From Eubacterium sp. (GTDB taxonomy: Bacteria; Bacillota; Clostridia; Lachnospirales; Lachnospiraceae): DNA of 64,000 nt. The notes beneath the pieces are model-generated. The model had not been told where the DNA came from and did no database searches. It worked only from the letters and a program-made list of their open reading frames with translations. Positions 1-64,000 of the stretch are shown in pieces. The position numbers were made by a program, and so were the translations under genes. The stretch spans positions 1-64,000 of the forward strand of contig JAGBNF010000008.1 in assembly GCA_017634555.1 (NCBI GenBank). The letters are read 5' to 3'. Every line of letters starts with the position of its first letter. The first letter of the stretch is position 1.

Positions 1-1163
1 ATGTCTGCTTTTCTTCCTACGTTAGGAACTATATCAAGATCACATTCAGGATCCGGATTCTTGTAGTTGATAGTAGCCGGTACAAATCCGTCCTTAAGTG
101 CCATTGTTGTAAATATTGCTTCGATAGCAGCTGCAGCTCCCATAAGGTGTCCTGTCATTGACTTTGTAGAGCTTACCATGAGCTCATAAGCATGATCTCC
201 GAACACTTCCTTGATAGCCTTTGTCTCACCTGCATCGTTAAGATGTGTTGATGTTCCGTGCGCATTGATGTAATCAACATCTGATGTATTGATGCCTGCA
301 TCCTCAACTGCCATTCTCATACATCCTGCGGCACCAGCTCCTGATGGATCCGGAGCTGTAATATGATAAGCATCACAGCTTGCACCGTAGCCTACGATCT
401 CGCCGTAGATCTTAGCACCTCTTGCCTTAGCATGCTCAAGCTCTTCGAGAATGAGGATACCTGCGCCCTCACCCATTACGAAACCGCCTCTGTCTGCATC
501 GAAAGGAATTGATGCTCTGTTAGGATCGTTAGATGTTGAAAGTGCCTTCATAACTGTGAATCCGCCAAGTCCCATAGGACATATACATCCCTCAGCACCA
601 CCTGTGATCATCACATCCTGATAACCGTCTCTGATCTTGTGGAATGATTCACCGAGTGAGTTGTTTCCGCTGGCACATGCTGTTACTATACACTCACAAA
701 CGCCCTTGAAGCCTGTATCGATTGCAATCTCACCTGAACACATATTTGAGATAGACATCGGGATGAAGAAAGGAGATATCTTCTCATAGCCCTTCTCAAA
801 TCCTCTTGCTGTCTGATCTGTAATAGTGATAAGTCCGCCGATACCCGATGATACGATAGTTCCGCATCTGAAAGGATCTTCCTTCTCAATATCGATTCCG
901 CTGTCCTTTATTGCCTCTCTTGCAGCGATGATACCGAACTGTGTATAACGGTCCATCTTGCGGGCTTCCTTCTTATCAAGGAAATCCTCAGGATTATAAT
1001 CCTTAACCTCACCTGCTACCTTTACCTTGAAATCAGTAACGTCCATCTGCTTTGTAAAATCAATACCGCAGACACCGTTCTTTGCATTTTCCCAAGCCTC
1101 ATTTAAGTTATGTCCTACCGGATTTATAGTTCCCATTCCGGTGATCACTACACGTCTTTTCAT
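1..1163 (-). CDS. fabF: 3-oxoacyl-ACP synthase II FabF (C-terminus beyond left edge)
   Basis: Condensing enzyme of type II fatty-acid synthesis that extends acyl-ACP with malonyl-ACP. The reading frame starts at the ATG complementary to 1161-1163 and stays open to base 1, so the extreme C-terminus is missing. It begins MKRRVVITGMGTINPVG, the standard FabF start. It carries the active-site cysteine in TACASG and the histidine-containing motifs AHGTSTHLND and STKSMTGHLMGAAA (Cys-His-His triad). It is the last visible gene of the leftward acpP-accD-accA-fabK-fabD-fabG-fabF operon; accB, fabZ and accC would be expected further left by analogy with other clostridia (inference). Confidence 0.96.
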   Translation of the reverse strand, partial: MKRRVVITGMGTINPVGHNLNEAWENAKNGVCGIDFTKQMDVTDFKVKVAGEVKDYNPEDFLDKKEARKMDRYTQFGIIAAREAIKDSGIDIEKEDPFRCGTIVSSGIGGLITITDQTARGFEKGYEKISPFFIPMSISNMCSGEIAIDTGFKGVCECIVTACASGNNSLGESFHKIRDGYQDVMITGGAEGCICPMGLGGFTVMKALSTSNDPNRASIPFDADRGGFVMGEGAGILILEELEHAKARGAKIYGEIVGYGASCDAYHITAPDPSGAGAAGCMRMAVEDAGINTSDVDYINAHGTSTHLNDAGETKAIKEVFGDHAYELMVSSTKSMTGHLMGAAAAIEAIFTTMALKDGFVPATINYKNPDPECDLDIVPNVGRKAD

Positions 1164-1205
1164 TTTATATAAACCTCTTTCTGTATTTCACTTTAAGTAA
1201 ATAAT

Positions 1206-1955
1206 TTATACTCTCATACCGCCTGCTACTTCGATAACCTGTCCTGTTACGTAAGCAGCTTCATCAGATGCAAGGAATGCAACAACCTTTGCAACATCCT
1301 CCGGCTGTCCCGGTCTTCCAAGTGCGATAGACTTAACCATCTCAGCCTTAACGTCCTCAGGAAGGACCTTAGTCATATCTGTCTCGATGAATCCCGGAGC
1401 AACTGCGTTGCACGTGATTCCTCTGCTTCCCAGTTCCTTTGCGATAGATTTTGTCATACCGATAACACCCGCCTTGCTGGCTGAGTAGTTAACCTGTCCG
1501 GGATTTCCGTATACTCCTACAACGCTGCTGATATTTACAATACGACCGTAACGAGCCTTCATCATAGGTCTTGTAGCAGCCTTCATCATGTTATATGTAC
1601 CCTTAAGGTTTGTTGAGATAACAAGATCAAATTCCTCTTCCTTCATCTTCATGATGAGATTATCTCTTGTTACACCTGCATTGTTTACAAGTATATCTAC
1701 CTTACCGAAAAGCTCCACTGCCTGCTTGAAAAGGTTCTCTGCATCCTCGGGAGAAGTAACGTCTGCCTTAATCGCTGCAGCCTTTACACCCTCAGCTTCA
1801 ATAAGCTTTACTGTTTCCTCTGCAGCTTCAGCGATAACGATATCACAGATAACTACATTTGCGCCCTCTGATGCAAGCTTAACACTTATAGCACGTCCGA
1901 TTCCTCGAGCACCACCTGTTACGATTGCAGTCTTGCCTTCTAAATTCTTACTCAT
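1206..1955 (-). CDS. fabG: 3-oxoacyl-ACP reductase FabG
   Basis: NADPH-dependent short-chain dehydrogenase that reduces 3-oxoacyl-ACP in fatty-acid elongation. Visible motifs are the Rossmann glycine motif TGGARGIGRA, NNAG, the catalytic serine in ISSVVG and YxxxK in YSASKAG. The start is placed at the internal ATG complementary to 1953-1955 (MSKNLEGKTAIVTGG), which has AAGGAGGG just upstream. A longer frame beginning at 1976 would start inside fabD and lacks its own ribosome binding site. The ribosome binding site overlaps the end of fabD, implying translational coupling. Length (249 residues) is normal. Confidence 0.96.
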   Translation of the reverse strand: MSKNLEGKTAIVTGGARGIGRAISVKLASEGANVVICDIVIAEAAEETVKLIEAEGVKAAAIKADVTSPEDAENLFKQAVELFGKVDILVNNAGVTRDNLIMKMKEEEFDLVISTNLKGTYNMMKAATRPMMKARYGRIVNISSVVGVYGNPGQVNYSASKAGVIGMTKSIAKELGSRGITCNAVAPGFIETDMTKVLPEDVKAEMVKSIALGRPGQPEDVAKVVAFLASDEAAYVTGQVIEVAGGMRV

Positions 1956-1965
1956 TATGCCCTCC

Positions 1966-2904
1966 TTATAAACCAAGCTTCTCCTTCAGGATTGCTATAT
2001 CTTCAACCTTATCAACTTTGATGCATTCAATGTCCGGAGTTGTCTTCTGTACGAACTTGGAAAGTGTATTTCCCGGTCCGATCTCTACAAAGAGCTCTAC
2101 TCCCTGATCAGCCATATATTTAATAGAGTCATCAAGATAAACACTGCTCTGTACCTGCTTAACAAGAATATCGGATATTTTCTCATCCTCATTCTTTGCA
2201 CGTCCGAAGGAATTAAAGACAACCGGAATATTCATCTCTCCGAACTGCTCCTCTTCGAATCTGACACGGAGTGCTTCTCCTGCAGGCTTCATAAGAGATG
2301 TATGGAAAGGACCGCTTACCTTAACCGGAAGACATCTTTTAGCTCCCAGTGACTTAAGAACCTCTGCTGCTCTGTCTACAGCTTCTGTATCACCTGAAAC
2401 AGTGATCTGTCCCGGGCAGTTGAAGTTTGCAGGCTCTGCGATAAGTCCTCTGTCCTTAAACTCCTCATTAACGATGGCACAGCCTTCCTTAACCTTATCC
2501 TTATCAAGTGCAATAACTGCGATCATCTTGCAGTCACGTCCCTCAGCTGCTTCAACCATTGCCTTTCCTCTGTATGCAACAAGAGGGATAACCTGCTCCT
2601 CTGTGAAAACACCTGCTGCATAGAGTGCTGAATACTCTCCGAGAGAAAGTCCGGCAGCGATATCCGGCTTGATACCCATACCTGCAAGAATCTTTGTAAC
2701 ACCTACAGCGAAAGCAACCATACATGGCTGAGTATTTGCTGTAAAGTTAAGATCCTCATCAGGTCCGTCAAAACAAATTCTCTTTACATCTACTCCGAAA
2801 TCCTTATCGAAGGTTTCCTTAAACTCAGGATACGCCTCATAGAAATCCTTACCCATTCCTACATAATGTGCACCCTGTCCGGCATATAAAAATCCTATCT
2901 TCAT
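1966..2904 (-). CDS. fabD: malonyl-CoA:ACP transacylase FabD
   Basis: Transfers malonyl groups from CoA to acyl carrier protein. The N-terminus MKIGFLYAGQGAHYVGMG and the nucleophile motif GLSLGEYSAL (GxSxG) are diagnostic; the partner histidine lies in GPFHTSLM. The length of 312 residues fits the family. It sits between fabK and fabG, with 23 bases to fabK and a gap of about 10 bases to the fabG start. Confidence 0.96.
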   Translation of the reverse strand: MKIGFLYAGQGAHYVGMGKDFYEAYPEFKETFDKDFGVDVKRICFDGPDEDLNFTANTQPCMVAFAVGVTKILAGMGIKPDIAAGLSLGEYSALYAAGVFTEEQVIPLVAYRGKAMVEAAEGRDCKMIAVIALDKDKVKEGCAIVNEEFKDRGLIAEPANFNCPGQITVSGDTEAVDRAAEVLKSLGAKRCLPVKVSGPFHTSLMKPAGEALRVRFEEEQFGEMNIPVVFNSFGRAKNEDEKISDILVKQVQSSVYLDDSIKYMADQGVELFVEIGPGNTLSKFVQKTTPDIECIKVDKVEDIAILKEKLGL

Positions 2905-2927
2905 ATCGTCACCTCAGTCAGTACTTC

Positions 2928-3848
2928 TTAAAGATTAATAACTACTTTTTTTGCATCCTCATACAAATCTCTGAGAATATCGGCAACCGGGCGTATCTCT
3001 GTAAGCTGTCCGCATACCTGTCCTGCCATGACCGAACCGTTCTTAACATCACCGTCTACTACGGCACGTCTGAGTCCGCCCAGTGTTATCTGCTCAAGCT
3101 CGTCTCTTGATGCAGCCTGTGCTTCAAGCTTAAGATACTCTCTTGCCATTGCATTCTTTATTATTCTAACCGGTGCCTGAAGGCTTCTTCCGGTAACTGT
3201 TGTACTGTTATCTCTTGATCTTATAAGCTCATTCTTATAATTTTCATGAACCGGACACTCCTCACTCACGAGAAGGCATGTACCGATCTGAATTCCGATT
3301 GCTCCGAGACACATTGCTGCTGCGAACTGACGTCCGTCTGCAATTCCGCCTGCAGCTATTACAGGTATCTCTACACTGTCTACTACCTGTGGTACAAGAG
3401 TCATTGTTGTCATATCACCTATGTGTCCGCCGCTCTCACCACCTTCGGCTATTACAGCGTCCGCACCCATCTTCTCCATTTTTCTGGCAAGGGCACAGCT
3501 GGCTACAACAGGAATTACTGTTGCTCCGCTTTCCTTCCAGGCTTCCATATATTTCCCCGGTGAACCTGCACCTGTTGTGATAACCTTTATGTTCTCTCTT
3601 GCAAGAAGATCTGCAATATTATCTGCATCAGGATTCATAAGCATCAGATTTACACCGAAAGGCTTATCTGTTGCACGTCTTGCATCAGCAATTTCCTCTT
3701 CGATCCTTGCTGCATCGTAACCACCTGAAGCTATAAGTCCGAGTCCGCCTGCCTCCGATACGGCAGCTGCAAACTTACCTGTAGCTATATTTGCCATTCC
3801 ACCCTGAATGATCGGGTATTTGATACCTAACATTTCATTTAATAACAT
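2928..3848 (-). CDS. fabK: FMN-dependent enoyl-ACP reductase II FabK
   Basis: Catalyses the last reduction of each fatty-acid elongation cycle using a flavin, as an alternative to FabI. The N-terminus MLLNEMLGIKYPIIQGGMA and the motifs GLGLIASGG, AEGGESGGHIG and PVIAAGGIADGRQ match the FabK/2-nitropropane dioxygenase-like TIM barrel. Length is 306 residues. The operon position between accA and fabD is typical of FabK-containing Firmicutes. No fabI is seen in the window, so FabK is probably the main enoyl reductase (inference). Confidence 0.93.
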   Translation of the reverse strand: MLLNEMLGIKYPIIQGGMANIATGKFAAAVSEAGGLGLIASGGYDAARIEEEIADARRATDKPFGVNLMLMNPDADNIADLLARENIKVITTGAGSPGKYMEAWKESGATVIPVVASCALARKMEKMGADAVIAEGGESGGHIGDMTTMTLVPQVVDSVEIPVIAAGGIADGRQFAAAMCLGAIGIQIGTCLLVSEECPVHENYKNELIRSRDNSTTVTGRSLQAPVRIIKNAMAREYLKLEAQAASRDELEQITLGGLRRAVVDGDVKNGSVMAGQVCGQLTEIRPVADILRDLYEDAKKVVINL

Positions 3849-3877
3849 TTGTATAACCTCCGAAACTCATCACGGAA

Positions 3878-4819
3878 TTATCTTCTTCCTTTTCTGACAA
3901 GTGCATCTATATTTCTGAACTTCTGATATCTCTCTTCAGCTATTTCCTCAGGACTCATTCCTGAATATCTCTTCAGTTCACGTCCGAGTCTCTCATCAAG
4001 ATCCTTATAAACCTTTTCCGGATCATGATGCATTCCGCCCAGCGGTTCTTTGATAACATCATCTATAACACCGAAGCCGTAAAGATCCTGAGCTGTAAGC
4101 TTCATAAGGTCACAAGCCTCCGGTGCTCTCTCTGAATCCTTCCAGAGTATGGAAGCAAAGCCTTCAGGTGAAAGTACGGAATAAACCGCATTCTCAAGCA
4201 TGTATACTGTATTGGCAACTCCGATAGCAAGTGCGCCGCCGCTTGAGCCCTCTCCTGTTACAACTGCGATCACAGGAACCTTTAAAGCACTCATTTCAGC
4301 CAGATTATTTGATATCGCAATACTCTGTCCGTTTTCCTCTGCTTCAAGTCCCGGATATGCGCCCGGTGTATCGATAAATGTGATTATAGGTCTTCCAAAC
4401 TTTTCGGCCTGCTTCATCATTCTGAGAGCTTTACGATATCCCTCTGGACCCGGCATTCCGAAATTGTATTCTATATTCTCTGTAATATTCTTTCCTTTTC
4501 TGTGTCCGAGAACAGTAACCGGCATTCCGTGAAACAGTGCTATTCCGCCGTAAATACTCTTATCCTCTTTTCCGAGGTAATCACCTCTCTGAACAAAGAA
4601 GTCATCGAAAAGAGCCTCTATATAATCATCGACCTTCGGTCTCTTCATATTTCTGGCGAGAAAAACCTTATCATGTGCACTCAGGTTTTCAGCCTCCTTG
4701 CTCACCTTCTCATACTCGGATGAAAGCTGACGGATAAGTGCTGAATCATTATTATCCTTAGCTGCAAGAATGCCCTGTGAAAGTTCATTCAGTTTTTCAT
4801 CAATCTCTCTGATAGTCAT
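3878..4819 (-). CDS. accA: acetyl-CoA carboxylase carboxyltransferase subunit alpha
   Basis: Alpha subunit of the carboxyltransferase that makes malonyl-CoA with AccD. It contains the family motifs NFGMPGPEGYRKALR, FIDTPGAYPG, GEGSSGGALAIG and SVLSPEGFASILWKD. Length is 313 residues, normal for bacteria. It lies 28 bases downstream of accD, so the two subunits should be co-produced, and precedes fabK. Confidence 0.96.
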   Translation of the reverse strand: MTIREIDEKLNELSQGILAAKDNNDSALIRQLSSEYEKVSKEAENLSAHDKVFLARNMKRPKVDDYIEALFDDFFVQRGDYLGKEDKSIYGGIALFHGMPVTVLGHRKGKNITENIEYNFGMPGPEGYRKALRMMKQAEKFGRPIITFIDTPGAYPGLEAEENGQSIAISNNLAEMSALKVPVIAVVTGEGSSGGALAIGVANTVYMLENAVYSVLSPEGFASILWKDSERAPEACDLMKLTAQDLYGFGVIDDVIKEPLGGMHHDPEKVYKDLDERLGRELKRYSGMSPEEIAEERYQKFRNIDALVRKGRR

Positions 4820-4847
4820 TTTCTTTTCCTCTGGTCTTGTTGTCCTT

Positions 4848-5732
4848 TTACTTATGAAGTCTGAGAAGCTGTGCGAGAACCTTTCTCATCTCACCTCTCT
4901 CAACTATCTGATCCACAAAGCCGTGATCCAGCTGGAACTCAGCTCTCTGGAATCCCTTCGGAAGCTTCTGTCCGATGGTCTGCTCTATAACTCGCGGTCC
5001 GGCAAATCCTATAAGAGCTCCCGGCTCAGCTAGAGTTATATCAGCAAGTGTTGCAAAGCTTGCACTTACACCACCTGTTGTAGGATGTGTAAGAACAGAT
5101 ATGTAAAGGCCTCCGTTTTCACTGAATTTCTTTACTGCTGCCGAAGTCTTTGCCATCTGCATAAGTGAGAGGATTCCCTCCTGCATTCTTGCACCACCGC
5201 TGGCTGTAAAAATGATTACAGGAAGCTTAAGCTGCTCTGCTGCTTCAAAGGTTCTCGTTACCTTCTCACCTACTGCTATACCCATACTTCCCATGAGGAA
5301 TTCACTGGCCATAACAGCTACAACACATTTGTTTCCTTCTATCTCACATACTCCTGAAAGCACACCTTCATCAAGTCCTGTGTCATTCTGGAGTTTCTTA
5401 ATTTTCGAATCATAATCCGGATATCCAAGCGGATCCAGAACCGGTATATCAATTTTAAGTTGTCTGAATGTTCCTTTATCGGCGAGTGCTGTCACACGTT
5501 TCATTGCCGGAATTCTGTCATGCTTGCCGCACTTAGGACAAACATACTGATTCTTCCTGTACTCTGACTGTGTGGTAACAAAGCTACATCCGGAGCAGGT
5601 AAAGCTTTCATCGCTACCTGACTCCGGATTTGTATCTTCGTCACTATACTTCGCCGGTTCTACGAACTCTACAGACTCTTTGGATGCACGGGTTAAAACC
5701 TCTGTGCCTTTCTTCTTTCCAAAAAGCTTCAT
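4848..5732 (-). CDS. accD: acetyl-CoA carboxylase carboxyltransferase subunit beta
   Basis: Beta subunit of the acetyl-CoA carboxyltransferase. An N-terminal zinc ribbon is visible as CSGCSF followed about 18 residues later by CPKCGKHDR. The crotonase-like core follows, with GSMGIAVGEK, TASGGARMQEG and HPTTGGVSASFA. It has 294 residues, close to the family norm. The first roughly 40 residues (MKLFGKKKGTEVLTRA and onward) form a charged extension before the zinc ribbon. It is the second gene of the operon, after acpP. Confidence 0.96.
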   Translation of the reverse strand: MKLFGKKKGTEVLTRASKESVEFVEPAKYSDEDTNPESGSDESFTCSGCSFVTTQSEYRKNQYVCPKCGKHDRIPAMKRVTALADKGTFRQLKIDIPVLDPLGYPDYDSKIKKLQNDTGLDEGVLSGVCEIEGNKCVVAVMASEFLMGSMGIAVGEKVTRTFEAAEQLKLPVIIFTASGGARMQEGILSLMQMAKTSAAVKKFSENGGLYISVLTHPTTGGVSASFATLADITLAEPGALIGFAGPRVIEQTIGQKLPKGFQRAEFQLDHGFVDQIVERGEMRKVLAQLLRLHK

Positions 5733-5754
5733 GTCGTTCCTCCGAAGTTTTGTC

Positions 5755-5979
5755 TTACTTATGCTCCTCTACGTAGTCAACAAGATCCTGTACTGTCTTG
5801 ATGTTTGGAAGGTCCTCATCTGAGATTGCTACTCCAAGGTTCTCCTCGATAGCCATTCCAAGCTCTACTGCATCAAGTGAATCAGCGTCAAGGTCATCTG
5901 AGAGAGATGCCTCAAGAACTACCTTATCCTCGTCACAGTTAAGAACATCAACAATAATTGCCTTGATTTCTTCGAACAT
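5755..5979 (-). CDS. acpP: acyl carrier protein
   Basis: Small acidic carrier protein (74 residues) that holds growing acyl chains on a phosphopantetheine arm. The modification serine is in [12 protein letters not shown], the canonical motif. It is the first gene of the leftward fatty-acid operon, preceded by AAGGAGA and a strong promoter (see 6057-6084). Confidence 0.96.
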
Positions 5980-6021
5980 TTCTAAAATCTCCTTTTTTCT
6001 TCATGAAGTTGTTTGGCAGTC

Positions 6022-6042
6022 AAAGAATATTTAAAATTCTTT
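6022..6042 (-). promoter_or_regulatory. inverted repeat in the acpP 5' untranslated region
   Basis: Seven-base arms AAAGAAT and ATTCTTT around an AT-rich centre of seven bases. It lies between the acpP promoter and its start codon, about 15 to 35 bases downstream of the -10 box. It could be an operator for a fatty-acid regulator or a weak RNA hairpin. It does not match the FapR consensus as I know it, and resembles the FabT operator only loosely. Confidence 0.35.
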
Positions 6043-6051
6043 AACTATCGA

Positions 6052-6084
6052 AGTCTATTATAGACTCGTATTCCTATATGTCAA
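6052..6084 (-). promoter_or_regulatory. promoter of the fatty-acid operon with palindrome over the -10 box
   Basis: On the minus strand a perfect TTGACA (complement of 6079-6084) is followed after 16 bases by a perfect TATAAT (complement of 6057-6062). A 15-base palindrome, AGTCTATTATAGACT (6052-6066), covers the -10 box and is a plausible repressor site. The regulator is not identifiable in this window. Confidence 0.75.
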
Positions 6085-6111
6085 TATAAATATTTAAAAA
6101 GTTTTAATCAC

Positions 6112-6140
6112 TTGACAAACCATTCTACTATATATATTAT
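6112..6140 (+). promoter_or_regulatory. promoter of the acyl-CoA synthetase gene
   Basis: TTGACA at 6112-6117, 17-base spacer, TATTAT at 6135-6140. It is divergent from the acpP promoter, with about 28 bases between the two -35 boxes. The TTG of this -35 box could be misread as the start of a longer protein; it should not be. Confidence 0.8.
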
Positions 6141-6157
6141 TATTGTGGCGATGGGGC

Positions 6158-6178
6158 ATGTAGTTTTCAAAACTACAT
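6158..6178 (+). promoter_or_regulatory. 21-bp perfect palindrome just after the acyl-CoA synthetase promoter
   Basis: Arms of ten bases (ATGTAGTTTT and its complement) around a central C. Positioned roughly 10-30 bases downstream of the predicted transcription start. It is suited to be a roadblock-type operator for a homodimeric repressor of the MarR/TetR kind, or a short hairpin in the leader RNA. No regulator gene is adjacent. Confidence 0.5.
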
Positions 6179-6222
6179 CATGTGATATTAAAAACCTCAT
6201 GTGTTTGGAGGACATAATCTTC

Positions 6223-7962
6223 GTGAGTAATACAGCTAGTAATAAGAATAAAAATGTCACCTTAGATGAAAAGCTTATCCTCACACCCGAAGAGGGCGTG
6301 GCAGGCAGCTTCATATCTACTGCAGTTGACGATACAGGACTCCTCAAGAAAATCGCTTTTACAAACGATGACAGCTTCAACTTCGGATTTGACGTGGTTG
6401 ACGTACTTGCTCAGAAGTGTCCTGACAAAGTCGCAATGATACACATCTCCCGCGAAGGTAAGGAACGTCGTTTCACCTTCCGCGACATGTATTACTATTC
6501 CAATAAAACAGCAAATTATCTGATGTACCTCGGAATCAAAAAAGGCGACCGTGTTATGGTCGTTGTTAAGAGGCATTATCAGTTCTGGTTTATCATGGTC
6601 GCTCTTCATAAGATCGGTGCTATAGCCGTTCCTGCGTCCTATCTTCTTACCAGAAAGGATTTTGAGTACAGATTCCGCGTCGGACATATAAACGGAATAC
6701 TCGCCACTTCGGACGGTGATGTAGCCGAAGAGATTTCAAAGGCTGCAAAGAATTATGATGGTCTGAAATGTAAGATTCTTGTGGGCGGCGGCACAAGGAA
6801 AGGCTGGTCGCATTACAACAAGGATATCCAGTTCTTCTCTTCTCACTTTAAGAGAACCGAGGATACTGCCTGTGGTGACGATCCTATGCTTATGTTCTTC
6901 ACTTCAGGTACAACCTCATATCCGAAGATGGCTATGCATAACTACAAGTATCCGCTCGGACACTATATCACAGCCAAATACTGGCATCAGGTTGACAAGA
7001 ACGGAGTACATTTCGCAATAAGTGATACAGGCTGGGGAAAGGCCGTTTGGGGCAAGCTCTATGGCCAGTGGCTCTGCGAGGCAACCGTATTCACATACGA
7101 TTACGATGAATTCTTCGGCAAGGAGATCCTCGGTCTCCTTGAGAAATATAAAATAACCACCTTCTGTGCACCTCCTACGGTATACAGAATTCTGGTACAT
7201 ATGGATCTTTCAAAGTTCGATCTTTCGAATCTGAAAAATGTAACCACTGCCGGTGAAGCTCTCAATCCGGCTATATATAAGAGATTCTATGATTATACAG
7301 GGCTTAAGATAATGGAAGGCTTCGGACAGACCGAAACCACTCTCACTATCGCGAACCTAAAGGGGCAGGAACCTCGTCCGGGTTCTATGGGACGTCCGAG
7401 TCCGATGTATGATATCCGCATACTTCGTTCCGATGATACCGAAGCAGATACGGGCGAAACCGGTGAGGTATGTATCAATATCATGAACGGCATTCCGAAC
7501 GGACTGTTTATGGGATATTATCTCGATGAAGAGAAGACCAAGTCCATCTGGCACGACGGATACTATCACACAGGTGATACTGCGTACATGGATGAAGACG
7601 GATATATGTGGTATGTAGGACGTGTAGATGATATCATCAAGTCCGCAGGCTATAGAGTAGGTCCTTTCGAGATTGAAAATGAGATTATGAAGCTTCCTTA
7701 TGTTCTTGAGACAGCGGTAACAAGCATACCTGATCTTATAAGAGGACAGGCGATCAAGGCTTCTATTGTTCTTGCAGATGGCGTTGAAGCAACCGATGCT
7801 CTTAAGAAGGAGATCATGAAATATCTGAAGGCTAATCTGGCTTCCTATAAGAGGCCTAAGATTGTAGAATTCGTTACAGAGCTTCCGAAAACCTCCAGTG
7901 GCAAGGTACGCCGTGTTGAGATCAAAGAGAAGGACTGGAATTCGGATGATGCAAAGCCTTAA
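6223..7962 (+). CDS. acyl-CoA synthetase (AMP-forming, medium-chain/acetyl-type)
   Basis: Activates a carboxylic acid to its acyl-CoA via an acyl-adenylate. The adenylation-domain motifs are intact: MLMFFTSGTTSYPKMAMH (P-loop), MEGFGQTETT, YHTGDTAYMDEDGYMWYVGR and the C-terminal lysine motif PKTSSGKVRR. The start is a GTG at 6223 (MSNTASNKNKN), with TTGGAGGA ten bases upstream; upstream in-frame codons fall in the promoter. That gives 579 residues. It is most like the short/medium-chain ACS group, but the substrate cannot be read from sequence. Being divergent from the fatty-acid operon suggests a role in fatty-acid recycling or uptake (inference). Confidence 0.88.
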   Translation: MSNTASNKNKNVTLDEKLILTPEEGVAGSFISTAVDDTGLLKKIAFTNDDSFNFGFDVVDVLAQKCPDKVAMIHISREGKERRFTFRDMYYYSNKTANYLMYLGIKKGDRVMVVVKRHYQFWFIMVALHKIGAIAVPASYLLTRKDFEYRFRVGHINGILATSDGDVAEEISKAAKNYDGLKCKILVGGGTRKGWSHYNKDIQFFSSHFKRTEDTACGDDPMLMFFTSGTTSYPKMAMHNYKYPLGHYITAKYWHQVDKNGVHFAISDTGWGKAVWGKLYGQWLCEATVFTYDYDEFFGKEILGLLEKYKITTFCAPPTVYRILVHMDLSKFDLSNLKNVTTAGEALNPAIYKRFYDYTGLKIMEGFGQTETTLTIANLKGQEPRPGSMGRPSPMYDIRILRSDDTEADTGETGEVCINIMNGIPNGLFMGYYLDEEKTKSIWHDGYYHTGDTAYMDEDGYMWYVGRVDDIIKSAGYRVGPFEIENEIMKLPYVLETAVTSIPDLIRGQAIKASIVLADGVEATDALKKEIMKYLKANLASYKRPKIVEFVTELPKTSSGKVRRVEIKEKDWNSDDAKP

Positions 7963-7983
7963 CACAACTTAATACAATCATAC

Positions 7984-8054
7984 GCAGAAAAATAAATAGT
8001 GCCCCTGAGATGAGTCGATTGAATACTCACTCAGGGACACTTTTATTTTTCTGC
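7984..8054. terminator. bidirectional intrinsic terminator
   Basis: Long hairpin: GCAGAAAAATAAA at the left edge is mirrored by TTTATTTTTCTGC at the right edge. The GC-rich core pairs GTGCCCCTGAG with CTCAGGGACAC around an inner GAGT/ACTC stem. U tracts exist in both directions. It ends the synthetase gene and the leftward exoA transcript. The following bases to 8136 hold no gene. Confidence 0.88.
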
Positions 8055-8136
8055 TTTATATTTATCTACTTTTATAATTGATTAATTGTTATCGTTAATC
8101 CTTTGCATCAGCCGAAGGGTGTTATCTGCATATATT

Positions 8137-8892
8137 CTATAAATCAATATCCAGCTCTACCGGGCAATGATCCGAACCATAGATCTCTGTAAGGATCTTT
8201 GAGTCCTCTATCTTGTCCTTGATGCTGTCCGATACAAGGAAGTAGTCAATACGCCATCCTGCGTTTCTCTGGCGGGAATTAAAGCGGTATGACCACCATG
8301 AATAAGCATCCTTCTTATCCGGATAGAGATGTCTGAAGGAATCGGTAAGGCCGGATGCCAGGAGCTCTGTCATCTTTCCTCTCTCTTCGTCAGAAAATCC
8401 CGGGTTATGATGATTTGATGCCGGGTTCTTAATATCTATCTCCTTATGAGCAACATTCAGATCTCCGCAGATGATAACAGGTTTCTTCTTTCCAAGCTCC
8501 TTTACATACGCACGGAAATCATTCTCCCACTCCATTCTGTAATCAAGTCTCTTCAGCTCATTCTGCGAGTTCGGAACATACACTGTGAGAAGATAGAACT
8601 TCTCCATCTCAAGTGTTATAAGTCTTCCCTCATCATTATGCTTATCAAGTTCCATTCCGTATGTGACATTAAGCGGTTCCTGCTTTGTGAAAACAGCTGT
8701 TCCGGAATAGCCCTTCTTCTTTGCATAATTCCAGTACTGATGATATCCCGGAGTATCAAGTTCAAACTGTCCTGCCTGAAGCTTACTCTCCTGAATAGAG
8801 AAAAAATCCGCATCTATATCTTTAAAGAAATCCATGAATCCTTTTCCGGAACATGCTCTGATTCCGTTAACATTCCATGAAACAAATTTCAT
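8137..8892 (-). CDS. exoA: exodeoxyribonuclease III (AP endonuclease, ExoA type)
   Basis: Base-excision-repair endonuclease that cuts at abasic sites. The N-terminus MKFVSWNVNGIRA, QESKLQ (metal ligand Glu), CGDLNVAH, NAGWRIDYFLVS and the C-terminal GSDHCPV (catalytic Asp-His) are hallmark motifs. Length of 251 residues is standard. It starts two bases after the stop of the upstream membrane-protein gene, so the two are probably cotranscribed. Confidence 0.95.
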   Translation of the reverse strand: MKFVSWNVNGIRACSGKGFMDFFKDIDADFFSIQESKLQAGQFELDTPGYHQYWNYAKKKGYSGTAVFTKQEPLNVTYGMELDKHNDEGRLITLEMEKFYLLTVYVPNSQNELKRLDYRMEWENDFRAYVKELGKKKPVIICGDLNVAHKEIDIKNPASNHHNPGFSDEERGKMTELLASGLTDSFRHLYPDKKDAYSWWSYRFNSRQRNAGWRIDYFLVSDSIKDKIEDSKILTEIYGSDHCPVELDIDL

Positions 8893-8894
8893 AA

Positions 8895-9659
8895 TTACTC
8901 ATATCTCCTTACATGTCTGTTTCGGGCAGCTCTCTCCTGTCCTCTGTCACCGGCTCTTCTCCTGCTCTTTCTAGGTATCTTAGCTACAAAGGATATAAGA
9001 AGTCCGAACATCAGAAGGAAGCCTATTCCGTCTGAAGCCGCGAAAATATCATCCACCATGGAATTCCCGAGATTTCTGAGTGCCAGCTCAAGAACAACAA
9101 AGAAAAGCGGAGTGTTGATAATTGCAAACTTCGGGATCAGAAGTCTTCCGATCATTGTAAAATACATAAAGCCGAGAGATACACCTACTATTCCAACCCA
9201 GTAATATACATAGAACGGGATTGAAACATAATAGAAAACACTCTCTATAGTCGAAATGATCTCTGCACCCATGAGTCTTGTGTTAAACAGCTCTCTGTAC
9301 AAAACAGGAAGTATAACACTGACCGCCATGTTGAAAAGCATCGATAATGCCGCAGCGTAAGCTCCTATCTCAAAAAGCTTAGCCATATAGAAATCCACAG
9401 GGTATTTCTTTCTTCTTGCAACCGATATTGCTCTTACTGCGCCTTTTACCCCCACCAGGAAAAGCGGTACTGCGACTGCCGTAATGAGAATAGCCAGCCT
9501 GAAGCGTATAAGCGGCATCTTGGCCCAGTTACTCTCAATCTGACCGTTATGACTGTTTCCTTCACCGTAGGCGAATAAAAGCCACGAAGCGGCCATATAA
9601 AGTCCCGTACCCAGCATTCCGGTAATTAAATTTTTAACAACCTTCTCAGCATTTTTCAT
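8895..9659 (-). CDS. multi-pass membrane protein of unknown function
   Basis: Not recognised with confidence. The 254-residue protein has about six hydrophobic segments (roughly residues 12-30, 52-72, 92-118, 138-165, 172-200 and 212-230) and an Arg-rich cytosolic tail (KIPRKSRRRAGDRGQERAARNR). The ribosome binding site GGAG lies in the loop-proximal end of the terminator hairpin just upstream (9676-9699), so expression may depend on readthrough from the lipoprotein operon. It is tightly followed by exoA. Confidence 0.75.
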   Translation of the reverse strand: MKNAEKVVKNLITGMLGTGLYMAASWLLFAYGEGNSHNGQIESNWAKMPLIRFRLAILITAVAVPLFLVGVKGAVRAISVARRKKYPVDFYMAKLFEIGAYAAALSMLFNMAVSVILPVLYRELFNTRLMGAEIISTIESVFYYVSIPFYVYYWVGIVGVSLGFMYFTMIGRLLIPKFAIINTPLFFVVLELALRNLGNSMVDDIFAASDGIGFLLMFGLLISFVAKIPRKSRRRAGDRGQERAARNRHVRRYE

Positions 9660-9675
9660 AAATAAAACTCCAAAA

Positions 9676-9699
9676 GGGCAGCCGGAAAAGCGGCTGCCC
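9676..9699 (-). terminator. intrinsic terminator or attenuator after the lipoprotein gene
   Basis: Nine-base perfect stem GGGCAGCCG/CGGCTGCCC with a six-base loop, followed on the minus strand by TTTTGGAGTTTTA. The U stretch is interrupted by the GGAG that serves the next gene. It likely reduces rather than abolishes transcription into the membrane protein-exoA pair. Confidence 0.75.
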
Positions 9700-9711
9700 G
9701 ATATATAGTTT

Positions 9712-10485
9712 TTATCTTATCCTTGTAAACAGTCCCTGAGCTGCACTGAGTTCCTGATCATCCTGCATCGTAAATGTTACGAGTACAAGTATGTCACCGC
9801 TCTTCTTTGCATAGCAGACTCTTCTGCCTGCAGGGTTCTGATCTGCCGGTATATCCAGACACGACCAAAGCTCACCCATGAACTTAACTCTCTTGACTCT
9901 CAGATTCTCATATCTTCCAAGTGCCATTTCAAGATATTCATCCGATGTTATCTCCGGGAAGAGTGTAACACTCGGGTTAACATATGACACTATGATATTC
10001 GAACCTGTATTCTTATCATATGCTATACAGCAATATGAAGTCTCAGCATCCTTTGTGGTCTTATAACCATACCAGAAGTTATTAACATCTTCTTCTGTCA
10101 GTCCGGTTGCCTTTGCGACTCCCGCAGCATCATAGAATGCCCAATCTGTTTCATTAACATTGATTACAAAGCCTGCAACGGTATTGTAATATATTCCATC
10201 TCCGTAAGCACCTGCCTCAAGTGCATCTGTTGCCGATGCCATGATCTCTTCGGTGGCTGCTTCATCGAGCGGTTCCGCATCATACATAAGCTCGGCATCA
10301 CCATAGGTTGCATCTGTTACGGAAGCGTTTTCTTTATTAGGTTCATATTCTGTATTATTGCTTGATTCGTTGCTGAAGTCTGGAGAAACATACGGCTCCT
10401 TTTCTTCTTCGCCACATCCCGCAAGGGATATGAGAAGAATCGAGGCTGCCAGTAATGCTGCCGTCTTCTTCTTAAAAAAGAACAT
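9712..10485 (-). CDS. putative lipoprotein
   Basis: Function unknown. A lipoprotein signal peptide is clear: KKK, a hydrophobic stretch, then the lipobox LAGC with cleavage before the cysteine. An acidic Ser/Asn/Glu linker follows (residues about 25-75), then a globular domain of some 170 residues. The start is set at the ATG complementary to 10483-10485, which follows a GGGAGGG with a tight 3-4 base spacing. An in-frame ATG five codons upstream (10500) has no ribosome binding site. It directly follows yajC, with coupling likely. Confidence 0.8.
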   Translation of the reverse strand: MFFFKKKTAALLAASILLISLAGCGEEEKEPYVSPDFSNESSNNTEYEPNKENASVTDATYGDAELMYDAEPLDEAATEEIMASATDALEAGAYGDGIYYNTVAGFVINVNETDWAFYDAAGVAKATGLTEEDVNNFWYGYKTTKDAETSYCCIAYDKNTGSNIIVSYVNPSVTLFPEITSDEYLEMALGRYENLRVKRVKFMGELWSCLDIPADQNPAGRRVCYAKKSGDILVLVTFTMQDDQELSAAQGLFTRIR

Positions 10486-10500
10486 AAGCCCTCCCATCAA

Positions 10501-10911
10501 TTACTTCTTTGACTTTTTATCTTCTTTCTTATCTTCCTTTACTTCTTCTGAAGCGTCGCCGTCATCAACTGCTGAATCCGGATCCTCAATCTCTGCGATT
10601 GCCTTCTGGTGCATTGGGATACGGCAGTTCTTGTTGTTACCGAACTCAACGATAACTGTCTCATCATCAGGGATGTCGATAACTGTTCCGAAAAATCCGC
10701 TTGTTGTCATTATTGATACACCCGGCTTAAGGTGGCTCATCATCTCTTCATGCTTCTGTGTCTGCTTCTTCTGAGGCTTTACCATGATGAAATAAATCAT
10801 GATTACGAAAAATACTATATAGAATACAAGCATTCCGATACCTGTACCGGTACCCATAGTAGCCTGTCCTGCTCCCGCATCAGCCGAAGAAAGTACTGAA
10901 AGTAAAAACAT
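10501..10911 (-). CDS. yajC: preprotein translocase subunit YajC
   Basis: Small single-span inner-membrane protein that accompanies SecDF. A short N-terminal region, one transmembrane helix (about residues 26-44), the signature YFIMVKPQKKQTQKHEEMMSHLKPG, then the conserved TTSGFFGTVIDI fold. The C-terminus is an unusual 30-residue acidic/Lys-rich tail (EEVKEDKKEDKKSKK). The pairing tgt-yajC is common in bacteria, but secD and secF, which usually follow, are absent here. Confidence 0.93.
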   Translation of the reverse strand: MFLLSVLSSADAGAGQATMGTGTGIGMLVFYIVFFVIMIYFIMVKPQKKQTQKHEEMMSHLKPGVSIMTTSGFFGTVIDIPDDETVIVEFGNNKNCRIPMHQKAIAEIEDPDSAVDDGDASEEVKEDKKEDKKSKK

Positions 10912-10924
10912 TTTTTAAATCTCC

Positions 10925-12064
10925 TTAATCTTCTATTATTTGTCCGGTGACCTTTAAAAGCTTCTGCTGTTTGTATTCCTTATAGCAGTGATTTTCTATG
11001 GCCTCCCGAATTTCCTTCAACATATTATTATAAAAGCTGAGATTATGCAAGACACAAAATCTCATACCCAGCATTTCATCCCTTACTAAAAGGTGTCTGA
11101 TATACGCTCTGGAATACCTTCTGCATACCGGGCAGTTACATGTCGGATCAAGCGGTCTTTCATCAAATTCAAACCGTTTATTCTTCATATTAAGCTTTCC
11201 GAAGTTGGTATAAACCTGTCCGTGACGTCCGTTTCTTGAAGGATATACGCAGTCAAAAAAGTCAACTCCTCTGTCTACCGCTTCAAGGATATTTGCAGGT
11301 GTACCTACTCCCATAAGATAGGTCGGCTTGTCTACAGGAAGATGTGGAACCGTAACATCGAGGATATGGTACATTTCCTCATGGCTCTCTCCTACAGCAA
11401 GCCCGCCGATGGAATAACCCGGAAGATCAAGCTCCGATATCCTCTTTGCATTATCGATACGAATATCGTCTATAACTCCGCCCTGGTTAATTCCGAAAAG
11501 CATCTGTTCTTTATTAATAGTTGTTTCGAGACTGTTCAGCTCATCCATCTTTGCCTTACATCTGAGCAGCCATCTTTCGGTTCTTGCCATCGACTTCTCG
11601 ATATAACTTCTCTCTGCCTTGGCAGGTGGACATTCGTCGAAGGCCATTGCAATGGTAGATGCAAGATTTGACTGTATCTGCATACTCTCCTCAGGTCCCA
11701 TGAAGATCTTTCTTCCGTCGATATGGGAATTAAATGTAACGCCCTCTTCCTTTATTGCTCTCAGCTTCGCAAGTGAGAACACCTGAAATCCGCCCGAATC
11801 AGTAAGAATAGGCCGGCTCCACGTGGTAAACTTGTGAAGCCCGCCTAACTTATATACTGTCTCATCACCGGGTCTGACATGAAGATGATAGGTATTGCAG
11901 AGAAGAACCGAAGTATCGATACTCTCAAGATCATCCATTGATACCGCTCCCTTTATGGCAGCTGCCGTACCTACATTCATGAATACCGGTGTTTGTATTG
12001 TACCATGAGGTGTTTCAAAGTCTGCTCTTTTCGCCAGACCATCTCTTGTTATAAGTTTATACAT
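10925..12064 (-). CDS. tgt: tRNA-guanine(34) transglycosylase
   Basis: Exchanges guanine for preQ1 at the wobble position of Asp/Asn/His/Tyr tRNAs. It has the motifs PVFMNVGTAAAIKG, ILTDSGGFQVFSL (nucleophile region), GGLAVGE, YLMGVGTP and FDCVYPSRNGRHG. The zinc site is CNCPVCRRYSRAYIRHL (C-x-C-x2-C...H). Length of 379 residues is normal. It is four bases downstream of htrA, hence cotranscribed. Confidence 0.96.
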   Translation of the reverse strand: MYKLITRDGLAKRADFETPHGTIQTPVFMNVGTAAAIKGAVSMDDLESIDTSVLLCNTYHLHVRPGDETVYKLGGLHKFTTWSRPILTDSGGFQVFSLAKLRAIKEEGVTFNSHIDGRKIFMGPEESMQIQSNLASTIAMAFDECPPAKAERSYIEKSMARTERWLLRCKAKMDELNSLETTINKEQMLFGINQGGVIDDIRIDNAKRISELDLPGYSIGGLAVGESHEEMYHILDVTVPHLPVDKPTYLMGVGTPANILEAVDRGVDFFDCVYPSRNGRHGQVYTNFGKLNMKNKRFEFDERPLDPTCNCPVCRRYSRAYIRHLLVRDEMLGMRFCVLHNLSFYNNMLKEIREAIENHCYKEYKQQKLLKVTGQIIED

Positions 12065-12068
12065 TCAT

Positions 12069-13412
12069 TTATTTCGCCCTGAGTGTTACATCCAGAGTGA
12101 CCTTGTTATATTTACCCATCTCTGATCTGTAAACTACTATCTGGACAGTATCTCCCTCATTAAAAGTTTGAATTCTGTTCTTTAATTCTTCAACAGTATA
12201 AACTTCCTTACCCTCGATTTCAACTATAATGTCTCCTGCGTATAATCCTCCCTGCTCTGCAGGTGAGTTACTCTCTACCTCTTTAACATAGATTCCTTCA
12301 GGGAATCCGTAAATCTGTGAATACTGTTTATCGACCTCTACCGGACTGATTCCGATATAAAGCTCAGCCTTCTTCTCGCCCTTTATTATGGAATTAATTA
12401 TATCCATAGCCTTATTGATTGGGATAGAGAAGCCCATTCCTTCAACCTTGGAGTCAACATATTTTACTGAGTTGATTCCGATAACCTCACCCTTTGCGTT
12501 AAAGAGTGCGCCGCCGCTGTTACCCGGATTGATAGCGGCATCGGTCTGGATATATCTTCCGTCGCTTCCCTCGATTGTTCTGTCGAGAGCACTTATATAT
12601 CCGACTGTTACAGACTGACCGTAGCCCAGTGCATTTCCTATGGCGATCGCAGGTTCACCTACTCTCAGATCATCAGAATTTCCGATATTCGCAATAGTGA
12701 TCTTCTCTGTTGTGGACTGCTTCATATCGCTGAACTTAACCGATACTACCGCAACGTCTTCATTCTCGTCATAACCGATTACATCGGCCTTAACAATCTC
12801 ACCATCCGAAAAGCCTACATTTATCTCATCCGCAGACTTGATAACATGATAATTTGTTGCAATATAAAGTACCTTATCTGACTTTCCGATTATTATTCCG
12901 GAACCGGCTCCTGTTGCCTCATCGGTACCTGCCGTAAAGAAATATGTATAATCCGTCGTTACCTTAGTCGTGATCGATACGATGGAATTCTCCGCACCTT
13001 CAACAATATTCGCAACATCATAGGAAACAGTCTGTGTAGAACCACCTGTGTTGACAGGCTGCTGCTGAACCACATTTGATGAAGGATCATTCTCTTCAAT
13101 CACTACCTGTTCTGTTCCTTCGTTCCTTCCCAGAGCCTTATCAGAAAGCACATTCACTCCCTGAAATGTAGCGCCGCCCACAAGTCCGAACACAACCGCC
13201 GCAACAGCTGCCTTTGCAGCCACTCTTCCGAAGCTGCCTTCCTTCTTCTCCTTAGGTGCTTTCACCTTCTGCTTTTTCGTTTTGTTTATATTATTCATCG
13301 TATTGACCGGCTGTTCATACACCTGAGGTGCAGGGTTGTTTGCCTTATACATACTCTGATCGTAATTGAATCCGCCATATTGATTATTCTTGCCGTATTC
13401 GTTGTTTTCCAT
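12069..13412 (-). CDS. htrA: HtrA/DegP-type trypsin-like serine protease with PDZ domain
   Basis: Membrane-anchored protease/chaperone for misfolded extracytoplasmic proteins. A charged, Asn-rich cytosolic segment (1-60) precedes one transmembrane helix (about 61-90) and a linker, then the protease domain with the triad His189 (TNYHV), Asp219 (NEDVAVV) and Ser299 (NPGNSGG). A single C-terminal PDZ domain spans about 345-440. The 447-residue length matches the Firmicutes HtrA/HtrB type. It is the first gene of the htrA-tgt-yajC transcript. In Firmicutes such genes are often induced by CssRS-like systems; no such site was identified. Confidence 0.94.
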   Translation of the reverse strand: MENNEYGKNNQYGGFNYDQSMYKANNPAPQVYEQPVNTMNNINKTKKQKVKAPKEKKEGSFGRVAAKAAVAAVVFGLVGGATFQGVNVLSDKALGRNEGTEQVVIEENDPSSNVVQQQPVNTGGSTQTVSYDVANIVEGAENSIVSITTKVTTDYTYFFTAGTDEATGAGSGIIIGKSDKVLYIATNYHVIKSADEINVGFSDGEIVKADVIGYDENEDVAVVSVKFSDMKQSTTEKITIANIGNSDDLRVGEPAIAIGNALGYGQSVTVGYISALDRTIEGSDGRYIQTDAAINPGNSGGALFNAKGEVIGINSVKYVDSKVEGMGFSIPINKAMDIINSIIKGEKKAELYIGISPVEVDKQYSQIYGFPEGIYVKEVESNSPAEQGGLYAGDIIVEIEGKEVYTVEELKNRIQTFNEGDTVQIVVYRSEMGKYNKVTLDVTLRAK

Positions 13413-13601
13413 TCAAAATCACTCCTTACTGTGTTTGACATTTATGTCTTATCATCTATAATTATGTCTATGATTATGATACCAAAATGTGACAAATGTG
13501 TGAACTCAACATTTCATATTTCTGAAGATATCATATAGGCAATTTTAATAGTTTTTTTAAGCTTCATTTAAGCTTTTTGTGATTTAAAAACGGAGGAAAA
13601 A
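13413..13601. other. divergent intergenic region, no gene seen
   Basis: AT-rich spacer between leftward htrA and the rightward ABC operon. AAGCTT occurs twice close together (13559-13575) and could form a weak hairpin. No convincing -35/-10 pair could be chosen on either strand, although promoters must be here. Confidence 0.5.
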
Positions 13602-13874
13602 ATGTTCAGAGTCTGGGGCAAATTGATCAAGGATAACAAGCTCATAAAGGATACGGTGATTGCCATAAATGACCCGGAAATGAGAAGAACTCCCAAGGTA
13701 TATAAAGCCCTGGAGGATATGTGTTACGAATTCGATCTTGCCATCCCGATATGGCTTGATTCGAACAAGAGGGAGTTCATCGATCATTCCCTCACTCGTT
13801 TCACACAGGACAGTTTTATTGAATCCGTTGATTTTGATTATCTCGAGTTTCGCGTTATAGAGGATGAGTTTTAA
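13602..13874 (+). CDS. conserved-looking 90-residue protein of unknown function
   Basis: Not recognised. It begins MFRVWGKLIKDNKLIKDT and has a strong ribosome binding site (CGGAGGAAAAA). It has no signal peptide or membrane segment; it looks like a small soluble alpha/beta protein with an acidic C-terminus (ESVDFDYLEFRVIEDEF). It lies 12 bases upstream of the ABC ATPase and is almost certainly cotranscribed with it. Whether it is functionally linked to the exporter is unknown. Confidence 0.75.
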   Translation: MFRVWGKLIKDNKLIKDTVIAINDPEMRRTPKVYKALEDMCYEFDLAIPIWLDSNKREFIDHSLTRFTQDSFIESVDFDYLEFRVIEDEF

Positions 13875-13886
13875 GAGAGGTATTTC

Positions 13887-14561
13887 ATGCTGAAGCTTGA
13901 AAACGTTAACATTAATTATGGCAGAAGAAGGATACTCAGTGACGTATCCTTTACGGCTGACCGCGGGCAGCTGATCGGTCTTCTCGGCCTTAACGGTTCG
14001 GGCAAGTCCACTCTTCTCACAGTCATTGCAGGTCTGAGACGCCCTTATTCGGGAAATGTATCCCTGGACGATACTGCGGCTTCATCTCCAACATATAAAA
14101 GCCGCTTCGGCTATGTAACTCAGGAGACTGCACTGATTCCCGAGCTTTCCGCTATGGATAATCTCAGACTCTGGTCTTCCATGAAGAAGGATGAGCTTCT
14201 TAAAACTCTTTCAAGTCCTCCTCTTTCTATCCTGAAGGTTCAGGACTTTATTGATGTTCCCGTACGTTCCATGTCGGGTGGAATGAAGAAGCGTCTTCAG
14301 CTCGCTACCGTTCTCATCGGTAATCCTGAGGTTCTTCTCCTTGACGAGCCCCTCGCCGCTCTCGACATCCCTGCAAAAGAAGATATCATAAACTATATAC
14401 GCGCATTCCGCTCAAACGGCGGACTTATAATTGCAGCATCACATGATGATGAACTTTTCTACGTATCCGACAGGATATTTCTTATCGACCGCGGCAGCGT
14501 ATCACCTGTCGCACCCGGTTCCGATTACCATCAGCTTTTGAGAGGACGACTGCATGAATAA
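13887..14561 (+). CDS. ABC transporter ATP-binding protein (ABC-2 exporter type)
   Basis: Nucleotide-binding subunit of an exporter. Walker A is GLNGSGKST, the signature is MSGGMKKRLQLA, Walker B is VLLLDEPLAALD and the switch histidine is in AASHDDE. Only 224 residues, a minimal CcmA/NatA-like ATPase. It overlaps the next permease by eight bases. Two permeases follow, giving an ATPase plus heterodimeric permease arrangement. Confidence 0.92.
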   Translation: MLKLENVNINYGRRRILSDVSFTADRGQLIGLLGLNGSGKSTLLTVIAGLRRPYSGNVSLDDTAASSPTYKSRFGYVTQETALIPELSAMDNLRLWSSMKKDELLKTLSSPPLSILKVQDFIDVPVRSMSGGMKKRLQLATVLIGNPEVLLLDEPLAALDIPAKEDIINYIRAFRSNGGLIIAASHDDELFYVSDRIFLIDRGSVSPVAPGSDYHQLLRGRLHE

Positions 14562-15669
14562 AGGCCAGTTTAGACGCACATTTAAAACCGGCCTTCTGAC
14601 AGGTCTTCATTATATTCCGTCAATCCTGCTATATACACTGATCTTTCTTATCACAGCCGGAATACTTGTGTCTCTCGGACGCAGACTGCTCTCCCATGAC
14701 AGCAGCCTCGGCACTATAAAGATCGGCTACTCGATTGAAGATAATTCCTCACAGACTGAATTTGCACTCAATATCGTAACCGGCATGGACAGCTTCCGTG
14801 AATCTGCGGAGCTGATAGAATATGAATCCCGTGAAGCAGGTATCGACGCACTTAACCGCGGCGATATAGCCTGCCTTGTTTATGTCCCGTTGGGCTTTAT
14901 AGATGAGCTCTTTGGAGGCGCTGAAGAAGCCCGCGGCATGGATGTAATCTTCCGCGACGAAAAGACTATGGAGGGGCATCTTATCAACGACCTTCTCCAG
15001 TCAGGCGCCAACATTCTCGGTACCGCACAGGGTGCATACTTCGCGCTGCATTTCACAAATGCATCCCTTCAGATTCCCGAAGAGACTGCAGAGTCTCTCG
15101 AGAACTCTCTCGATATGCGAAATCTCACCTACGTTCTGACAAGAACAGAACATTTTACATATGAAAATTTCGAGGTATTATCGGAATTCAGCATCAGGCA
15201 GAAGCTTATCGCTTCAGGTCTGATCCTTATGATGTTCCTTTCCGTATTTGTAATGGCATATATCTATAAATGCCAGCATCCCGTGATGAGGCTCAGGATG
15301 CTTTCCTCCGGTCTCGGAACTGCCGGCTGCTTTACCGCGGAAATGCTTTCGGCTGCAGTATTCATTTACGGTATATACATCATTTCCCTGACAGCTGTTT
15401 TTATTGCAGCTCCGCCGGTATCCGTGAAGGCCTTCTTCCTTGCGATACCTGTAGTGCTTGCGGCAGCTTTCGTAATAACCTTATTTATCTATATATTTAA
15501 AAGCCCCGTAACTGCAGGGCTTTCGACACTGATATTTACTCTGATCATGATGTACCTTGCAGGTGGACTCATCCCGACCGAGTTCCTTCCGTCATTTCTT
15601 CAGAAGGCCTCAGTCCTTAATCCTTTTACATACCTGATCAGATTCATGTTAACGATACTTTGGAGATAA
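14554..15669 (+). CDS. ABC-2 type transporter permease
   Basis: Membrane subunit: one N-terminal transmembrane helix (about residues 18-42), a large extracytoplasmic loop (about 45-215), then five to six helices to the C-terminus (about 216-370). This 1+5 layout is that of YhgE/ABC-2 (NatB-like) permeases. The start overlaps the ATPase stop, indicating coupling. Substrate unknown. Confidence 0.88.
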   Translation: MNKGQFRRTFKTGLLTGLHYIPSILLYTLIFLITAGILVSLGRRLLSHDSSLGTIKIGYSIEDNSSQTEFALNIVTGMDSFRESAELIEYESREAGIDALNRGDIACLVYVPLGFIDELFGGAEEARGMDVIFRDEKTMEGHLINDLLQSGANILGTAQGAYFALHFTNASLQIPEETAESLENSLDMRNLTYVLTRTEHFTYENFEVLSEFSIRQKLIASGLILMMFLSVFVMAYIYKCQHPVMRLRMLSSGLGTAGCFTAEMLSAAVFIYGIYIISLTAVFIAAPPVSVKAFFLAIPVVLAAAFVITLFIYIFKSPVTAGLSTLIFTLIMMYLAGGLIPTEFLPSFLQKASVLNPFTYLIRFMLTILWR

Positions 15670-15675
15670 TGAAAC

Positions 15676-16725
15676 ATGATGCAGCAGCTGATACGTTTTA
15701 AGCTTATGATGAAGAGAACTCTGCGGCAGCCATTCCTGTATATAATGGCCGCTGTTCTTATCGTGCTCTCCGTCCTCTGCCGTGTCATCCCTGATTCCGA
15801 GAAGAGTGCTTCCATTCCGGTTGCCATACTCTGCCTCGATACTTCCGAAGAAGCGTCACATACAGTCTCTGACATTCTTTCCATGAATTCAATTTTCGAA
15901 TACTATACAGTATCCTCCGAAGATGAAATGTACCGCGACATTGCAGCAGGCAGTGCCGATTCAGGCTTTATCATTCCCGAGGATTATTACAGCACCTGCT
16001 CATCCTATGCCACACTGAAGAATATCAGGATAATCGTAACCGACGGTTCAACCTTCCCTTCACTTGCAGCTGATGAGATCTACTCGGTTCTCTTCAAGTA
16101 TTCCGCTGCGGAGATACTCAGGGATACCATCACATCTGAGGCTGTATATAAGGAGTATGGCGATATATCTCCCGATGACATTGCTTCACTCACACTTGAA
16201 AACTACAACGAGATAATCTCAGGAAAAGGAACCTTCCATATAGAGGATGTATCCGGAGGAAAATATAATTCCATAACCGATACCAGATCTGTGGAGATAC
16301 CTGTAAGAAAGCTTTCGGGATTCTTCATACTGGCCGCTGCTCTGCTCGGGCTGCTTAACTTCTTTAACGATAAGGAAACCGGAATATTTATACGCATGTC
16401 AGGTACCGGACAGCTCTTCATGAAGCTGGTCGAGGTACTTACACTTATGCTGCCTGTAAGTATCATCTCATACATTTCCATACTCGCAGCTTATCCGGGT
16501 GAAAATGCACTTACACTCCTGCTTCATGTTCTTTTATATTCGCTGACAGTATGCTGCTTTACATTTTTCATAAGCCTCATAATAAGAAAAAGCACCCTTC
16601 TGAAAGGAGTGCTTCCTGTATATCTTATTCTTACTCTTATCTTCGGTGGCGTGTTCTTCGACCTCTCCGGCTTCAGCAGCCCGGTAAAGATCATTTCATG
16701 TCTTTTCCCGCCATATTATTTCTAG
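15676..16725 (+). CDS. second ABC-2 type transporter permease
   Basis: Paralogue-like partner of the previous gene, 349 residues. N-terminal helix at about 15-33, extracytoplasmic domain to about 210, then a cluster of helices. It starts six bases after the previous stop. It ends with KIISCLFPPYYF, only about 35 bases before the convergent yigZ stop, with no clear terminator between them. The two permeases probably form a heterodimer (inference). Confidence 0.87.
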   Translation: MMQQLIRFKLMMKRTLRQPFLYIMAAVLIVLSVLCRVIPDSEKSASIPVAILCLDTSEEASHTVSDILSMNSIFEYYTVSSEDEMYRDIAAGSADSGFIIPEDYYSTCSSYATLKNIRIIVTDGSTFPSLAADEIYSVLFKYSAAEILRDTITSEAVYKEYGDISPDDIASLTLENYNEIISGKGTFHIEDVSGGKYNSITDTRSVEIPVRKLSGFFILAAALLGLLNFFNDKETGIFIRMSGTGQLFMKLVEVLTLMLPVSIISYISILAAYPGENALTLLLHVLLYSLTVCCFTFFISLIIRKSTLLKGVLPVYLILTLIFGGVFFDLSGFSSPVKIISCLFPPYYF

Positions 16726-16759
16726 ACCATATAGATTATCTTTTGACATCTGATATCAT

Positions 16760-17374
16760 TTATTTACATACCACTTCGCGGCCCAGATCTTCTATCGTCA
16801 CCTGACCCTTTGTGGTATCTGTAATCTTTGAGAGGATCATTTCGTCCTTTTCTTCCGGAACATAAACCGTTACTGCGATATCACTTCCGTACTCGGTCTC
16901 ATAGTCCGTAATCCCTTCCTTCTCAAGAAGAAATCTGATCTTATCATACTCAGGATACGCGAATCTGTAGCATCTCTTCACACAGCTCATCAGCTCGCCG
17001 GTCTCGGCATTCTGTAGCGCTTCCTTTGCCGCATCCGAATATGCTCTTACAAGTCCGCCCGTTCCGAGAAGCGTGCCTCCGAAATATCTGGTGACAATGA
17101 TAAGGATATTCATTATATCCGATCCCGTCACGATATCGAGTATCGGCTTTCCCGCTGTACCCTTCGGCTCACCGTCATCCGAAAACTTCAGTGCAGGATT
17201 CTTCTCACCCAGCGAATATGCATAGCACACATGACGTGCGTCATAATATTTTTTTCTTGTTTCGGCGATCAGTGCCGCAGCCTCTTCCTCAGATTCTATA
17301 AAATGTGCTTCTCCTATGAATCTTGATTTTTTTACTACAACCTCTGCCTCACCGGTTTTAATTATCTGCTTCAT
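16760..17374 (-). CDS. yigZ: YigZ/IMPACT family protein
   Basis: Member of the UPF0029/IMPACT family, suggested to act near translation regulation or peptide handling; biochemical role is uncertain. Signature residues: KKSRFIG at the N-terminus, DARHVCYAYSLG, SDDGEPKGTAGKP and VTRYFGGTLLGTGGLVRAY. A C-terminal domain of about 70 residues follows, as in the family. Length is 204. It follows nrdR by 15 bases. Confidence 0.92.
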   Translation of the reverse strand: MKQIIKTGEAEVVVKKSRFIGEAHFIESEEEAAALIAETRKKYYDARHVCYAYSLGEKNPALKFSDDGEPKGTAGKPILDIVTGSDIMNILIIVTRYFGGTLLGTGGLVRAYSDAAKEALQNAETGELMSCVKRCYRFAYPEYDKIRFLLEKEGITDYETEYGSDIAVTVYVPEEKDEMILSKITDTTKGQVTIEDLGREVVCK

Positions 17375-17389
17375 ATCACCCGATCTGCA

Positions 17390-17839
17390 TTACTTGAGGA
17401 GCTTCTTCAGCTCATCCATAAATGTATTAACATCCTTGAATTCTCTATATACGGATGCGAATCTTACGTATGCAACTCCGTCAAGATTCTTGATCTTATC
17501 CATAACAATACCGCCTATGATGGAGCTGTCCACTTCTCTCATACCCATGTTATAGATTTCAAGCTCTATCTCATCCACACAAGCCTCGATCTTCTCAAGC
17601 GGTACAGGTCTCTTATGACATGAACGGATAACTCCCTGCTCGATCTTAGCTCTGTCATAAGGCTCTCTGGTCTTATCCTTCTTTATTACCATAAGAGGAA
17701 CTGTCTCAACCTTCTCATATGTAGTAAACCTTTTTCCGCATACGTCGCACTGTCTGCGGCGTCTTATCGCTGAATTATCATCAGCCGGTCTCGAATCTAT
17801 AACTCTGGTGTTTTCATCTCCGCAATACGGACATTTCAT
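17390..17839 (-). CDS. nrdR: transcriptional repressor NrdR
   Basis: Zinc-ribbon/ATP-cone repressor of ribonucleotide reductase genes. The zinc site is MKCPYCG...CDVCGKRF and the ATP-cone begins at VPLMVIKKDKTREPYDRAKI. The start is set at the ATG complementary to 17837-17839, with GAGGAGGAG about ten bases upstream; this gives the standard length of 149 residues. A longer frame to 17893 adds an untypical 18-residue extension. Confidence 0.95.
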   Translation of the reverse strand: MKCPYCGDENTRVIDSRPADDNSAIRRRRQCDVCGKRFTTYEKVETVPLMVIKKDKTREPYDRAKIEQGVIRSCHKRPVPLEKIEACVDEIELEIYNMGMREVDSSIIGGIVMDKIKNLDGVAYVRFASVYREFKDVNTFMDELKKLLK

Positions 17840-17969
17840 GGTTAAGCTCCTCCTCGTTGATTTACATAAAATAATATAAAACAACTTTAACACAAAGACT
17901 ATGAAGTTTCAAACGATTTATGGCAGTTGAAATATCCTTAGAAATAGGTTAATATTTTGTTTCGTAACT

Positions 17970-17998
17970 GTTTGCGGATTTTTGTCCGCCGACCAAAC
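17970..17998 (+). promoter_or_regulatory. small stem-loop in the ABC-F leader
   Basis: GTTTG pairs with CAAAC and the inner GCGGA with TCCGC, around a loop of six bases. It ends about 20 bases before the start codon of the ABC-F gene. No U tract follows, so it is not a terminator. Function unknown. Confidence 0.35.
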
Positions 17999-18018
17999 TA
18001 CTCAGGAGACTTAATGAA

Positions 18019-19983
18019 ATGATACTTTCATGTCAAAACATATCAAAAAGCTTCGGTGACACAGTCATCTTAAAAAATGTGAGCTTCAATATCGAAGAGC
18101 ACGACAAGGCTGCGATCATCGGAATAAACGGAGCAGGCAAGACCACTCTTCTTAAGGTCATCCTCGGACAGCTGTCTCAGAATTCGGGAAATGTGGTAAC
18201 AGGCCGAGACGTCCGCCTGGGCTATCTGTCTCAGCAGGCTGCCGAGCTTCTTGATGCTACCGTTATAGATGCCATGAAGGAAGCCAAATCCTACATCATG
18301 GAAATGGAAAAAAGAATAAGAGCTCTTGAGCAGGAAATGAAGGACAAGGAAGGCGACGAGCTTGCAAACATCCTCGAAACCTACAACCGTCTTACAACTC
18401 GTTACGACAGAGAAAACGGCTATGCTTACGAAAGCGAGATTACCGGTGTACTCAAGGGTCTCGGCTTCAGCACAGCTGATTATGACAGACATATAAATAC
18501 ACTTTCCGGAGGTCAGAAGATGCGTATAGCCCTCGGACGACTGCTCCTCTCCCATCCGGATATAATAATCCTCGATGAGCCGACCAACCATCTGGACATG
18601 CCGTCCATCACATGGCTTGAAGGCTTCCTGGCGTCCTATCCGGGTGCTGTCATTGTTGTCAGCCACGACAGATATTTCATCGACAGGATATCCAACAAAA
18701 TCATCGAGATTGATCAGGGCGTATCCCGTGTATATAACGGAAGCTACTCCTACTACAGCGAGGAGAAGGCAAAGATAAGAAAAGCCGAGCTGAACGCCTA
18801 CCTCAAGCAGCAGGCTGAGATTCAGCACGAGCAGGCCGTTATCACAAAGCTTAAGCAGTTCAACCGAGAGAAGTCAATAAAGCGTGCCGAGAGCCGCGAG
18901 AAAAAGCTGGAGAAGATCGAGCTTATCGATAAGCCGACAGAGGCAAGAACCGACATGCGTCTCAAGCTCTCTCCTGTCACCGAATCCGGTGAGGATGTTC
19001 TCCATGTAGAGAACCTGTCCAAAAGCTTCGGAACCAACAGACTTTTCAGTGATATCGAGCTTGATATCAAACGCGGTGATCACATCGCACTCATCGGCGG
19101 TAACGGAACAGGAAAAACAACAATCCTCAAGATCATCAACCGTATGGAATCCAAGGACAGCGGAACCATTACACTGGACTCCCGCGTAAAGGTCGGTTAC
19201 TTCGATCAGGAACATCACGATCTTGATCCGAATAAGACCATCTTCGACGAGATGTCGGATTCCTTCCCGGACATGAATAATACAAAGATAAGAAATGTGC
19301 TGGCAGCCTTTCTTTTCACCGGCGAGGATGTATTTAAAAAGATAAGCGAGCTTTCGGGAGGTGAGCGCGGACGTCTGTCACTTGCAAAGCTCATGCTTTC
19401 CCCGGCTAACTTCCTCATCCTCGATGAGCCGACTAACCATCTGGATATTCCTTCAAAGGAAATCCTCGAGGATGCACTGTCAGGTTATACCGGAACAATA
19501 CTCACCGTCAGCCACGACAGATATTTCATCAATAAGGTGGCAACCGGAATCATCGAGCTTCGTAACAAGGTTCTTACGGTTTATAAAGGAAATTATGATT
19601 TCTATGAAGAAAACCGTGATAAAATGTATGAGCTCCAGAACAAGGATAATGAAAATGCCGATACAGGCCTAAACGTTACACGTCAGGGCTTCTCAGTCGT
19701 ATCCACAGAGGATTATGCAAGAGAGAACAAGAAATCCTCAAAGGCAGAATACGAAAGCAGCAAAGCCGAGTATGCGCGTCAGAGAAAGCTTGCCAGTGAC
19801 CTGAAGAAGGTTGAGTCAGGAATCGAAAGATGTGAGACACGTATCAGTGAGATTGATGAAGAAATGAATCTTCCTGAGAACGGTTCAAATGTAGCCCTTC
19901 TCACCGAACTCACTGCCGAACGTGAAAAACTTGATAATGAATTACTTGATCTATATGAAAAGTGGGAAGCACTGCAGAGCTAG
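18019..19983 (+). CDS. ABC-F family ATPase (housekeeping, YdiF/Uup-like)
   Basis: Soluble twin-ATPase translation factor predicted to bind the ribosomal E site. Domain 1: GINGAGKTT, LSGGQKMRIALGR, IIILDEPTNHLD. A charged inter-domain linker spans about residues 240-320. Domain 2: GGNGTGKTT, LSGGERGRLSLAK, FLILDEPTNHLD. A C-terminal coiled coil (about 570-654) follows. The 654-residue length and the C-terminal extension suggest the YdiF/Uup branch, not a resistance protein. It starts at the second ATG (18019), ten bases after GGAG. Confidence 0.92.
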   Translation: MILSCQNISKSFGDTVILKNVSFNIEEHDKAAIIGINGAGKTTLLKVILGQLSQNSGNVVTGRDVRLGYLSQQAAELLDATVIDAMKEAKSYIMEMEKRIRALEQEMKDKEGDELANILETYNRLTTRYDRENGYAYESEITGVLKGLGFSTADYDRHINTLSGGQKMRIALGRLLLSHPDIIILDEPTNHLDMPSITWLEGFLASYPGAVIVVSHDRYFIDRISNKIIEIDQGVSRVYNGSYSYYSEEKAKIRKAELNAYLKQQAEIQHEQAVITKLKQFNREKSIKRAESREKKLEKIELIDKPTEARTDMRLKLSPVTESGEDVLHVENLSKSFGTNRLFSDIELDIKRGDHIALIGGNGTGKTTILKIINRMESKDSGTITLDSRVKVGYFDQEHHDLDPNKTIFDEMSDSFPDMNNTKIRNVLAAFLFTGEDVFKKISELSGGERGRLSLAKLMLSPANFLILDEPTNHLDIPSKEILEDALSGYTGTILTVSHDRYFINKVATGIIELRNKVLTVYKGNYDFYEENRDKMYELQNKDNENADTGLNVTRQGFSVVSTEDYARENKKSSKAEYESSKAEYARQRKLASDLKKVESGIERCETRISEIDEEMNLPENGSNVALLTELTAEREKLDNELLDLYEKWEALQS

Positions 19984-20000
19984 TGCTTCCCATATTTTTT
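19964..20000 (+). terminator. intrinsic terminator overlapping the ABC-F stop
   Basis: Stem GGGAAGCACT/AGTGCTTCCC around an eight-base loop containing the stop codon, followed by ATATTTTTT. The last codons of the gene form the 5' arm. Confidence 0.9.
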
Positions 20001-20012
20001 GAATTTATTTAC

Positions 20013-20879
20013 TTATCTTGCAAGAGGAGTAGGTGTAACATCCTTATCTTCCATCTTATCATACTGCTGAGCCAGTCTGTCGATCTCACTCATATTCTTC
20101 ATAACACCTATCTGCGGAAGTTCAAAATTGAATCCGTTCTCCCTCAGGAACTTATGAGCGATCATAAAGGTCATCTCATCAAAGTTTACAAGATACATGT
20201 TATTAACATCCTTTATCATCTCATCAACCGAGTAATATGATTTACCCTGAATTGCCTTGAATATCTGAAGATATGAATTAATAACTATTGTCTTCTGAAC
20301 CGTAAAATCAGATGCTATATCCATCACCGGGAATGCCATAAGATATGCTCTCAGCCAGTCTGTATCAGACTTCAGCCACTCAGCAGGAACACTGTAGTCC
20401 TGTGTCATATCATAGATTTCTTTCTCCCAATAATATGATACATATGACGCATTCATGATTCTCTCAATCTGGTCATCTGTAAGTCTCAGATTATATTTTT
20501 TATTGAACTTTGAAACTATCCTTACTCTCTTACCCGTAGATCTCGTAAGATTGTATCCCTGTCCCTTATTAACTGTCTTCTTTACTTCCTGATATTCAAC
20601 ATTGCTTTCTCTTTCAGTCTTATTCTTCCCCTTCTTGACAAGACTTGAAATTATGGCAAATAAAAATACAACCGGTATGAAGCCCCCGAATGCAGAGAAA
20701 AGTCCTCCTATAGTCACCGCCAGGACTATAAAAAGAATCGTTGCCGGAAAAAGCAGAAACAAACCTGCTATAAGCTTTGGAAGTGTACCAAGTGCTCCCT
20801 TCATCTTTCTTCTTACTCCGGGATCATTCTTTCCCGAGACAAGATACCAGCATATTGCTATAAATAAAACTGTTGCCAT
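20013..20879 (-). CDS. membrane protein of unknown function in the two-component operon
   Basis: Not recognised. 288 residues with an N-terminal hydrophobic segment (1-13), two further transmembrane segments (about 33-55 and 63-85), a Lys-rich cytosolic linker, then a soluble alpha-helical domain (about 105-288). The soluble part has NLRLTDDQIERIMNASYVS and no catalytic motif I can name. It lies 61 bases downstream of the histidine kinase gene and may be the end of the DUF4342-regulator-kinase operon. Confidence 0.72.
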   Translation of the reverse strand: MATVLFIAICWYLVSGKNDPGVRRKMKGALGTLPKLIAGLFLLFPATILFIVLAVTIGGLFSAFGGFIPVVFLFAIISSLVKKGKNKTERESNVEYQEVKKTVNKGQGYNLTRSTGKRVRIVSKFNKKYNLRLTDDQIERIMNASYVSYYWEKEIYDMTQDYSVPAEWLKSDTDWLRAYLMAFPVMDIASDFTVQKTIVINSYLQIFKAIQGKSYYSVDEMIKDVNNMYLVNFDEMTFMIAHKFLRENGFNFELPQIGVMKNMSEIDRLAQQYDKMEDKDVTPTPLAR

Positions 20880-20940
20880 TTATAAACCTTTCACTATAAT
20901 CACTACGTTATCGCATAACTAACAAAGTATATCACATTAC

Positions 20941-22314
20941 TTATTCCAATACAATGCGGATACGGGTTCCGAGTTCTGTTCTTGAAAGTATTTCGAAGTG
21001 TCCGTTATGCTTATCGACAATCCACTTTGCGATGGAAAGTCCAAGTCCAGTACCCTTAATCTCACGGGTTTCATCGGATCTGTAGAAACGTTCGAACATA
21101 TGCTGTACATCCGCTTCCGCCATACCGATTCCGGTATCCTGTACCTGCAGATATATCTGTCCCTTTTCGTTTCTTCCGATTGCAAGCTTTATCTCGTCCT
21201 TCTTCTCCGTATACTTTGCTGCATTGTCTATAAGAATTCTTACTGCCTGCTTGAGAAGCGTCTGATCCGCATTTATACGAAGCTCCTCTTCCGGTGCCTT
21301 ATACTTATAAATGTGGTTCTCATCGATCATGAGAGACTCCTCGTAAATCTCCTGCATCATATCATTAAGCGACATATCTTCCTTCTTCAGGATTGTCTTA
21401 CCGCTGTCACCTCGTGCAAGGAACAGAAGCTGTTCTACAAGCTTGTTCATATGATCCGCTTCATGTACGATAGCATGAATAGATTCATCAAGAACCTCTT
21501 CATCCTCACGTCCCCATCTCTCAAGCATATTTGCATATCCCTGAATTACTGCGATAGGAGTACGCAGCTCATGGGATGCATCATTTACGAATCTTGCCTG
21601 CTGCTGATAGGTTTCCTTCATTCTGATAAGAAGGTTGTTTACAGCCGCTTCTATACCTTCAAGATCCTTATCCTTAAACGAAAGAGGTGCCTCCTCTCCC
21701 GGATGGATACTCTCGATTGCAGACTCGATTTCCAGATACTTACTTCCGTCAGAAAGCGTAAGTCTGTTCAGCTTATCTGCCTTAACAGCAATATCATTGA
21801 TAGGCTTGAGTGTCTTTCTGATCTTTCTGTTTTCACCAAAGAGTCCGAATACGATGGTCATATTCTGAAAAACGAAAAGGACTATCATAGCTTCTATCAG
21901 GTATGTGAAATCAGGGAACATTTTTGCTCTCACAATTTCCTTACCGTCAAGATCCCATACAACATATTCACTGTCACCGATACCGGTTTCTGAAATGATA
22001 GCTCTTGATCTTTGAATATCAAAACCATCCTTCGTCTGAGATTCCTTCATATATCCCCAACCGCAGCTCATGAATACAAGAACTATGATATGCTCCCAGA
22101 AGTACAGCTTCATCTTCTTTCTTACAAGCTGCCAATGGATTTTTCTCGTGATCGATGACATTCTCTTCTTAGCCGTCTTCTTGGAGGATCCCTGTTCAGT
22201 TGTTTCTTCCGGCTCGGATACTTCGATTATCTGATTATCCCCGGAAAACTTCTTTAATTCGGCTGCATCAACAACCTCGATATTTTCAATCTCTTTTGTC
22301 TTTACAGAACTCAT
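20941..22314 (-). CDS. sensor histidine kinase (CiaH/ArlS-like)
   Basis: Membrane sensor kinase. After a cytosolic N-terminal extension (about 1-65) there are two transmembrane helices (about 72-92 and 135-155) flanking a short extracytoplasmic loop, then HAMP-like and catalytic regions. Motifs: phospho-acceptor FVNDASHELRTPIAVI, N-box ILIDNAAKYT, G1 DTGIGM, F-box FERFYR, G2 GTGLGLSIA. The start is the ATG complementary to 22312-22314 (RBS AGAGGAAAC); an upstream in-frame ATG at 22332 lacks one. Pairs with the regulator just upstream. Confidence 0.93.
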   Translation of the reverse strand: MSSVKTKEIENIEVVDAAELKKFSGDNQIIEVSEPEETTEQGSSKKTAKKRMSSITRKIHWQLVRKKMKLYFWEHIIVLVFMSCGWGYMKESQTKDGFDIQRSRAIISETGIGDSEYVVWDLDGKEIVRAKMFPDFTYLIEAMIVLFVFQNMTIVFGLFGENRKIRKTLKPINDIAVKADKLNRLTLSDGSKYLEIESAIESIHPGEEAPLSFKDKDLEGIEAAVNNLLIRMKETYQQQARFVNDASHELRTPIAVIQGYANMLERWGREDEEVLDESIHAIVHEADHMNKLVEQLLFLARGDSGKTILKKEDMSLNDMMQEIYEESLMIDENHIYKYKAPEEELRINADQTLLKQAVRILIDNAAKYTEKKDEIKLAIGRNEKGQIYLQVQDTGIGMAEADVQHMFERFYRSDETREIKGTGLGLSIAKWIVDKHNGHFEILSRTELGTRIRIVLE

Positions 22315-22373
22315 ATTGTTTCCTCTTAGCAACAGGCTGAATTACTGCCCCGATCCTTCTATAATACGATAAC

Positions 22374-22404
22374 GCAGGTGCCAAAACTGAATTCTGACAC
22401 CTGC
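22374..22404 (-). promoter_or_regulatory. hairpin between response regulator and kinase genes
   Basis: GCAGGTG pairs with CACCTGC around a 17-base loop, immediately after the response-regulator stop. No U tract follows. It may stabilise the upstream message or set the regulator:kinase ratio (inference). Confidence 0.4.
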
Positions 22405-22410
22405 TGTTTA

Positions 22411-23133
22411 TTATCCTTCGCTCTTAATTACGTATCCCACACCTCTTACAGTCTGGATCATTTTAACACCGTACTCATCATCTATTTTCGAACGCAGATA
22501 TCTTATATATACATCGATAACATTTGTCTCTCCTACATAATCATATCCGCATACCTTTTCCAGGAGGGTATCTCTCGACAGTACAATGTCCATATTCTGA
22601 AGCAGTGTCTGGAGCATAAGGAACTCTCTGTTTGTGAGTTCTATCAGATGTCCGTCATACTTTACCTCATGTCTCGGAATACTGAGTACAAGCTTCTCCC
22701 ATTTCAGGATTCCTTCATCCTTTGCTCCGGCTCCGTCACTCTGAGCTCCGACTCCCGCAGCACCTGCTGCAGTACCGTGAAGCTTAAGTGCAACTCTGAT
22801 TCTTGCCAGAAGCTCTTCGATTGCGAAAGGCTTTGTAATATAGTCAACCGCTCCCGCATCAAGTCCCGAAACCTTATCCATTACCGCATCTCTCGCAGTA
22901 AGCAGAATAACGGGAACTGACTTTTCTCTCGAAAGCCTTCTCATAACCTCAAGTCCGTTAAGCTCCGGAAGCATTATATCAAGAAGTATAAGGTCATAAT
23001 CGTTTTCCAGTGCCATCTCCAGTGCCTCGCGGCCGTTACCGGATTTGCTGACCTCATATCCGTCATGTTTTAATTCAAGCTCTATAAATCTAGCAAGCTT
23101 TTCCTCATCCTCAACTACCAGTAAATGTGACAT
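22411..23133 (-). CDS. OmpR-family response regulator
   Basis: DNA-binding partner of the kinase. Receiver domain: VVEDEEK acidic pair, phospho-acceptor aspartate in DLILLDIMLPEL, threonine in LLTAR and lysine in YITKPF. A winged-helix domain follows (TNREFLMLQTLLQ, RYLRSKID, VRGVGYVIK). The inter-domain linker is unusually long and Ala/Gly-rich (HGTAAGAAGVGAQSDGAGAK). The start is the ATG complementary to 23131-23133, eight bases after AGGAG, giving 240 residues; an upstream in-frame ATG at 23166 precedes the RBS. Confidence 0.95.
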   Translation of the reverse strand: MSHLLVVEDEEKLARFIELELKHDGYEVSKSGNGREALEMALENDYDLILLDIMLPELNGLEVMRRLSREKSVPVILLTARDAVMDKVSGLDAGAVDYITKPFAIEELLARIRVALKLHGTAAGAAGVGAQSDGAGAKDEGILKWEKLVLSIPRHEVKYDGHLIELTNREFLMLQTLLQNMDIVLSRDTLLEKVCGYDYVGETNVIDVYIRYLRSKIDDEYGVKMIQTVRGVGYVIKSEG

Positions 23134-23174
23134 ATCACCCACTCCTATCCATATCAGTTTGTTCACGTATCATT

Positions 23175-23702
23175 TTACAGCTTATCGAATTTTTCCTTTA
23201 CGTAGTCTGCCGCATCTGCTGCCTTTCCGATAAGCTTATTTGCTTCTCTCATTTCATCTCTTCCGACCAGTGTATATCTAACACCGAAGAAAAGGGAAAC
23301 TATGATCACAACAATACTTATATGCCATGCAAATATCATTATGAATGCCAAAACCCAAAGAGGAATCTTCATAAACTCCTCATTCTTATGAGTAATGCTC
23401 AAAGAATTATTCTTAAGTGTATCAATGATGATACACCAGAGATGTCTGAACTTGCTTCCAAAGGATCTTGATGTTTCTCTGTCATAACGCTCAACCTTAT
23501 CCTTTACATTTTCAAAGGTTGTATGCTCTTCGGCATTGGTTGTAACCACAACCTGCTCAGGTGCTTTAACACTGCCCTTTTTCTCAAGATATACCATGGC
23601 ATCAAGAAGATCTCCGTCACACGCCTTAAGTGCAGCTGCAGCTTCTTCAAGTGATACATTTGCTCTGTTTTTTAACTTTTGGACTTTTTCAAGCTCATCC
23701 AT
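23175..23702 (-). CDS. DUF4342 / UBA-like domain membrane protein
   Basis: The N-terminal 45 residues (EKVQKLKNRANVSLEEAAAALKACDGDLLDAMVYLEKKG) resemble a UBA/EF-Ts N-terminal fold. After a charged linker comes a membrane segment (about residues 118-142) within a region resembling DUF4342. Role unknown. It begins the operon that continues with the OmpR-type regulator and kinase, so it may be a co-regulated accessory. The second ATG (23702) is preferred for its eight-base spacing from GGGG; the ATG at 23708 is too close. Confidence 0.78.
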   Translation of the reverse strand: MDELEKVQKLKNRANVSLEEAAAALKACDGDLLDAMVYLEKKGSVKAPEQVVVTTNAEEHTTFENVKDKVERYDRETSRSFGSKFRHLWCIIIDTLKNNSLSITHKNEEFMKIPLWVLAFIMIFAWHISIVVIIVSLFFGVRYTLVGRDEMREANKLIGKAADAADYVKEKFDKL

Positions 23703-23715
23703 TTGCATTTCCCCG

Positions 23716-23788
23716 CTTTCTCAAATGATAACGTTCAAACTGATGCTACCAATATATCAGCATCATATTAAACCGTCTTTTGAGAAAG
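23716..23788 (-). promoter_or_regulatory. nested inverted repeats upstream of the DUF4342 operon
   Basis: Ten-base perfect arms CTTTCTCAAA (23716-23725) and TTTGAGAAAG (23779-23788) enclose a second inverted repeat GATGCT/AGCATC (23742-23763). It lies directly upstream of the ribosome binding site. It could be a structured leader RNA or an operator array. No clear promoter was assigned. Confidence 0.4.
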
Positions 23789-23863
23789 ATTAAAATTAGA
23801 TTAAATCACCTTCTATATTCTATAGCAAACCATGTCAAAATTCAATCTGTGTACGCCTTTGCC

Positions 23864-25120
23864 TTATCTTTCATCCAGTACCTGGAAGATGATAAATTTC
23901 AGATAATAAGATACTTCATCGCCTGCCCAGAGTATCGGATGATCCGGTGCCTGCGTACGGAATTCAATCTGTCTGATTCTCTTATGTGCTGCCTTTGCAG
24001 CCTGTGCGATAACCTCTGAGAAAAGCTGCTGATCCATAAAATGTGAGCATGAACATGTGGCAAAATATCCGCCCGGCTTAACAAGCTTCAGGCCTCTGAT
24101 ATTTATCTCACGATATCCCTTTGCTGCCTTCTTTATGGTATCTCGTGATTTTGTAAATGCCGGAGGATCGAGTATCACCACATCGTACTGTCTTCCCTCT
24201 TCCACATATTTCGGAAGCAGGTCAAGTACATCCGCACAAGTAAATGTCATCCTGTCGGTAACACCGTTAAGCTCCGCATTTCTCCTTGCTTCATCGATTG
24301 CAAGCTCGGAAACATCAACTGCTTCAACCTCTCCTGCACCTCCCACAGCCGCATTAAGCGCGAAGGATCCGGTATGTGTAAAGCAGTCAAGCACTGTGAC
24401 AGGTGAATCCTTCGCAGCCCCTTTACTGAGGCGTCTGCAAAGCTCCTGTACTGCCATCCTGTTTCCCTTCTGATCCAGGAAGAATCCTGTCTTCTGTCCG
24501 TTAACTATATCCACATGATACTTAACGCCGTTCTCGGTTATGGTGACATCAGTATCAAACTCTTCACCTATAAATCCCTTGGCACGTTCCATACCTTCCT
24601 TATGGCGTACTTTCGCATCACTTCTCTCATAAACACCGCGGATCCGGATACCATCCTGCGCCATAAGCTCCTTCAGGATTTCAATTATCCTTTCCTTAAG
24701 AAGATCTATTCCAAGTGCAAGGCTCTCCACAACAAGAACATCTTCGTATTTATCGATTACAAGTCCCGGAAGAAAATCAGCTTCTCCGAAAATAACTCTG
24801 CATGAGGATGTATCGATAACAGCCTTTCTATATTCCCAGGCCGCCTTTACTCTCTTATAAAGAAAGGCATCGTTCATCTCCTCCTCAGGATTACGTGTAA
24901 GCATTCTTACGGTAATCTTCGACTTTGTATTGATGAAGCCCCATCCCATAGGATAGCCGTCAAAATCCTCCACCTTCAGAATATTTCCGTTTTCATATAT
25001 ACCGTCGATCCTGTCGATCTCATTATCGTATATCCAGCTTCCGCCTGCTTTGATCGTGCGGCCTTCACCCTTCTTCAGGATAAGGACTGCTTCGCATACG
25101 TTGCTCTTCATTATATCCAT
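23864..25120 (-). CDS. class I rRNA methyltransferase, RlmI/YwbD-like
   Basis: SAM-dependent RNA methyltransferase of the RlmI/RlmK family. An N-terminal PUA-like domain (AVLILKKGEGRTIKAGGSWIYDNEID), an EEHUB-like centre and a Rossmann methyltransferase domain with VLDCFTHTGSFALNA (SAM site) and LDPPAFTKS. The cysteine motif ATCSCSHFM fits a 5-methylcytosine methyltransferase. 418 residues; an ATG three codons in is an alternative start. The RNA target is inferred from the family only. Confidence 0.88.
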   Translation of the reverse strand: MDIMKSNVCEAVLILKKGEGRTIKAGGSWIYDNEIDRIDGIYENGNILKVEDFDGYPMGWGFINTKSKITVRMLTRNPEEEMNDAFLYKRVKAAWEYRKAVIDTSSCRVIFGEADFLPGLVIDKYEDVLVVESLALGIDLLKERIIEILKELMAQDGIRIRGVYERSDAKVRHKEGMERAKGFIGEEFDTDVTITENGVKYHVDIVNGQKTGFFLDQKGNRMAVQELCRRLSKGAAKDSPVTVLDCFTHTGSFALNAAVGGAGEVEAVDVSELAIDEARRNAELNGVTDRMTFTCADVLDLLPKYVEEGRQYDVVILDPPAFTKSRDTIKKAAKGYREINIRGLKLVKPGGYFATCSCSHFMDQQLFSEVIAQAAKAAHKRIRQIEFRTQAPDHPILWAGDEVSYYLKFIIFQVLDER

Positions 25121-25196
25121 TTTTATGCCTTTCTTATATATTCAGCAAGTCGTATGTCTGTAGGTTGCGTGTCATGGATTCATCACCTACTGACAG

Positions 25197-26540
25197 CTAC
25201 TCCCTCGTGATGTTCCGTACCCACTTATATTTCATATAGTGCTTATACACCGCCGGTATTTTTACGAACTCGTCGAGAGTAAGTATGAATGCTACCACAA
25301 GTACCGGAAGTTTAAGTACGAATGCGCCTATCATTCCCAGAGGAACGACTACGCACCAAAGTGTTATTATATCACACCACATACCAAACTTGGTATCTCC
25401 TCCTGCAGGAAATATTCCGCCGATTATAGTCGAGTTAAGTGAGCCGCCGATAATGTAGTAGGCCTGCATTATCATCATTATCTTCAGAAAGTACAGTGCT
25501 TCTCCCTCAAGGGTTACAAGGTTCAGCAGGATAGGTGTAATGAGAAGCAGAATACCTCCCGATATTGCACCTATAAGGATTGAAAATCTTACAAAGCTTC
25601 CGCCTGCTTTCTTTGAATCCTCAAGCTCATTTCTGCCGAGCATCTGTCCGAGTATGATAGATACACCCGAAGCAACACCCCAACAGAAGCTGGCAACCAT
25701 ACTTCTTACTATACTTGCTATGGAGTTTGCCGCAACCGCATTACTTCCAAGTCTTCCCATGATGACCGAATACATCGTGACACCACCGCCCCAACCAAGC
25801 TGATTGAGAAGAAGCGGAATGGTATATTTCCAATAATCCCTATGAAGTGTTTTATCGCATCTCGAAGGAAATATTGTCTTTCCTATATCCAGTGAGATAC
25901 ATTTCTTCATAAGTATCAGAATGATAACAAATACCGTCTCGAAGATTCTCGCAAGTACCGTTGCAAGTGCGGCACCTTCGATACCCATCTTCGGGAATTT
26001 CCAGAGTCCGAAGATAAGACACGCATTTAACAGGATATTCAGTACTACCGATATGGAACCAATCAATGAGCTGAGTCCCGCTCTGTCGCATATCTTCAGT
26101 ATTCCGAAGTATACCTGCGCGAAGCCTCCGATAACATAAGAAAGCGATACCATTTTAAGATATTTTACACCGCCTTCTATAAGTACCGGATCATCCGTAA
26201 ATATTCTCATTATAAGCCCCGGTGTAAAGGCTGTGGCAAGTGTGAAGATGAGTCCCACAATAAGTGTATATCTCATGGTAACCGCCAGCACTTCCTTAAC
26301 CGTAGCCTTGTCTCCTTTGCCCCAGTACTGCGCCGCCATAACCGAGAGGCCATATATAAACGCCCCGAAGAAGAGGCTGTAAACAAATGCAACCTGTGTT
26401 GCCAGCGACACTGAGGACAGGCTGTCCTGATCCAGAAATCCCAGCATGAAAGCATCAGATGCCGATACCAGTGACATCATCAGATACTGAAATGAAACCG
26501 GAAGAACAACCTTAAATAAATCTCTGTATATCTTTTTCAT
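25197..26540 (-). CDS. MATE family efflux transporter
   Basis: Cation-coupled multidrug/toxin exporter with twelve predicted transmembrane helices in two related halves. The N-terminal half starts FKVVLPVSFQYLMMSLVSASDAFMLGFLDQDSLSSVSLATQ, typical for MATE. It overlaps the stop of the upstream Lsa-like ABC-F gene by four bases (ATGA-type junction), so the two are translationally coupled. The coupling with an antibiotic-resistance-like ABC-F suggests a shared drug-response role (inference). Confidence 0.92.
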   Translation of the reverse strand: MKKIYRDLFKVVLPVSFQYLMMSLVSASDAFMLGFLDQDSLSSVSLATQVAFVYSLFFGAFIYGLSVMAAQYWGKGDKATVKEVLAVTMRYTLIVGLIFTLATAFTPGLIMRIFTDDPVLIEGGVKYLKMVSLSYVIGGFAQVYFGILKICDRAGLSSLIGSISVVLNILLNACLIFGLWKFPKMGIEGAALATVLARIFETVFVIILILMKKCISLDIGKTIFPSRCDKTLHRDYWKYTIPLLLNQLGWGGGVTMYSVIMGRLGSNAVAANSIASIVRSMVASFCWGVASGVSIILGQMLGRNELEDSKKAGGSFVRFSILIGAISGGILLLITPILLNLVTLEGEALYFLKIMMIMQAYYIIGGSLNSTIIGGIFPAGGDTKFGMWCDIITLWCVVVPLGMIGAFVLKLPVLVVAFILTLDEFVKIPAVYKHYMKYKWVRNITRE

Positions 26541-28066
26541 AATTCTATTACCTTTGAGGCGAGCTTTTCACGAAACCTTTCATCATGCTCTACCATTATC
26601 ATCGTCGGTCTGTAAGTTTCTATAAGCTTTTCTATCTGCATTCTCGAAAATATATCGATGTAGTTGAGGGGCTCATCCCATATGTATAAATGTGCCTTTG
26701 ACAGAAGGCTTGCCGCGATCAGCACCTTCTTCTTCTGTCCCTCGGAATATTCCTCGATATTCTTTTCAAACTGCACTCTCGAAAGATCCAGTTTTCTGAG
26801 AAGCGTGAGAAGCAAGCTGTAATCCAGCTCATTTTTCTCCGCATAATCCATGAGACTTCCGTTCAGTCCCGACGTATCCTGATTAATATATGATATCACA
26901 AGACCGGACACCGTCTCAAGCATACCGGAAGTATAAACTGCCGTATTCTCGGCATAATCTTTAAACTTTGCTTCTCGAAGAATCGCCTTGATAAGAGTTG
27001 ATTTTCCACAGCCATTTTCACCCGCAAGAAAAAGTATCTCTCCCTGCATCAGCTGAAATGTGATCCTGCTCAGTACATCATTCCCCTCCTCATAAGCAAG
27101 TGAGAAATCCTTCGCTTCAACGATACATTTCTTATGGTGTGTGAGGGGCATAAGCTTCAGATCATCGACTGTTTCTATATCACGAAGCAGTCCTTCTTTT
27201 TCTTCTATTTCTCTGTCGATACGCTTCTCAAAATTCTTTACTCTGGACTGCATTTTCTTTGTCTTTGCACCGATATACGCTCTTGTCGATATACATCTGT
27301 CGTGTTCCTTGATGGGATCAAAGCCTATCTTGGTATTTTCATTTTTTTCTGCCCATCTTCCGGCTCTGTCTGCCGATGCCTTAAGCTTACCGATTTCCTT
27401 CATGTGTTTTTCATTTTCGGCAATCGCATGTGCATCGGCCTTTTCCTTATTCTCCTGCCATGTACTGAAGTTGCCGGACATAACCTCTATGGATTCTCTG
27501 TTCAGAACAAGCATATGATCTGCTACCTCATCAAGAAGATTTCTGTCATGAGAAACAAGTATGAATCCCTTTTTCGTTTTCAGATAATCCCTGATTATAT
27601 CTCTGCCCTTCTTATCCAGATGATTCGTCGGCTCATCGATAAGCAGGAATTCATTGTCTCCCGAGAAAAGAACCGCAAGCATTGTCTTAGTTCTCTCTCC
27701 CTGACTGAGTGTTCTTATCGGTCTGTAAAGGACCTCCGCATCTACTCCGAGACTACTGAGCTCACACATGATCCTCCAGCCTTCAACTCCCGGCTTCCAT
27801 TCTTCACTCAGCTCATCCGCAGTCTTATCAAGATCCGCCTCGCTGATCCTATACGGGAAGTAATCAAATCTTTTATCCGTGGTTATACTTCCCTTATATT
27901 CATAGCCTCCCATCAGCAGTCTGAGGAAGGTCGTTTTTCCTTTTCCGTTACGGCCTATAAAGCCGGTCTTCCAATCTGTATCTATGGAGAAGGAAACATT
28001 TTCAAAAATATTGTCAAAACTGCCTTCATAACCGAAGGTCAGATCAGAAACTCTAAGTAGTGACAT
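26537..28066 (-). CDS. ABC-F ATPase resembling Lsa/Vga ribosomal protection proteins
   Basis: Soluble twin-ATPase predicted to displace antibiotics from the ribosome. Family-like features: DWKTGFIGRNGKGKTTFLRLL, LSQGERTKTMLAVLF, LLIDEPTNHLDKKGRDIIRDYL, and the second half with GENGCGKSTLI, YSEGQKKKVLIAASLL, LYIWDEPLNYIDI. The inter-domain linker (about 215-315) is charged and helical. The start is the ATG complementary to 28064-28066, seven bases after GGAGG; an upstream ATG at 28114 lies before that site. 509 residues, as in Lsa. Drug spectrum (lincosamide, streptogramin A, pleuromutilin) cannot be told. Expressed behind an attenuator leader; coupled to the MATE gene. Confidence 0.88.
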   Translation of the reverse strand: MSLLRVSDLTFGYEGSFDNIFENVSFSIDTDWKTGFIGRNGKGKTTFLRLLMGGYEYKGSITTDKRFDYFPYRISEADLDKTADELSEEWKPGVEGWRIMCELSSLGVDAEVLYRPIRTLSQGERTKTMLAVLFSGDNEFLLIDEPTNHLDKKGRDIIRDYLKTKKGFILVSHDRNLLDEVADHMLVLNRESIEVMSGNFSTWQENKEKADAHAIAENEKHMKEIGKLKASADRAGRWAEKNENTKIGFDPIKEHDRCISTRAYIGAKTKKMQSRVKNFEKRIDREIEEKEGLLRDIETVDDLKLMPLTHHKKCIVEAKDFSLAYEEGNDVLSRITFQLMQGEILFLAGENGCGKSTLIKAILREAKFKDYAENTAVYTSGMLETVSGLVISYINQDTSGLNGSLMDYAEKNELDYSLLLTLLRKLDLSRVQFEKNIEEYSEGQKKKVLIAASLLSKAHLYIWDEPLNYIDIFSRMQIEKLIETYRPTMIMVEHDERFREKLASKVIEL

Positions 28067-28094
28067 ATAGTTACCTCCGTAATATTTTAATGAC

Positions 28095-28271
28095 ATCGGA
28101 TATGTGCAAATCACATATCCGATGATGCGGTCTCGCCAAAGTCACATATCTGCCGATGGCAGATATGTGAAGGAAAATATATTACGCTCATGCACGTAAA
28201 CGTGCGAGCGTATGTATTCTCCTTCACATATGCTTCGCATATGTGACTTTGGCTCAACTAACGCACAAAAG
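28095..28271. repeat. terminator-abutting palindromic repeat element, copy 1
   Basis: Order on the plus strand: 13-bp hairpin (28094-28124), conserved ATGATGCGGTCTCG, a large palindrome 28135-28253 whose outer arms are GCCAAAGTCACATAT and its complement, then the conserved TCAACTAACGCACAAAAG (28254-28271). Inside the palindrome are three hairpins, the middle one ACGCTC-GCACGT/ACGTGC-GAGCGT (28184-28211). Copy 2 lies at 46042-46138 with the same flanks but a simple hairpin. Both copies begin (minus strand) at the U tract of an intrinsic terminator. Nature unknown. Confidence 0.8.
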
Positions 28272-28299
28272 CACCGCAAGAACTAATCCTTGCGGTGCT
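28270..28299 (-). terminator. attenuator terminator in the Lsa-like leader
   Basis: Eleven-base stem AGCACCGCAAG/CTTGCGGTGCT with an eight-base loop, followed on the minus strand by TTTTGTGCG. It lies about 200 bases upstream of the coding start, after the leader ORF, so it must be read through for expression. Confidence 0.82.
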
Positions 28300-28357
28300 G
28301 GATACCAAAATTCGGGGCACATGTGCCACTATATAAAAACGAAACACGTATAGAATT

Positions 28358-28431
28358 ATTTCTTGCATGCGCAGCCACACTATGAGCCATACTCATATAA
28401 ATGCTGCTTACTTAAATTATCTGCAAGAAAT
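28358..28431 (-). promoter_or_regulatory. leader hairpin competing with the terminator
   Basis: ATTTCTTGCA (minus strand, 28431 to 28422, inside the leader ORF) is the exact complement of TGCAAGAAAT (28367 to 28358). The core TTCTTGC/GCAAGAA recurs in the terminator arms (28276-28282), so pairings are mutually exclusive. This is the arrangement expected for ribosome-mediated attenuation. Confidence 0.65.
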
Positions 28432-28440
28432 ATTTCTCAT
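28417..28440 (-). CDS. seven-residue leader peptide of the Lsa-like ABC-F gene
   Basis: ATG complementary to 28438-28440, reading MRNISCR then TAA. It is preceded by CAGGAGGAG with ideal spacing, and lies about 35 bases after the predicted transcription start. Codons 4-7 form the 5' strand of the leader hairpin. Short leaders upstream of ABC-F and Erm genes are known to sense ribosome-targeting drugs; that role is inferred here. Confidence 0.65.
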   Translation of the reverse strand: MRNISCR

Positions 28441-28473
28441 TGGTCTCCTCCTGTTTTTCTACAATCTTTTTGT

Positions 28474-28502
28474 AGTATAACGAGATACAAAATAAAATGC
28501 AA
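28474..28502 (-). promoter_or_regulatory. promoter of the Lsa-like ABC-F/MATE operon
   Basis: TTGCAT (complement of 28497-28502), 17-base spacer, TATACT (complement of 28474-28479). A small hairpin CTACAA/TTGTAG lies at the predicted transcription start. Confidence 0.75.
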
Positions 28503-28535
28503 CTACTTTTTTTAATATCGATTTCCGGTGAATGC

Positions 28536-29834
28536 TTATACCTTCTTTATCAGCAGTTCAACTACAAAACCATTTTCATTATAGTATTCTATTCCTCCTC
28601 CCTGCTTTTCCATATACATTTTTACCAGATAGAGTCCGAGTCCATAACCCGTTTTTTCTTTGACATCACGTCCTCGATAATACTTTTCGGTGATCAGCGG
28701 AAGCTCATCCTCTGGAACACCAGGTCCTTCATCACTGATTTTAATCTTGATGAAGTTTTCGGTGTTCTTCTTTCCGTCATCCTTAACGCTCTCATACTTA
28801 ACATTACTGAAGCTGACTCTGATATCAGTACCCGCATACTTATGTGAATTACCGATAATGTTATCGATAACCTGCTCCATTCTGATCTTATCCATATAGA
28901 CCAGACATTCCGGAATACTGTTTTCGAGGATCACATTTCCGTAATTCTCCAGCCTGTCAAAATAGCCTTCGATGATAAGAGAGTTCTCCTCTTTGACATT
29001 TACCTCTATCTTCTCCAGCTCTTCAAGGGTTGCATGGAAAACATTACTCATCAGACCGTTGATCAGCTCAGCCTTTGATGAGATAATCTCAACCTTATCA
29101 CGCATCTGAAGAGCCATATCCTTATCACTGCACTTAGTTGCAAGCTGCATATCCAGCACTTCACATGCTGCCTGTATCGTTGCCACCGGAGTCTTAATAT
29201 CATGGCTGAGAGCGGCAACCAGTTCCTTTCTCGCCTTCTCAGATTCCATTTCTCTTTCTCTCGAAGCCTTGAGTGCATCTCTCATCAGATCAAAGCTCTC
29301 CGTAAAGGATCCGAATATGTTTTTCTTATGCATAGGAAGCTCAACATCAAGATTTCCCTTTGCAATCTCTGAAGCATACTCATTCATTTCTATTACAGGC
29401 TTTATGAACCTTAAGTAAATAAATATAATGAACGACGTTCCTATGACCACCAGTACTGTCCAGAATAGCGTAATATAACGGAGTACTTCCTTATCACCGT
29501 TATATTTTTGCATATAAACATCATCCCACGCTATCTTTCCGATATATTCACCCTTCGGAGAAAAATCCAGAACCATAGCACGTCTTGTATAATAAGCCGT
29601 CAGCTCAGAATCGATATTTTTTGTCGAAAGAATGATATTGCAATCATACTTTTCTTCAATATCCTCTATAGTATATCCTGCTTCATAATCATCATTTATG
29701 CTATATATCAGATCATTGTAATAGCTCATGTCTCTTCCTTTATACTGCCTTCTTCCGAAGGTCATGGAAAAGATTACCAGAACAGCTATCATGACCAGCA
29801 TATATATCACAAGTGGTTTTATAATCCATTTCAT
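28536..29834 (-). CDS. sensor histidine kinase
   Basis: Two transmembrane helices (about residues 8-26 and 132-155) with an extracytoplasmic loop of roughly 105 residues and a HAMP-like segment. Kinase motifs: phospho-acceptor LVAALSHDIKTPVATIQ, N-box IIGNSHKYA, G1 DEGPGVP, G2 GYGLGLYLV. 432 residues. Its presumed partner regulator is 114 bases upstream. The start codon ATG (29834) has only a weak GGG upstream. The ABC pair at 35.2-38.5 kb, whose promoter has an OmpR-type direct repeat, is a candidate target (inference). Confidence 0.92.
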   Translation of the reverse strand: MKWIIKPLVIYMLVMIAVLVIFSMTFGRRQYKGRDMSYYNDLIYSINDDYEAGYTIEDIEEKYDCNIILSTKNIDSELTAYYTRRAMVLDFSPKGEYIGKIAWDDVYMQKYNGDKEVLRYITLFWTVLVVIGTSFIIFIYLRFIKPVIEMNEYASEIAKGNLDVELPMHKKNIFGSFTESFDLMRDALKASREREMESEKARKELVAALSHDIKTPVATIQAACEVLDMQLATKCSDKDMALQMRDKVEIISSKAELINGLMSNVFHATLEELEKIEVNVKEENSLIIEGYFDRLENYGNVILENSIPECLVYMDKIRMEQVIDNIIGNSHKYAGTDIRVSFSNVKYESVKDDGKKNTENFIKIKISDEGPGVPEDELPLITEKYYRGRDVKEKTGYGLGLYLVKMYMEKQGGGIEYYNENGFVVELLIKKV

Positions 29835-29947
29835 CAGTCATTACCCGGATTTCATTTAGAAAAATTATTAATGTTTCCATGCCGATCATTCCCTGTTGAT
29901 AGGATACATTCTGACAGGATCTCGGTTTCTCAAAATCACGGGAAAAA

Positions 29948-30670
29948 TCAGCATATTTCAAGAATATATCCTGTTCCCCATACCGTTTTGATCATCTCCG
30001 GATTGTTGGGATTTTTCTCAAGCTTCTCTCTGATCTTCCTGATATGAACATTGAGTGTAGCATCCGAATAGAAGCTGTCACCCCAGACCTCATCAAAGAG
30101 TGTCTCCTTTGTAACTATCGTATTCTTATGTTCATACAGGCATTTGAGAAGCGCAAATTCCTTTGCCTTGAGCGAGATTCTCTCCCCTTTTAATACTGCA
30201 GACATTGTAGCCTCATCAAGCATAAGAATGCTGCTGTCCTCCGTGCTGTCCAAGCCCTTATCTATCGGTTTCTCAACAGCATTCTTCTCCTTCAGTGCTT
30301 TTATTTCTTCAACCTTTCTCAGGTTGACTCTTACCTTTGCCAGAAGGACCGACAGGCTGTAGGGCTTCTTGATGTAATCATCACCGCCTATACTGAGTGC
30401 AACCAGCACATCGTCATCACTCTGCCTTGCACTGATGAAAAGTATCGGGAGCTGATATTCCTCCCTTATCTTTCTGCAAACCTCAAAGCCCGTACCGTCT
30501 CCGAGGTTAATATCAAGAAGCATAAGATCTATCGTGTTATCCTCAAGAAATCTGTAGCATTCCTCAGCACTGCCCACATATGCTGTGCTGACTTCAAACA
30601 TCTGAAAATACTCAGCTGTCATCTTGGCGAGATCTGTCTCGTCATCGACTATCAGACAATTATAATGCAT
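29948..30670 (-). CDS. OmpR-family response regulator
   Basis: Receiver domain with IVDDETD, the phospho-acceptor in DLMLLDINLGDG, ISARQ and YIKKPYS. A winged-helix output domain follows (LKAKEFALLKCLYEHK, LNVHIRKIREKL, VWGTGYIL). The start at the ATG complementary to 30668-30670 (MHYNCLIVDDETD) fits the family better than the ATG three codons upstream. The inter-domain linker is extended (about residues 120-150). Confidence 0.94.
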   Translation of the reverse strand: MHYNCLIVDDETDLAKMTAEYFQMFEVSTAYVGSAEECYRFLEDNTIDLMLLDINLGDGTGFEVCRKIREEYQLPILFISARQSDDDVLVALSIGGDDYIKKPYSLSVLLAKVRVNLRKVEEIKALKEKNAVEKPIDKGLDSTEDSSILMLDEATMSAVLKGERISLKAKEFALLKCLYEHKNTIVTKETLFDEVWGDSFYSDATLNVHIRKIREKLEKNPNNPEMIKTVWGTGYILEIC

Positions 30671-30682
30671 TTCAATCACCTA

Positions 30683-31708
30683 TTAATATCTGTTATGAAC
30701 CTTTTCTGCAAAGCACATAACATCCTTTATTTTAAGCTCCGTGCCGTCATCCAGGATTGCTGTTCCGCTCATCTTGCCGAACACCTGATGCTGGTCGGAT
30801 ACTATCAATTTATAGTCAAGATTCGCTGCCCTGTCAAGGACAGGAACGAAGTCCATTTCGAACCTTCCGTCCGAGGATGTAATCTTCCAAGGATCCGTAT
30901 AACCACTCTCCGGAATATGGAATTCTATATCGTCCAGCTTATGAGCTTTTCCATCGTAGAAGATCACATTTTCCGTAGCGGCACTGGTATTTCCGAAGCC
31001 ATAGCCTATATTAAAACCAAACGGCTTTCCTCCGATATCGGTATTTCCCGAACCCCAGAACCATGTATTGTCATAGGTCCATACTCCGCGTCCCCAATCG
31101 AGAGTTCCGAAGTTTCCGGACGGATTGAACTCATACCTTTTATCACCAAGCTGCATATATCCCGAAGCACGCATGCAGTTGATCTTCTGATTATAATAAA
31201 AGTGCTTTTTCTTATCCCAAGGTGTCGCAATTACCATTGTGTCCATCTCAGGCTGAATAAGCATTATGTCACATTTAAAGGTCTTTCCTTCAAAGAAATT
31301 CTTAAACTGACATCTGATTCTTCTCATGCCCTGCTTCGCATCAAACCGCATCCTGAGCCTTTTATCGATGTACTTTGTCACACCTATCTTTGACGTGGTC
31401 GGAAGTCTCAGCTTACCCATAGGAAATGCATTCAGAACCGTCTCCGTATGCTCCCAGGGCTTAAGTCCAAACTCCAGAAGGGACACAGATTGAAGTCCTA
31501 TATATCCGTTGTCGGATATAGTAAATGCCGCTCCGAATCTGTCGCTCATTACTATATAGTAGTCCCATTCCTTTAAACGCCATTTCGGCGCCTTGATCAT
31601 ACTTCTCTTATATTCCTGAACCATCGTCCTCGACCATCCCGGCTCCCTAAGGTTTCCGGATTCATTGAGAAGAAGCTGACCTTCCGTCACTTCATGATTT
31701 CGCCCCAT
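30683..31708 (-). CDS. DUF2804 family protein
   Basis: Uncharacterised bacterial family. 341 residues, no signal peptide; rich in aromatic residues (GTLDWGRGVWTYDNTWFWGSG is the most striking block). The N-terminus GQLLLNESGNLREPGWSR matches my memory of DUF2804. Probably a lipocalin-like or beta-sandwich hydrolase/binder, but no catalytic residues are assignable. It ends just before the response regulator and begins 54 bases after the EAL-fusion gene, so all may be one transcript. Confidence 0.8.
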   Translation of the reverse strand: MGRNHEVTEGQLLLNESGNLREPGWSRTMVQEYKRSMIKAPKWRLKEWDYYIVMSDRFGAAFTISDNGYIGLQSVSLLEFGLKPWEHTETVLNAFPMGKLRLPTTSKIGVTKYIDKRLRMRFDAKQGMRRIRCQFKNFFEGKTFKCDIMLIQPEMDTMVIATPWDKKKHFYYNQKINCMRASGYMQLGDKRYEFNPSGNFGTLDWGRGVWTYDNTWFWGSGNTDIGGKPFGFNIGYGFGNTSAATENVIFYDGKAHKLDDIEFHIPESGYTDPWKITSSDGRFEMDFVPVLDRAANLDYKLIVSDQHQVFGKMSGTAILDDGTELKIKDVMCFAEKVHNRY

Positions 31709-31762
31709 ATCATACCCCCGATAAATTCTGTCTTATCTTAAAATGTACTGCTGCCCGATATA

Positions 31763-34700
31763 TCAGAATCTGTATACCAGCTTTCTTTCTATCGGTTTAT
31801 CATTTACATTTATCCTGCATCTTCCGTTTTCGATGGAATAATCATCTTCCTCGGCATAGCAGTCAACATCAAGTGAATTATGGATATCTCCTCTGATATC
31901 AACGCCGTTAAATTTCGCTCTGATATTCTTATTATATCCACCAAGCATAAGTGCCTTTTCACCGGCATTCTCACACTTCAGCGATGCAAGACTCACTTCA
32001 ATATCCGAAGCCCCTTCAAGCGCTCCTATACAGGTGGAAATATCACCTCTCAGGATAACCTCCGCATAAGAGTCACTAAGCTTATATGTAGCCTTTTCAC
32101 CGTAAAGTGTACCGGCTCCGATAACTTTTCTGCCGTCACCGTTCATCTTAAAGGAACACTTCATTATACTTACATAGGATTCTTTCTTTATAGAACCGAT
32201 TCCTACGCCCTCAGATACCGAAAATTCTTCATCTATAGAACAGTCACTTATGAAGATATTGGATTTTTCTTCAATACATCCGATGCCCACACATGTACTG
32301 CCGTTAATGTTGAGCTGGAACACTCCGCCCAGGATATAAATTCCTCCTCCGAGTCCCGAACCGATTCCGATTCCGTTGGTTCCATTTCCCTTTATGGTCA
32401 GCTTTCCCGACTGAAGAAATGTGATCTCACCGTGCCTTGAATCCATATCATTTCCTATTCCGTAATAATCCTGAGAATCCAGCTCGATAAGAAGATTTCC
32501 GCTTCCTTCAAGCGCGAACCTCGCAGACTCCGGAACCAGGATTCCCGAATCATGAAGAACATTCTGTCCTTCTATGATACATACGACATCTGCCCGGTCA
32601 CCAATCTCGATACACGGCCTGTTCTTTACATTTGAAAGATATACATTTTCAAGCGTTATTCTTCCGCAGTAATCAGGTTCTATCCTTATATGGATATCGG
32701 ACTTCAGCGACGGCATTCCGACTATCGTAATATCCTTATAGACCATCTCGTCTTTTCCTATTACGATATCGGTGCATTCATCCTTGATCAGTGAAAGCAG
32801 CGAAACTCTGTTGGTCTTACCAGCCACATAAATACGCTTGGTCTTTCCGTCACTTCTTTCCTGATAGAAATCTCTTATTTCCTTTTCAATCTTCTCATCT
32901 ATCCTGTCGATAAACTCAGGCGCCGGTCTTCCCGTGTAATAACCCTGAACCAGATCTATACCAAGATGTATCGCCATCCTGAGTTCTTCCGCAGTCTCTA
33001 CTCCTTCTGCCAGAGCCTTGATTCCCGTATCATGGCAGAAACCTATTATCTCTCTTACGAAGTGCTGCTTCTGCGGCTTATTATGTATGTCACTGAGAAG
33101 CGATCTGTCGATTTTTACATAATCAGGCATATACCTGAGCAGATTGCTGACATTCGAATAGCCTGTACCGTAATCATCTACAGCTATCTCAATATTGATC
33201 TTCTTATAGAAATCTTTGAGTATTTCAAGATCGTCATCTTCAAGCTCGGACTCCTCGGTAAGCTCTACTACTATAGTTTGTGAGTTTTCTGTGAGCCTTC
33301 TTTCTATCTCATCTCTATCATCAAAATGAACTCCCGGAATACTATTTAAAAATATCTTCTTATCTCCGATCAGTTCCTTATCACGATCAATTATATCCAT
33401 CACATTTCTAAATGTTGCAGTCTCAACATCAGCGAGCCTGTCCATCATCGAAGCATACTTGATGATTACGAGAGGCGGTACATTTTTCCTCGTATCGGAT
33501 CTCATAAGAGCCTCATAGGAATAAATACTTCCATCCTCCACATTTACTATCGGCTGGAAATGATACTTCATAAGATTGTTGTCCAGTATATCCTTTACCA
33601 GCTCATACTCTTCTTTTTCTTCAAGATTAAGATTCTCATAAACGTTGAAGGTTCTGTTGAATTTACCTACCTTTACCTTATCCAGCTTTTCTTCCGCTGC
33701 CTCGAGTGCCAGCTGCCTTCTCAGGCTCTCAAACCCTCTCGATACTGTACCCAGCCACTTGCGGTATACATCATTATAAACAGCGGCCTTATTGATGTAT
33801 CCCACAACCGCATAACCGAAGCAGTAATCCTCAAAGAATATCGGATTGAAATAGTAAACTGTCGGCTTATCCTTAAGCGTCATAATATCCGGCAGCATTT
33901 CCGAGGTATCAAATGTATCCTCGAGACTTACCATATCCGACATATGATCTCCGCTGTATCTTATGGCATGGATCATCTTTTCAGGATAGCCCTCGCTCTT
34001 CGGTATTGCCGCAGTATTGGAATCCATATATTTAACACCGTTCACAAGACAAAGATCAAAACTGTATGCGCCCTTTATCTGATAAGCGTATGAATAAACC
34101 GTGCTTATATAATCCATAACATTTGTCTGGATCATAAGGTTCTCGGCCATGGTATTGTTTATGGATTCATAGCCCTCTTCATATATAACGGTATCCCATT
34201 CATCTCTCTTCATGCTGTGGGTCGGCATATTTGTATGCTTACATCCGCAGCTTTCACCGATAACTATACGGGCTCTTCCCTCAAACTCATCAAGCTTTCT
34301 TTCTGCCTTAATATCATAGAGGCATTCAACTGCATAGCTTCCCAGTTCCTGTGCAGGTGAAATGTATGAGGTAATGGATTTCGGACTCATCTGTCCTTCA
34401 GGTGCCGAGTCAGCTCCCAGAACTATAATATCCTCCGGTACTCTGATACCTCTTAATTCAAGCGCTTTGCAAAGACCGATAGCCATCTGGTCGTTGGCAC
34501 ACATGATTGCCTCCGGCATAGGCTTGCCGCTTGCCATAAGATAATCAACACACTGCTCTCCGCTCTTATACCAGAAATCGCCTTCTACGATCCTGTCCTC
34601 CGGAACCTCAAGCCTATGTTTTTTCATGGCATCAAGAAATGCAGCCAGTCTTTCCTTTGAATGTCTGTGCCATTTCTTACCTGTAAGGAATGCTATATCC

Positions 34701-35104
34701 TTGCAGCCGTGAACCTCTATAAGATGATTTGTGAGTTCTGTTACCGGGCTGAAGCCGTCAATATATATACTCTCATAATTATTGCTTTCTTTATCTACAA
34801 CAAGTACGGGACCCGTGTATTTTTCCTTCAGACGATTCTCCAATTCCTCTGCTGCATTTGCTGTCTGTATCGTATCCTTAAGAATTACTATTCCATCAAA
34901 AAAATCAGGATTGGCCAGCATGAAAATGTTTGAGTCACTTTTTTCACGCTCGACCGTATCCTGATACTTTTTAAACATCGCAAAAACACAGACATCCATA
35001 TTTAATTCGAATGCCTTTCTGGTAAATCCGGTTATAAACCTGTGCTGAAAATATTCATCAGGTTGTCCGACAAAGAGAGCCAGTTTTTTCCTTCTTTTTG
35101 CCAT
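31763..35104 (-). CDS. LacI-type sensor - EAL phosphodiesterase - repeat-domain fusion
   Basis: Large cytosolic protein (1113 residues; no signal peptide or membrane helix). Residues about 6-285: periplasmic-binding-protein type I fold as in LacI regulators, lacking the helix-turn-helix, ending CGCKH. About 300-470: unassigned sensor-like region. About 465-500: helical linker. About 505-745: EAL domain with E531-A-L, N587, E614 and E617, D643-D644 (DDYGTGYS), K664, E700 and E703, and Q720, so it looks catalytically intact for c-di-GMP hydrolysis. About 755-1100: Gly/Ile-rich repeats suggesting a beta-helix (GIGIGSGLGGG, VGIGCIEEKS, VGIGSIKKES). A ligand-sensing phosphodiesterase is inferred. 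Downstream are DUF2804 and a two-component pair. Confidence 0.88.
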   Translation of the reverse strand: MAKRRKKLALFVGQPDEYFQHRFITGFTRKAFELNMDVCVFAMFKKYQDTVEREKSDSNIFMLANPDFFDGIVILKDTIQTANAAEELENRLKEKYTGPVLVVDKESNNYESIYIDGFSPVTELTNHLIEVHGCKDIAFLTGKKWHRHSKERLAAFLDAMKKHRLEVPEDRIVEGDFWYKSGEQCVDYLMASGKPMPEAIMCANDQMAIGLCKALELRGIRVPEDIIVLGADSAPEGQMSPKSITSYISPAQELGSYAVECLYDIKAERKLDEFEGRARIVIGESCGCKHTNMPTHSMKRDEWDTVIYEEGYESINNTMAENLMIQTNVMDYISTVYSYAYQIKGAYSFDLCLVNGVKYMDSNTAAIPKSEGYPEKMIHAIRYSGDHMSDMVSLEDTFDTSEMLPDIMTLKDKPTVYYFNPIFFEDYCFGYAVVGYINKAAVYNDVYRKWLGTVSRGFESLRRQLALEAAEEKLDKVKVGKFNRTFNVYENLNLEEKEEYELVKDILDNNLMKYHFQPIVNVEDGSIYSYEALMRSDTRKNVPPLVIIKYASMMDRLADVETATFRNVMDIIDRDKELIGDKKIFLNSIPGVHFDDRDEIERRLTENSQTIVVELTEESELEDDDLEILKDFYKKINIEIAVDDYGTGYSNVSNLLRYMPDYVKIDRSLLSDIHNKPQKQHFVREIIGFCHDTGIKALAEGVETAEELRMAIHLGIDLVQGYYTGRPAPEFIDRIDEKIEKEIRDFYQERSDGKTKRIYVAGKTNRVSLLSLIKDECTDIVIGKDEMVYKDITIVGMPSLKSDIHIRIEPDYCGRITLENVYLSNVKNRPCIEIGDRADVVCIIEGQNVLHDSGILVPESARFALEGSGNLLIELDSQDYYGIGNDMDSRHGEITFLQSGKLTIKGNGTNGIGIGSGLGGGIYILGGVFQLNINGSTCVGIGCIEEKSNIFISDCSIDEEFSVSEGVGIGSIKKESYVSIMKCSFKMNGDGRKVIGAGTLYGEKATYKLSDSYAEVILRGDISTCIGALEGASDIEVSLASLKCENAGEKALMLGGYNKNIRAKFNGVDIRGDIHNSLDVDCYAEEDDYSIENGRCRINVNDKPIERKLVYRF

Positions 35105-35194
35105 ACACTAATCTCCCCATAAGAATAATGTAACCGTCGTTTCTTTATTTTACCATTTTTGACATTTTCTTACCATACATTTCTGTCAGTTTCT

Positions 35195-35230
35195 GTGCGA
35201 AAAAAGCTTTTAATTAAGCTTTTTTCGCAC
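35195..35230. terminator. bidirectional intrinsic terminator-like hairpin
   Basis: Fifteen-base perfect arms GTGCGAAAAAAGCTT and complement around TTAATT. The arms carry A/T tracts in both orientations. It follows the stop of the FtsX-like permease gene on the minus strand, in the 144-base gap before the sensor-EAL gene, whose promoter must also lie here. Confidence 0.75.
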
Positions 35231-35248
35231 ATACACCCTTGACTTGAA

Positions 35249-37639
35249 TCAATCCTCTGTTATCATCTCAACAGGACGGAGTCTTCTTACCTTCAATCCC
35301 GAAAGTCCCGATGCCAGGAGTGCAACCAGAAGTATTCCGATTCCTGCTACAAGCATCCATATGAATGAAATGTTAAATTCTATATGCTGTATACCAAATA
35401 TCTTAAAAACCATCACCGCCATCTTTCTTCCAAGGAAAGGAGATGCAGCTGTTCCGATGAGTACACCGAGAATAATTGCCGGTACATTTGATAGCATGAT
35501 CTGAGTTATAAGCTGCCGGGATGTCATGCCCAGAGCCTTACTGATTCCCATTCCGCGCCACTCTCTTACGATCTTTGCTCTGATGATCAGTGACTCAACA
35601 AAGATTACCACAAGCACAGTTATGATCACTATAACGATACATAGAATCTTCATCACCAGATTTACTATTCCCATGGTAGCTTCCAGCTGCTTCTGAAGAT
35701 CCAGATAATCAAAAGATGTATCATAATCTGCTTCAAGCTTTTCTATCTCACTCTTCAGAGTTTCATAGGATATACCCGCTTCACCTGTCACATAATACTG
35801 GAATGCCGGTTTTCCCGGAATAAGCTTCTTTCCACCATCCTCAGTCATATAAATTGTTCTGCCCATTCGGTCCATTCTCTGGTATATTCCTGTTATTATA
35901 TATGATTCTTTTTTTCCTGCGTATTCAATGTCGACCACACTTCCGAGTCCTGCACCGATATCATCGGCTGCTCCGTTCGTCATCATTATTTCATTATCAT
36001 GTTTAGGCATTCTGCCCTCAAGTATGATGGCATTTGTTGTATAGTCAACATCCAGAATGTATGTATATATACTCTGTTCTCTGGATCCGTTTTTTACCGT
36101 AAGATCAAGCCCGAACATCGGAAGTACATTTTTTACGCCCTTTACATTTCTCAGTTTCTCTGAAATATCCTCATTTGTTGTAACTGTTAAGGTACCGTTC
36201 TCGAATCCCATCATATCCATGAATTTTTTCGGATGGGAACCAAAATTATCATACATTCCGAATCCTATAAGCACAGATACTGTAAGGATTGCAACTATGA
36301 GAACCATTACTATATTTCTTCCGGCACTCCCGAAAGTTTCCTTAAGTGATATTACTGCCGGGATCGGAAGCGGTGTATTCTCAAATGCAAAACGGTTCTT
36401 CTTAAAATTATGTGTATTTATTCCGCCTCTTAATGCATCAAGTACTGTGATCTTCTTATATTCTATACTTGTTATCCTGCTTACAAGTAAGATTACGACA
36501 ACAGGTAAAACTATTGTGATCACAGCTACCTTCGGATTAATCTCCAGCATCCATTTGAGACCGATTGAAAGACTCAGCACATTTCCGAAAAGTCCAAAGG
36601 TCAGGATAGCAGCTATGGTTCCTATAACAGAACCTGCTAATGACACTATACCCGTCTGGAAGGAAAGTGCCGCCCTAAGCTCTCTTACTGTATATCCGCT
36701 TGCTTCAAGTATTCCGGTATTCTTCATATTTCTCTGTATGAAGTTTTTAACACTGAATGAAATTATAGTTATTGAAATAATTACAATGATTATTGCAAAA
36801 ACCAGTGTTATTGACATTATTATAAGTGGGATAAATGTTGCACCTCCACTGACTGCCTCCCAGTTCATGCTTAAATATCCGTCATAATTCTTATCCGGAT
36901 TTTTCTCAACATAAGGCTTAAGATACTCCTTATAACTATCTGTTATCTCCCTCTCCATATCCATGGTAGAATTGCCGCCATTCAACCATCCTTCATCCAT
37001 ATAACCCATACTCTTGATACTTGTTGCCACAACACCCGGATTCTCATCAGCCATCCTGTCTATCATTTTGTCCGACATATAAACATAATAATATGTAAGA
37101 TTTGCGGTTGAGCTGAAATAAGGATCCTGCACAAATCCCGCAACGTTAAGCACATACTCATTATCACCTATCTTTATCTGCATCTTGTCATTAACAGAAT
37201 AAGTATTCACAAGAAATAGCGGAAGCAGGATGTCATTCTCTTCATATTCAATCCCATCCTCAACTACCCTCATGTATCTTTTCTGAGCAGTAAAGCTCTG
37301 TGCTATAAAATAGTACTGATTATATTCCGTCTCAGACGATTTCTTATATTCCGCGATCATTCTTACACATGGTACAGAATCAAACCCGATTATAGCGTCA
37401 TGTTCCTTTATCGCCTTTTCAGCACTGGTCTTCTCTTCCTCGGAATCACCTGTGATAAGCATGAAATGTACGCCTTCAACTTCGTTGAATCTGATTTCCA
37501 TGACTTCTCCTATTCCGAGCAAGGAAGATATGGTATCAAAAAGAAGGAATGAAGCTATAAATGTAAGGATGAAAAATGTGATCATATCACCCCTTTGTTT
37601 CTTCATATTATTCTTTGCTATTACAAATAATTTATACAT
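35249..37639 (-). CDS. FtsX/MacB-like ABC transporter permease
   Basis: 796-residue permease. One N-terminal helix (about 18-42), a large extracytoplasmic MacB-PCD-like domain, three helices (about 270-400), a second extracytoplasmic domain (about 450-650), and a final three-helix FtsX block (about 670-780). This duplicated layout is that of lantibiotic/bacitracin-resistance and lipoprotein-release-type ABC permeases. It lies 12 bases after its ATPase. Substrate unknown. Confidence 0.9.
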   Translation of the reverse strand: MYKLFVIAKNNMKKQRGDMITFFILTFIASFLLFDTISSLLGIGEVMEIRFNEVEGVHFMLITGDSEEEKTSAEKAIKEHDAIIGFDSVPCVRMIAEYKKSSETEYNQYYFIAQSFTAQKRYMRVVEDGIEYEENDILLPLFLVNTYSVNDKMQIKIGDNEYVLNVAGFVQDPYFSSTANLTYYYVYMSDKMIDRMADENPGVVATSIKSMGYMDEGWLNGGNSTMDMEREITDSYKEYLKPYVEKNPDKNYDGYLSMNWEAVSGGATFIPLIIMSITLVFAIIIVIISITIISFSVKNFIQRNMKNTGILEASGYTVRELRAALSFQTGIVSLAGSVIGTIAAILTFGLFGNVLSLSIGLKWMLEINPKVAVITIVLPVVVILLVSRITSIEYKKITVLDALRGGINTHNFKKNRFAFENTPLPIPAVISLKETFGSAGRNIVMVLIVAILTVSVLIGFGMYDNFGSHPKKFMDMMGFENGTLTVTTNEDISEKLRNVKGVKNVLPMFGLDLTVKNGSREQSIYTYILDVDYTTNAIILEGRMPKHDNEIMMTNGAADDIGAGLGSVVDIEYAGKKESYIITGIYQRMDRMGRTIYMTEDGGKKLIPGKPAFQYYVTGEAGISYETLKSEIEKLEADYDTSFDYLDLQKQLEATMGIVNLVMKILCIVIVIITVLVVIFVESLIIRAKIVREWRGMGISKALGMTSRQLITQIMLSNVPAIILGVLIGTAASPFLGRKMAVMVFKIFGIQHIEFNISFIWMLVAGIGILLVALLASGLSGLKVRRLRPVEMITED

Positions 37640-37651
37640 ATATAACTCCTT

Positions 37652-38500
37652 TTACCATCCCTGCTCCTGAAGGAAGTCCTTGAGCTTATTATGTCTCTGA
37701 AGAGCTTCTTCTTTATTCGGATTCTCTTCATCCTTATAATCTCCGACATATTCTCCGAGATCTATCTCATCCTTTATTACTCCGTCAGCCAGATATATTA
37801 TCCTGTTGCCTCTTTCGGCTGCCATAATGGTATGTGTTACCATTACTATGCTCTGTCCTTCATTATTAAGATCTGAAAGAATGCTCAGCACATTTTCTGT
37901 ATTCTGTGAATTAAGAGCTCCTGTAGGTTCATCCGCAAACAGGATTTCCGGATCATTTATAACACCTCTTACAACCGCAACTCTCTGCTGCTGTCCTCCC
38001 GAAAGCTGTGTCGGGAACTTTCTCGAATCCCTCTCATTTATCTCTACCTTTTCCAGAAGGCTTTTAGCTTTAGCTGCAAGTGCATGTCTGTCCTTGTTTC
38101 TGAGAAGTCCGCTGACCATTACATTATCCAGAGCACTCATGGAATCATTAAGATAATTCTGCTGGAACACGAAGCCTGCATGATATCTTCTGAAAAGTGC
38201 CAGCTTGTCGTTTGAAAAGCCTGATATCTCAATCCCCTTATTTCCGGAGCCTGACTTAACAAGCTTTTCCTTATCTTCTACATTATATGTAATAGTTCCG
38301 AGTGAAGGTCTGTCCATTCCCGACAATGCATAAAGCAGTGTACTTTTTCCCGAGCCGGAGTTACCCATTATTACGGTAAAGTCTCCTTTATATATAGAAA
38401 GGTTCAGATTCTTCAGAACATGCTGCTGAACAGACTCGTTGGAAAATGTTTTGGAAATATCCTTGGCAATTAATATCTCTTCCTTATTTTCTTTTTCCAT
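37652..38500 (-). CDS. ABC transporter ATP-binding protein (MacB/BceA-like)
   Basis: Walker A GNSGSGKST, Q-loop FVFQQNYL, signature LSGGQQQRVAVVRG, Walker B ILFADEPTGAL and the H-loop VTHT. The LolD/MacB/BceA subgroup is indicated by the pairing with an FtsX permease. It has a C-terminal extension of about 40 charged residues beyond the core. It is preceded by a promoter with an 11-bp-spaced direct repeat. Confidence 0.92.
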   Translation of the reverse strand: MEKENKEEILIAKDISKTFSNESVQQHVLKNLNLSIYKGDFTVIMGNSGSGKSTLLYALSGMDRPSLGTITYNVEDKEKLVKSGSGNKGIEISGFSNDKLALFRRYHAGFVFQQNYLNDSMSALDNVMVSGLLRNKDRHALAAKAKSLLEKVEINERDSRKFPTQLSGGQQQRVAVVRGVINDPEILFADEPTGALNSQNTENVLSILSDLNNEGQSIVMVTHTIMAAERGNRIIYLADGVIKDEIDLGEYVGDYKDEENPNKEEALQRHNKLKDFLQEQGW

Positions 38501-38578
38501 TTTTCTCTCCTATCTTTATCAATCTATTAACAATTATTGCTTATTTTTCATTTGATATACTGAGTATACAACACTTAT

Positions 38579-38624
38579 TTTATAAAATCTTGACTCCATT
38601 CCTGTCTAATTCTTAATTAATTCT
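38579..38624 (-). promoter_or_regulatory. promoter with OmpR-type direct repeat ahead of the ABC pair
   Basis: On the minus strand, AGAATTA occurs twice with 11-base periodicity (complements of 38618-38624 and 38607-38613), overlapping or just upstream of TAGACA (complement of 38603-38608). TATAAA (complement of 38579-38584) follows after 18 bases. Eleven-base-spaced direct repeats next to a weak -35 are the usual site of an activated OmpR-family regulator. Confidence 0.55.
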
Positions 38625-38962
38625 AAACTATCCACAGTAAACATATAAAAAAAGCAATTTTATGCAATATGCAGACAACCGGATTTTCACAGAAAAGACA
38701 CAAAAAATGGCCGATGTCAAAAAAAACGCCGATTTTTCTGATGTCTTGTGTATATTGAATAAAAAAACACTGATTTTCAATTTTCAGTTTCTTGTGCACA
38801 TTGTATATTATTTTGATCGTTTTTGACAATTCTCACCAAAGATTCGAAAGACAGCAATTTAAGTCAAATAAATAGCAATTTTCGAAAAGCAAAGATTAAA
38901 ACTTCGTGATAAACTCCGTACTCGAAAAGACGAAAAGAAAATTATGAGGAGGAAATGAAGTT
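38625..38962 (+). other. gene-free stretch upstream of the small lipoprotein
   Basis: AT-rich. The motif CGAAAAG or CGAAAG occurs four times (38844-38849, 38883-38889, 38923-38929, 38931-38937), and AGCAATTT is repeated with a 21-base spacing (38853 and 38874). GCCGAT occurs twice near 38710-38735. No convincing promoter pair for the rightward gene was found. No open reading frame here looks coding. Confidence 0.45.
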
Positions 38963-39598
38963 ATGAAGAAAAGTTTTGTAAAGACAGTTTGTGGTATCGT
39001 TTTAGCAGGTGTAATGCTCGCAGCTACAGGATGTGGCAACAACGCATCATCAGCATCATCAAACAGCTCAGTTGCAGTTGTTGAGTCAGCAGACGGAGAG
39101 GCTTTTGCACAGACAGATCTCTCAGCTAATCAGATTAGCATCTTCGGAAAAGTTTACGACATTCCTTTTAACTACAGCAAAGTATCAAAGCAGCTTACAC
39201 TCAGAGAGGAAATGACAGAGAAGTACAATGTAAAGGTTCCAGCAAAGGGAACACTTAACAACGTATTCCTCGATGTTGCAGGTACTCAGGGTTCATATAT
39301 AGAAGTTGCTCTTCAGAATACATATACAACAGATGAGCTTCCAAAGCTCTGTAACATTTCAATGATCAAGGTTTCAGCTGATCACTGCGAAGGTGGTGTA
39401 GTAGTTCTTCCTTCAGGAATCACAATCGGTTCATCAGCTTACCAGATCACAGGACAGTATGGTGATCCTGACAAGACAATCGATGAGAAGACAGGTTTCC
39501 AGTATGTTTATGTTGTAGGTGATGTTACATATACATTCGCTTTCGACACAGACAAGGATGGTTTACAGTCAATGATCATCGAGTACACAGGCAAATAA
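38963..39598 (+). CDS. small putative lipoprotein, probably highly expressed
   Basis: 211 residues, function unknown. The signal peptide MKKSFVKTVCGIVLAGVML ends in the lipobox AATGC. A Ser/Ala linker is followed by a domain of about 150 residues (NQISIFGKVYDIPFNYSKV onward). Codon use is strikingly uniform (tca, aca, ctt, gtt), unlike neighbouring genes, suggesting high expression. Excellent ribosome binding site (GAGGAGG). Single gene, ended by a strong terminator. The domain pattern recalls surface lipoproteins common in Lachnospiraceae, but I cannot name a family. Confidence 0.82.
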   Translation: MKKSFVKTVCGIVLAGVMLAATGCGNNASSASSNSSVAVVESADGEAFAQTDLSANQISIFGKVYDIPFNYSKVSKQLTLREEMTEKYNVKVPAKGTLNNVFLDVAGTQGSYIEVALQNTYTTDELPKLCNISMIKVSADHCEGGVVVLPSGITIGSSAYQITGQYGDPDKTIDEKTGFQYVYVVGDVTYTFAFDTDKDGLQSMIIEYTGK

Positions 39599-39635
39599 GT
39601 TAAATTTCAGATATTTCTAATTTCTACCAACGGAA

Positions 39636-39672
39636 AAACGCAGCAGACCGAAACTCTGCTGCGTTTTTTCTT
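39636..39672. terminator. bidirectional intrinsic terminator
   Basis: Stem AAACGCAGCAG/CTGCTGCGTTT with a nine-base loop, followed by TTTTTTC on the plus strand and TTTTTCC on the minus strand. Terminates the lipoprotein gene and the leftward mgtE gene. Confidence 0.92.
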
Positions 39673-39708
39673 TGCTGGATTTTTTGCTCTCTGATAATCC
39701 TCAGTTAT

Positions 39709-41142
39709 CTAATTACCGAAATGTAGCACATTTAAAAGAAGTATCCAGCTGAGTCCGTAATATGTTAATACCGCCACAAGGTCGTTTACAGTTGTAATGA
39801 GCGGTCCCGATGCAACTGCCGGGTCAACCTTGATCTTCTTGAAGAACAGCGGGATAAGAGTTCCTACTGCACTACTGATCACCATTGCAATTACCAGGGA
39901 TATTCCTATACAACCCGATACCGCATAAGCAAACTGCCATGAATTATTCTTAAAGAAGTAGATATAAAGTCCCACAAGAAGGAAGGACACGGTTCCGAGA
40001 AGAAGTCCGTTGCAAAGTCCTACTCTCATTTCCTTAAGTACCAGATGTCCTTTCTGACTGAATGTCAGGTTTTCATCCATAAGAACTCGGATAGTTACGG
40101 CAAGCGACTGTGTTCCGACGTTACCTGCCATGTCAAGTATCAGCGACTGGAATGCCATTATAATTGTAAGGGATGCAACAACCTTATCGAACATTGCAAC
40201 CACGCTTGATACCAGCATACCGAGCACAAGAAGGATGATAAGCCATGGAAGTCTTTTTTTCATACTCTGCTTCAGAGGTTCCTTCAGATCTTCTTCCGCA
40301 ATAAGACCGGCAAACATGGCGTAATCCTCTCCCATCTCATCATCTACAACTTCGATGATACTCTGCGAGGTGATTATTCCTAAGAATTTATTCATATTGT
40401 CAAGTACCGGAATATAGCTTTCCGAATAATCCTTCAGCTTTTCAATACAGTCATCTATGGACTCATTTGCATAAACATACGGGAAGGATGTAACTATAAG
40501 CTCCTCAAGGGGAACTGTATTTCTGGCTATGATAAGATCCTTCAGATCTATCGCACCATAGAATTCATCATTCTCATCAACTACGAATATAGTTGAAATG
40601 TTATCGTTATCCTCTGCCTGATTTACCAGAGCCGTCATGGCCTGCTTTACTGTCAGGTTCTCTCGGATAATTATACAGTTTGTAGTCATATGACTACCGA
40701 TCTCATCCTCATCGAAGGAAGCGATAAGTCTAATCTCCTTCTGTACCTCAGGATTGATCGAATCTATGATAAGTGTTCTCTTTTCCTTCTCGATCTGATG
40801 AAGAACATTTGCCGCAGTATCCGTTTCCATTTCGGATACTACCGATGCAGCCTTTCTGATATCCATCTCATTCAGATATTCGGCAGCATCATCCTCTTCG
40901 AAGTATTCGAATATTTCAGCCAGCATATCCGATCTGCATACGCGGAACATTTTCTTTCTTTCCTGTCCTGTAAGCACAGAAAAAACACCTGCGATATCAT
41001 TACAGTGGTAATCCTCCAGCTGATTCATCATAAGCTTCGGAGCATTGTTGCTTCTAATGATCTTGAGAATTTCAGCCTCATAATCAGGCTTAATAGAAAC
41101 GTCACTTTCCGATAAAGTGTTTTCGATAATCTCGTTTTCCAT
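39709..41142 (-). CDS. mgtE: magnesium transporter MgtE
   Basis: Mg2+ channel with cytosolic gating domains. Residues about 20-140: helical MgtE N-domain (EYFEEDDAAEYLNEMD). About 150-275: two CBS domains (GSHMTTNCIIIRENLTVKQAM; VTSFPYVYANESIDDCIEKL). About 295-475: five transmembrane helices with the conserved MAGNVGTQSLAV, VGTLIPLFFKKIKVDPAVASGPLITTVNDL. 477 residues. Expression is expected to be governed by the leader at 41226-41457, which lies between its own promoter and the gene. Confidence 0.95.
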   Translation of the reverse strand: MENEIIENTLSESDVSIKPDYEAEILKIIRSNNAPKLMMNQLEDYHCNDIAGVFSVLTGQERKKMFRVCRSDMLAEIFEYFEEDDAAEYLNEMDIRKAASVVSEMETDTAANVLHQIEKEKRTLIIDSINPEVQKEIRLIASFDEDEIGSHMTTNCIIIRENLTVKQAMTALVNQAEDNDNISTIFVVDENDEFYGAIDLKDLIIARNTVPLEELIVTSFPYVYANESIDDCIEKLKDYSESYIPVLDNMNKFLGIITSQSIIEVVDDEMGEDYAMFAGLIAEEDLKEPLKQSMKKRLPWLIILLVLGMLVSSVVAMFDKVVASLTIIMAFQSLILDMAGNVGTQSLAVTIRVLMDENLTFSQKGHLVLKEMRVGLCNGLLLGTVSFLLVGLYIYFFKNNSWQFAYAVSGCIGISLVIAMVISSAVGTLIPLFFKKIKVDPAVASGPLITTVNDLVAVLTYYGLSWILLLNVLHFGN

Positions 41143-41225
41143 CTTCTGCCTCCGTTATTAATTTGATATGCGGCACAAACCGCAATTCATTTAGGAAGCC
41201 AGAAGAACAAACCTTTGAAATGTAA

Positions 41226-41261
41226 ATAAAAAGCCCGTATCTGAATCGGTCAGATACGGGC
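41226..41261 (-). terminator. attenuator terminator in the mgtE leader
   Basis: Eleven-base perfect stem GCCCGTATCTG/CAGATACGGGC, seven-base loop, then TTTTTATTT on the minus strand. Its 5' arm (CGCCCGTATCTGACC, minus strand) is complementary, with a two-base bulge, to codons 8-12 of the leader peptide ORF. About 85 bases remain to the mgtE start. Confidence 0.88.
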
Positions 41262-41278
41262 GAAAGAACATACTAAAA

Positions 41279-41377
41279 TCAGCACACAGAATGATCATGT
41301 TTCAGCACATGGTCATCATCTGTTGTATCATACATTTCCGTTCGCCCGTCTGACCCATGACTGTCACCGCTAACCAT
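41279..41377 (-). CDS. 32-residue Asp/His-rich leader peptide of mgtE
   Basis: Small ORF with a near-consensus ribosome binding site (AAAGGAGGTGAC) four bases before ATG. The peptide begins MVSGDSHGSDGRTE, contains DTTDDDHV at residues 17-24 and KHDHSVC at the end. Eight of 32 residues are Asp and four are His. Codons 8-12 (GGGTCAGACGGGCG) are the antiterminator strand. Codons 20-29 form a second hairpin (ATGACCATGT/ACATGATCAT). Role as a Mg2+-sensing leader is inference. Confidence 0.75.
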   Translation of the reverse strand: MVSGDSHGSDGRTEMYDTTDDDHVLKHDHSVC

Positions 41378-41428
41378 TCTGTCACCTCCTTTATAGTGGA
41401 TTTCTAACATGAATTATCATGCTCATTA

Positions 41429-41457
41429 ATTATCACACCTTAGCTAAAGTATGTCAA
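41429..41457 (-). promoter_or_regulatory. promoter of the mgtE leader
   Basis: TTGACA (complement of 41452-41457), 17-base spacer, GATAAT (complement of 41429-41434) preceded by TGT. The -35 box directly abuts the lemA stop codon, so mgtE has its own start rather than relying on lemA readthrough. Confidence 0.82.
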
Positions 41458-42009
41458 TCAGAATGTCATATTTACATCATTTTTCTTTATTTCATCTGCC
41501 TCGAAGAAGGCCTTCTGTGTTGCACCCATCATTCCTGCAACGATGTTGTTAGGAACTGTGATGATTCTTCTGTTATAATCTGTAACATTTGAATTATAAA
41601 GTCTGCGCGCAGCCTGAAGATGCTCTTCTACATCAGCAATACTTCTCTGAAGCTCTACAAAGTTGTTGCTTGATCTGAGCTCAGGATAATGCTCTGCAAG
41701 AATACGGAACTCTCTGCTGAGATTGTCCATCTCTCTGTTAGCATTGTTTCTCTCGTTCATTGACATTCCTGAACGAAGCTGAACAATCTTCATGAGTGTT
41801 TCCTTCTCATAATTCATATATCCCTTTGTAACATCAAGCATCTTTGTAAGTACATCATATCTTTTTGTAAGTGCTACATCGATTCCTGATAAAGCTTCCG
41901 AAACCTTAATTCCTGAAACCTTAATTCCGTTGTATACTCCTATAAACCAGAAAACAATTAAAAGTACAACAACAAGTGCTACAATTCCAATAATTCCAAG
42001 TGCTGACAT
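41458..42009 (-). CDS. lemA: LemA family protein
   Basis: Membrane-anchored helical-bundle protein, role unclear (often with DUF3137 or TPM genes). One N-terminal helix (about residues 4-27), then the LemA core with IDVALTKRYDVLTKML, REFRILAEHYPELRSSNNFVELQ, ARRLYNSNVTDYNRRI and the C-terminal FFEADE. 183 residues, normal. It lies 24 bases after the DUF3137 gene and is therefore under the Mn2+-riboswitch-like leader. Confidence 0.94.
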   Translation of the reverse strand: MSALGIIGIVALVVVLLIVFWFIGVYNGIKVSGIKVSEALSGIDVALTKRYDVLTKMLDVTKGYMNYEKETLMKIVQLRSGMSMNERNNANREMDNLSREFRILAEHYPELRSSNNFVELQRSIADVEEHLQAARRLYNSNVTDYNRRIITVPNNIVAGMMGATQKAFFEADEIKKNDVNMTF

Positions 42010-42032
42010 TTTGATATCCTCCTTAAATACTC

Positions 42033-43043
42033 TTAAACTGTTTGATAATAATCATTTGCATTATAATTATTATAATTGTTCTGTGTATTATAACCCGGTT
42101 GAACATTATAATTGTTCTGAGCGTTATAATTATTATAGATGCCTCTGATTATCGTGATAAAGTTTTTTATATCATCAATATCTCTTTGTATCGCCTGCAT
42201 TTCATCCGGATATGATATTTTTTTCAGCATACTGTCCGCATCAAATGCATCATGAAATGGTTCATTAAACCCAACAAAGACCCTGTTTCCCGCAACATGT
42301 ACCGCCATACTGTTATACCTCGATGAAAGCGCCATCATGTCTTCCATAAACTGAGGTGTAAGCAGGTAAAATGCGTCGTGAGGTGAAAGTGCAAAAACAT
42401 CAAATCTCTTATTAAAATCAACGCCTTCCATCTCAACCTTCTGTGGCCGCATATTTATCATCGGCTTTCCTCTGTATCTATAGTTATCCGTGAAAATCTG
42501 TACCGAATTAACAAACTTTGACGGAAAATCAAATACAAGCATTCTTCCTTTGAAGTATGTGGTTACATGTGTTGACTTTCCCGTTGATGTAACCTGCTGA
42601 ACAGTTACATCTGATGTCTCAAAAGGAATTCCCGCAAATTCGCCTCTCAGATAATCCTCTGAAGAAAATCTGTTTCCCATGGCACACAGACCAAAGGTCT
42701 TTACGGCAGTTTCATGAAAACCACTCTTCCAGTCATAAACAACATTTTGGAAGTTGTATCTTAACTGCTTTTCTACAAAAAGCGATTTATATGCTGCCTT
42801 GTATTTTTTCCTCGTTCCAAGCAGCAGGATTGCTCCGATCACTCCTACCAACATTCCGAATAACGGCAGGACAAAGGCATTTCTTGAGGCATGCAGTAGA
42901 GGTCCACCGAAAAAGAATAGAGTACCGCCTGCGATAAGAAGTATCACTCCGGCTATTGCCCTTGATCTGATGTCTTCCAATTCTTTAATCTTTTCATAAA
43001 GACGCGGATCATTGTTGTTTGATACATTCATTCCTGCATTCAT
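42033..43043 (-). CDS. DUF3137-like membrane protein
   Basis: Two transmembrane helices near residues 27-65, then a cytosolic domain resembling DUF3137 (EDYLRGEFAGIPFETSDVTVQQVTST, TTYFKGRMLVFDFPSKF, FVGFNEPF). The C-terminal 35 residues are an Asn/Tyr/Gln-rich low-complexity tail with YN and NNYN repeats. DUF3137 genes commonly adjoin lemA. The start is the ATG complementary to 43041-43043 behind AAAGGAGGG; an upstream ATG at 43064 precedes that site. 336 residues. Function unknown. Confidence 0.82.
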   Translation of the reverse strand: MNAGMNVSNNNDPRLYEKIKELEDIRSRAIAGVILLIAGGTLFFFGGPLLHASRNAFVLPLFGMLVGVIGAILLLGTRKKYKAAYKSLFVEKQLRYNFQNVVYDWKSGFHETAVKTFGLCAMGNRFSSEDYLRGEFAGIPFETSDVTVQQVTSTGKSTHVTTYFKGRMLVFDFPSKFVNSVQIFTDNYRYRGKPMINMRPQKVEMEGVDFNKRFDVFALSPHDAFYLLTPQFMEDMMALSSRYNSMAVHVAGNRVFVGFNEPFHDAFDADSMLKKISYPDEMQAIQRDIDDIKNFITIIRGIYNNYNAQNNYNVQPGYNTQNNYNNYNANDYYQTV

Positions 43044-43075
43044 CTTGGTTCCCTCCTTTCCCACCTAATTATAAT

Positions 43076-43240
43076 AAAAAAAGCGAAACCTATTTGCAGC
43101 CGTAAAACCACAAATTAGTCTCGCTTATTACTCACATTCCGGATCGGCTCAATCCCGATCGTACTGACGAATATGTGACCATGATGCTCTGAACAGATTG
43201 TTCAAATCCTCATGTTCGCTACTCCCTAACTCATATTTGA
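43076..43240 (-). ncRNA. yybP-ykoY-type manganese riboswitch with terminator
   Basis: The minus-strand leader has the family landmarks: TTAGGGAGTAGCG (complement of 43217-43231), then TTCGTCAGTACG, then AAGCGAGACTAA (complement of 43114-43125) that closes the first helix with TTAG. The closing segment GCGAGACTAATTTG can instead pair with CAAATAGGTTTCGC (complement of 43083-43096), which is followed by seven U: a terminator. Mn2+ binding should stabilise the aptamer and switch transcription on, as known for this class. It controls DUF3137-lemA here, an unusual target. Confidence 0.82.
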
Positions 43241-43245
43241 AACCG

Positions 43246-43274
43246 ATATTATCACAACCCAAATTACTTGTCAA
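43246..43274 (-). promoter_or_regulatory. promoter of the riboswitch-DUF3137-lemA transcript
   Basis: TTGACA (complement of 43269-43274), 17-base spacer, TAATAT (complement of 43246-43251). The predicted start is a few bases before the aptamer. Confidence 0.82.
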
Positions 43275-43309
43275 GAAAAATCGGATGCGGCTGAATCCCT
43301 TATATAGCC

Positions 43310-43969
43310 TTACTCTTCAAGCTTGAAGGTAAGTCTTTCAAGACCGAACTGTTCAAGCTCGGGATCATCCATTCCGAATGATATTGTCTTCAGCGCCGGA
43401 TCATATTCAGCATTATCACCCTTCATGTTGTTATATCTTATAACAACCTTGGTTCCATAGAAGCTGATGTCACCATCCATTGATCTTTCAAAAATTACTT
43501 CTCCGTACATCTTAACCGCCATACGAAGTGTACATTTGCCTCCGTTTACTGTCAGTGTACAATCATATTCTATCTGATTAAGTATAGGATCACTTCCATA
43601 ACCCTCAGCCTTCATGGCATTTTCAAAGGCCGTTTTAAGATCGTCCGATCTGTATACACCGTCTTTGCTTACAAAGAATCCGCTTCTTATACAGAAGATC
43701 ACTCCTAAAAGAAGAACTATGCCGATAAGACCTCCTACGATGATACTGTAAGTTTTCTTATCAAGACTTCTTCCGCTGTTTTCAAGCATTACAGGCTGAT
43801 TGGTATCACCATATCTGTCTACATAGTACTGATTCGCATCCGGAGCCGGTCCTCCGTATGATGATCCGCCTCCGTAAGAAGCACTTCGTGCCTTTACTAT
43901 CGGCTCGCCGCAGATAAAACAGCTTTCTGATCCGTCAGGTATCTCACTACCGCATGATGGGCATATCAT
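43310..43969 (-). CDS. zinc-ribbon membrane protein of unknown function
   Basis: 219 residues. N-terminal zinc ribbon MICPSCGSEIPDGSESCFICGEP (two CxxC pairs), a Gly/Ser/Tyr linker, one transmembrane helix (about 75-97) and an extracytoplasmic beta-rich domain (about 105-219) with no catalytic motif. This ribbon-helix-sensor layout is common in Firmicutes envelope proteins. It follows the DUF4097 gene by about 84 bases. Function not known. Confidence 0.8.
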   Translation of the reverse strand: MICPSCGSEIPDGSESCFICGEPIVKARSASYGGGSSYGGPAPDANQYYVDRYGDTNQPVMLENSGRSLDKKTYSIIVGGLIGIVLLLGVIFCIRSGFFVSKDGVYRSDDLKTAFENAMKAEGYGSDPILNQIEYDCTLTVNGGKCTLRMAVKMYGEVIFERSMDGDISFYGTKVVIRYNNMKGDNAEYDPALKTISFGMDDPELEQFGLERLTFKLEE

Positions 43970-44053
43970 AATTATTTGTCCTCCACCGAGTTTTATTATC
44001 TTAAGGCTTTACCCCCGCACAGCCTCATACGCAGATAATAATATCATAAATCC

Positions 44054-44995
44054 TTATTCAAAATCAATCTTAATACTTCCGGATTCTGTTTTTGCACTTA
44101 TCTTCTTCGAGCCGCCTTCCTTAGTATATTTCTCGATATCATCATCGTCTGTCTCATTTTCGCCGACATTCTTTCCGCCAACCCTTATACTTCCGAATTC
44201 CGTACTGAGATTATAGCTGTAATCAGATTCTGTTCCATCAAGCGATAATTCCACACTTCCAAACTCGCTCTCTATATCCGCATTCTCAATTTTTCCGTTA
44301 TCGACCTTGACACTTCCGGATTCAACCTTCATCTTCACCTGCTTTGAAGTGAAATCATCCAGCTTTATACTTCCAAACTTATCTGTTAACTCCACTGTAT
44401 CCGCAGCTATCTTTTCTCCCCTGATAGATCCCGAATCTGCTTCTATCACAAGCTTTTCAGAATCCATATCAATAAGTATCACTGAACCGAATTCATCCTT
44501 CAGATTAAGATCAGCTATATCGATACCTTCAATATTTATATCTCCCGAATCGAGTTTGATATCTGCCTTCTTGATCGATGTACCTGATGGAACATATAGT
44601 TTTATATATTTCTGTTCATCTACTGCTCCAAGATTTAAAACATTAAGGATAAATGCGCCCTCATTTTCTTTTTCTTTATAATCCAGTTTCAGCTTTCCGC
44701 CGGTTACATCCGCCTGGAAAACGCCTTCTTTATTCACAGCATATTCCAATTTATATTCATCGCCTTCAATTATCTCAAAATCACAGCTATCTATATCAAT
44801 ATCTGCTTCTGTGAAGCTCTCAAGCGGCTTTACTTCCTTTATTATTTCATCTGTACTGACAATTGCTCTTCTGTTTCGATAATCAAGCTTTAATCCCCTA
44901 TGACCGCCAAGGAAAATACCCGCAACGAACATTCCTATTCCGATTACCGCAAGACCGGCACACGTTGAGATTATACTCTTTGTAATATCTCTCAT
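44054..44995 (-). CDS. DUF4097 family protein
   Basis: 313 residues. An N-terminal transmembrane helix (about 10-32), then a repetitive beta-strand-rich domain with alternating motifs ESGSIKV, EFGSVEL and KFGSIKL every 20 residues or so, as in the DUF4097/adhesin-like beta-helix family. It starts right after the DUF1700 gene (zero gap). PadR-DUF1700-DUF4097 is a recurrent envelope-stress cassette in Firmicutes; exact role unknown. Confidence 0.9.
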   Translation of the reverse strand: MRDITKSIISTCAGLAVIGIGMFVAGIFLGGHRGLKLDYRNRRAIVSTDEIIKEVKPLESFTEADIDIDSCDFEIIEGDEYKLEYAVNKEGVFQADVTGGKLKLDYKEKENEGAFILNVLNLGAVDEQKYIKLYVPSGTSIKKADIKLDSGDINIEGIDIADLNLKDEFGSVILIDMDSEKLVIEADSGSIRGEKIAADTVELTDKFGSIKLDDFTSKQVKMKVESGSVKVDNGKIENADIESEFGSVELSLDGTESDYSYNLSTEFGSIRVGGKNVGENETDDDDIEKYTKEGGSKKISAKTESGSIKIDFE

Positions 44996-45583
44996 TTATG
45001 CTTCCTCCTTTTTTTTGACAAACATCCAGCGAAGAAATCTTGACATACCTGACATCATAACTCCACCGATCTTATAGAATACTATGCACCAGATAATACC
45101 CAGTGCTATAAGGAAGATAGTAGCACCTCCTATCATAAGGAACTGCGGTATCGTGAGTGACCAGAACAGTGAATATCCCAATACACATCCTGCCAGTACC
45201 AATGCTCCTCCTGTCAAAAGAAGAGCAAGTACAACAGCAAGCAAAGCTGCACCTACCGAAATAGACACTGCCGCGAATGCTATAACCATAGGAATAGCAA
45301 AAGGCGCAGCAAATATATAAAGCAATATTCTCCAGAAACTTGATACTCCCGACTTCACGCTCTTACTTTCTTTCTGTTCTTCTACATATTTATCAACCGA
45401 TTCACCAATTATACTTCTCGCCACTGACTTCGGTGTACCGAGCTTATCAGTTACATCGTCTATATCGCTGAATCCGGCGTCTTCTATATATTCCCTGTAA
45501 TAATTCAGGGCATCTTCTTTTTCATCAGCAGGAAGACCTCTAAGGAGCCTTTCAAGCTCAATCATGAACCTTTCCTTATTCAT
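44996..45583 (-). CDS. DUF1700 (HAAS) membrane protein
   Basis: 195 residues. The N-terminal HAAS domain MNKERFMIELERLLRGLPADEKEDALNYYREYIEDAG is typical; KLGTPKSVARSII follows. Three to four hydrophobic segments occupy about residues 85-180. The start is the ATG complementary to 45581-45583 preceded by GGAGG; a longer frame to 45628 overlaps padR. It likely tethers or modulates the envelope function of the DUF4097 protein (family context, inference). Confidence 0.92.
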   Translation of the reverse strand: MNKERFMIELERLLRGLPADEKEDALNYYREYIEDAGFSDIDDVTDKLGTPKSVARSIIGESVDKYVEEQKESKSVKSGVSSFWRILLYIFAAPFAIPMVIAFAAVSISVGAALLAVVLALLLTGGALVLAGCVLGYSLFWSLTIPQFLMIGGATIFLIALGIIWCIVFYKIGGVMMSGMSRFLRWMFVKKKEEA

Positions 45584-45584
45584 C

Positions 45585-45941
45585 TTATACCTCCATCGCG
45601 GCAGCTGTTGCCGTATCATTTCCTTCATCCTTTGCAGTTACATGAAGAAGCTCATCTATCTTATGTTTATAATCTATCCATTCGTATTTATAGTATGTAA
45701 GCTTCATTCGACCCAGATCGGTAATACTGTAATATCTTCTGTTTCTGCCCTGATATGGTTTATCATATGTCAAAAGCAGATTTTCTTTCTGCAGTCGTCT
45801 CAGGACGGGATAAAGTGTTGATTCAGATATATCGACAACCTCCTGAACCTTCTGCGTAAGTGTATATCCATATGAGTCCTCTACTGCGACAATCCCCAAT
45901 ACACAGGCATCCAGAAGAGGAGCTGTAAGTTGATATGTCAT
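45585..45941 (-). CDS. PadR family transcriptional regulator
   Basis: 118 residues. Winged-helix motif LLDACVLGIVAVEDSYGYTLTQKVQEVVDISESTLYPVLRRLQKENLL, with the family tail DLGRMKLTYYKYEW. First gene of the padR-DUF1700-DUF4097 operon, one base before the DUF1700 start codon. Likely autorepressor through the inverted repeat in its promoter. Confidence 0.95.
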   Translation of the reverse strand: MTYQLTAPLLDACVLGIVAVEDSYGYTLTQKVQEVVDISESTLYPVLRRLQKENLLLTYDKPYQGRNRRYYSITDLGRMKLTYYKYEWIDYKHKIDELLHVTAKDEGNDTATAAAMEV

Positions 45942-45969
45942 ACGTCCGCCTCCTATTTATTTTATGTAT

Positions 45970-46001
45970 AATACTATATGGCGTATAATATTATTTGTCA
46001 A
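45970..46001 (-). promoter_or_regulatory. padR operon promoter with internal inverted repeat
   Basis: TTGACA (complement of 45996-46001), 17-base spacer, TATAGT (complement of 45973-45978). A 23-base inverted repeat with nine-base arms (one mismatch, AATACTATA / TATAATATT, 45970-45992) fills the spacer and -10. A classic autorepression arrangement for PadR. Confidence 0.72.
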
Positions 46002-46041
46002 CGAACGTAACCTTAATTTTACCTTAATTCGTAGAAAGGAT

Positions 46042-46138
46042 ATTATGCATGTAATTCTTACATGCATAATGATGCGGTCTCGGCAAAGTCATATATGCTT
46101 TTAGCATATATGACTTTGCCTCAACTAACGCACAAAAG
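46042..46138. repeat. terminator-abutting palindromic repeat element, copy 2
   Basis: Order: 13-bp perfect hairpin (46042-46070), GATGCGGTCTCG (46071-46082), 17-bp perfect hairpin with GGCAAAGTCATATATGC arms (46082-46120), then TCAACTAACGCACAAAAG (46121-46138), identical to copy 1. On the minus strand it begins at the U tract (CTTTTGTGCG) of the EamA gene terminator. The central palindrome differs from copy 1 in sequence but keeps base pairing, implying structure is selected or copied. Confidence 0.8.
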
Positions 46139-46166
46139 AGAGCCCGGCTCATTGAGCCGGACTCTC
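46138..46166 (-). terminator. intrinsic terminator of the EamA transporter gene
   Basis: Stem GAGAGTCCGGCTCA/TGAGCCGGGCTCTC with one wobble and a two-base loop holding part of the stop codon, followed by CTTTTGTGCG. The coding sequence ends within the hairpin. Confidence 0.88.
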
Positions 46167-47075
46167 CTTTCTGGCATTCATCCATCTGACGACCGCCACT
46201 CCTATAATAATTATATAACCTACAATACTTAACGGTACCGGTATCTCCCCCAGGAACAGCAGACCCCAAAGGGCTGCGAAGATAACCTGTGTATAGTCAA
46301 ATACCGATATATCCTTGGCCGGTGCACATTTATATGCCGATGTTATACCGAACTGTCCAAGTGCTGCCGATGCGCCTGCAATGACCAGGAACATCAACTG
46401 CTTAAACTCCATATGATGATAATTAAATATCAACGACGGAAGTGCCACAAGACATGAAAACAGTGAGAAGCACATTACTATAATTGCTGTACGCTCTCCC
46501 TTCTTGCCCAGCTTTCTTACGAATACATATGCCATACCTGCGCCGAAGCCTCCATAGAGTCCCGAAAGAGCCGGTATCAGCTGAAGGTTTGTACCCGTAG
46601 GTCTTATGATGAAAAGCGCTCCGATAAATGCTATTATCGTTGCAGTGATATCTGTTTTTGATGGTTTCTCCTTAAGGATCGGGATTGATAAGATGATTGC
46701 AAAGAACGGAGAAAGCTTGTTAAGCATATTCGCATCTGAAAGGTCAAGTTTATCGATAGCATAGAAATTCGCGATAACGCCTGAGGTTCCGAACACACAT
46801 CTCATCAGGATATCCATCCTGTTTCTCTTCTCAATATAGAATTTCTCTCCGCTTTTGATCACGGTGAACACAGCAATCGTAAGGGCTACCGCATTTCTGA
46901 AAAACACCTTCTGCATAGTCGGAAGATCTCCGGACAGCTTTACGAAGAAGGTCATAAAAGAAAAGCCTACCGCTGCTGCGATAATGTACAGTATTCCCTT
47001 AACATGATTTGTCATATGAAGTTTATTCACTCTATCACTTCTTTCTTCTGATATGCCGAACTTTCCCCTATTCAT
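46149..47075 (-). CDS. EamA/DMT superfamily transporter
   Basis: Ten predicted transmembrane helices in two EamA repeats (GILYIIAAAVGFSFMTFFVKLSGDLPTMQKVFFRN; GLYGGFGAGMAYVFVRKLGKKGE). 308 residues with the N-terminus MNRGKFGIS; an in-frame ATG 20 codons later (MTNHVKG, 47015) is the more usual start for such proteins, though neither has a strong ribosome binding site. Substrate unknown. Confidence 0.88.
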   Translation of the reverse strand: MNRGKFGISEERSDRVNKLHMTNHVKGILYIIAAAVGFSFMTFFVKLSGDLPTMQKVFFRNAVALTIAVFTVIKSGEKFYIEKRNRMDILMRCVFGTSGVIANFYAIDKLDLSDANMLNKLSPFFAIILSIPILKEKPSKTDITATIIAFIGALFIIRPTGTNLQLIPALSGLYGGFGAGMAYVFVRKLGKKGERTAIIVMCFSLFSCLVALPSLIFNYHHMEFKQLMFLVIAGASAALGQFGITSAYKCAPAKDISVFDYTQVIFAALWGLLFLGEIPVPLSIVGYIIIIGVAVVRWMNARKESPAQ

Positions 47076-47159
47076 TCAGCGATTATTATTCCCTCATACA
47101 TTTCCAATTACACAAGGATAATCATTTTGAATGGATTAGTCAAGTATACGTAATTGCTA

Positions 47160-47188
47160 TTGCCACGATATTCACAGTCTGTTATACT
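47160..47188 (+). promoter_or_regulatory. thrH promoter
   Basis: TTGCCA (47160-47165), 17-base spacer, TATACT (47183-47188). The gene starts about 55 bases after the predicted transcription start. Confidence 0.75.
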
Positions 47189-47248
47189 GTTACGGGCAAA
47201 AACAACCGGATACATCCGGACTCATATAAACAACAGGAGGAATGATCA

Positions 47249-47854
47249 ATGGGTATGAATGTTGCATGTCTCGATCTCGAAGGCGTACTGGTACCGGAAA
47301 TATGGATTGCATTTTCCGAGGCAAGCGGTATTCCTGAATTAAGGAGAACAACCAGAGACGAACCTGATTATGATAAACTTATGAACTGGAGAATCGGAAT
47401 TCTCAAGGAGCATGGACTTGGACTTAAGGAGATACAGGATACCATCGCTACTGTAGATCCGCTTCCGGGAGCAAAGGAATTCCTCGATGAGCTGAGAAGT
47501 GTTACTCAGACTATCATCATCAGTGATACCTTCGAGCAGTTTGCTAAACCGCTCATGGTAAAGCTCGGAATGCCAACTCTTTTCTGCAATACTCTTGAGG
47601 TTGCTGAAGACGGAACTATCACAGGTTATAAGATGCGTTGTGAAAAGTCAAAGCTTACAACTGTACGCGCTCTTCAGAGCTGCGGTTTCGATACTATCGC
47701 TACAGGAGACAGCTTCAACGATCTCGCTATGATCGATGCAAGTAAGGCTGGTTTCCTTTTCAGAACAACTGATGCCATCAAGCAGGACTATCCACAGTTC
47801 CCAGCATATGAGACATATGATGAACTGCTTGCTGCATTCAAGGGTGCTCTGTAA
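47249..47854 (+). CDS. thrH: phosphoserine phosphatase/homoserine phosphotransferase ThrH
   Basis: HAD-superfamily enzyme that dephosphorylates phosphoserine and can transfer the phosphate to homoserine. HAD motif I is ACLDLEGVLVPEIW (Asp nucleophile), motif II IIISDTFEQF, motif III lysine region CEKSKL, motif IV TGDSFNDLAM. Length 201, normal for ThrH. Strong ribosome binding site AGGAGG. Codon use suggests good expression. Single-gene unit ended by a terminator. Confidence 0.92.
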   Translation: MGMNVACLDLEGVLVPEIWIAFSEASGIPELRRTTRDEPDYDKLMNWRIGILKEHGLGLKEIQDTIATVDPLPGAKEFLDELRSVTQTIIISDTFEQFAKPLMVKLGMPTLFCNTLEVAEDGTITGYKMRCEKSKLTTVRALQSCGFDTIATGDSFNDLAMIDASKAGFLFRTTDAIKQDYPQFPAYETYDELLAAFKGAL

Positions 47855-47881
47855 TTCTGAAATATTTTAATCAAAAAAATT

Positions 47882-47930
47882 AACGCTTAGAAACACATTG
47901 TTATACATTGTATTTCTAAGCGTTTTTTAT
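47882..47930. terminator. bidirectional intrinsic terminator
   Basis: Twelve-base perfect arms AACGCTTAGAAA / TTTCTAAGCGTT, loop of about 19 bases, U tracts on both strands. Terminates thrH and the leftward radA. Confidence 0.92.
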
Positions 47931-47958
47931 TTCTATATTAAATTATATACTTTTGACA

Positions 47959-49317
47959 CTAGATAACATCCATCGCTTCTCTTATGGTAGAAACAGGGAT
48001 TATCTCTATATCGCTTATGCTCTCAATCTCCGAATTCATATTGAACTTCGGGATCATGGCTCTTTTATAACCCATCTTGGCCGCTTCGCGTACTCTCTGT
48101 CCGCAGGATCTGACTCCTCTTATCTCTCCGGCAAGACCAACCTCCCCGATGATTACAAGGTCATCACCTACCGCTCTGTCACGGAAGCTAGATGTGATCG
48201 CACATATGATACCCAGATCAGTTGAAGGCTCAGCCACCTTCATTCCACCTGCAATATTTACATAGCAGTCACAGCCCGAAAGGGATATTCCTCCTCTCTT
48301 CTCAAGCACCGCTATCAGAAGATTAACTCTGTTATAGTCAACTCCTACAGCAGTACGTCTCGGCATGTTAAAGCTGGAATCAGCACAAAGTGCCTGAAGC
48401 TCCACAAGTATCGCTCTCGTGCCCTCTATGGTACTGACAACCACAGAGCCCGACGCTCCTGCAGGTCTGCCGTTCAGGAACATCTGAGAAGGATTGGCAA
48501 CTCCTTCAAGTCCCTTATCGGTCATGTTAAATACACCAACCTCATTTGTGGATCCGAATCGGTTCTTCTCCGCACGCAGCAGTCTGAAGCCCGCACTGTC
48601 ATCGCCTTCAAAGTAGAGCACACAGTCAACCATATGCTCGAGAGTTCTCGGTCCTGCAACCGTTCCCTCCTTTGTAACATGGCCAACGATAAATACAGCA
48701 ACACCCAGTCTTTTGGAAAGCTGCAGCATTCTGGAAGTAACTTCTCTTACCTGAGTTACAGTTCCCGGAGCCGAATCAACTCCAGGCGCTTCCATTGTCT
48801 GGATTGAATCGATTATAACAACATCCGACTTACAATCCTCAATGGTTGCCTCAATGTTATCGATATCATTGTCGCTCATGATGAAAAGTCTGTCATCGTA
48901 CGCGCCGAGTCTCACGCCTCTCATCTTTATCTGGGATAATGATTCCTCACCCGATACATAGAGCACTCCTGCATTCTTCTCTACCAGATTGCGGCACATT
49001 TCAAGGAGCAGGGTGGATTTTCCTATTCCCGGAGCACCGCCCACAAGAACCAGTGAGCCCTTGACAATTCCGCCGCCAAGTACTCTGTCCAGCTCTCCTA
49101 TTCCTGTCATTATCCTTGTCTCTTCTGCAGATGATATGTCCTTTATGCTTGAAGGCTTCGGACGTTCCATCACGCTTACAGTCTTGGATCCTCTGACAGG
49201 CTTTACCTCCTGCTCTACAAAGGTATTCCATTCCTTACATCCCGGACACTGACCGAGCCATCTTCCCGACTCATATCCGCATTCCTTGCAGAAGAAGATT
49301 TTCTTTTCTTTTGCCAT
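47959..49317 (-). CDS. radA: DNA repair protein RadA/Sms
   Basis: RecA-like helicase for recombination-intermediate processing. N-terminal zinc finger CKECGYESGRWLGQCPGCKEWNT, Walker A GGAPGIGKST, the RadA-specific KNRFG, and a C-terminal Lon-like domain (VGVDYNRVNLLIAVLEKRGGISL, GEVGLAGEIRGV). 452 residues. It lies three bases after the upstream conserved small protein, in a clpC-hyp-radA cluster. Confidence 0.95.
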   Translation of the reverse strand: MAKEKKIFFCKECGYESGRWLGQCPGCKEWNTFVEQEVKPVRGSKTVSVMERPKPSSIKDISSAEETRIMTGIGELDRVLGGGIVKGSLVLVGGAPGIGKSTLLLEMCRNLVEKNAGVLYVSGEESLSQIKMRGVRLGAYDDRLFIMSDNDIDNIEATIEDCKSDVVIIDSIQTMEAPGVDSAPGTVTQVREVTSRMLQLSKRLGVAVFIVGHVTKEGTVAGPRTLEHMVDCVLYFEGDDSAGFRLLRAEKNRFGSTNEVGVFNMTDKGLEGVANPSQMFLNGRPAGASGSVVVSTIEGTRAILVELQALCADSSFNMPRRTAVGVDYNRVNLLIAVLEKRGGISLSGCDCYVNIAGGMKVAEPSTDLGIICAITSSFRDRAVGDDLVIIGEVGLAGEIRGVRSCGQRVREAAKMGYKRAMIPKFNMNSEIESISDIEIIPVSTIREAMDVI

Positions 49318-49320
49318 ACT

Positions 49321-49734
49321 TTAGTTTTTCTCTATACTGATGTTTACAGATTCCTTATTCTCAAGTTCAACAGAAAGAACAAGCTTTCCACCAAGATTTG
49401 TCTTCATCTTTCCTACATTAACATCATTAACAAAAACCTTATACTCTGTCTCAGGCTCGAGCTCAAGTGTGATCTGAGCATCTCTGTCGCCCTCAACGCT
49501 CATAATAACCTTCTCTCCGTTTGTCATGAAGCCGTGAACAGTTGTTCCCGGAACTGACTCATAAACGAAAAGGCCGTTCTTCTCAAGCTTTGTGATCTCG
49601 TTAAAAGTCTTTATCTTATAGCTGTCTCCATTGTAGTCGAAGCCATCCTTCTTGGTCTTCTCAGCCAGCTCATAGTTACCGAAGCTGAGTGATCCATTCT
49701 CTTCCTCGCGGATAAGCTCTTCAATTACTGCCAT
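49321..49734 (-). CDS. conserved clostridial protein of unknown function
   Basis: 137 residues, start at the ATG complementary to 49732-49734 behind AGGAGG (an upstream ATG at 49755 precedes that site). N-terminus MAVIEELIREEENGSLSFGNYEL is strongly recalled from Lachnospiraceae proteins labelled endosialidase, an annotation I do not trust. No signal peptide, mostly beta-strand. It lies between clpC and radA. Confidence 0.82.
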   Translation of the reverse strand: MAVIEELIREEENGSLSFGNYELAEKTKKDGFDYNGDSYKIKTFNEITKLEKNGLFVYESVPGTTVHGFMTNGEKVIMSVEGDRDAQITLELEPETEYKVFVNDVNVGKMKTNLGGKLVLSVELENKESVNISIEKN

Positions 49735-49769
49735 TTTTTGATACCTCCTAAGCAATTACGCATTTTAAT

Positions 49770-52223
49770 TTATTTCTTTGTAAATAGTACTTCGTCATTC
49801 TTTACTGAGATCGTAACCTTGTCACCTTCACCAAACTCACCTTCAAGTATCTTCTCGGACATCGGGTCCTCGATATACGTCTGGATTGCTCTCTTAAGCG
49901 GACGGGCTCCGAACTTTCTGTCATATCCCTTCTTGAAAATGTACTCCTTCAGCTTAGCTCCGAAGCTGATATGAAGATCCATATTCTTAGCTGCTCTCTG
50001 CTTCATTTCCTTAAGCAGGAGTCCTGCAATATCCTTTACATTTGTATCGGTAAGGGACCTAAATACGATTATCTCATCAAGTCTGTTAAGGAACTCCGGT
50101 TTGAAGAGGCGTTTAACCTCCTCCATAACGCTGTCCTTCATCTTATTATGTTCGTTTTCGGCATTTTCATCATCAGTAGCAAAGCCGAGAGTCTTAGGCT
50201 CTACTATCTTCTGTGCTCCGATGTTGGATGTCATTATGATGATGGTATTCTTGAAGTCGACACGTCTTCCCTTGGAATCAGTGATAACACCGTCATCAAG
50301 CACCTGAAGCAGAACATTGAACACATCCGGATGGGCCTTCTCAATCTCGTCGAACAATATGACGCTGTAAGGATTCTTTCTTACTCTGTCAGAAAGCTGT
50401 CCGCCTTCATCATAGCCCACATATCCCGGTGGAGAACCAATCATTTTTGAAACACTGTGCTTCTCCATATATTCCGACATATCCACACGGATCATGTTCT
50501 TCTCATCACCGAAAAGCGCTTCTGCAAGTGCCTTTGAAAGCTCTGTCTTACCTACACCTGTAGGTCCGAGGAAAAGGAATGAACCGATAGGTCTCTTAGG
50601 ATCCTTAAGTCCGACACGGCTTCTCTTAATGGACTTTGATACTGCGGAAACGGCCTCATCCTGGCCCACGATCCTCTTATGCAGTATATCCTCCATCTTC
50701 AGAAGCTTCTGCTGCTCACTGAGCGATATCTTAGCTACAGGAACCTTTGTCCATACGGATACTATCTCCGCAACATCCTCAGGTTCTACTGTAAGCAGCT
50801 CATCCTTCTTCTCTTTATTTTTCTTTCTTTCGGCCGCTGCGGCTTTCTTCAGCATCTCCTGCCTCAGCTCATTAGCTGCTTCAAAATCACCGTCAGCCAG
50901 TGCATCTGTTATAAGCATTTCATAGTCCGGCTCGATTTTCTCCCCGTTCTTAAACTTCTTAAATGCACCCGAGAAAGCTCCGAGCTTTTTCTTCGAAGCC
51001 GCTTCGTCGACTAAGTCGATTGCCTTATCCGGCTGGAATCTGTCGTTGATATATCTTGTCGAATAATCAACAGCCGCAACAACAGCTTCGTCGGATATCT
51101 TCACCTCATGAAACTCCTCATATCTCTTCACGATACCGCGAAGGATTGCTATGGTTTCATCTCTGTCAGGTTCGTCGATATTTACCGGCTGGAATCTTCT
51201 TTCAAGCGCCGCATCCTTTTCTATATGCTTTCTGTACTCTCCGAGAGTTGTAGCTCCGATAACACGGATCTCTCCACGTGACAGTGCAGGCTTAAGGATA
51301 TTCGAGGCATCGGTTGTACCCTCGGCACCACCTGCTCCGATTATCGAATGCAGCTCGTCGATAAAGATGATTATATTATCATTTCTCTTAACTTCGTTAA
51401 TGAGATTTCTTATTCTTTCTTCAAAGTCTCCTCTGTATCTCGAACCTGCTACCATACCGGAAATGTCGAGCTGATAGATTTTCTTTTCCTTCATATCCTC
51501 CGGTACATTTCCTTCTGCAATAAGAAGTGCAAGTCCTTCAACAACCGCGGTCTTTCCGACACCCGGTTCACCTACGAGACATACATTATTCTTCATACGG
51601 CGGGACAGAATCTGCATCACTCTGAGAATCTCATCTCGTCTGCCTATAACAGGATCAAGCCTGCCCTTCTCAGCCTCTCTGGACATATTACGGGCATACT
51701 TATCCAGCATAGGAGTTGCCGATACAGCATTTCCCTTTCCTGCCTTATATAATTTATAATCCTGCTCCGCAAAACGTCTTCCGAGTCCGCAGCTTCTGAT
51801 TATATCCTTGTACATTTTTTCAGTATCAAGATTGATGGATTCGATCAGCTTATATGCTGCGCAGTCCTTGTTCTTCAGAATTGCAAGCAGAACATGCCCG
51901 GTACCGACAACTTCAGCACCGAGCCTCTTTGATTCATTATATGCATCCTCAATTATCTTTTCCAGCTTAGAGGAATAGTTTTTCTTATCCGAAACATCTC
52001 TGCCCTCAGGATCATATACGAGTCTTATCATATCCATGAGATTATCCGGCTTCATGCCGGCCCCCGTAAGGACTCTGTACGCAACGCCCTTATGATATGT
52101 GCTGAGTGCAAAAAGCAGATGCTGGGATTCAACGTTCTTATTCTTCATTTTCTTTGCGGCAGCTTCCGCTTCGTAAAGAACCTTGATCAGAACGTCGGAA
52201 AACTTATATTCTTTATTGCTCAT
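49770..52223 (-). CDS. clpC: ATP-dependent Clp protease ATP-binding subunit ClpC
   Basis: Hsp100 unfoldase that feeds ClpP. N-domain (residues 1-145), first AAA+ domain with [15 protein letters not shown], a middle region with UVR-like [18 protein letters not shown], and a second AAA+ domain with [16 protein letters not shown], ending in the D2-small domain ([17 protein letters not shown]). 817 residues. The usual ctsR-mcsA-mcsB genes are absent upstream; instead it overlaps purD by eleven bases. Confidence 0.95.
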
Positions 52224-53487
52224 CTATAGCCTTTCCTATATCATGTCGCATGTATTTGTTTTCGAAATCAACCCATTCGGTTGCCTTATAAGCATTTGCT
52301 CTTGCCTCGAAAAGATCCTTTCCGAGAGCTGTAATACCGATAACACGTCCACCGTTAGTAACTATCTTACCCTCAGCATTGAACTTAGAACCTGAATGGA
52401 ATGCAAAATATCCATCCTTATCCTTGAAGTTCTCAAGGCCCTTTATCTCAAAGCCCTTCTCATAGCTTACAGGATAACCGTCTGATGCAAGCATAACGCA
52501 TACAGCAGCATTATCCTCAAACTCAAGCTCTATCTGATCCAGTGTTCCGTCAACACAAGCTTCAAAAACATCCATGATATCATTCTTAAGTCTAGGGATA
52601 ACAACCTGAGCCTCAGGATCACCGAAACGAGCATTGTACTCAACTACCTTTGGGCCGTTCGGTGTAAGCATAAGTCCGCAGTAAAGCACTCCCTTGAATG
52701 GACGTCCCTCTGCAGCCATAGCATCTATAGTAGGCTGGTAAATGTTCTTGAAACAGAACTCATCAATATCCTTTGTATAGAAAGGACTTGGGGAAAATGT
52801 ACCCATACCGCCTGTATTAAGACCTGTATCACCGTCTCCTGCTCTCTTATGATCCTGTGCAGATGTCATAGGACGGATTGTCTTTCCGTCACTGAAGCAG
52901 AGAACAGATACTTCTCTTCCTGTCATAAACTCTTCGATGACAACCTTGTTTCCGGCAGAACCGAACTTAGCGTCGATCATCATTTCCTTAATGCCTTCCT
53001 TAGCTTCCTCAAGTGTCTGACAGATAAGAACTCCCTTTCCGAGAGCAAGTCCGTCAGCCTTAAGAACATAAGGTGCATCGATTGTCTCAAGATACTTCAT
53101 AGCCGCGTCTGCATCTGTAAATGTCTCGTATGCAGCTGAAGGAATGTTGTACTTCTTCATAAGATCCTTGGAGAAGGCCTTTGATGCCTCTATGATAGCA
53201 GCATTCTTTCTTGGTCCGAATGTCTTGAAGCCTGCATCCAGGAATGCATCAGCAACACCTGCTGCAAGTGGATCATCAGGTCCGACGATTACGAAATCAA
53301 TTTCCTTTTCCTTAGCAAAAGCAACGAGCTTCTCGCTGTCCATAGCTGAGATATCCACACACTCAGCAAGCTCTGCGATTCCGGCATTTCCCGGTGCAGC
53401 ATAAATCTTATCTACTCTTGGGCTCTTTGCAACTGCCCATGTAATAGCATGTTCTCTTCCGCCACCGCCGACGATAAGTACTTTCAT
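52213..53487 (-). CDS. purD: phosphoribosylamine-glycine ligase
   Basis: ATP-grasp enzyme of purine synthesis (GAR synthetase). N-terminus MKVLIVGGGGREHAI, GPDDPLAAG, KADGLALGKGV, GMGTFSPS and VEYNARFGDPEAQV. The start is the ATG complementary to 53485-53487 with AAAGGAG; the frame reads seven codons further upstream without a site. 424 residues. Last of the purM-purN-purD set. Confidence 0.95.
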   Translation of the reverse strand: MKVLIVGGGGREHAITWAVAKSPRVDKIYAAPGNAGIAELAECVDISAMDSEKLVAFAKEKEIDFVIVGPDDPLAAGVADAFLDAGFKTFGPRKNAAIIEASKAFSKDLMKKYNIPSAAYETFTDADAAMKYLETIDAPYVLKADGLALGKGVLICQTLEEAKEGIKEMMIDAKFGSAGNKVVIEEFMTGREVSVLCFSDGKTIRPMTSAQDHKRAGDGDTGLNTGGMGTFSPSPFYTKDIDEFCFKNIYQPTIDAMAAEGRPFKGVLYCGLMLTPNGPKVVEYNARFGDPEAQVVIPRLKNDIMDVFEACVDGTLDQIELEFEDNAAVCVMLASDGYPVSYEKGFEIKGLENFKDKDGYFAFHSGSKFNAEGKIVTNGGRVIGITALGKDLFEARANAYKATEWVDFENKYMRHDIGKAIDEQ

Positions 53488-53512
53488 AGTTTCTCCTTTA
53501 TCTGTCAAAAAA

Positions 53513-54124
53513 TCAGTTATTATTCTCGTATTTTACTTCACCTGCGGCGATCATATTGATTGCCTGAGGAAGTATTATCCATTCAGCCTGCTCCATAACT
53601 CTTCTCTGCAGAACCTCCGGTGTATCTCCCGGAAGAACCTCAACAGCCTTCTGAAGAATGATAGGGCCTGTATCTGTACCGGCATCTACGAAATGTACCG
53701 TTGCTCCGGTAACCTTTACTCCACGTTTAAGTGCAGCTTCATGAACCTTAAGTCCGTAATAGCCTGTACCACAGAAGGATGGAATAAGTGCAGGATGGAT
53801 ATTGATGATTCTTCCTTCATACTTATCTATAACGATCTGCGGAATAACAACCAGACATCCCGCAAGTACTACGAGATCCGGATTATATCTGTCAAGTGCA
53901 GCAAGAAGAGCTTCGTTGAACTGAGCTCTGTCGGCATAATCCTTAGGTGATACAACCTCTGCAGGTATTCCGGCCTGAGCAGCTCTCTCAAGAGCATATG
54001 CATTCTTATTGTTGCTTATAACTCCGATGATTTCAGTATTTGAAACCTCTCCTGACTTGATCTTATCGATGATAGCCTGGAGATTGGTTCCTCCTCCCGA
54101 AACGAGTGCAAGAACTCTTAGCAT
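53513..54124 (-). CDS. purN: phosphoribosylglycinamide formyltransferase
   Basis: Transfers a formyl group to GAR in purine synthesis. [16 protein letters not shown], the asparagine-histidine motif [36 protein letters not shown] (catalytic Asp). 203 residues. Overlaps purM by seven bases, coupled. Confidence 0.95.
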
Positions 54125-55143
54125 ATGATTACTCCTTCTGTTCCCTCTACTACTTCACCAATAACAACTGCGCTGTCACCTGCTGACTCAAGAGCCTTGA
54201 TTGTCTTATCAGCATCTGCAGGATCTACAGCGAGTACCATTCCGATACCCATGTTATATGTGTTGTACATAACGTGCTCTTCTACATTTCCCTTTGCAGC
54301 CATAAGCTTGAAGATAGGCGGAACTTCATAAGAATTCTTCTGTACCTTTGCTGTTGTTCCTTCAGGAAGCATTCTAGGAATATTCTCATAGAATCCGCCG
54401 CCTGTGATGTGGCTTGCGCCCTTAATACTGACACCTGCTTCCTTAACTGCTCTGAGACCCTTTACGTAGATTCTTGTAGGTGTGATGAGTACTTCTCCGA
54501 GTGTTGCTCCGAGCTCATCATAATATGTATTCAGGGATTCCTCTGTCATATCGAAGATCTTTCTTACAAGTGAGAAACCGTTGCTGTGAACTCCGCTTGA
54601 CTTGATACCGATAAGTGTATCGCCCGGCTTGATATCCTTGCCTGTGATAAGATCCTTCTCATCAACAACACCAACAGCAAAACCTGCAAGGTCATACTCT
54701 TCTTCAGGCATAAGTCCCGGATGCTCAGCTGTCTCGCCTCCGATAAGTGCACAGTCAGACTGTACGCAGCCTTCAGCAACACCGCTTACTATAGTAGCGA
54801 TCTTCTCCGGAATGTTTCTGCCGCAAGCAATATAATCAAGGAAGAAAAGCGGTTCACCACCCGCACATGCGATATCATTTACACACATTGCAACACAATC
54901 AATTCCGACTGTATCATGCTTATCCATAAGGAATGCAAGTTTAATCTTTGTTCCGACTCCGTCTGTACCCGATACGAGTGTCGGCTTTTCCATATCTTTA
55001 AACTTTTCCATAGAAAATGCGCCGGAGAAACCGCCGATATTTGTCAGCACTTCACTGCGCATAGTATTCTTAATATGTTCCTTCATGAGTTCAACTGATC
55101 TGTAACCCGCCTCAATATCAACTCCTGAATTCTTGTAATCCAT
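54118..55143 (-). CDS. purM: phosphoribosylformylglycinamidine cyclo-ligase
   Basis: AIR synthetase. N-terminus [40 protein letters not shown] (ATP site), [49 protein letters not shown]. 341 residues. First of purM-purN-purD; purH, which often lies between, is missing here. Preceded by a 68-base gap after the thioesterase gene. Confidence 0.96.
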
Positions 55144-55211
55144 TCTTGCATCCTCCCTGATATGAATTAAAATTATTATTTATATTCAGCGGATTTTAAC
55201 CCGCCGAAAAG

Positions 55212-55646
55212 TTACGCTTCGTTATTATAATCTAATTCCAGATATTTTTCAAATGTAGCATATTCATCCGGAAAATGTCTTTTCAGATTCAGCGGTGCAA
55301 ACTTATCATCAACAAATGCATGCGCTGTTTCCGCCGTGTGTACCAGCTCTCCGGTTTCTACATTATATATTTCATACTTAACACGAAATCTTACCGCAGT
55401 AAGCTTAACAATATGAACATGTACTTCTATAATATCACCGAAGCCAATGCTCTTTATATATCGATCATGAAGTTCGAGAACAGGTATTATGATACCCTTT
55501 TTCTCCAGCTCGTCATATGCTATTCCAACCTTGATCATATAATCAAGTCTTGCTTCTTCAAGATATCTCGCATAATTTGAATGATGAACTATGTTCATCC
55601 TGTCTGTCTCATAATAATTTACTTTTCTTCTGAACGGTTCAACCAT
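55212..55646 (-). CDS. acyl-CoA thioesterase, 4-hydroxybenzoyl-CoA type (YbgC-like)
   Basis: Hotdog-fold thioesterase. FRRKVNYYETDRMNIVHHSNYARYLEEARLDYM is the characteristic active-site segment (Asp and His-containing). 144 residues. It directly follows the coiled-coil gene (two-base gap) and precedes purM. Substrate not determinable. Confidence 0.9.
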   Translation of the reverse strand: MVEPFRRKVNYYETDRMNIVHHSNYARYLEEARLDYMIKVGIAYDELEKKGIIIPVLELHDRYIKSIGFGDIIEVHVHIVKLTAVRFRVKYEIYNVETGELVHTAETAHAFVDDKFAPLNLKRHFPDEYATFEKYLELDYNNEA

Positions 55647-55648
55647 GT

Positions 55649-56464
55649 CTACTCATCCTTCTTAACGCCTGCAACTTCACCGCTTCTGTCCATAGTCTTT
55701 ATTATCGGTTCCTTCTTAACAGGAGTCTCAATCTTTACACCTGTTCTGTCAGGATTGATTATCTCACGTGTAAGCTCATCATCCGATCCGGACTTATCAT
55801 CAAACTCGATTGAAAGCTGCTGCTGTCTGTCTCTTTCCTCTGAAGCTGCCTTCATCTTTTCCTGATAAAGCTCCTGTGAAAGAAGACTTCCCAGTTCCAT
55901 GATCTGAGTATATCTGTCCATCTTACTGAGCTCTTCGAGATTTCCCATAAGCTCAGCCTTGCTGTCGCTTACTTCATCTATCTTCTTCTTAAGTGTATCA
56001 AGAATCCTTTTGTATTCCTGCTCTATCTTACCGTAAGCATCATTTACAAGATGATCAACCTCTGTAAGCATTTCATCTGTATAGATAAGTGAAGCCGCAT
56101 AAATATCATTCGCTGTCCTGAGAGCTGCCTTCTCATCGTCATCAAGCTCTGCAACTCTGAAGGAAGATGTCTCCCACGGTGCTCTTTTTGTAACTCTGAT
56201 CCTGCTTGCACTCTTCTGTGCTTCATACTGGATCTTATCGGACAGAAGCTTTGCTTCATTTATTATCTTAGCTCTTTTATCCGTAACAGCTCTGTATTCC
56301 GCAAACTCACTGCTCACAACCTCACTGAGTCTGTCGAGAAGATTGATCATAACTGTCTTATCAACAGCAACCTTATCCTTGGAAGCCGTCGGTCTTGCAT
56401 TCAATATCTCACTTCGCATTCTGTCGATCAGAATGCCTGCTCTGTCATTAACTCTGCTTTCCAT
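55649..56464 (-). CDS. coiled-coil protein of unknown function
   Basis: 271 residues, no signal peptide. Long helical/coiled-coil stretches (about 37-110 and 120-225) with a basic spot KRAPWETSSFRVAEL and an acidic, proline-containing C-terminus. The layout recalls DivIVA/V-ATPase-subunit-like or ATP-synthase-stalk-like helical proteins found in clostridia, but no family is assigned. Located between glycosyltransferase and thioesterase genes. Confidence 0.72.
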   Translation of the reverse strand: MESRVNDRAGILIDRMRSEILNARPTASKDKVAVDKTVMINLLDRLSEVVSSEFAEYRAVTDKRAKIINEAKLLSDKIQYEAQKSASRIRVTKRAPWETSSFRVAELDDDEKAALRTANDIYAASLIYTDEMLTEVDHLVNDAYGKIEQEYKRILDTLKKKIDEVSDSKAELMGNLEELSKMDRYTQIMELGSLLSQELYQEKMKAASEERDRQQQLSIEFDDKSGSDDELTREIINPDRTGVKIETPVKKEPIIKTMDRSGEVAGVKKDE

Positions 56465-56478
56465 ATATCAAAAATCCT

Positions 56479-57231
56479 TTAAAAGAAATACTTTTTAATT
56501 CCGTTATACATATACATGCACATATAGTATAAGGTTTCGAAAACTCCCAGGCCCTCATACATATATACTCTAAAGGTCATGAGTGCCGACTTAAGTTTAT
56601 TGCCTGACTTGCTCTTCGCACTGAGCCTGTATCTGAGAAGCGGCTGATCGATACCTGCAGCAAAGCTTCCGTGACGGAGTATATCCAGCCACATAGCATA
56701 ATCCTCATGCAGATCACCCTCAGGGAATTCGAATCTCTCAACCACATCTTTTCTCATCATAACCGATGAACAGTTGATCTGGTTGCCCTTCAGGAGCTTT
56801 TCATATGTTACGATCTTATCGCAGCCGAAATACTTTCCGGTAAAACGGTTCGATGTATCCACTATTGCTCTGCCGGTAAAACAGATGACCGGACTTATAC
56901 CTCTGAATTTATATTTCTTCATAACCTTGAGCTGCTTCTCAAGCTTATCTTCTCTCCAATAATCATCCGCATCAAGAAATGCCACATATTCACCTCTTGC
57001 AGCATTGATACCGAAATTTCTTCCGGCAGCGGCACTTATCTTCTCATCAAATGAATATACTCTTACATTCGGAATATTCTCATTAAATGTTTTAAGAAGC
57101 TTTCTGTCAAGTGTTCTGTTGTTATCTATCACGATTACCTCAACATCCTGATACGTCTGATTAAGCGCAGACATTACAGCACGTCTTATGGTATCGTTCC
57201 CCTTATAGCAGGGAATAATCACGCTGATCAT
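56479..57231 (-). CDS. family 2 glycosyltransferase
   Basis: GT-A fold. MISVIIPCYKGNDTIRRAVMSALNQTYQDVEVIVIDNN, the DxD motif in FLDADDYWRE, DLHEDYAMW near the acceptor site. 250 residues, and a C-terminal hydrophobic end (GLGVFETLYYMCMYMYNGIKKYFF). Probably adds sugars to surface polysaccharide; acceptor not known. Confidence 0.9.
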   Translation of the reverse strand: MISVIIPCYKGNDTIRRAVMSALNQTYQDVEVIVIDNNRTLDRKLLKTFNENIPNVRVYSFDEKISAAAGRNFGINAARGEYVAFLDADDYWREDKLEKQLKVMKKYKFRGISPVICFTGRAIVDTSNRFTGKYFGCDKIVTYEKLLKGNQINCSSVMMRKDVVERFEFPEGDLHEDYAMWLDILRHGSFAAGIDQPLLRYRLSAKSKSGNKLKSALMTFRVYMYEGLGVFETLYYMCMYMYNGIKKYFF

Positions 57232-57255
57232 ATACAGTCTCCGAAATTTTAAAAA

Positions 57256-57341
57256 AAATCGTTACCTATTGTAAACCTCTTCGAGGTTTATCCTTCGCTT
57301 CGCTCAGGAGCAACCATTTGCTGCGCAAATCGTTACCTATT
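57256..57341. repeat. 15-base direct repeats flanking a 56-base hairpin-rich segment
   Basis: AAATCGTTACCTATT at 57256-57270 and again at 57327-57341. Between them a hairpin TAAACCTC-TTC-GAGGTTTA (57272-57290) and CCTTCGCTTCGCTCAGG. The right repeat overlaps a second hairpin ATTTGCTGCGCAAAT. Lies in the leader of the glycosyltransferase gene. Looks like a small insertion or REP-like unit. Confidence 0.6.
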
Positions 57342-57380
57342 ATACCACATCAATCAAGCTCATTCCATATTAAGCAAGAA

Positions 57381-57410
57381 AAACCGGTAACACTTTTGTG
57401 CCACCGGTTT
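57381..57410 (-). terminator. ftsZ terminator
   Basis: Stem AAACCGGT/ACCGGTTT with an inner CAC/GTG and followed by TTCTTGC on the minus strand. Lies just after the ftsZ stop. Confidence 0.85.
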
Positions 57411-57424
57411 GTAATCTTCTTAAA

Positions 57425-58657
57425 TTATCCTCTCTTAAGGAAATCAGGTATCTTGATGCTCTGTGAACTGCTTGTCGCCTTAACATCACTTGTGTCTACC
57501 GCAGGTGCAGGACTTGCTTCCTTAGCAGGCTGCTGTGACTGTCCTCCGAGACTAAGCGGAACAGGCTGTGCCTTTGTCTTCTGTGTACCGAATGAAGGAG
57601 CCTTAACAGGTGCCTCTACAAAGCTTGATGAAGCAGGATTCTTGATACCCTGTGATACAGGAACCTTTACATTGCTTCTTGGTGTAGATGATACTGCACT
57701 AACCTTTCCTTCTTCAAGACCGGTTGCAATAATTGTAATGCTTACGTCCTCGCCGACTACATCATTATCAACTGTACCGAAGATGATGTTAGCATCTTCA
57801 CCTGCAACCTCAGTAAGGTATGTAATTGCATCGTATGCTTCGACGATTCCCACATTTCCTGAGAAGTTAACGATGATATCTGAAGCGCCGTTAACTGTTG
57901 TTTCAAGAAGTGGTGAATCCATAGCAGCCTTGATTGCATCAACTGCCTTGTTGTCTCCGCTTCCGCGACCGATACCGATATGTGCGATACCCTTGTCACG
58001 CATAACTGTCTGAATATCTGCGAAGTCGAGATTTATAAGTCCCGGCTTATTAATAAGATCTGTTACACCCTGAACACCCTGCTGAAGAACCTCATCGGCC
58101 TTCTTAAGTGCATCCGGAATACTTGTTCTCTTGTCACAGATCTGAAGAAGCTTATCATTTGGAATAACGATAAGTGTATCAACATTCTCGCTGAGCTTAG
58201 CGATTCCGTTGATTGCGTTGTTCATACGAGGTCTTCCTTCAAATGTGAAAGGCTTTGTAACAACGCCGACTGTGAGGATACCAAGGTTACGAGCTATCTC
58301 TGCAACTATAGGAGCAGCACCTGTACCGGTTCCACCACCCATACCGCAGGTAACGAATACCATGTCAGCATCTTTGATTATATCATTTATCTCTTCTCTA
58401 TTCTCTTCAACAGCACTTGCACCGATCTCAGGCTTTGCTCCTGCACCAAGTCCCTTAGTGAGCTTCTCACCGATCTGAATCTTAGTTGTAGCACGGCTGA
58501 GAGAAAGTGCCTGCTTATCTGTATTTATAGCAATAAGCTCTACGCCCTCTACGTTCTCGTCGATCATGCGGTTTACCGCATTGTTTCCGGCACCACCTAC
58601 ACCGATTACAAGTATTCTTGCAGGTGTCTTCTCGTCATTTGATTTAATCTCGAGCAA
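57425..58657 (-). CDS. ftsZ: cell division protein FtsZ, TTG start
   Basis: Tubulin-like GTPase forming the division ring. [17 protein letters not shown], the tubulin signature [10 protein letters not shown], and T7-loop [11 protein letters not shown]. The C-terminal tail [10 protein letters not shown] is the FtsA/SepF-binding peptide. The start is the TTG complementary to 58655-58657 ([10 protein letters not shown]), nine bases after AAGGAGG; a frame from an ATG at 58720 spans that site and is rejected. 410 residues. A promoter at 58729-58757 serves it separately from ftsQ. Confidence 0.95.
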
Positions 58658-58728
58658 GGTTTTTATCCTCCTTATCATTACTCTACATATATATAAATGC
58701 ACATAATATGGCATTTTCAACTTACTAT

Positions 58729-58757
58729 ATAATATATGTTTTCTATCAAAATATCAA
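58729..58757 (-). promoter_or_regulatory. ftsZ promoter
   Basis: TTGATA (complement of 58752-58757), 17-base spacer, TATTAT (complement of 58729-58734). The transcript would have a leader of about 65 bases. Confidence 0.75.
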
Positions 58758-58776
58758 CTATTTTATGTAATCCTAA

Positions 58777-58816
58777 GAAACTATTCATAGTTTATATGTT
58801 TGCTATGAATAGTTTC
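58777..58816 (-). terminator. 14-bp perfect hairpin after ftsQ
   Basis: GAAACTATTCATAG and complement around a twelve-base loop. On the minus strand only TTAGG follows, on the plus strand GTTTTAATC. It may be a weak terminator or an RNA-end protector between ftsQ and ftsZ. Confidence 0.5.
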
Positions 58817-58828
58817 GTTTTAATCTTA

Positions 58829-59536
58829 TTATTTTGATACCTTGAAGCTTGCCGTTGAGTTATCTTCGTTGAACTCCTTCATGTAAAGTACTCCCTTTTT
58901 ACCGTCAAGTCCGTCAAGGATACTTCCCAGATTCATCATCTGTACAGCAAGATTTGATCCGTCTCCGAGCAAAACTTCTATGTTATCATAATGAAGGATT
59001 ATCTCATCCTCCTGAGTGAACTGAATTCCGTCGATCACAAGGCCATATTTATATATCAGCTGTGTGATATTAAGGATCAGATTGAATTTCTTCTTATCCT
59101 CCAGTGGAAGTTCTTCTCCGTACTCCCAGCTTTTAACCTTAAGTCCTTTGATGTACGGTACATTTTCAAACTTCTCAGGTGAAGTTTCAAGCACGATACC
59201 ATCCTTATCAAAGTAAATGTAATTCTCCATATACTGTATGCAGCCTGCAACAGACTTCTCATACACCTGGATCCTTACCTTGTTCTTATTGACATACTCA
59301 ATGTCCGTCTTTGCTACAAAAGGAATGTCGCAGTCATTGTCAAACTTGGATCGAATCATCATTTCCAGCGTATTGCCAAACTTCATACGAGATTCAAAAT
59401 CCTTCTTAACCTTATCTGCAGAAGCCATATCACATCCAACAACTTCTATCTCCTTCAGTTTAAAGGTTGTAAGGTAGAACACTCCCCCGCCGAGAAGAAG
59501 TAATACTATGAAAAATGTGATTAATAACTTTTTCAT
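58829..59536 (-). CDS. ftsQ: cell division protein FtsQ/DivIB
   Basis: Bitopic divisome protein. One N-terminal helix (about 3-22), a POTRA-like segment LKEIEVVGCDMASADKVKKDFESR, then the FtsQ domain ending in a short tail. 235 residues. It overlaps ftsW by four bases. Sequence is divergent; the call rests on the POTRA start, size and position between ftsW and ftsZ. Confidence 0.85.
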   Translation of the reverse strand: MKKLLITFFIVLLLLGGGVFYLTTFKLKEIEVVGCDMASADKVKKDFESRMKFGNTLEMMIRSKFDNDCDIPFVAKTDIEYVNKNKVRIQVYEKSVAGCIQYMENYIYFDKDGIVLETSPEKFENVPYIKGLKVKSWEYGEELPLEDKKKFNLILNITQLIYKYGLVIDGIQFTQEDEIILHYDNIEVLLGDGSNLAVQMMNLGSILDGLDGKKGVLYMKEFNEDNSTASFKVSK

Positions 59537-60672
59537 CCCATTGCCTCCAACTTTTCTTGTTCCTGAACGCTTGTCGGCTTAATCTGTCTTGAAACAGAAA
59601 GCGCGATACCTATCTCCAAAAGGAGGAAGGTAAGCGAGGAGCCACCGTAACTGATAAACGGCAGCGGCACACCGGTGTTCGGGAACACATTTGTTACAAC
59701 CGCAACATTTATTATTACCTGAATTCCGATATGTGACAAAACACCTATTACGATAAATGCACCGAACTTATCCGGAGCACCTTCCGCTATAAACTTAAAT
59801 CTCCACAGCAGCATTACGAATACTGCCAGTAATCCGACCGCACCGACGATTCCCAATTCTTCACATACAACCGAGAAGATCATATCGTTCTGTGCGAATG
59901 GTATATAACCCATCTTCTGAATACTCTGTCCGAGTCCTCTTCCGAACACTCCTCCCGAGCCTATCGCATACAGAGCCTGCATTGTCTGATAACCGTTTTC
60001 AGCCGTTTCCGGATGAAGCCAGGCTTCGATTCTGGCACCTCTGTATCCCTTCATCATTATCAACAGCACTCCGGCAAGAAATCCTACCGCTATGATCGGA
60101 GCTATAAGCCACGGCTTCGTTGTTGCAACAAACCATATACATACAACAATTCCGATACATATAACTGCTGTACTGAGGTTTTCCTTAACGATAAGTCCGC
60201 ATATTATTGCAGGCGCGATCATCAGAATACAAAAGCCTTTAAGCGATTTCGTAAGCTCCGGATGATCGGAACACATCGCCGATGTAAATATGATCAGCGT
60301 AAGCTTTGCTATCTCGGATGGCTGAAAGCCTATCGGTCCGATGTAAATCCATCTTGTAGATCCGTTAACCGAATCACCGATGATAAGAACCAGTACGAGA
60401 AGTATCAGCTGCACCGCCACGATAAGAAGTGCAAATTTTTTAAACCTCTGATATCTGTAGCGCGAAAGCAAGAACATAAATACCAGCCCGGCTACCATAA
60501 AGATAAACTGTCTTTTAAAATAGTAAGCGCCGTCACCGTAGTCTATATTAGCCATATAGCTGCTGGTGCTGTATATCATTATAAGTCCGAACAATGCCAG
60601 AAAAAGAGTCAGAAAAAGCGTCGGATAATCAAAATATGTACCCTTTGAAAATTTTGGTTTTCGTCCCGCCAA
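59533..60672 (-). CDS. ftsW: SEDS-family glycan polymerase FtsW (or SpoVE-like)
   Basis: Multi-span peptidoglycan polymerase. Motifs FKRQFIFMVAGL, GFQPSEIAKL, AVICIGIVVCIWF, GYQTMQALYAIGSGGVFGRGLGQS, FVVIG and the C-terminal PFISYGGSS. About ten helices, 379 residues. In clostridia FtsW and SpoVE are hard to separate by eye. Four-base gap to murD. Confidence 0.92.
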   Translation of the reverse strand: MAGRKPKFSKGTYFDYPTLFLTLFLALFGLIMIYSTSSYMANIDYGDGAYYFKRQFIFMVAGLVFMFLLSRYRYQRFKKFALLIVAVQLILLVLVLIIGDSVNGSTRWIYIGPIGFQPSEIAKLTLIIFTSAMCSDHPELTKSLKGFCILMIAPAIICGLIVKENLSTAVICIGIVVCIWFVATTKPWLIAPIIAVGFLAGVLLIMMKGYRGARIEAWLHPETAENGYQTMQALYAIGSGGVFGRGLGQSIQKMGYIPFAQNDMIFSVVCEELGIVGAVGLLAVFVMLLWRFKFIAEGAPDKFGAFIVIGVLSHIGIQVIINVAVVTNVFPNTGVPLPFISYGGSSLTFLLLEIGIALSVSRQIKPTSVQEQEKLEAMG

Positions 60673-60676
60673 TTTA

Positions 60677-62038
60677 CTATCCCTCTATCTCGTTCACATA
60701 CTCCTTGAAGAGAGTTCCTCTTTCTTCATAGCTCTTAAACATATCCCAGCTTGCGCATGCAGGCGAAAGAAGAACATTATCTCCCGGTTCAGCATTCTTA
60801 TGTGCTGCAAGAACCGCATCCTTCAGAGAATCAACTCTTATGATGTCTGTGAAGCCGTGAGCAGCTGCACATTTCGCTATATCATCTGCAGTTGCGCCGA
60901 TAAGGATAAGGTGTTTTACCTTTCCGTCAAAAGCTTCGATCCATTCATCATATGTTGATTTTTTATCATATCCGCCGGCTATAAGCTCGGTTGTTGTATC
61001 CATCGCCTGAATAGCCTTGATCGCAGCATCAGGATTGGTTCCCTTTGAATCGTTGTAATACTTAACACCGTTAAGCTCTCTTACGAACTCGATTCTATGC
61101 TCAACGCCCTGGAAATTTCTGACTGTCTCAGCTATGGTCTCTACAGGAATTCCCATGTAAAATGTGATGCCTACGGCTGCGAGTACATTTTCAAGATTAT
61201 GAGTTCCCAGGATTTTAATATCCTTAACATCCATAACCTCTGTCACCTTATCAGCCTGCTTTATAATAATCTTTCCGTCTGAAACATATACGCCCTCGGA
61301 AAGCTCTTCTATCCTGCTGAACCATACCTTGTTTGTATTGCTGATTGATTCACATCTTACCTTAGTCTCAGGATCATCGTAATTAAGTATCATGTAATCA
61401 TTCTTATCCTGATTCTCTGCAATTCTTAGCTTCGCATTGTAATAATTATCGAGTGTATAATGTCTGTTCAGATGATCCGGTGTAAGATTCAGCACAGCCG
61501 AAACATGTGGCTTAAACTCATGTACTGTCTCGAGCTGGAATGAACTTATCTCAGCTGCGATCAGTGTAGAATCATCTGTAGTATCTGCATACTTTGTGTA
61601 AGGAAGACCGATATTTCCTACAACAAGTGTATTGCTGCTGTGAGCCTTGAATATCTCACCCACAAGTGTTGTTGTAGTTGTCTTTCCGTTTGTTCCTGTT
61701 ATTGCTGCAATAGTGCCCTTTGTATAGTAGTAAGCAAGCTCGATCTCGCCCCAGACAGGAACGCCTGCTGCTTCAACCTTCTTTACAAAATCAGCATCTG
61801 TAGGAATTCCCGGGCTGATAACGAAAAGATCTGCCGAAGCGATAGTCTCATCTCTAAGCTCACCAAGTTCTACTTCTATTCTGTCCTTCTCTTCGAACTG
61901 AGCCAGAACCTTCTCTGTATCAAGCTCTTTATTCTGATCGAAAAGGATCACACTGGCGCCGTGTCTGAGAAGAAGTCCCATTGCTGAAATTCCGCTCTTT
62001 CCTGCGCCTGCCACTATTACCTTATTAATTTCCATCAT
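60677..62038 (-). CDS. murD: UDP-N-acetylmuramoylalanine-D-glutamate ligase MurD
   Basis: Adds D-Glu in cytosolic peptidoglycan precursor synthesis. VAGAGKSGISAMGLLL, the ATP loop AITGTNGKTTTTTLVGEI, ILNLTPDHLNRH, HRIEFVRELNGVKYYNDSKGTNP, LLSPACASWDMFKSYEERG. 453 residues. The second ATG (62035) is better spaced from GGAG than the first. Immediately upstream mraY is missing although it usually precedes murD. Confidence 0.95.
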   Translation of the reverse strand: MMEINKVIVAGAGKSGISAMGLLLRHGASVILFDQNKELDTEKVLAQFEEKDRIEVELGELRDETIASADLFVISPGIPTDADFVKKVEAAGVPVWGEIELAYYYTKGTIAAITGTNGKTTTTTLVGEIFKAHSSNTLVVGNIGLPYTKYADTTDDSTLIAAEISSFQLETVHEFKPHVSAVLNLTPDHLNRHYTLDNYYNAKLRIAENQDKNDYMILNYDDPETKVRCESISNTNKVWFSRIEELSEGVYVSDGKIIIKQADKVTEVMDVKDIKILGTHNLENVLAAVGITFYMGIPVETIAETVRNFQGVEHRIEFVRELNGVKYYNDSKGTNPDAAIKAIQAMDTTTELIAGGYDKKSTYDEWIEAFDGKVKHLILIGATADDIAKCAAAHGFTDIIRVDSLKDAVLAAHKNAEPGDNVLLSPACASWDMFKSYEERGTLFKEYVNEIEG

Positions 62039-62098
62039 TAGTCTCCTGTATAAAAAACTTCTACGGTCTGTTCCTCAGCTTTCTTTTAGGAAAGGAGG

Positions 62099-62135
62099 GT
62101 ACCGGCACTGCACAATGAGGGTGCTGTGCCGGTAC
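62099..62135 (-). other. 37-base GC-rich hairpin between penicillin-binding protein and murD
   Basis: GTACCGGCAC-T-GCAC pairs with GTGC-T-GTGCCGGTAC around a seven-base loop: perfect except one T-T mismatch. No U tract follows on either strand (minus strand continues CCTCCTTTCC). Could reduce readthrough or be an RNA processing site; it sits where mraY is usually found. Confidence 0.6.
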
Positions 62136-62167
62136 TATGAACAAGACACGAAAATGTGAGATAATCT

Positions 62168-64000
62168 TTACCACTCTGAGTCATCTCCACTATCCGAGTC
62201 ATCATATGATTCTTCATAATAATCATCTTCATATGATTCTTCATAATAATCTTCGTAAGACTCTTCATAATATCCGTCTTCACCGTCAACAGCATCGTCC
62301 TCGGAACCATCATCCTCGCCATCCTCGGAATCCTCGGAATCCTCATCAGATTCCTGACCTGCCACACTGTTTTCCGGTGCGTCGCCTTCGAAAATAGGTG
62401 CCGCTGCATATTCGGCATCATTCTCTTCAGGCTCCTCATAAGTACCTGTTTTATAAATGTTCATGTATGGAAGAAGCTCTCTTGCTATTCCGTTGAAAAG
62501 GACAGCTCCGGCACCGCTTGTTGCCTGGTCCTCAAGATAAGGCTCATCAACCACACAATATACTACCACCTGCGGATCATCTGCCGGTGCAAATCCTATA
62601 AAGGAAAGGATGTATCTTCCCTCACCTCTGGGAAGCTTCTCGGCAGTTCCCGTCTTACCGCCAATCTTGTATCCCGGGATAAATGCTTTGCTACCCGATC
62701 CTTCTTCTACAACCGCAAAGAGCATATCTCTCATTCTTGCAGATGTTTCTTCTGAGATCGTACGTCTTACAAGCATTTTGTCGTAACTCTCTATTACATT
62801 ACCGTCGGAATCTATTACCTGCTTTACTACGTGAGGCTGGTAATAATATCCGCCGTTAATAGCTGAGCAAAATGCCGTTCCGAGCTGCATCATTGTAACA
62901 GTAACACCCTGTCCGAATGATGATGTTGCAAGCTCAACAGGATTAAGTGTATCTCTGTGGTAGATCATGTATGCAAGATCCGCACTGCTCGCTTCACCCG
63001 GAATATCAATATTGGTTCTCTGACCAAATCCGAAAAGCTGCTGATACTTATCGAAAATTGTAGGTCCTTCAAGTGCAGCTATCTGCATCAGGCAGTCATT
63101 ACATGAATATGACAACGCCTCCTCAACCGAAAGGGTTCCGTGACCGCTTCTGTTTACACAGCTGATATCATAATCATAAACCTGCTGATGTCCGTCGCAA
63201 ACGAACTGCTCATCTCCCGACAGAACTCCGTCTTCTATAGCTCCGGCAATTGTAAATGTCTTAAATGTGGAGCCCGGCTCAAATGAGTCGGAGATTACAA
63301 AGTTTCTCCAGAGATTATTGAGTGCATCCAGCTTCTCTTCATCACTCATCTTTTCAGCATAAGCCTTGAATTCCTCATCAGACATAAAAGACTTTGAGGT
63401 TTCAAACTGATATTTACAAGCTGAAATATCATACGCATCGTTCGGATTGTACTGATGACAGTTATAAAGCGCCAGAACCTCACAGTTTGATGGGTTCATG
63501 ACCAGAACGGAAACATTCTTCGCTCCTACATTTTCCATATAAGCATCACAATACTTCTGAACGATTCTCTGAATCTCAGTATCTATGGTTGTAACAAGAC
63601 TGCATCCGTCAACAGCCGGCTCGATCTTCTTCTGAAGACTGTAATCCTCGGAAAGATATGCATATATTCTTCCGTCCTGACCGTTAAGATATGAATTGTA
63701 GCTTCCTTCGATACCACCGATTCCTTCGTTACCGCTTACTACAAAGCCCAGGAGGTGGCAGGCAAGCTCGTTATTCGGATAGCTTCTGATGTACTGGTCC
63801 TCGAACCATATTCCTATAACATCTTCACCTTCCTTTGAATTGGTGAAGTCCTGGAATTTCTTTACATCCTCATATGGAAGTCTCTTACGTATAACCTTGT
63901 AGAGAGATTCCGAATCAGCGAGATAGCCGCCCATTTCTTCGGCGGTAACACCAAAATATGTCGAAAGCGCATTAGTTGTCGCTATTCTTTTATCTTCATC
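62168..64000 (-). CDS. class B penicillin-binding protein (FtsI/SpoVD-like), N-terminus beyond right edge
   Basis: Peptidoglycan transpeptidase. The frame is open to base 64000, so the membrane anchor is outside the window. Transpeptidase motifs are intact: SxxK in EPGSTFKTF (near 63270), SxN in YSCNDC, KTG in GGKTGTAEK. No PASTA domain follows. The C-terminal 75 residues are extremely acidic, with three copies of YYEESYED-type repeats (about 62180-62280), which is unusual. Heads the group with murD, ftsW, ftsQ and ftsZ. Confidence 0.93.
   Translation of the reverse strand, partial: DEDKRIATTNALSTYFGVTAEEMGGYLADSESLYKVIRKRLPYEDVKKFQDFTNSKEGEDVIGIWFEDQYIRSYPNNELACHLLGFVVSGNEGIGGIEGSYNSYLNGQDGRIYAYLSEDYSLQKKIEPAVDGCSLVTTIDTEIQRIVQKYCDAYMENVGAKNVSVLVMNPSNCEVLALYNCHQYNPNDAYDISACKYQFETSKSFMSDEEFKAYAEKMSDEEKLDALNNLWRNFVISDSFEPGSTFKTFTIAGAIEDGVLSGDEQFVCDGHQQVYDYDISCVNRSGHGTLSVEEALSYSCNDCLMQIAALEGPTIFDKYQQLFGFGQRTNIDIPGEASSADLAYMIYHRDTLNPVELATSSFGQGVTVTMMQLGTAFCSAINGGYYYQPHVVKQVIDSDGNVIESYDKMLVRRTISEETSARMRDMLFAVVEEGSGSKAFIPGYKIGGKTGTAEKLPRGEGRYILSFIGFAPADDPQVVVYCVVDEPYLEDQATSGAGAVLFNGIARELLPYMNIYKTGTYEEPEENDAEYAAAPIFEGDAPENSVAGQESDEDSEDSEDGEDDGSEDDAVDGEDGYYEESYEDYYEESYEDDYYEESYDDSDSGDDSEW

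Follow-up and report, generated by a model that had tools for sequence, protein, structure and literature searches.

The locus studied here raises the question of how the magnesium transporter gene mgtE is controlled in a genus of Clostridia in which the expected RNA switch was not detected. The M-box (ykoK leader, RF00380) controls mgtE-type genes in Firmicutes. None of the 61 genus genomes gave an M-box at the stringency used (stricter filters, which can lose weak matches), yet mgtE must be regulated somehow in these bacteria. The analysed stretch of 64,000 nucleotides, hereafter the window, contained no Rfam family at threshold at any position, and the best candidate between 41100 and 41480, at E-values up to 5, was a trpB motif that stayed below threshold, with 30.7 of 59 bits. 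As nothing reached threshold, an M-box or other Rfam RNA was ruled out at the window locus, in agreement with the earlier note, which had seen no M-box there and had left known riboswitches to a covariance search.

The leader in front of mgtE

The earlier note had described a promoter, a 32-codon ORF with a strong ribosome binding site (RBS), a hairpin in the second half of this ORF, an intrinsic terminator and then mgtE. All of these elements were found on the minus strand (Table 1), and the identity of mgtE followed from a TIGR00400 match of 273.1 bits (cut-off 232.75). The ORF list gives a 43-aa frame from an upstream ATG; the ATG at 41377 was taken as the start because it is the one with a Shine-Dalgarno sequence (SD). 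The transcript would start about 45 nt before this leader ORF, which would be strongly initiated. A promoter-like pair was present within 170 nt of 80/90 leaders of the family described below and in 185/450 shuffled stretches; since shuffled stretches also score this often, the promoter scan by itself is weak evidence. A lemA-type gene (LemA family, PF04011) ends with its stop codon directly 5' of the leader promoter, and this gene together with a DUF3137 gene occupies positions 41458-43064 of the window (minus strand), directly upstream of that promoter.

Table 1. Features of the mgtE leader region in the window
Feature	Positions	Strand	Basis or remark
Leader promoter: TTGACA 41457-41452, 17-nt spacer, GATAAT 41434-41429	41429..41457	-	read from sequence
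Shine-Dalgarno sequence of leader ORF, AAAGGAGGTGA	41382..41392	-	read from sequence; SD score 9/9
Leader ORF, ATG at 41377, 32 codons plus stop, stop ends 41279	41279..41377	-	
Conserved candidate sensor region, codons 1-12, MVSGDSHGSDGR	41342..41377	-	Asp5, rare codons GGG8, GGG11, CGA12
Predicted antiterminator strand, codons 8-12, GGGTCAGACGGGCG	41343..41356	-	RNA pairing prediction
Predicted hairpin of codons 20-30 (Asp/His codons), inside antiterminator loop	41288..41320 (about)	-	fold prediction
Terminator 5' arm region predicted to pair with leader, CGCCCGTATCTGACC	41248..41262	-	RNA pairing prediction
Intrinsic terminator: hairpin 41261-41233, five U 41232-41228	41228..41261	-	fold, 12 bp, -20.5 kcal/mol
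Shine-Dalgarno sequence of mgtE, GGAGGC	41148..41153	-	read from sequence
mgtE, 477 aa: N domain, two CBS stretches, MgtE transport domain	39709..41142	-	

The complementarity that the earlier note had seen between codons 8-12 and the 5' arm of the terminator, apart from a two-base bulge, was borne out. Of the 14 leader bases of GGGTCAGACGGGCG, 13 pair with CGCCCGTATCTGACC, the bulge lies on the terminator side, and RNAduplex gave -27.5 kcal/mol for codons 7-13 with the gap before mgtE. The hairpin in the second half of the leader (-9.3 kcal/mol) was kept in the sister genome G053 (L016). When the window RNA was folded without the 3' arm of the terminator, the antiterminator was obtained (-52.6 kcal/mol; the leader pairs with 14 bases of the arm region), and the same fold appeared with a ribosome placed on the start site. 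With the full terminator made, the terminator state was lowest in all three folded scenarios (-57.2 kcal/mol in the free RNA, where the antiterminator had -52.9). Because the terminator is the energy minimum once complete, the window switch would have to be kinetic. By its sequence, the window leader has the form of an attenuator, that is, a short ORF with a good ribosome site before the gene, and by prediction its antiterminator and intrinsic terminator are mutually exclusive. It resembles trp-type attenuators in that the leader ORF overlaps alternative hairpins, one of them an intrinsic terminator, and differs from them in that its antiterminator strand is part of the ORF itself and comes right behind the conserved start.

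Distribution of the leader and conservation of its start

An mgtE at least 81% identical to that of the window was present in 12 of the 61 genus genomes (its own included), and the leader ORF lay 5' of it in all 12; the leader peptide of the sister genome is 81% identical to that of the window. No such leader was recognised at 18 loci of the other mgtE type in the genus, which is 23-27% identical; one of these loci offered only 119 nt of upstream sequence. A profile of ten leader peptides, run against 397 genomes of the family, yielded two further leaders (G391 and G239), although it missed leaders that were found later by other routes. The profile search of the family proteomes gave three trustworthy matches, namely the window leader and these same two; the other profile matches had no adjoining mgtE in those checked (30 loci). 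A pattern search of 392 genomes of the order hit seven genomes, five with leaders before mgtE (the window's own, G239, G384, G525 and G604) and two by chance. The pattern scan of 84,980 species genomes, from which records closest to the window's genome may be missing, returned 57 stretches, of which 40 were leaders and 17 were chance matches without leader features. mgtE lay downstream of 39 of these 40 leaders; the stretch of the fortieth (L121) ends before mgtE, and its leader is the same as that of G019, where mgtE follows. The leader-bearing records are named Lachnospiraceae, Ruminococcus, Oscillospiraceae, Eubacterium, Ruminiclostridium, Clostridia or Bacillota. Of 236 genomes, 2 matched a stricter DNA pattern made for MD leaders (a subgroup defined below), and both matches were known mgtE leaders.

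Orthologs of mgtE (E-value of 1e-120 or better) were present in 70/392 genomes of the order and 21/391 of the class. They provided 86 upstream stretches, four of them too short; the remaining 82, with genome G213 counted twice, were scored by SD plus motif. The leader ORF was found before 56 of the 82 orthologs and was missing from 26, the controls scoring in 0/82 reverse strands and 19/410 Markov sequences; several loci are congeneric, so that the leader counts, including the 39 motif-blind ORFs reported below, are not independent. Leaders occurred in nine families (f1, f8, f11, f17, f26, f35, f41, f66 and f75). Judged from these sequences, the leader family is tied to mgtE in gut Clostridia and extends beyond the genus. 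The 26 leaderless loci (L185, L187-L193, L197, L198, L200-L202 and others) belong to the same mgtE clade and carry no recognisable leader; an M-box as a substitute was found at 0/26.

The alignment of mgtE upstream regions that the earlier note had proposed as a check upheld the start of the ORF (12/12 genus loci, 56/82 orthologs) and not the peptide beyond codon 12, where the sequence of the 90 distinct leaders (53 GTG and 37 ATG starts, 21-54 aa) is close to background. Two subgroups were distinguished, MD (MDSCDSHGR or MDKSDSHGR) and DGR, to which the window belongs (M..[GS]DS.G..GR; the window-type motif can also be written M..GDSCGS.GR), and conservation was confined to the first 8-12 codons. 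Asp5 was present in 82 of the 90 leaders, Ser6 in 80, Gly8 in 72, and Cys, His or Tyr at position 7 in 69 (29, 26 and 14, respectively); position 5 was non-acidic in some f17 members (L163, L165, L196). Since the SD-plus-motif score rewards the motif, its count of early acids in 90/90 leaders is biased, and a motif-blind choice was therefore made (the strongest SD, with 7 or more matching bases, and an ORF of 15-60 aa). It picked an ORF in 39/81 upstream regions and none on the reverse strands. An acid stood at position 2 in 31 of these 39 ORFs and at position 5 in 33; 25 had acids at both positions, and 39/39 had one at either. Positions 3, 4, 6, 7, 9, 11 and 12 had 0 or 1 acids, positions 8 and 10 had 7, and positions 13 and 14 had 11. 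The window leader carries Asp5 and Asp10 without Asp2, its early motif being moderately acidic.

These leaders are presumably translated. Over the 90 leaders, whose selection had required 15 aa, at least 12 codons were open from codon 13 onward in 98% of cases, the corresponding shares for the two other frames being 51% and 37%. Within MD codons 2-9, third positions varied more (1.28 bits) than first and second positions (0.99 and 0.94), and Ser6 was encoded by TCT in 5 leaders and AGT in 30, which points to a constraint on the amino acid. L179 retains the conserved DNA GGCGAAGT, which is no longer in frame beyond Ser6; being a single indel, this case was left out of the evidence. At the level of sequence, what is conserved is the N-terminal acidic residues at 2 and/or 5 together with the rare codons GGG and CGA.

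This pattern bears on two views of the peptide itself. The earlier note had placed the sensor in the blocks DTTDDDH and KHDH, that is, in the Asp run of codons 17-22 and the His/Asp tail. An acidic run is indeed shared by the window and its sister, and at least three His within seven residues after codon 12 occurred in 2/90 leaders, these same two. Runs of at least three acids within five residues after codon 12 were present in 8/90, the blocks are not found in the rest of the family, and their codons form the hairpin inside the antiterminator loop, so that we consider an Asp/His sensor very unlikely. A small protein acting on MgtE would be in keeping with the conserved N-terminus and the constant partner gene. 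It is hardly credible, with nothing conserved past codon 12 and a length that ranges from 21 to 54 aa, and it would leave the RNA pairing in cis unexplained.

Pairing in cis and codon choice

The complementarity of each leader to its own gap was ranked against the complementarity of unlike leaders to that gap. Among the 90 distinct leaders, the cis rank fraction averaged 0.205 (0.5 expected; mean z -1.36), and it was at or below 0.05 in 28 and at or below 0.1 in 43; the window alone ranked at 0.062 and its sister at 0.037. Some leaders had no cis complementarity (e.g., L177, L212 and L017). The helix profile of 44 DGR leaders had its excess at codons 7-11 and rose again at 13-16; that of 46 MD leaders had it at codons 12-17, codons 5-6 being worse than the controls. 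Pairing in cis exceeded pairing in trans by -3.71 +/- 0.42 kcal/mol for helices starting at DGR codon 7 and by -2.40 +/- 0.48 kcal/mol at MD codon 13. Codons 1-10 of the MD leaders showed no cis excess over trans, which implies a different reason for their retention.

The earlier note had also suggested that relatives be compared for the pairing itself; in the examples below, the partners vary and still match. GGGTCG pairs with CGACCC in L024, GGGGCAG with CTGCCTC of the terminator arm in L113, and GGAC with GTTC in L138; codons 13-18 of L217 pair with AAGGAATGTCATCGTC of the terminator. Terminators were detected in 58/90 gaps by a procedure that accepts weak hairpins, from -7 kcal/mol. The partner of the leader was the anti-SD strand in L021-L025 and others, and among the 32 leaders without a detected terminator, 13 had at least three SD bases paired inside the leader's partner, the other 19 being unexplained. 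Because partners and platforms differ and nevertheless match the leader, the leader strand appears to be kept while the platform changes between a terminator and an RBS-sequestering hairpin.

A ligand-binding RNA whose conserved core merely happens to read as an ORF was weighed against these data. Within codons 2-12, the nucleotide choice is narrower than the peptide would demand, and the DGR alignment gave a weak consensus fold (-4.0 kcal/mol, about -0.1 when columns were shuffled). The MD subgroup gave no consensus fold (0.0), and the median of 43.5 nt from the -10 box to the start codon leaves little room for an aptamer. The strong SD, the fixed distance from the start codon and the frame that is kept open also speak against a riboswitch, as does the lack of an Rfam match at the leader, in the window or in relatives, bar the separate M-box of L209; we give this reading very little weight. 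Local RNA structure conserved over codons 1-30 was also rejected as a candidate in its own right: the MD subgroup had none and the DGR subgroup a weak one.

GGG and CGA are rare in the 49 ORFs of the window (GGG is 2.7% of the Gly codons and CGA 3.2% of the Arg codons). In the MD subgroup, Gly8 was GGG in 24/29 leaders and Arg9 was CGA in 26/27; after codon 12, GGG made up 8/42 and CGA 5/57. At Gly8 and Arg9/Arg12 of the leaders, GGG and CGA are nearly fixed even where no downstream pairing occurs. In the MD subgroup, this choice is explained by neither pairing nor peptide, and slow decoding may be offered as a guess. As the two codons are kept without pairing, the role of codon speed in ribosome abortion is directly testable.

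The fixed codon choice and the recurrence of Cys, Gly and Arg in the motif would also suit attenuation by scarce charged tRNA (Cys, Gly, Arg-CGA), in which slow translation of the leader would control mgtE. We judge this improbable, since mgtE is an ion transporter gene, Cys7 is swapped for His or Tyr, and the f17 leader L165 has Gln for Arg. The run of regulatory amino-acid codons typical of trp-type leaders was not seen in the position table of the 90 leaders.

Ribosome abortion as a candidate response to magnesium

The model that we favour, with moderate confidence, is a translation-controlled attenuator in which early abortion at the acidic start exposes the antiterminator and turns mgtE on, presumably at low Mg2+. 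Ribosomes that pass codon 12 would cover or disrupt codons 8-12, the terminator would form and mgtE would be off. Ribosomes that abort in the first codons would leave codons 8-12 bare to pair with the terminator 5' arm once it is made, and mgtE would be read. The abortion site would be the conserved N-terminal motif with its one or two early acids (at 2 and 5 for the family and at 5 and 10 for the window), and the rare GGG and CGA codons after the acids may hold the ribosome at an early stage at which it is vulnerable. What causes the abortion is presumably low Mg2+. Ribosome abortion as the trigger is a part of the earlier note's mechanism that we retain, as likely by analogy with MgtL and MgtQ.

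Alternatively, ribosomes could pause at the motif or at GGG-CGA, the paused ribosome setting the RNA fold. Such nascent-chain stalling would be consistent with the retention of GGG at Gly8 and CGA at Arg9 in unpaired MD leaders. The footprint of a ribosome paused at codons 8-9 places its leading edge near codons 12-13, and this is where the MD anti-element starts. The DGR anti-element (codons 7-11), however, would lie under the paused ribosome, and stalling would then act with opposite sign in the two subgroups, whereas abortion would act with the same sign. Because abortion before codon 8 would bare the anti-element in both subgroups, it is favoured over stalling, by parsimony alone; we regard stalling as unlikely.

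The abortion model has precedents in enteric bacteria. As far as the available part of PMC8092293 describes it, MgtQ of Salmonella is an 8-codon ORF before mgtB, in which Asp2 and Glu5 destabilise ribosomes and raise mgtB. On that description, the present leader family shares with MgtQ a strong SD, acids at 2 and 5, a downstream Mg transporter gene and competing stem-loops that free the RBS (PMC8092293). It differs in length (21-54 codons) and from the intergenic position of MgtQ in an operon, as well as in its platform, which in MgtQ is an RBS hairpin only, while terminators are common in this family (PMC8092293). Loss of the start codon lowers mgtB in the MgtQ system, whereas our model predicts a rise of mgtE, and no sequence relation to the MgtQ described there was seen beyond the acidic positions (PMC8092293). 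For MgtL, the mgtA leader, the accessible portion of PMC11282234 reports ribosome destabilisation by Glu2/Asp4. The early acidic motif is common to both leaders, as low-Mg2+ drop-off that turns on a Mg transporter gene would be (PMC11282234). In that account, MgtL differs by a Rho-dependent terminator and a Pro-rich EPDP motif (PMC11282234); the leaders of the present family lack a Pro motif and have an intrinsic terminator or an RBS hairpin.

Acids within the first codons, as in MgtL and MgtQ, were present in 39/39 motif-blind ORFs; in the window they are Asp5 and Asp10 only. The spacing described in the same portion of PMC11282234, with acids adjacent or one apart and often with Pro, was not observed in the leaders: acids at 2 and 5 are spaced by two residues, those at 5 and 10 by four, and there is no Pro motif. 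The EttA motif, as presented there, requires closely spaced acids (PMC11282234), and this, with the missing Asp2 of the window, is a point against the abortion model. The non-acidic position 5 of some f17 members, the 26 leaderless orthologs and the completed terminator as energy minimum also weigh against it. The Thioalkalivibrio mgtE motif is likewise an RNA element before mgtE; it is set apart by its description in the consulted part of PMC11109978, according to which it is a candidate riboswitch restricted to Thioalkalivibrio and has a large P4 stem whose base holds the SD and AUG. Within the literature covered, outside which subscription papers mostly fell, no description of the present leader was found, and six peptide strings gave no match.

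More tentatively, and at somewhat less than an even chance, the ribosome may act as the Mg2+ sensor for this mgtE in several orders of Clostridia, through the early acids and the GGG-CGA code. This broader reading also holds that codons 7-17 evolved into the antiterminator or anti-sequestering strand, that the origin was independent of MgtL and MgtQ, and that the leader switch was stacked behind an M-box in one genome. If the leader is a switch, its presence in nine families would make it a common Mg switch of gut Clostridia that is absent from Rfam release 15. If the model is true, sensing by ribosome destabilisation, known from enteric bacteria in the parts of PMC8092293 and PMC11282234 available, would have arisen elsewhere with other platforms.

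That Mg2+ is the signal of the leader is suggested by the identity of the gene, by analogy with MgtQ and MgtL, and by the tandem M-box of L209. The M-box, an aptamer RNA of 169 positions and thus unlike the leader, was absent from the window and from 53/54 leader loci; L209 was the one locus in 54 that has it. There, the M-box (454-616, plus strand; 90.8 bits, threshold 44) has its own terminator and stands directly before the leader ORF (691-783), which is followed by a second terminator and then mgtE. The L209 transcript would thus carry two attenuators in tandem.
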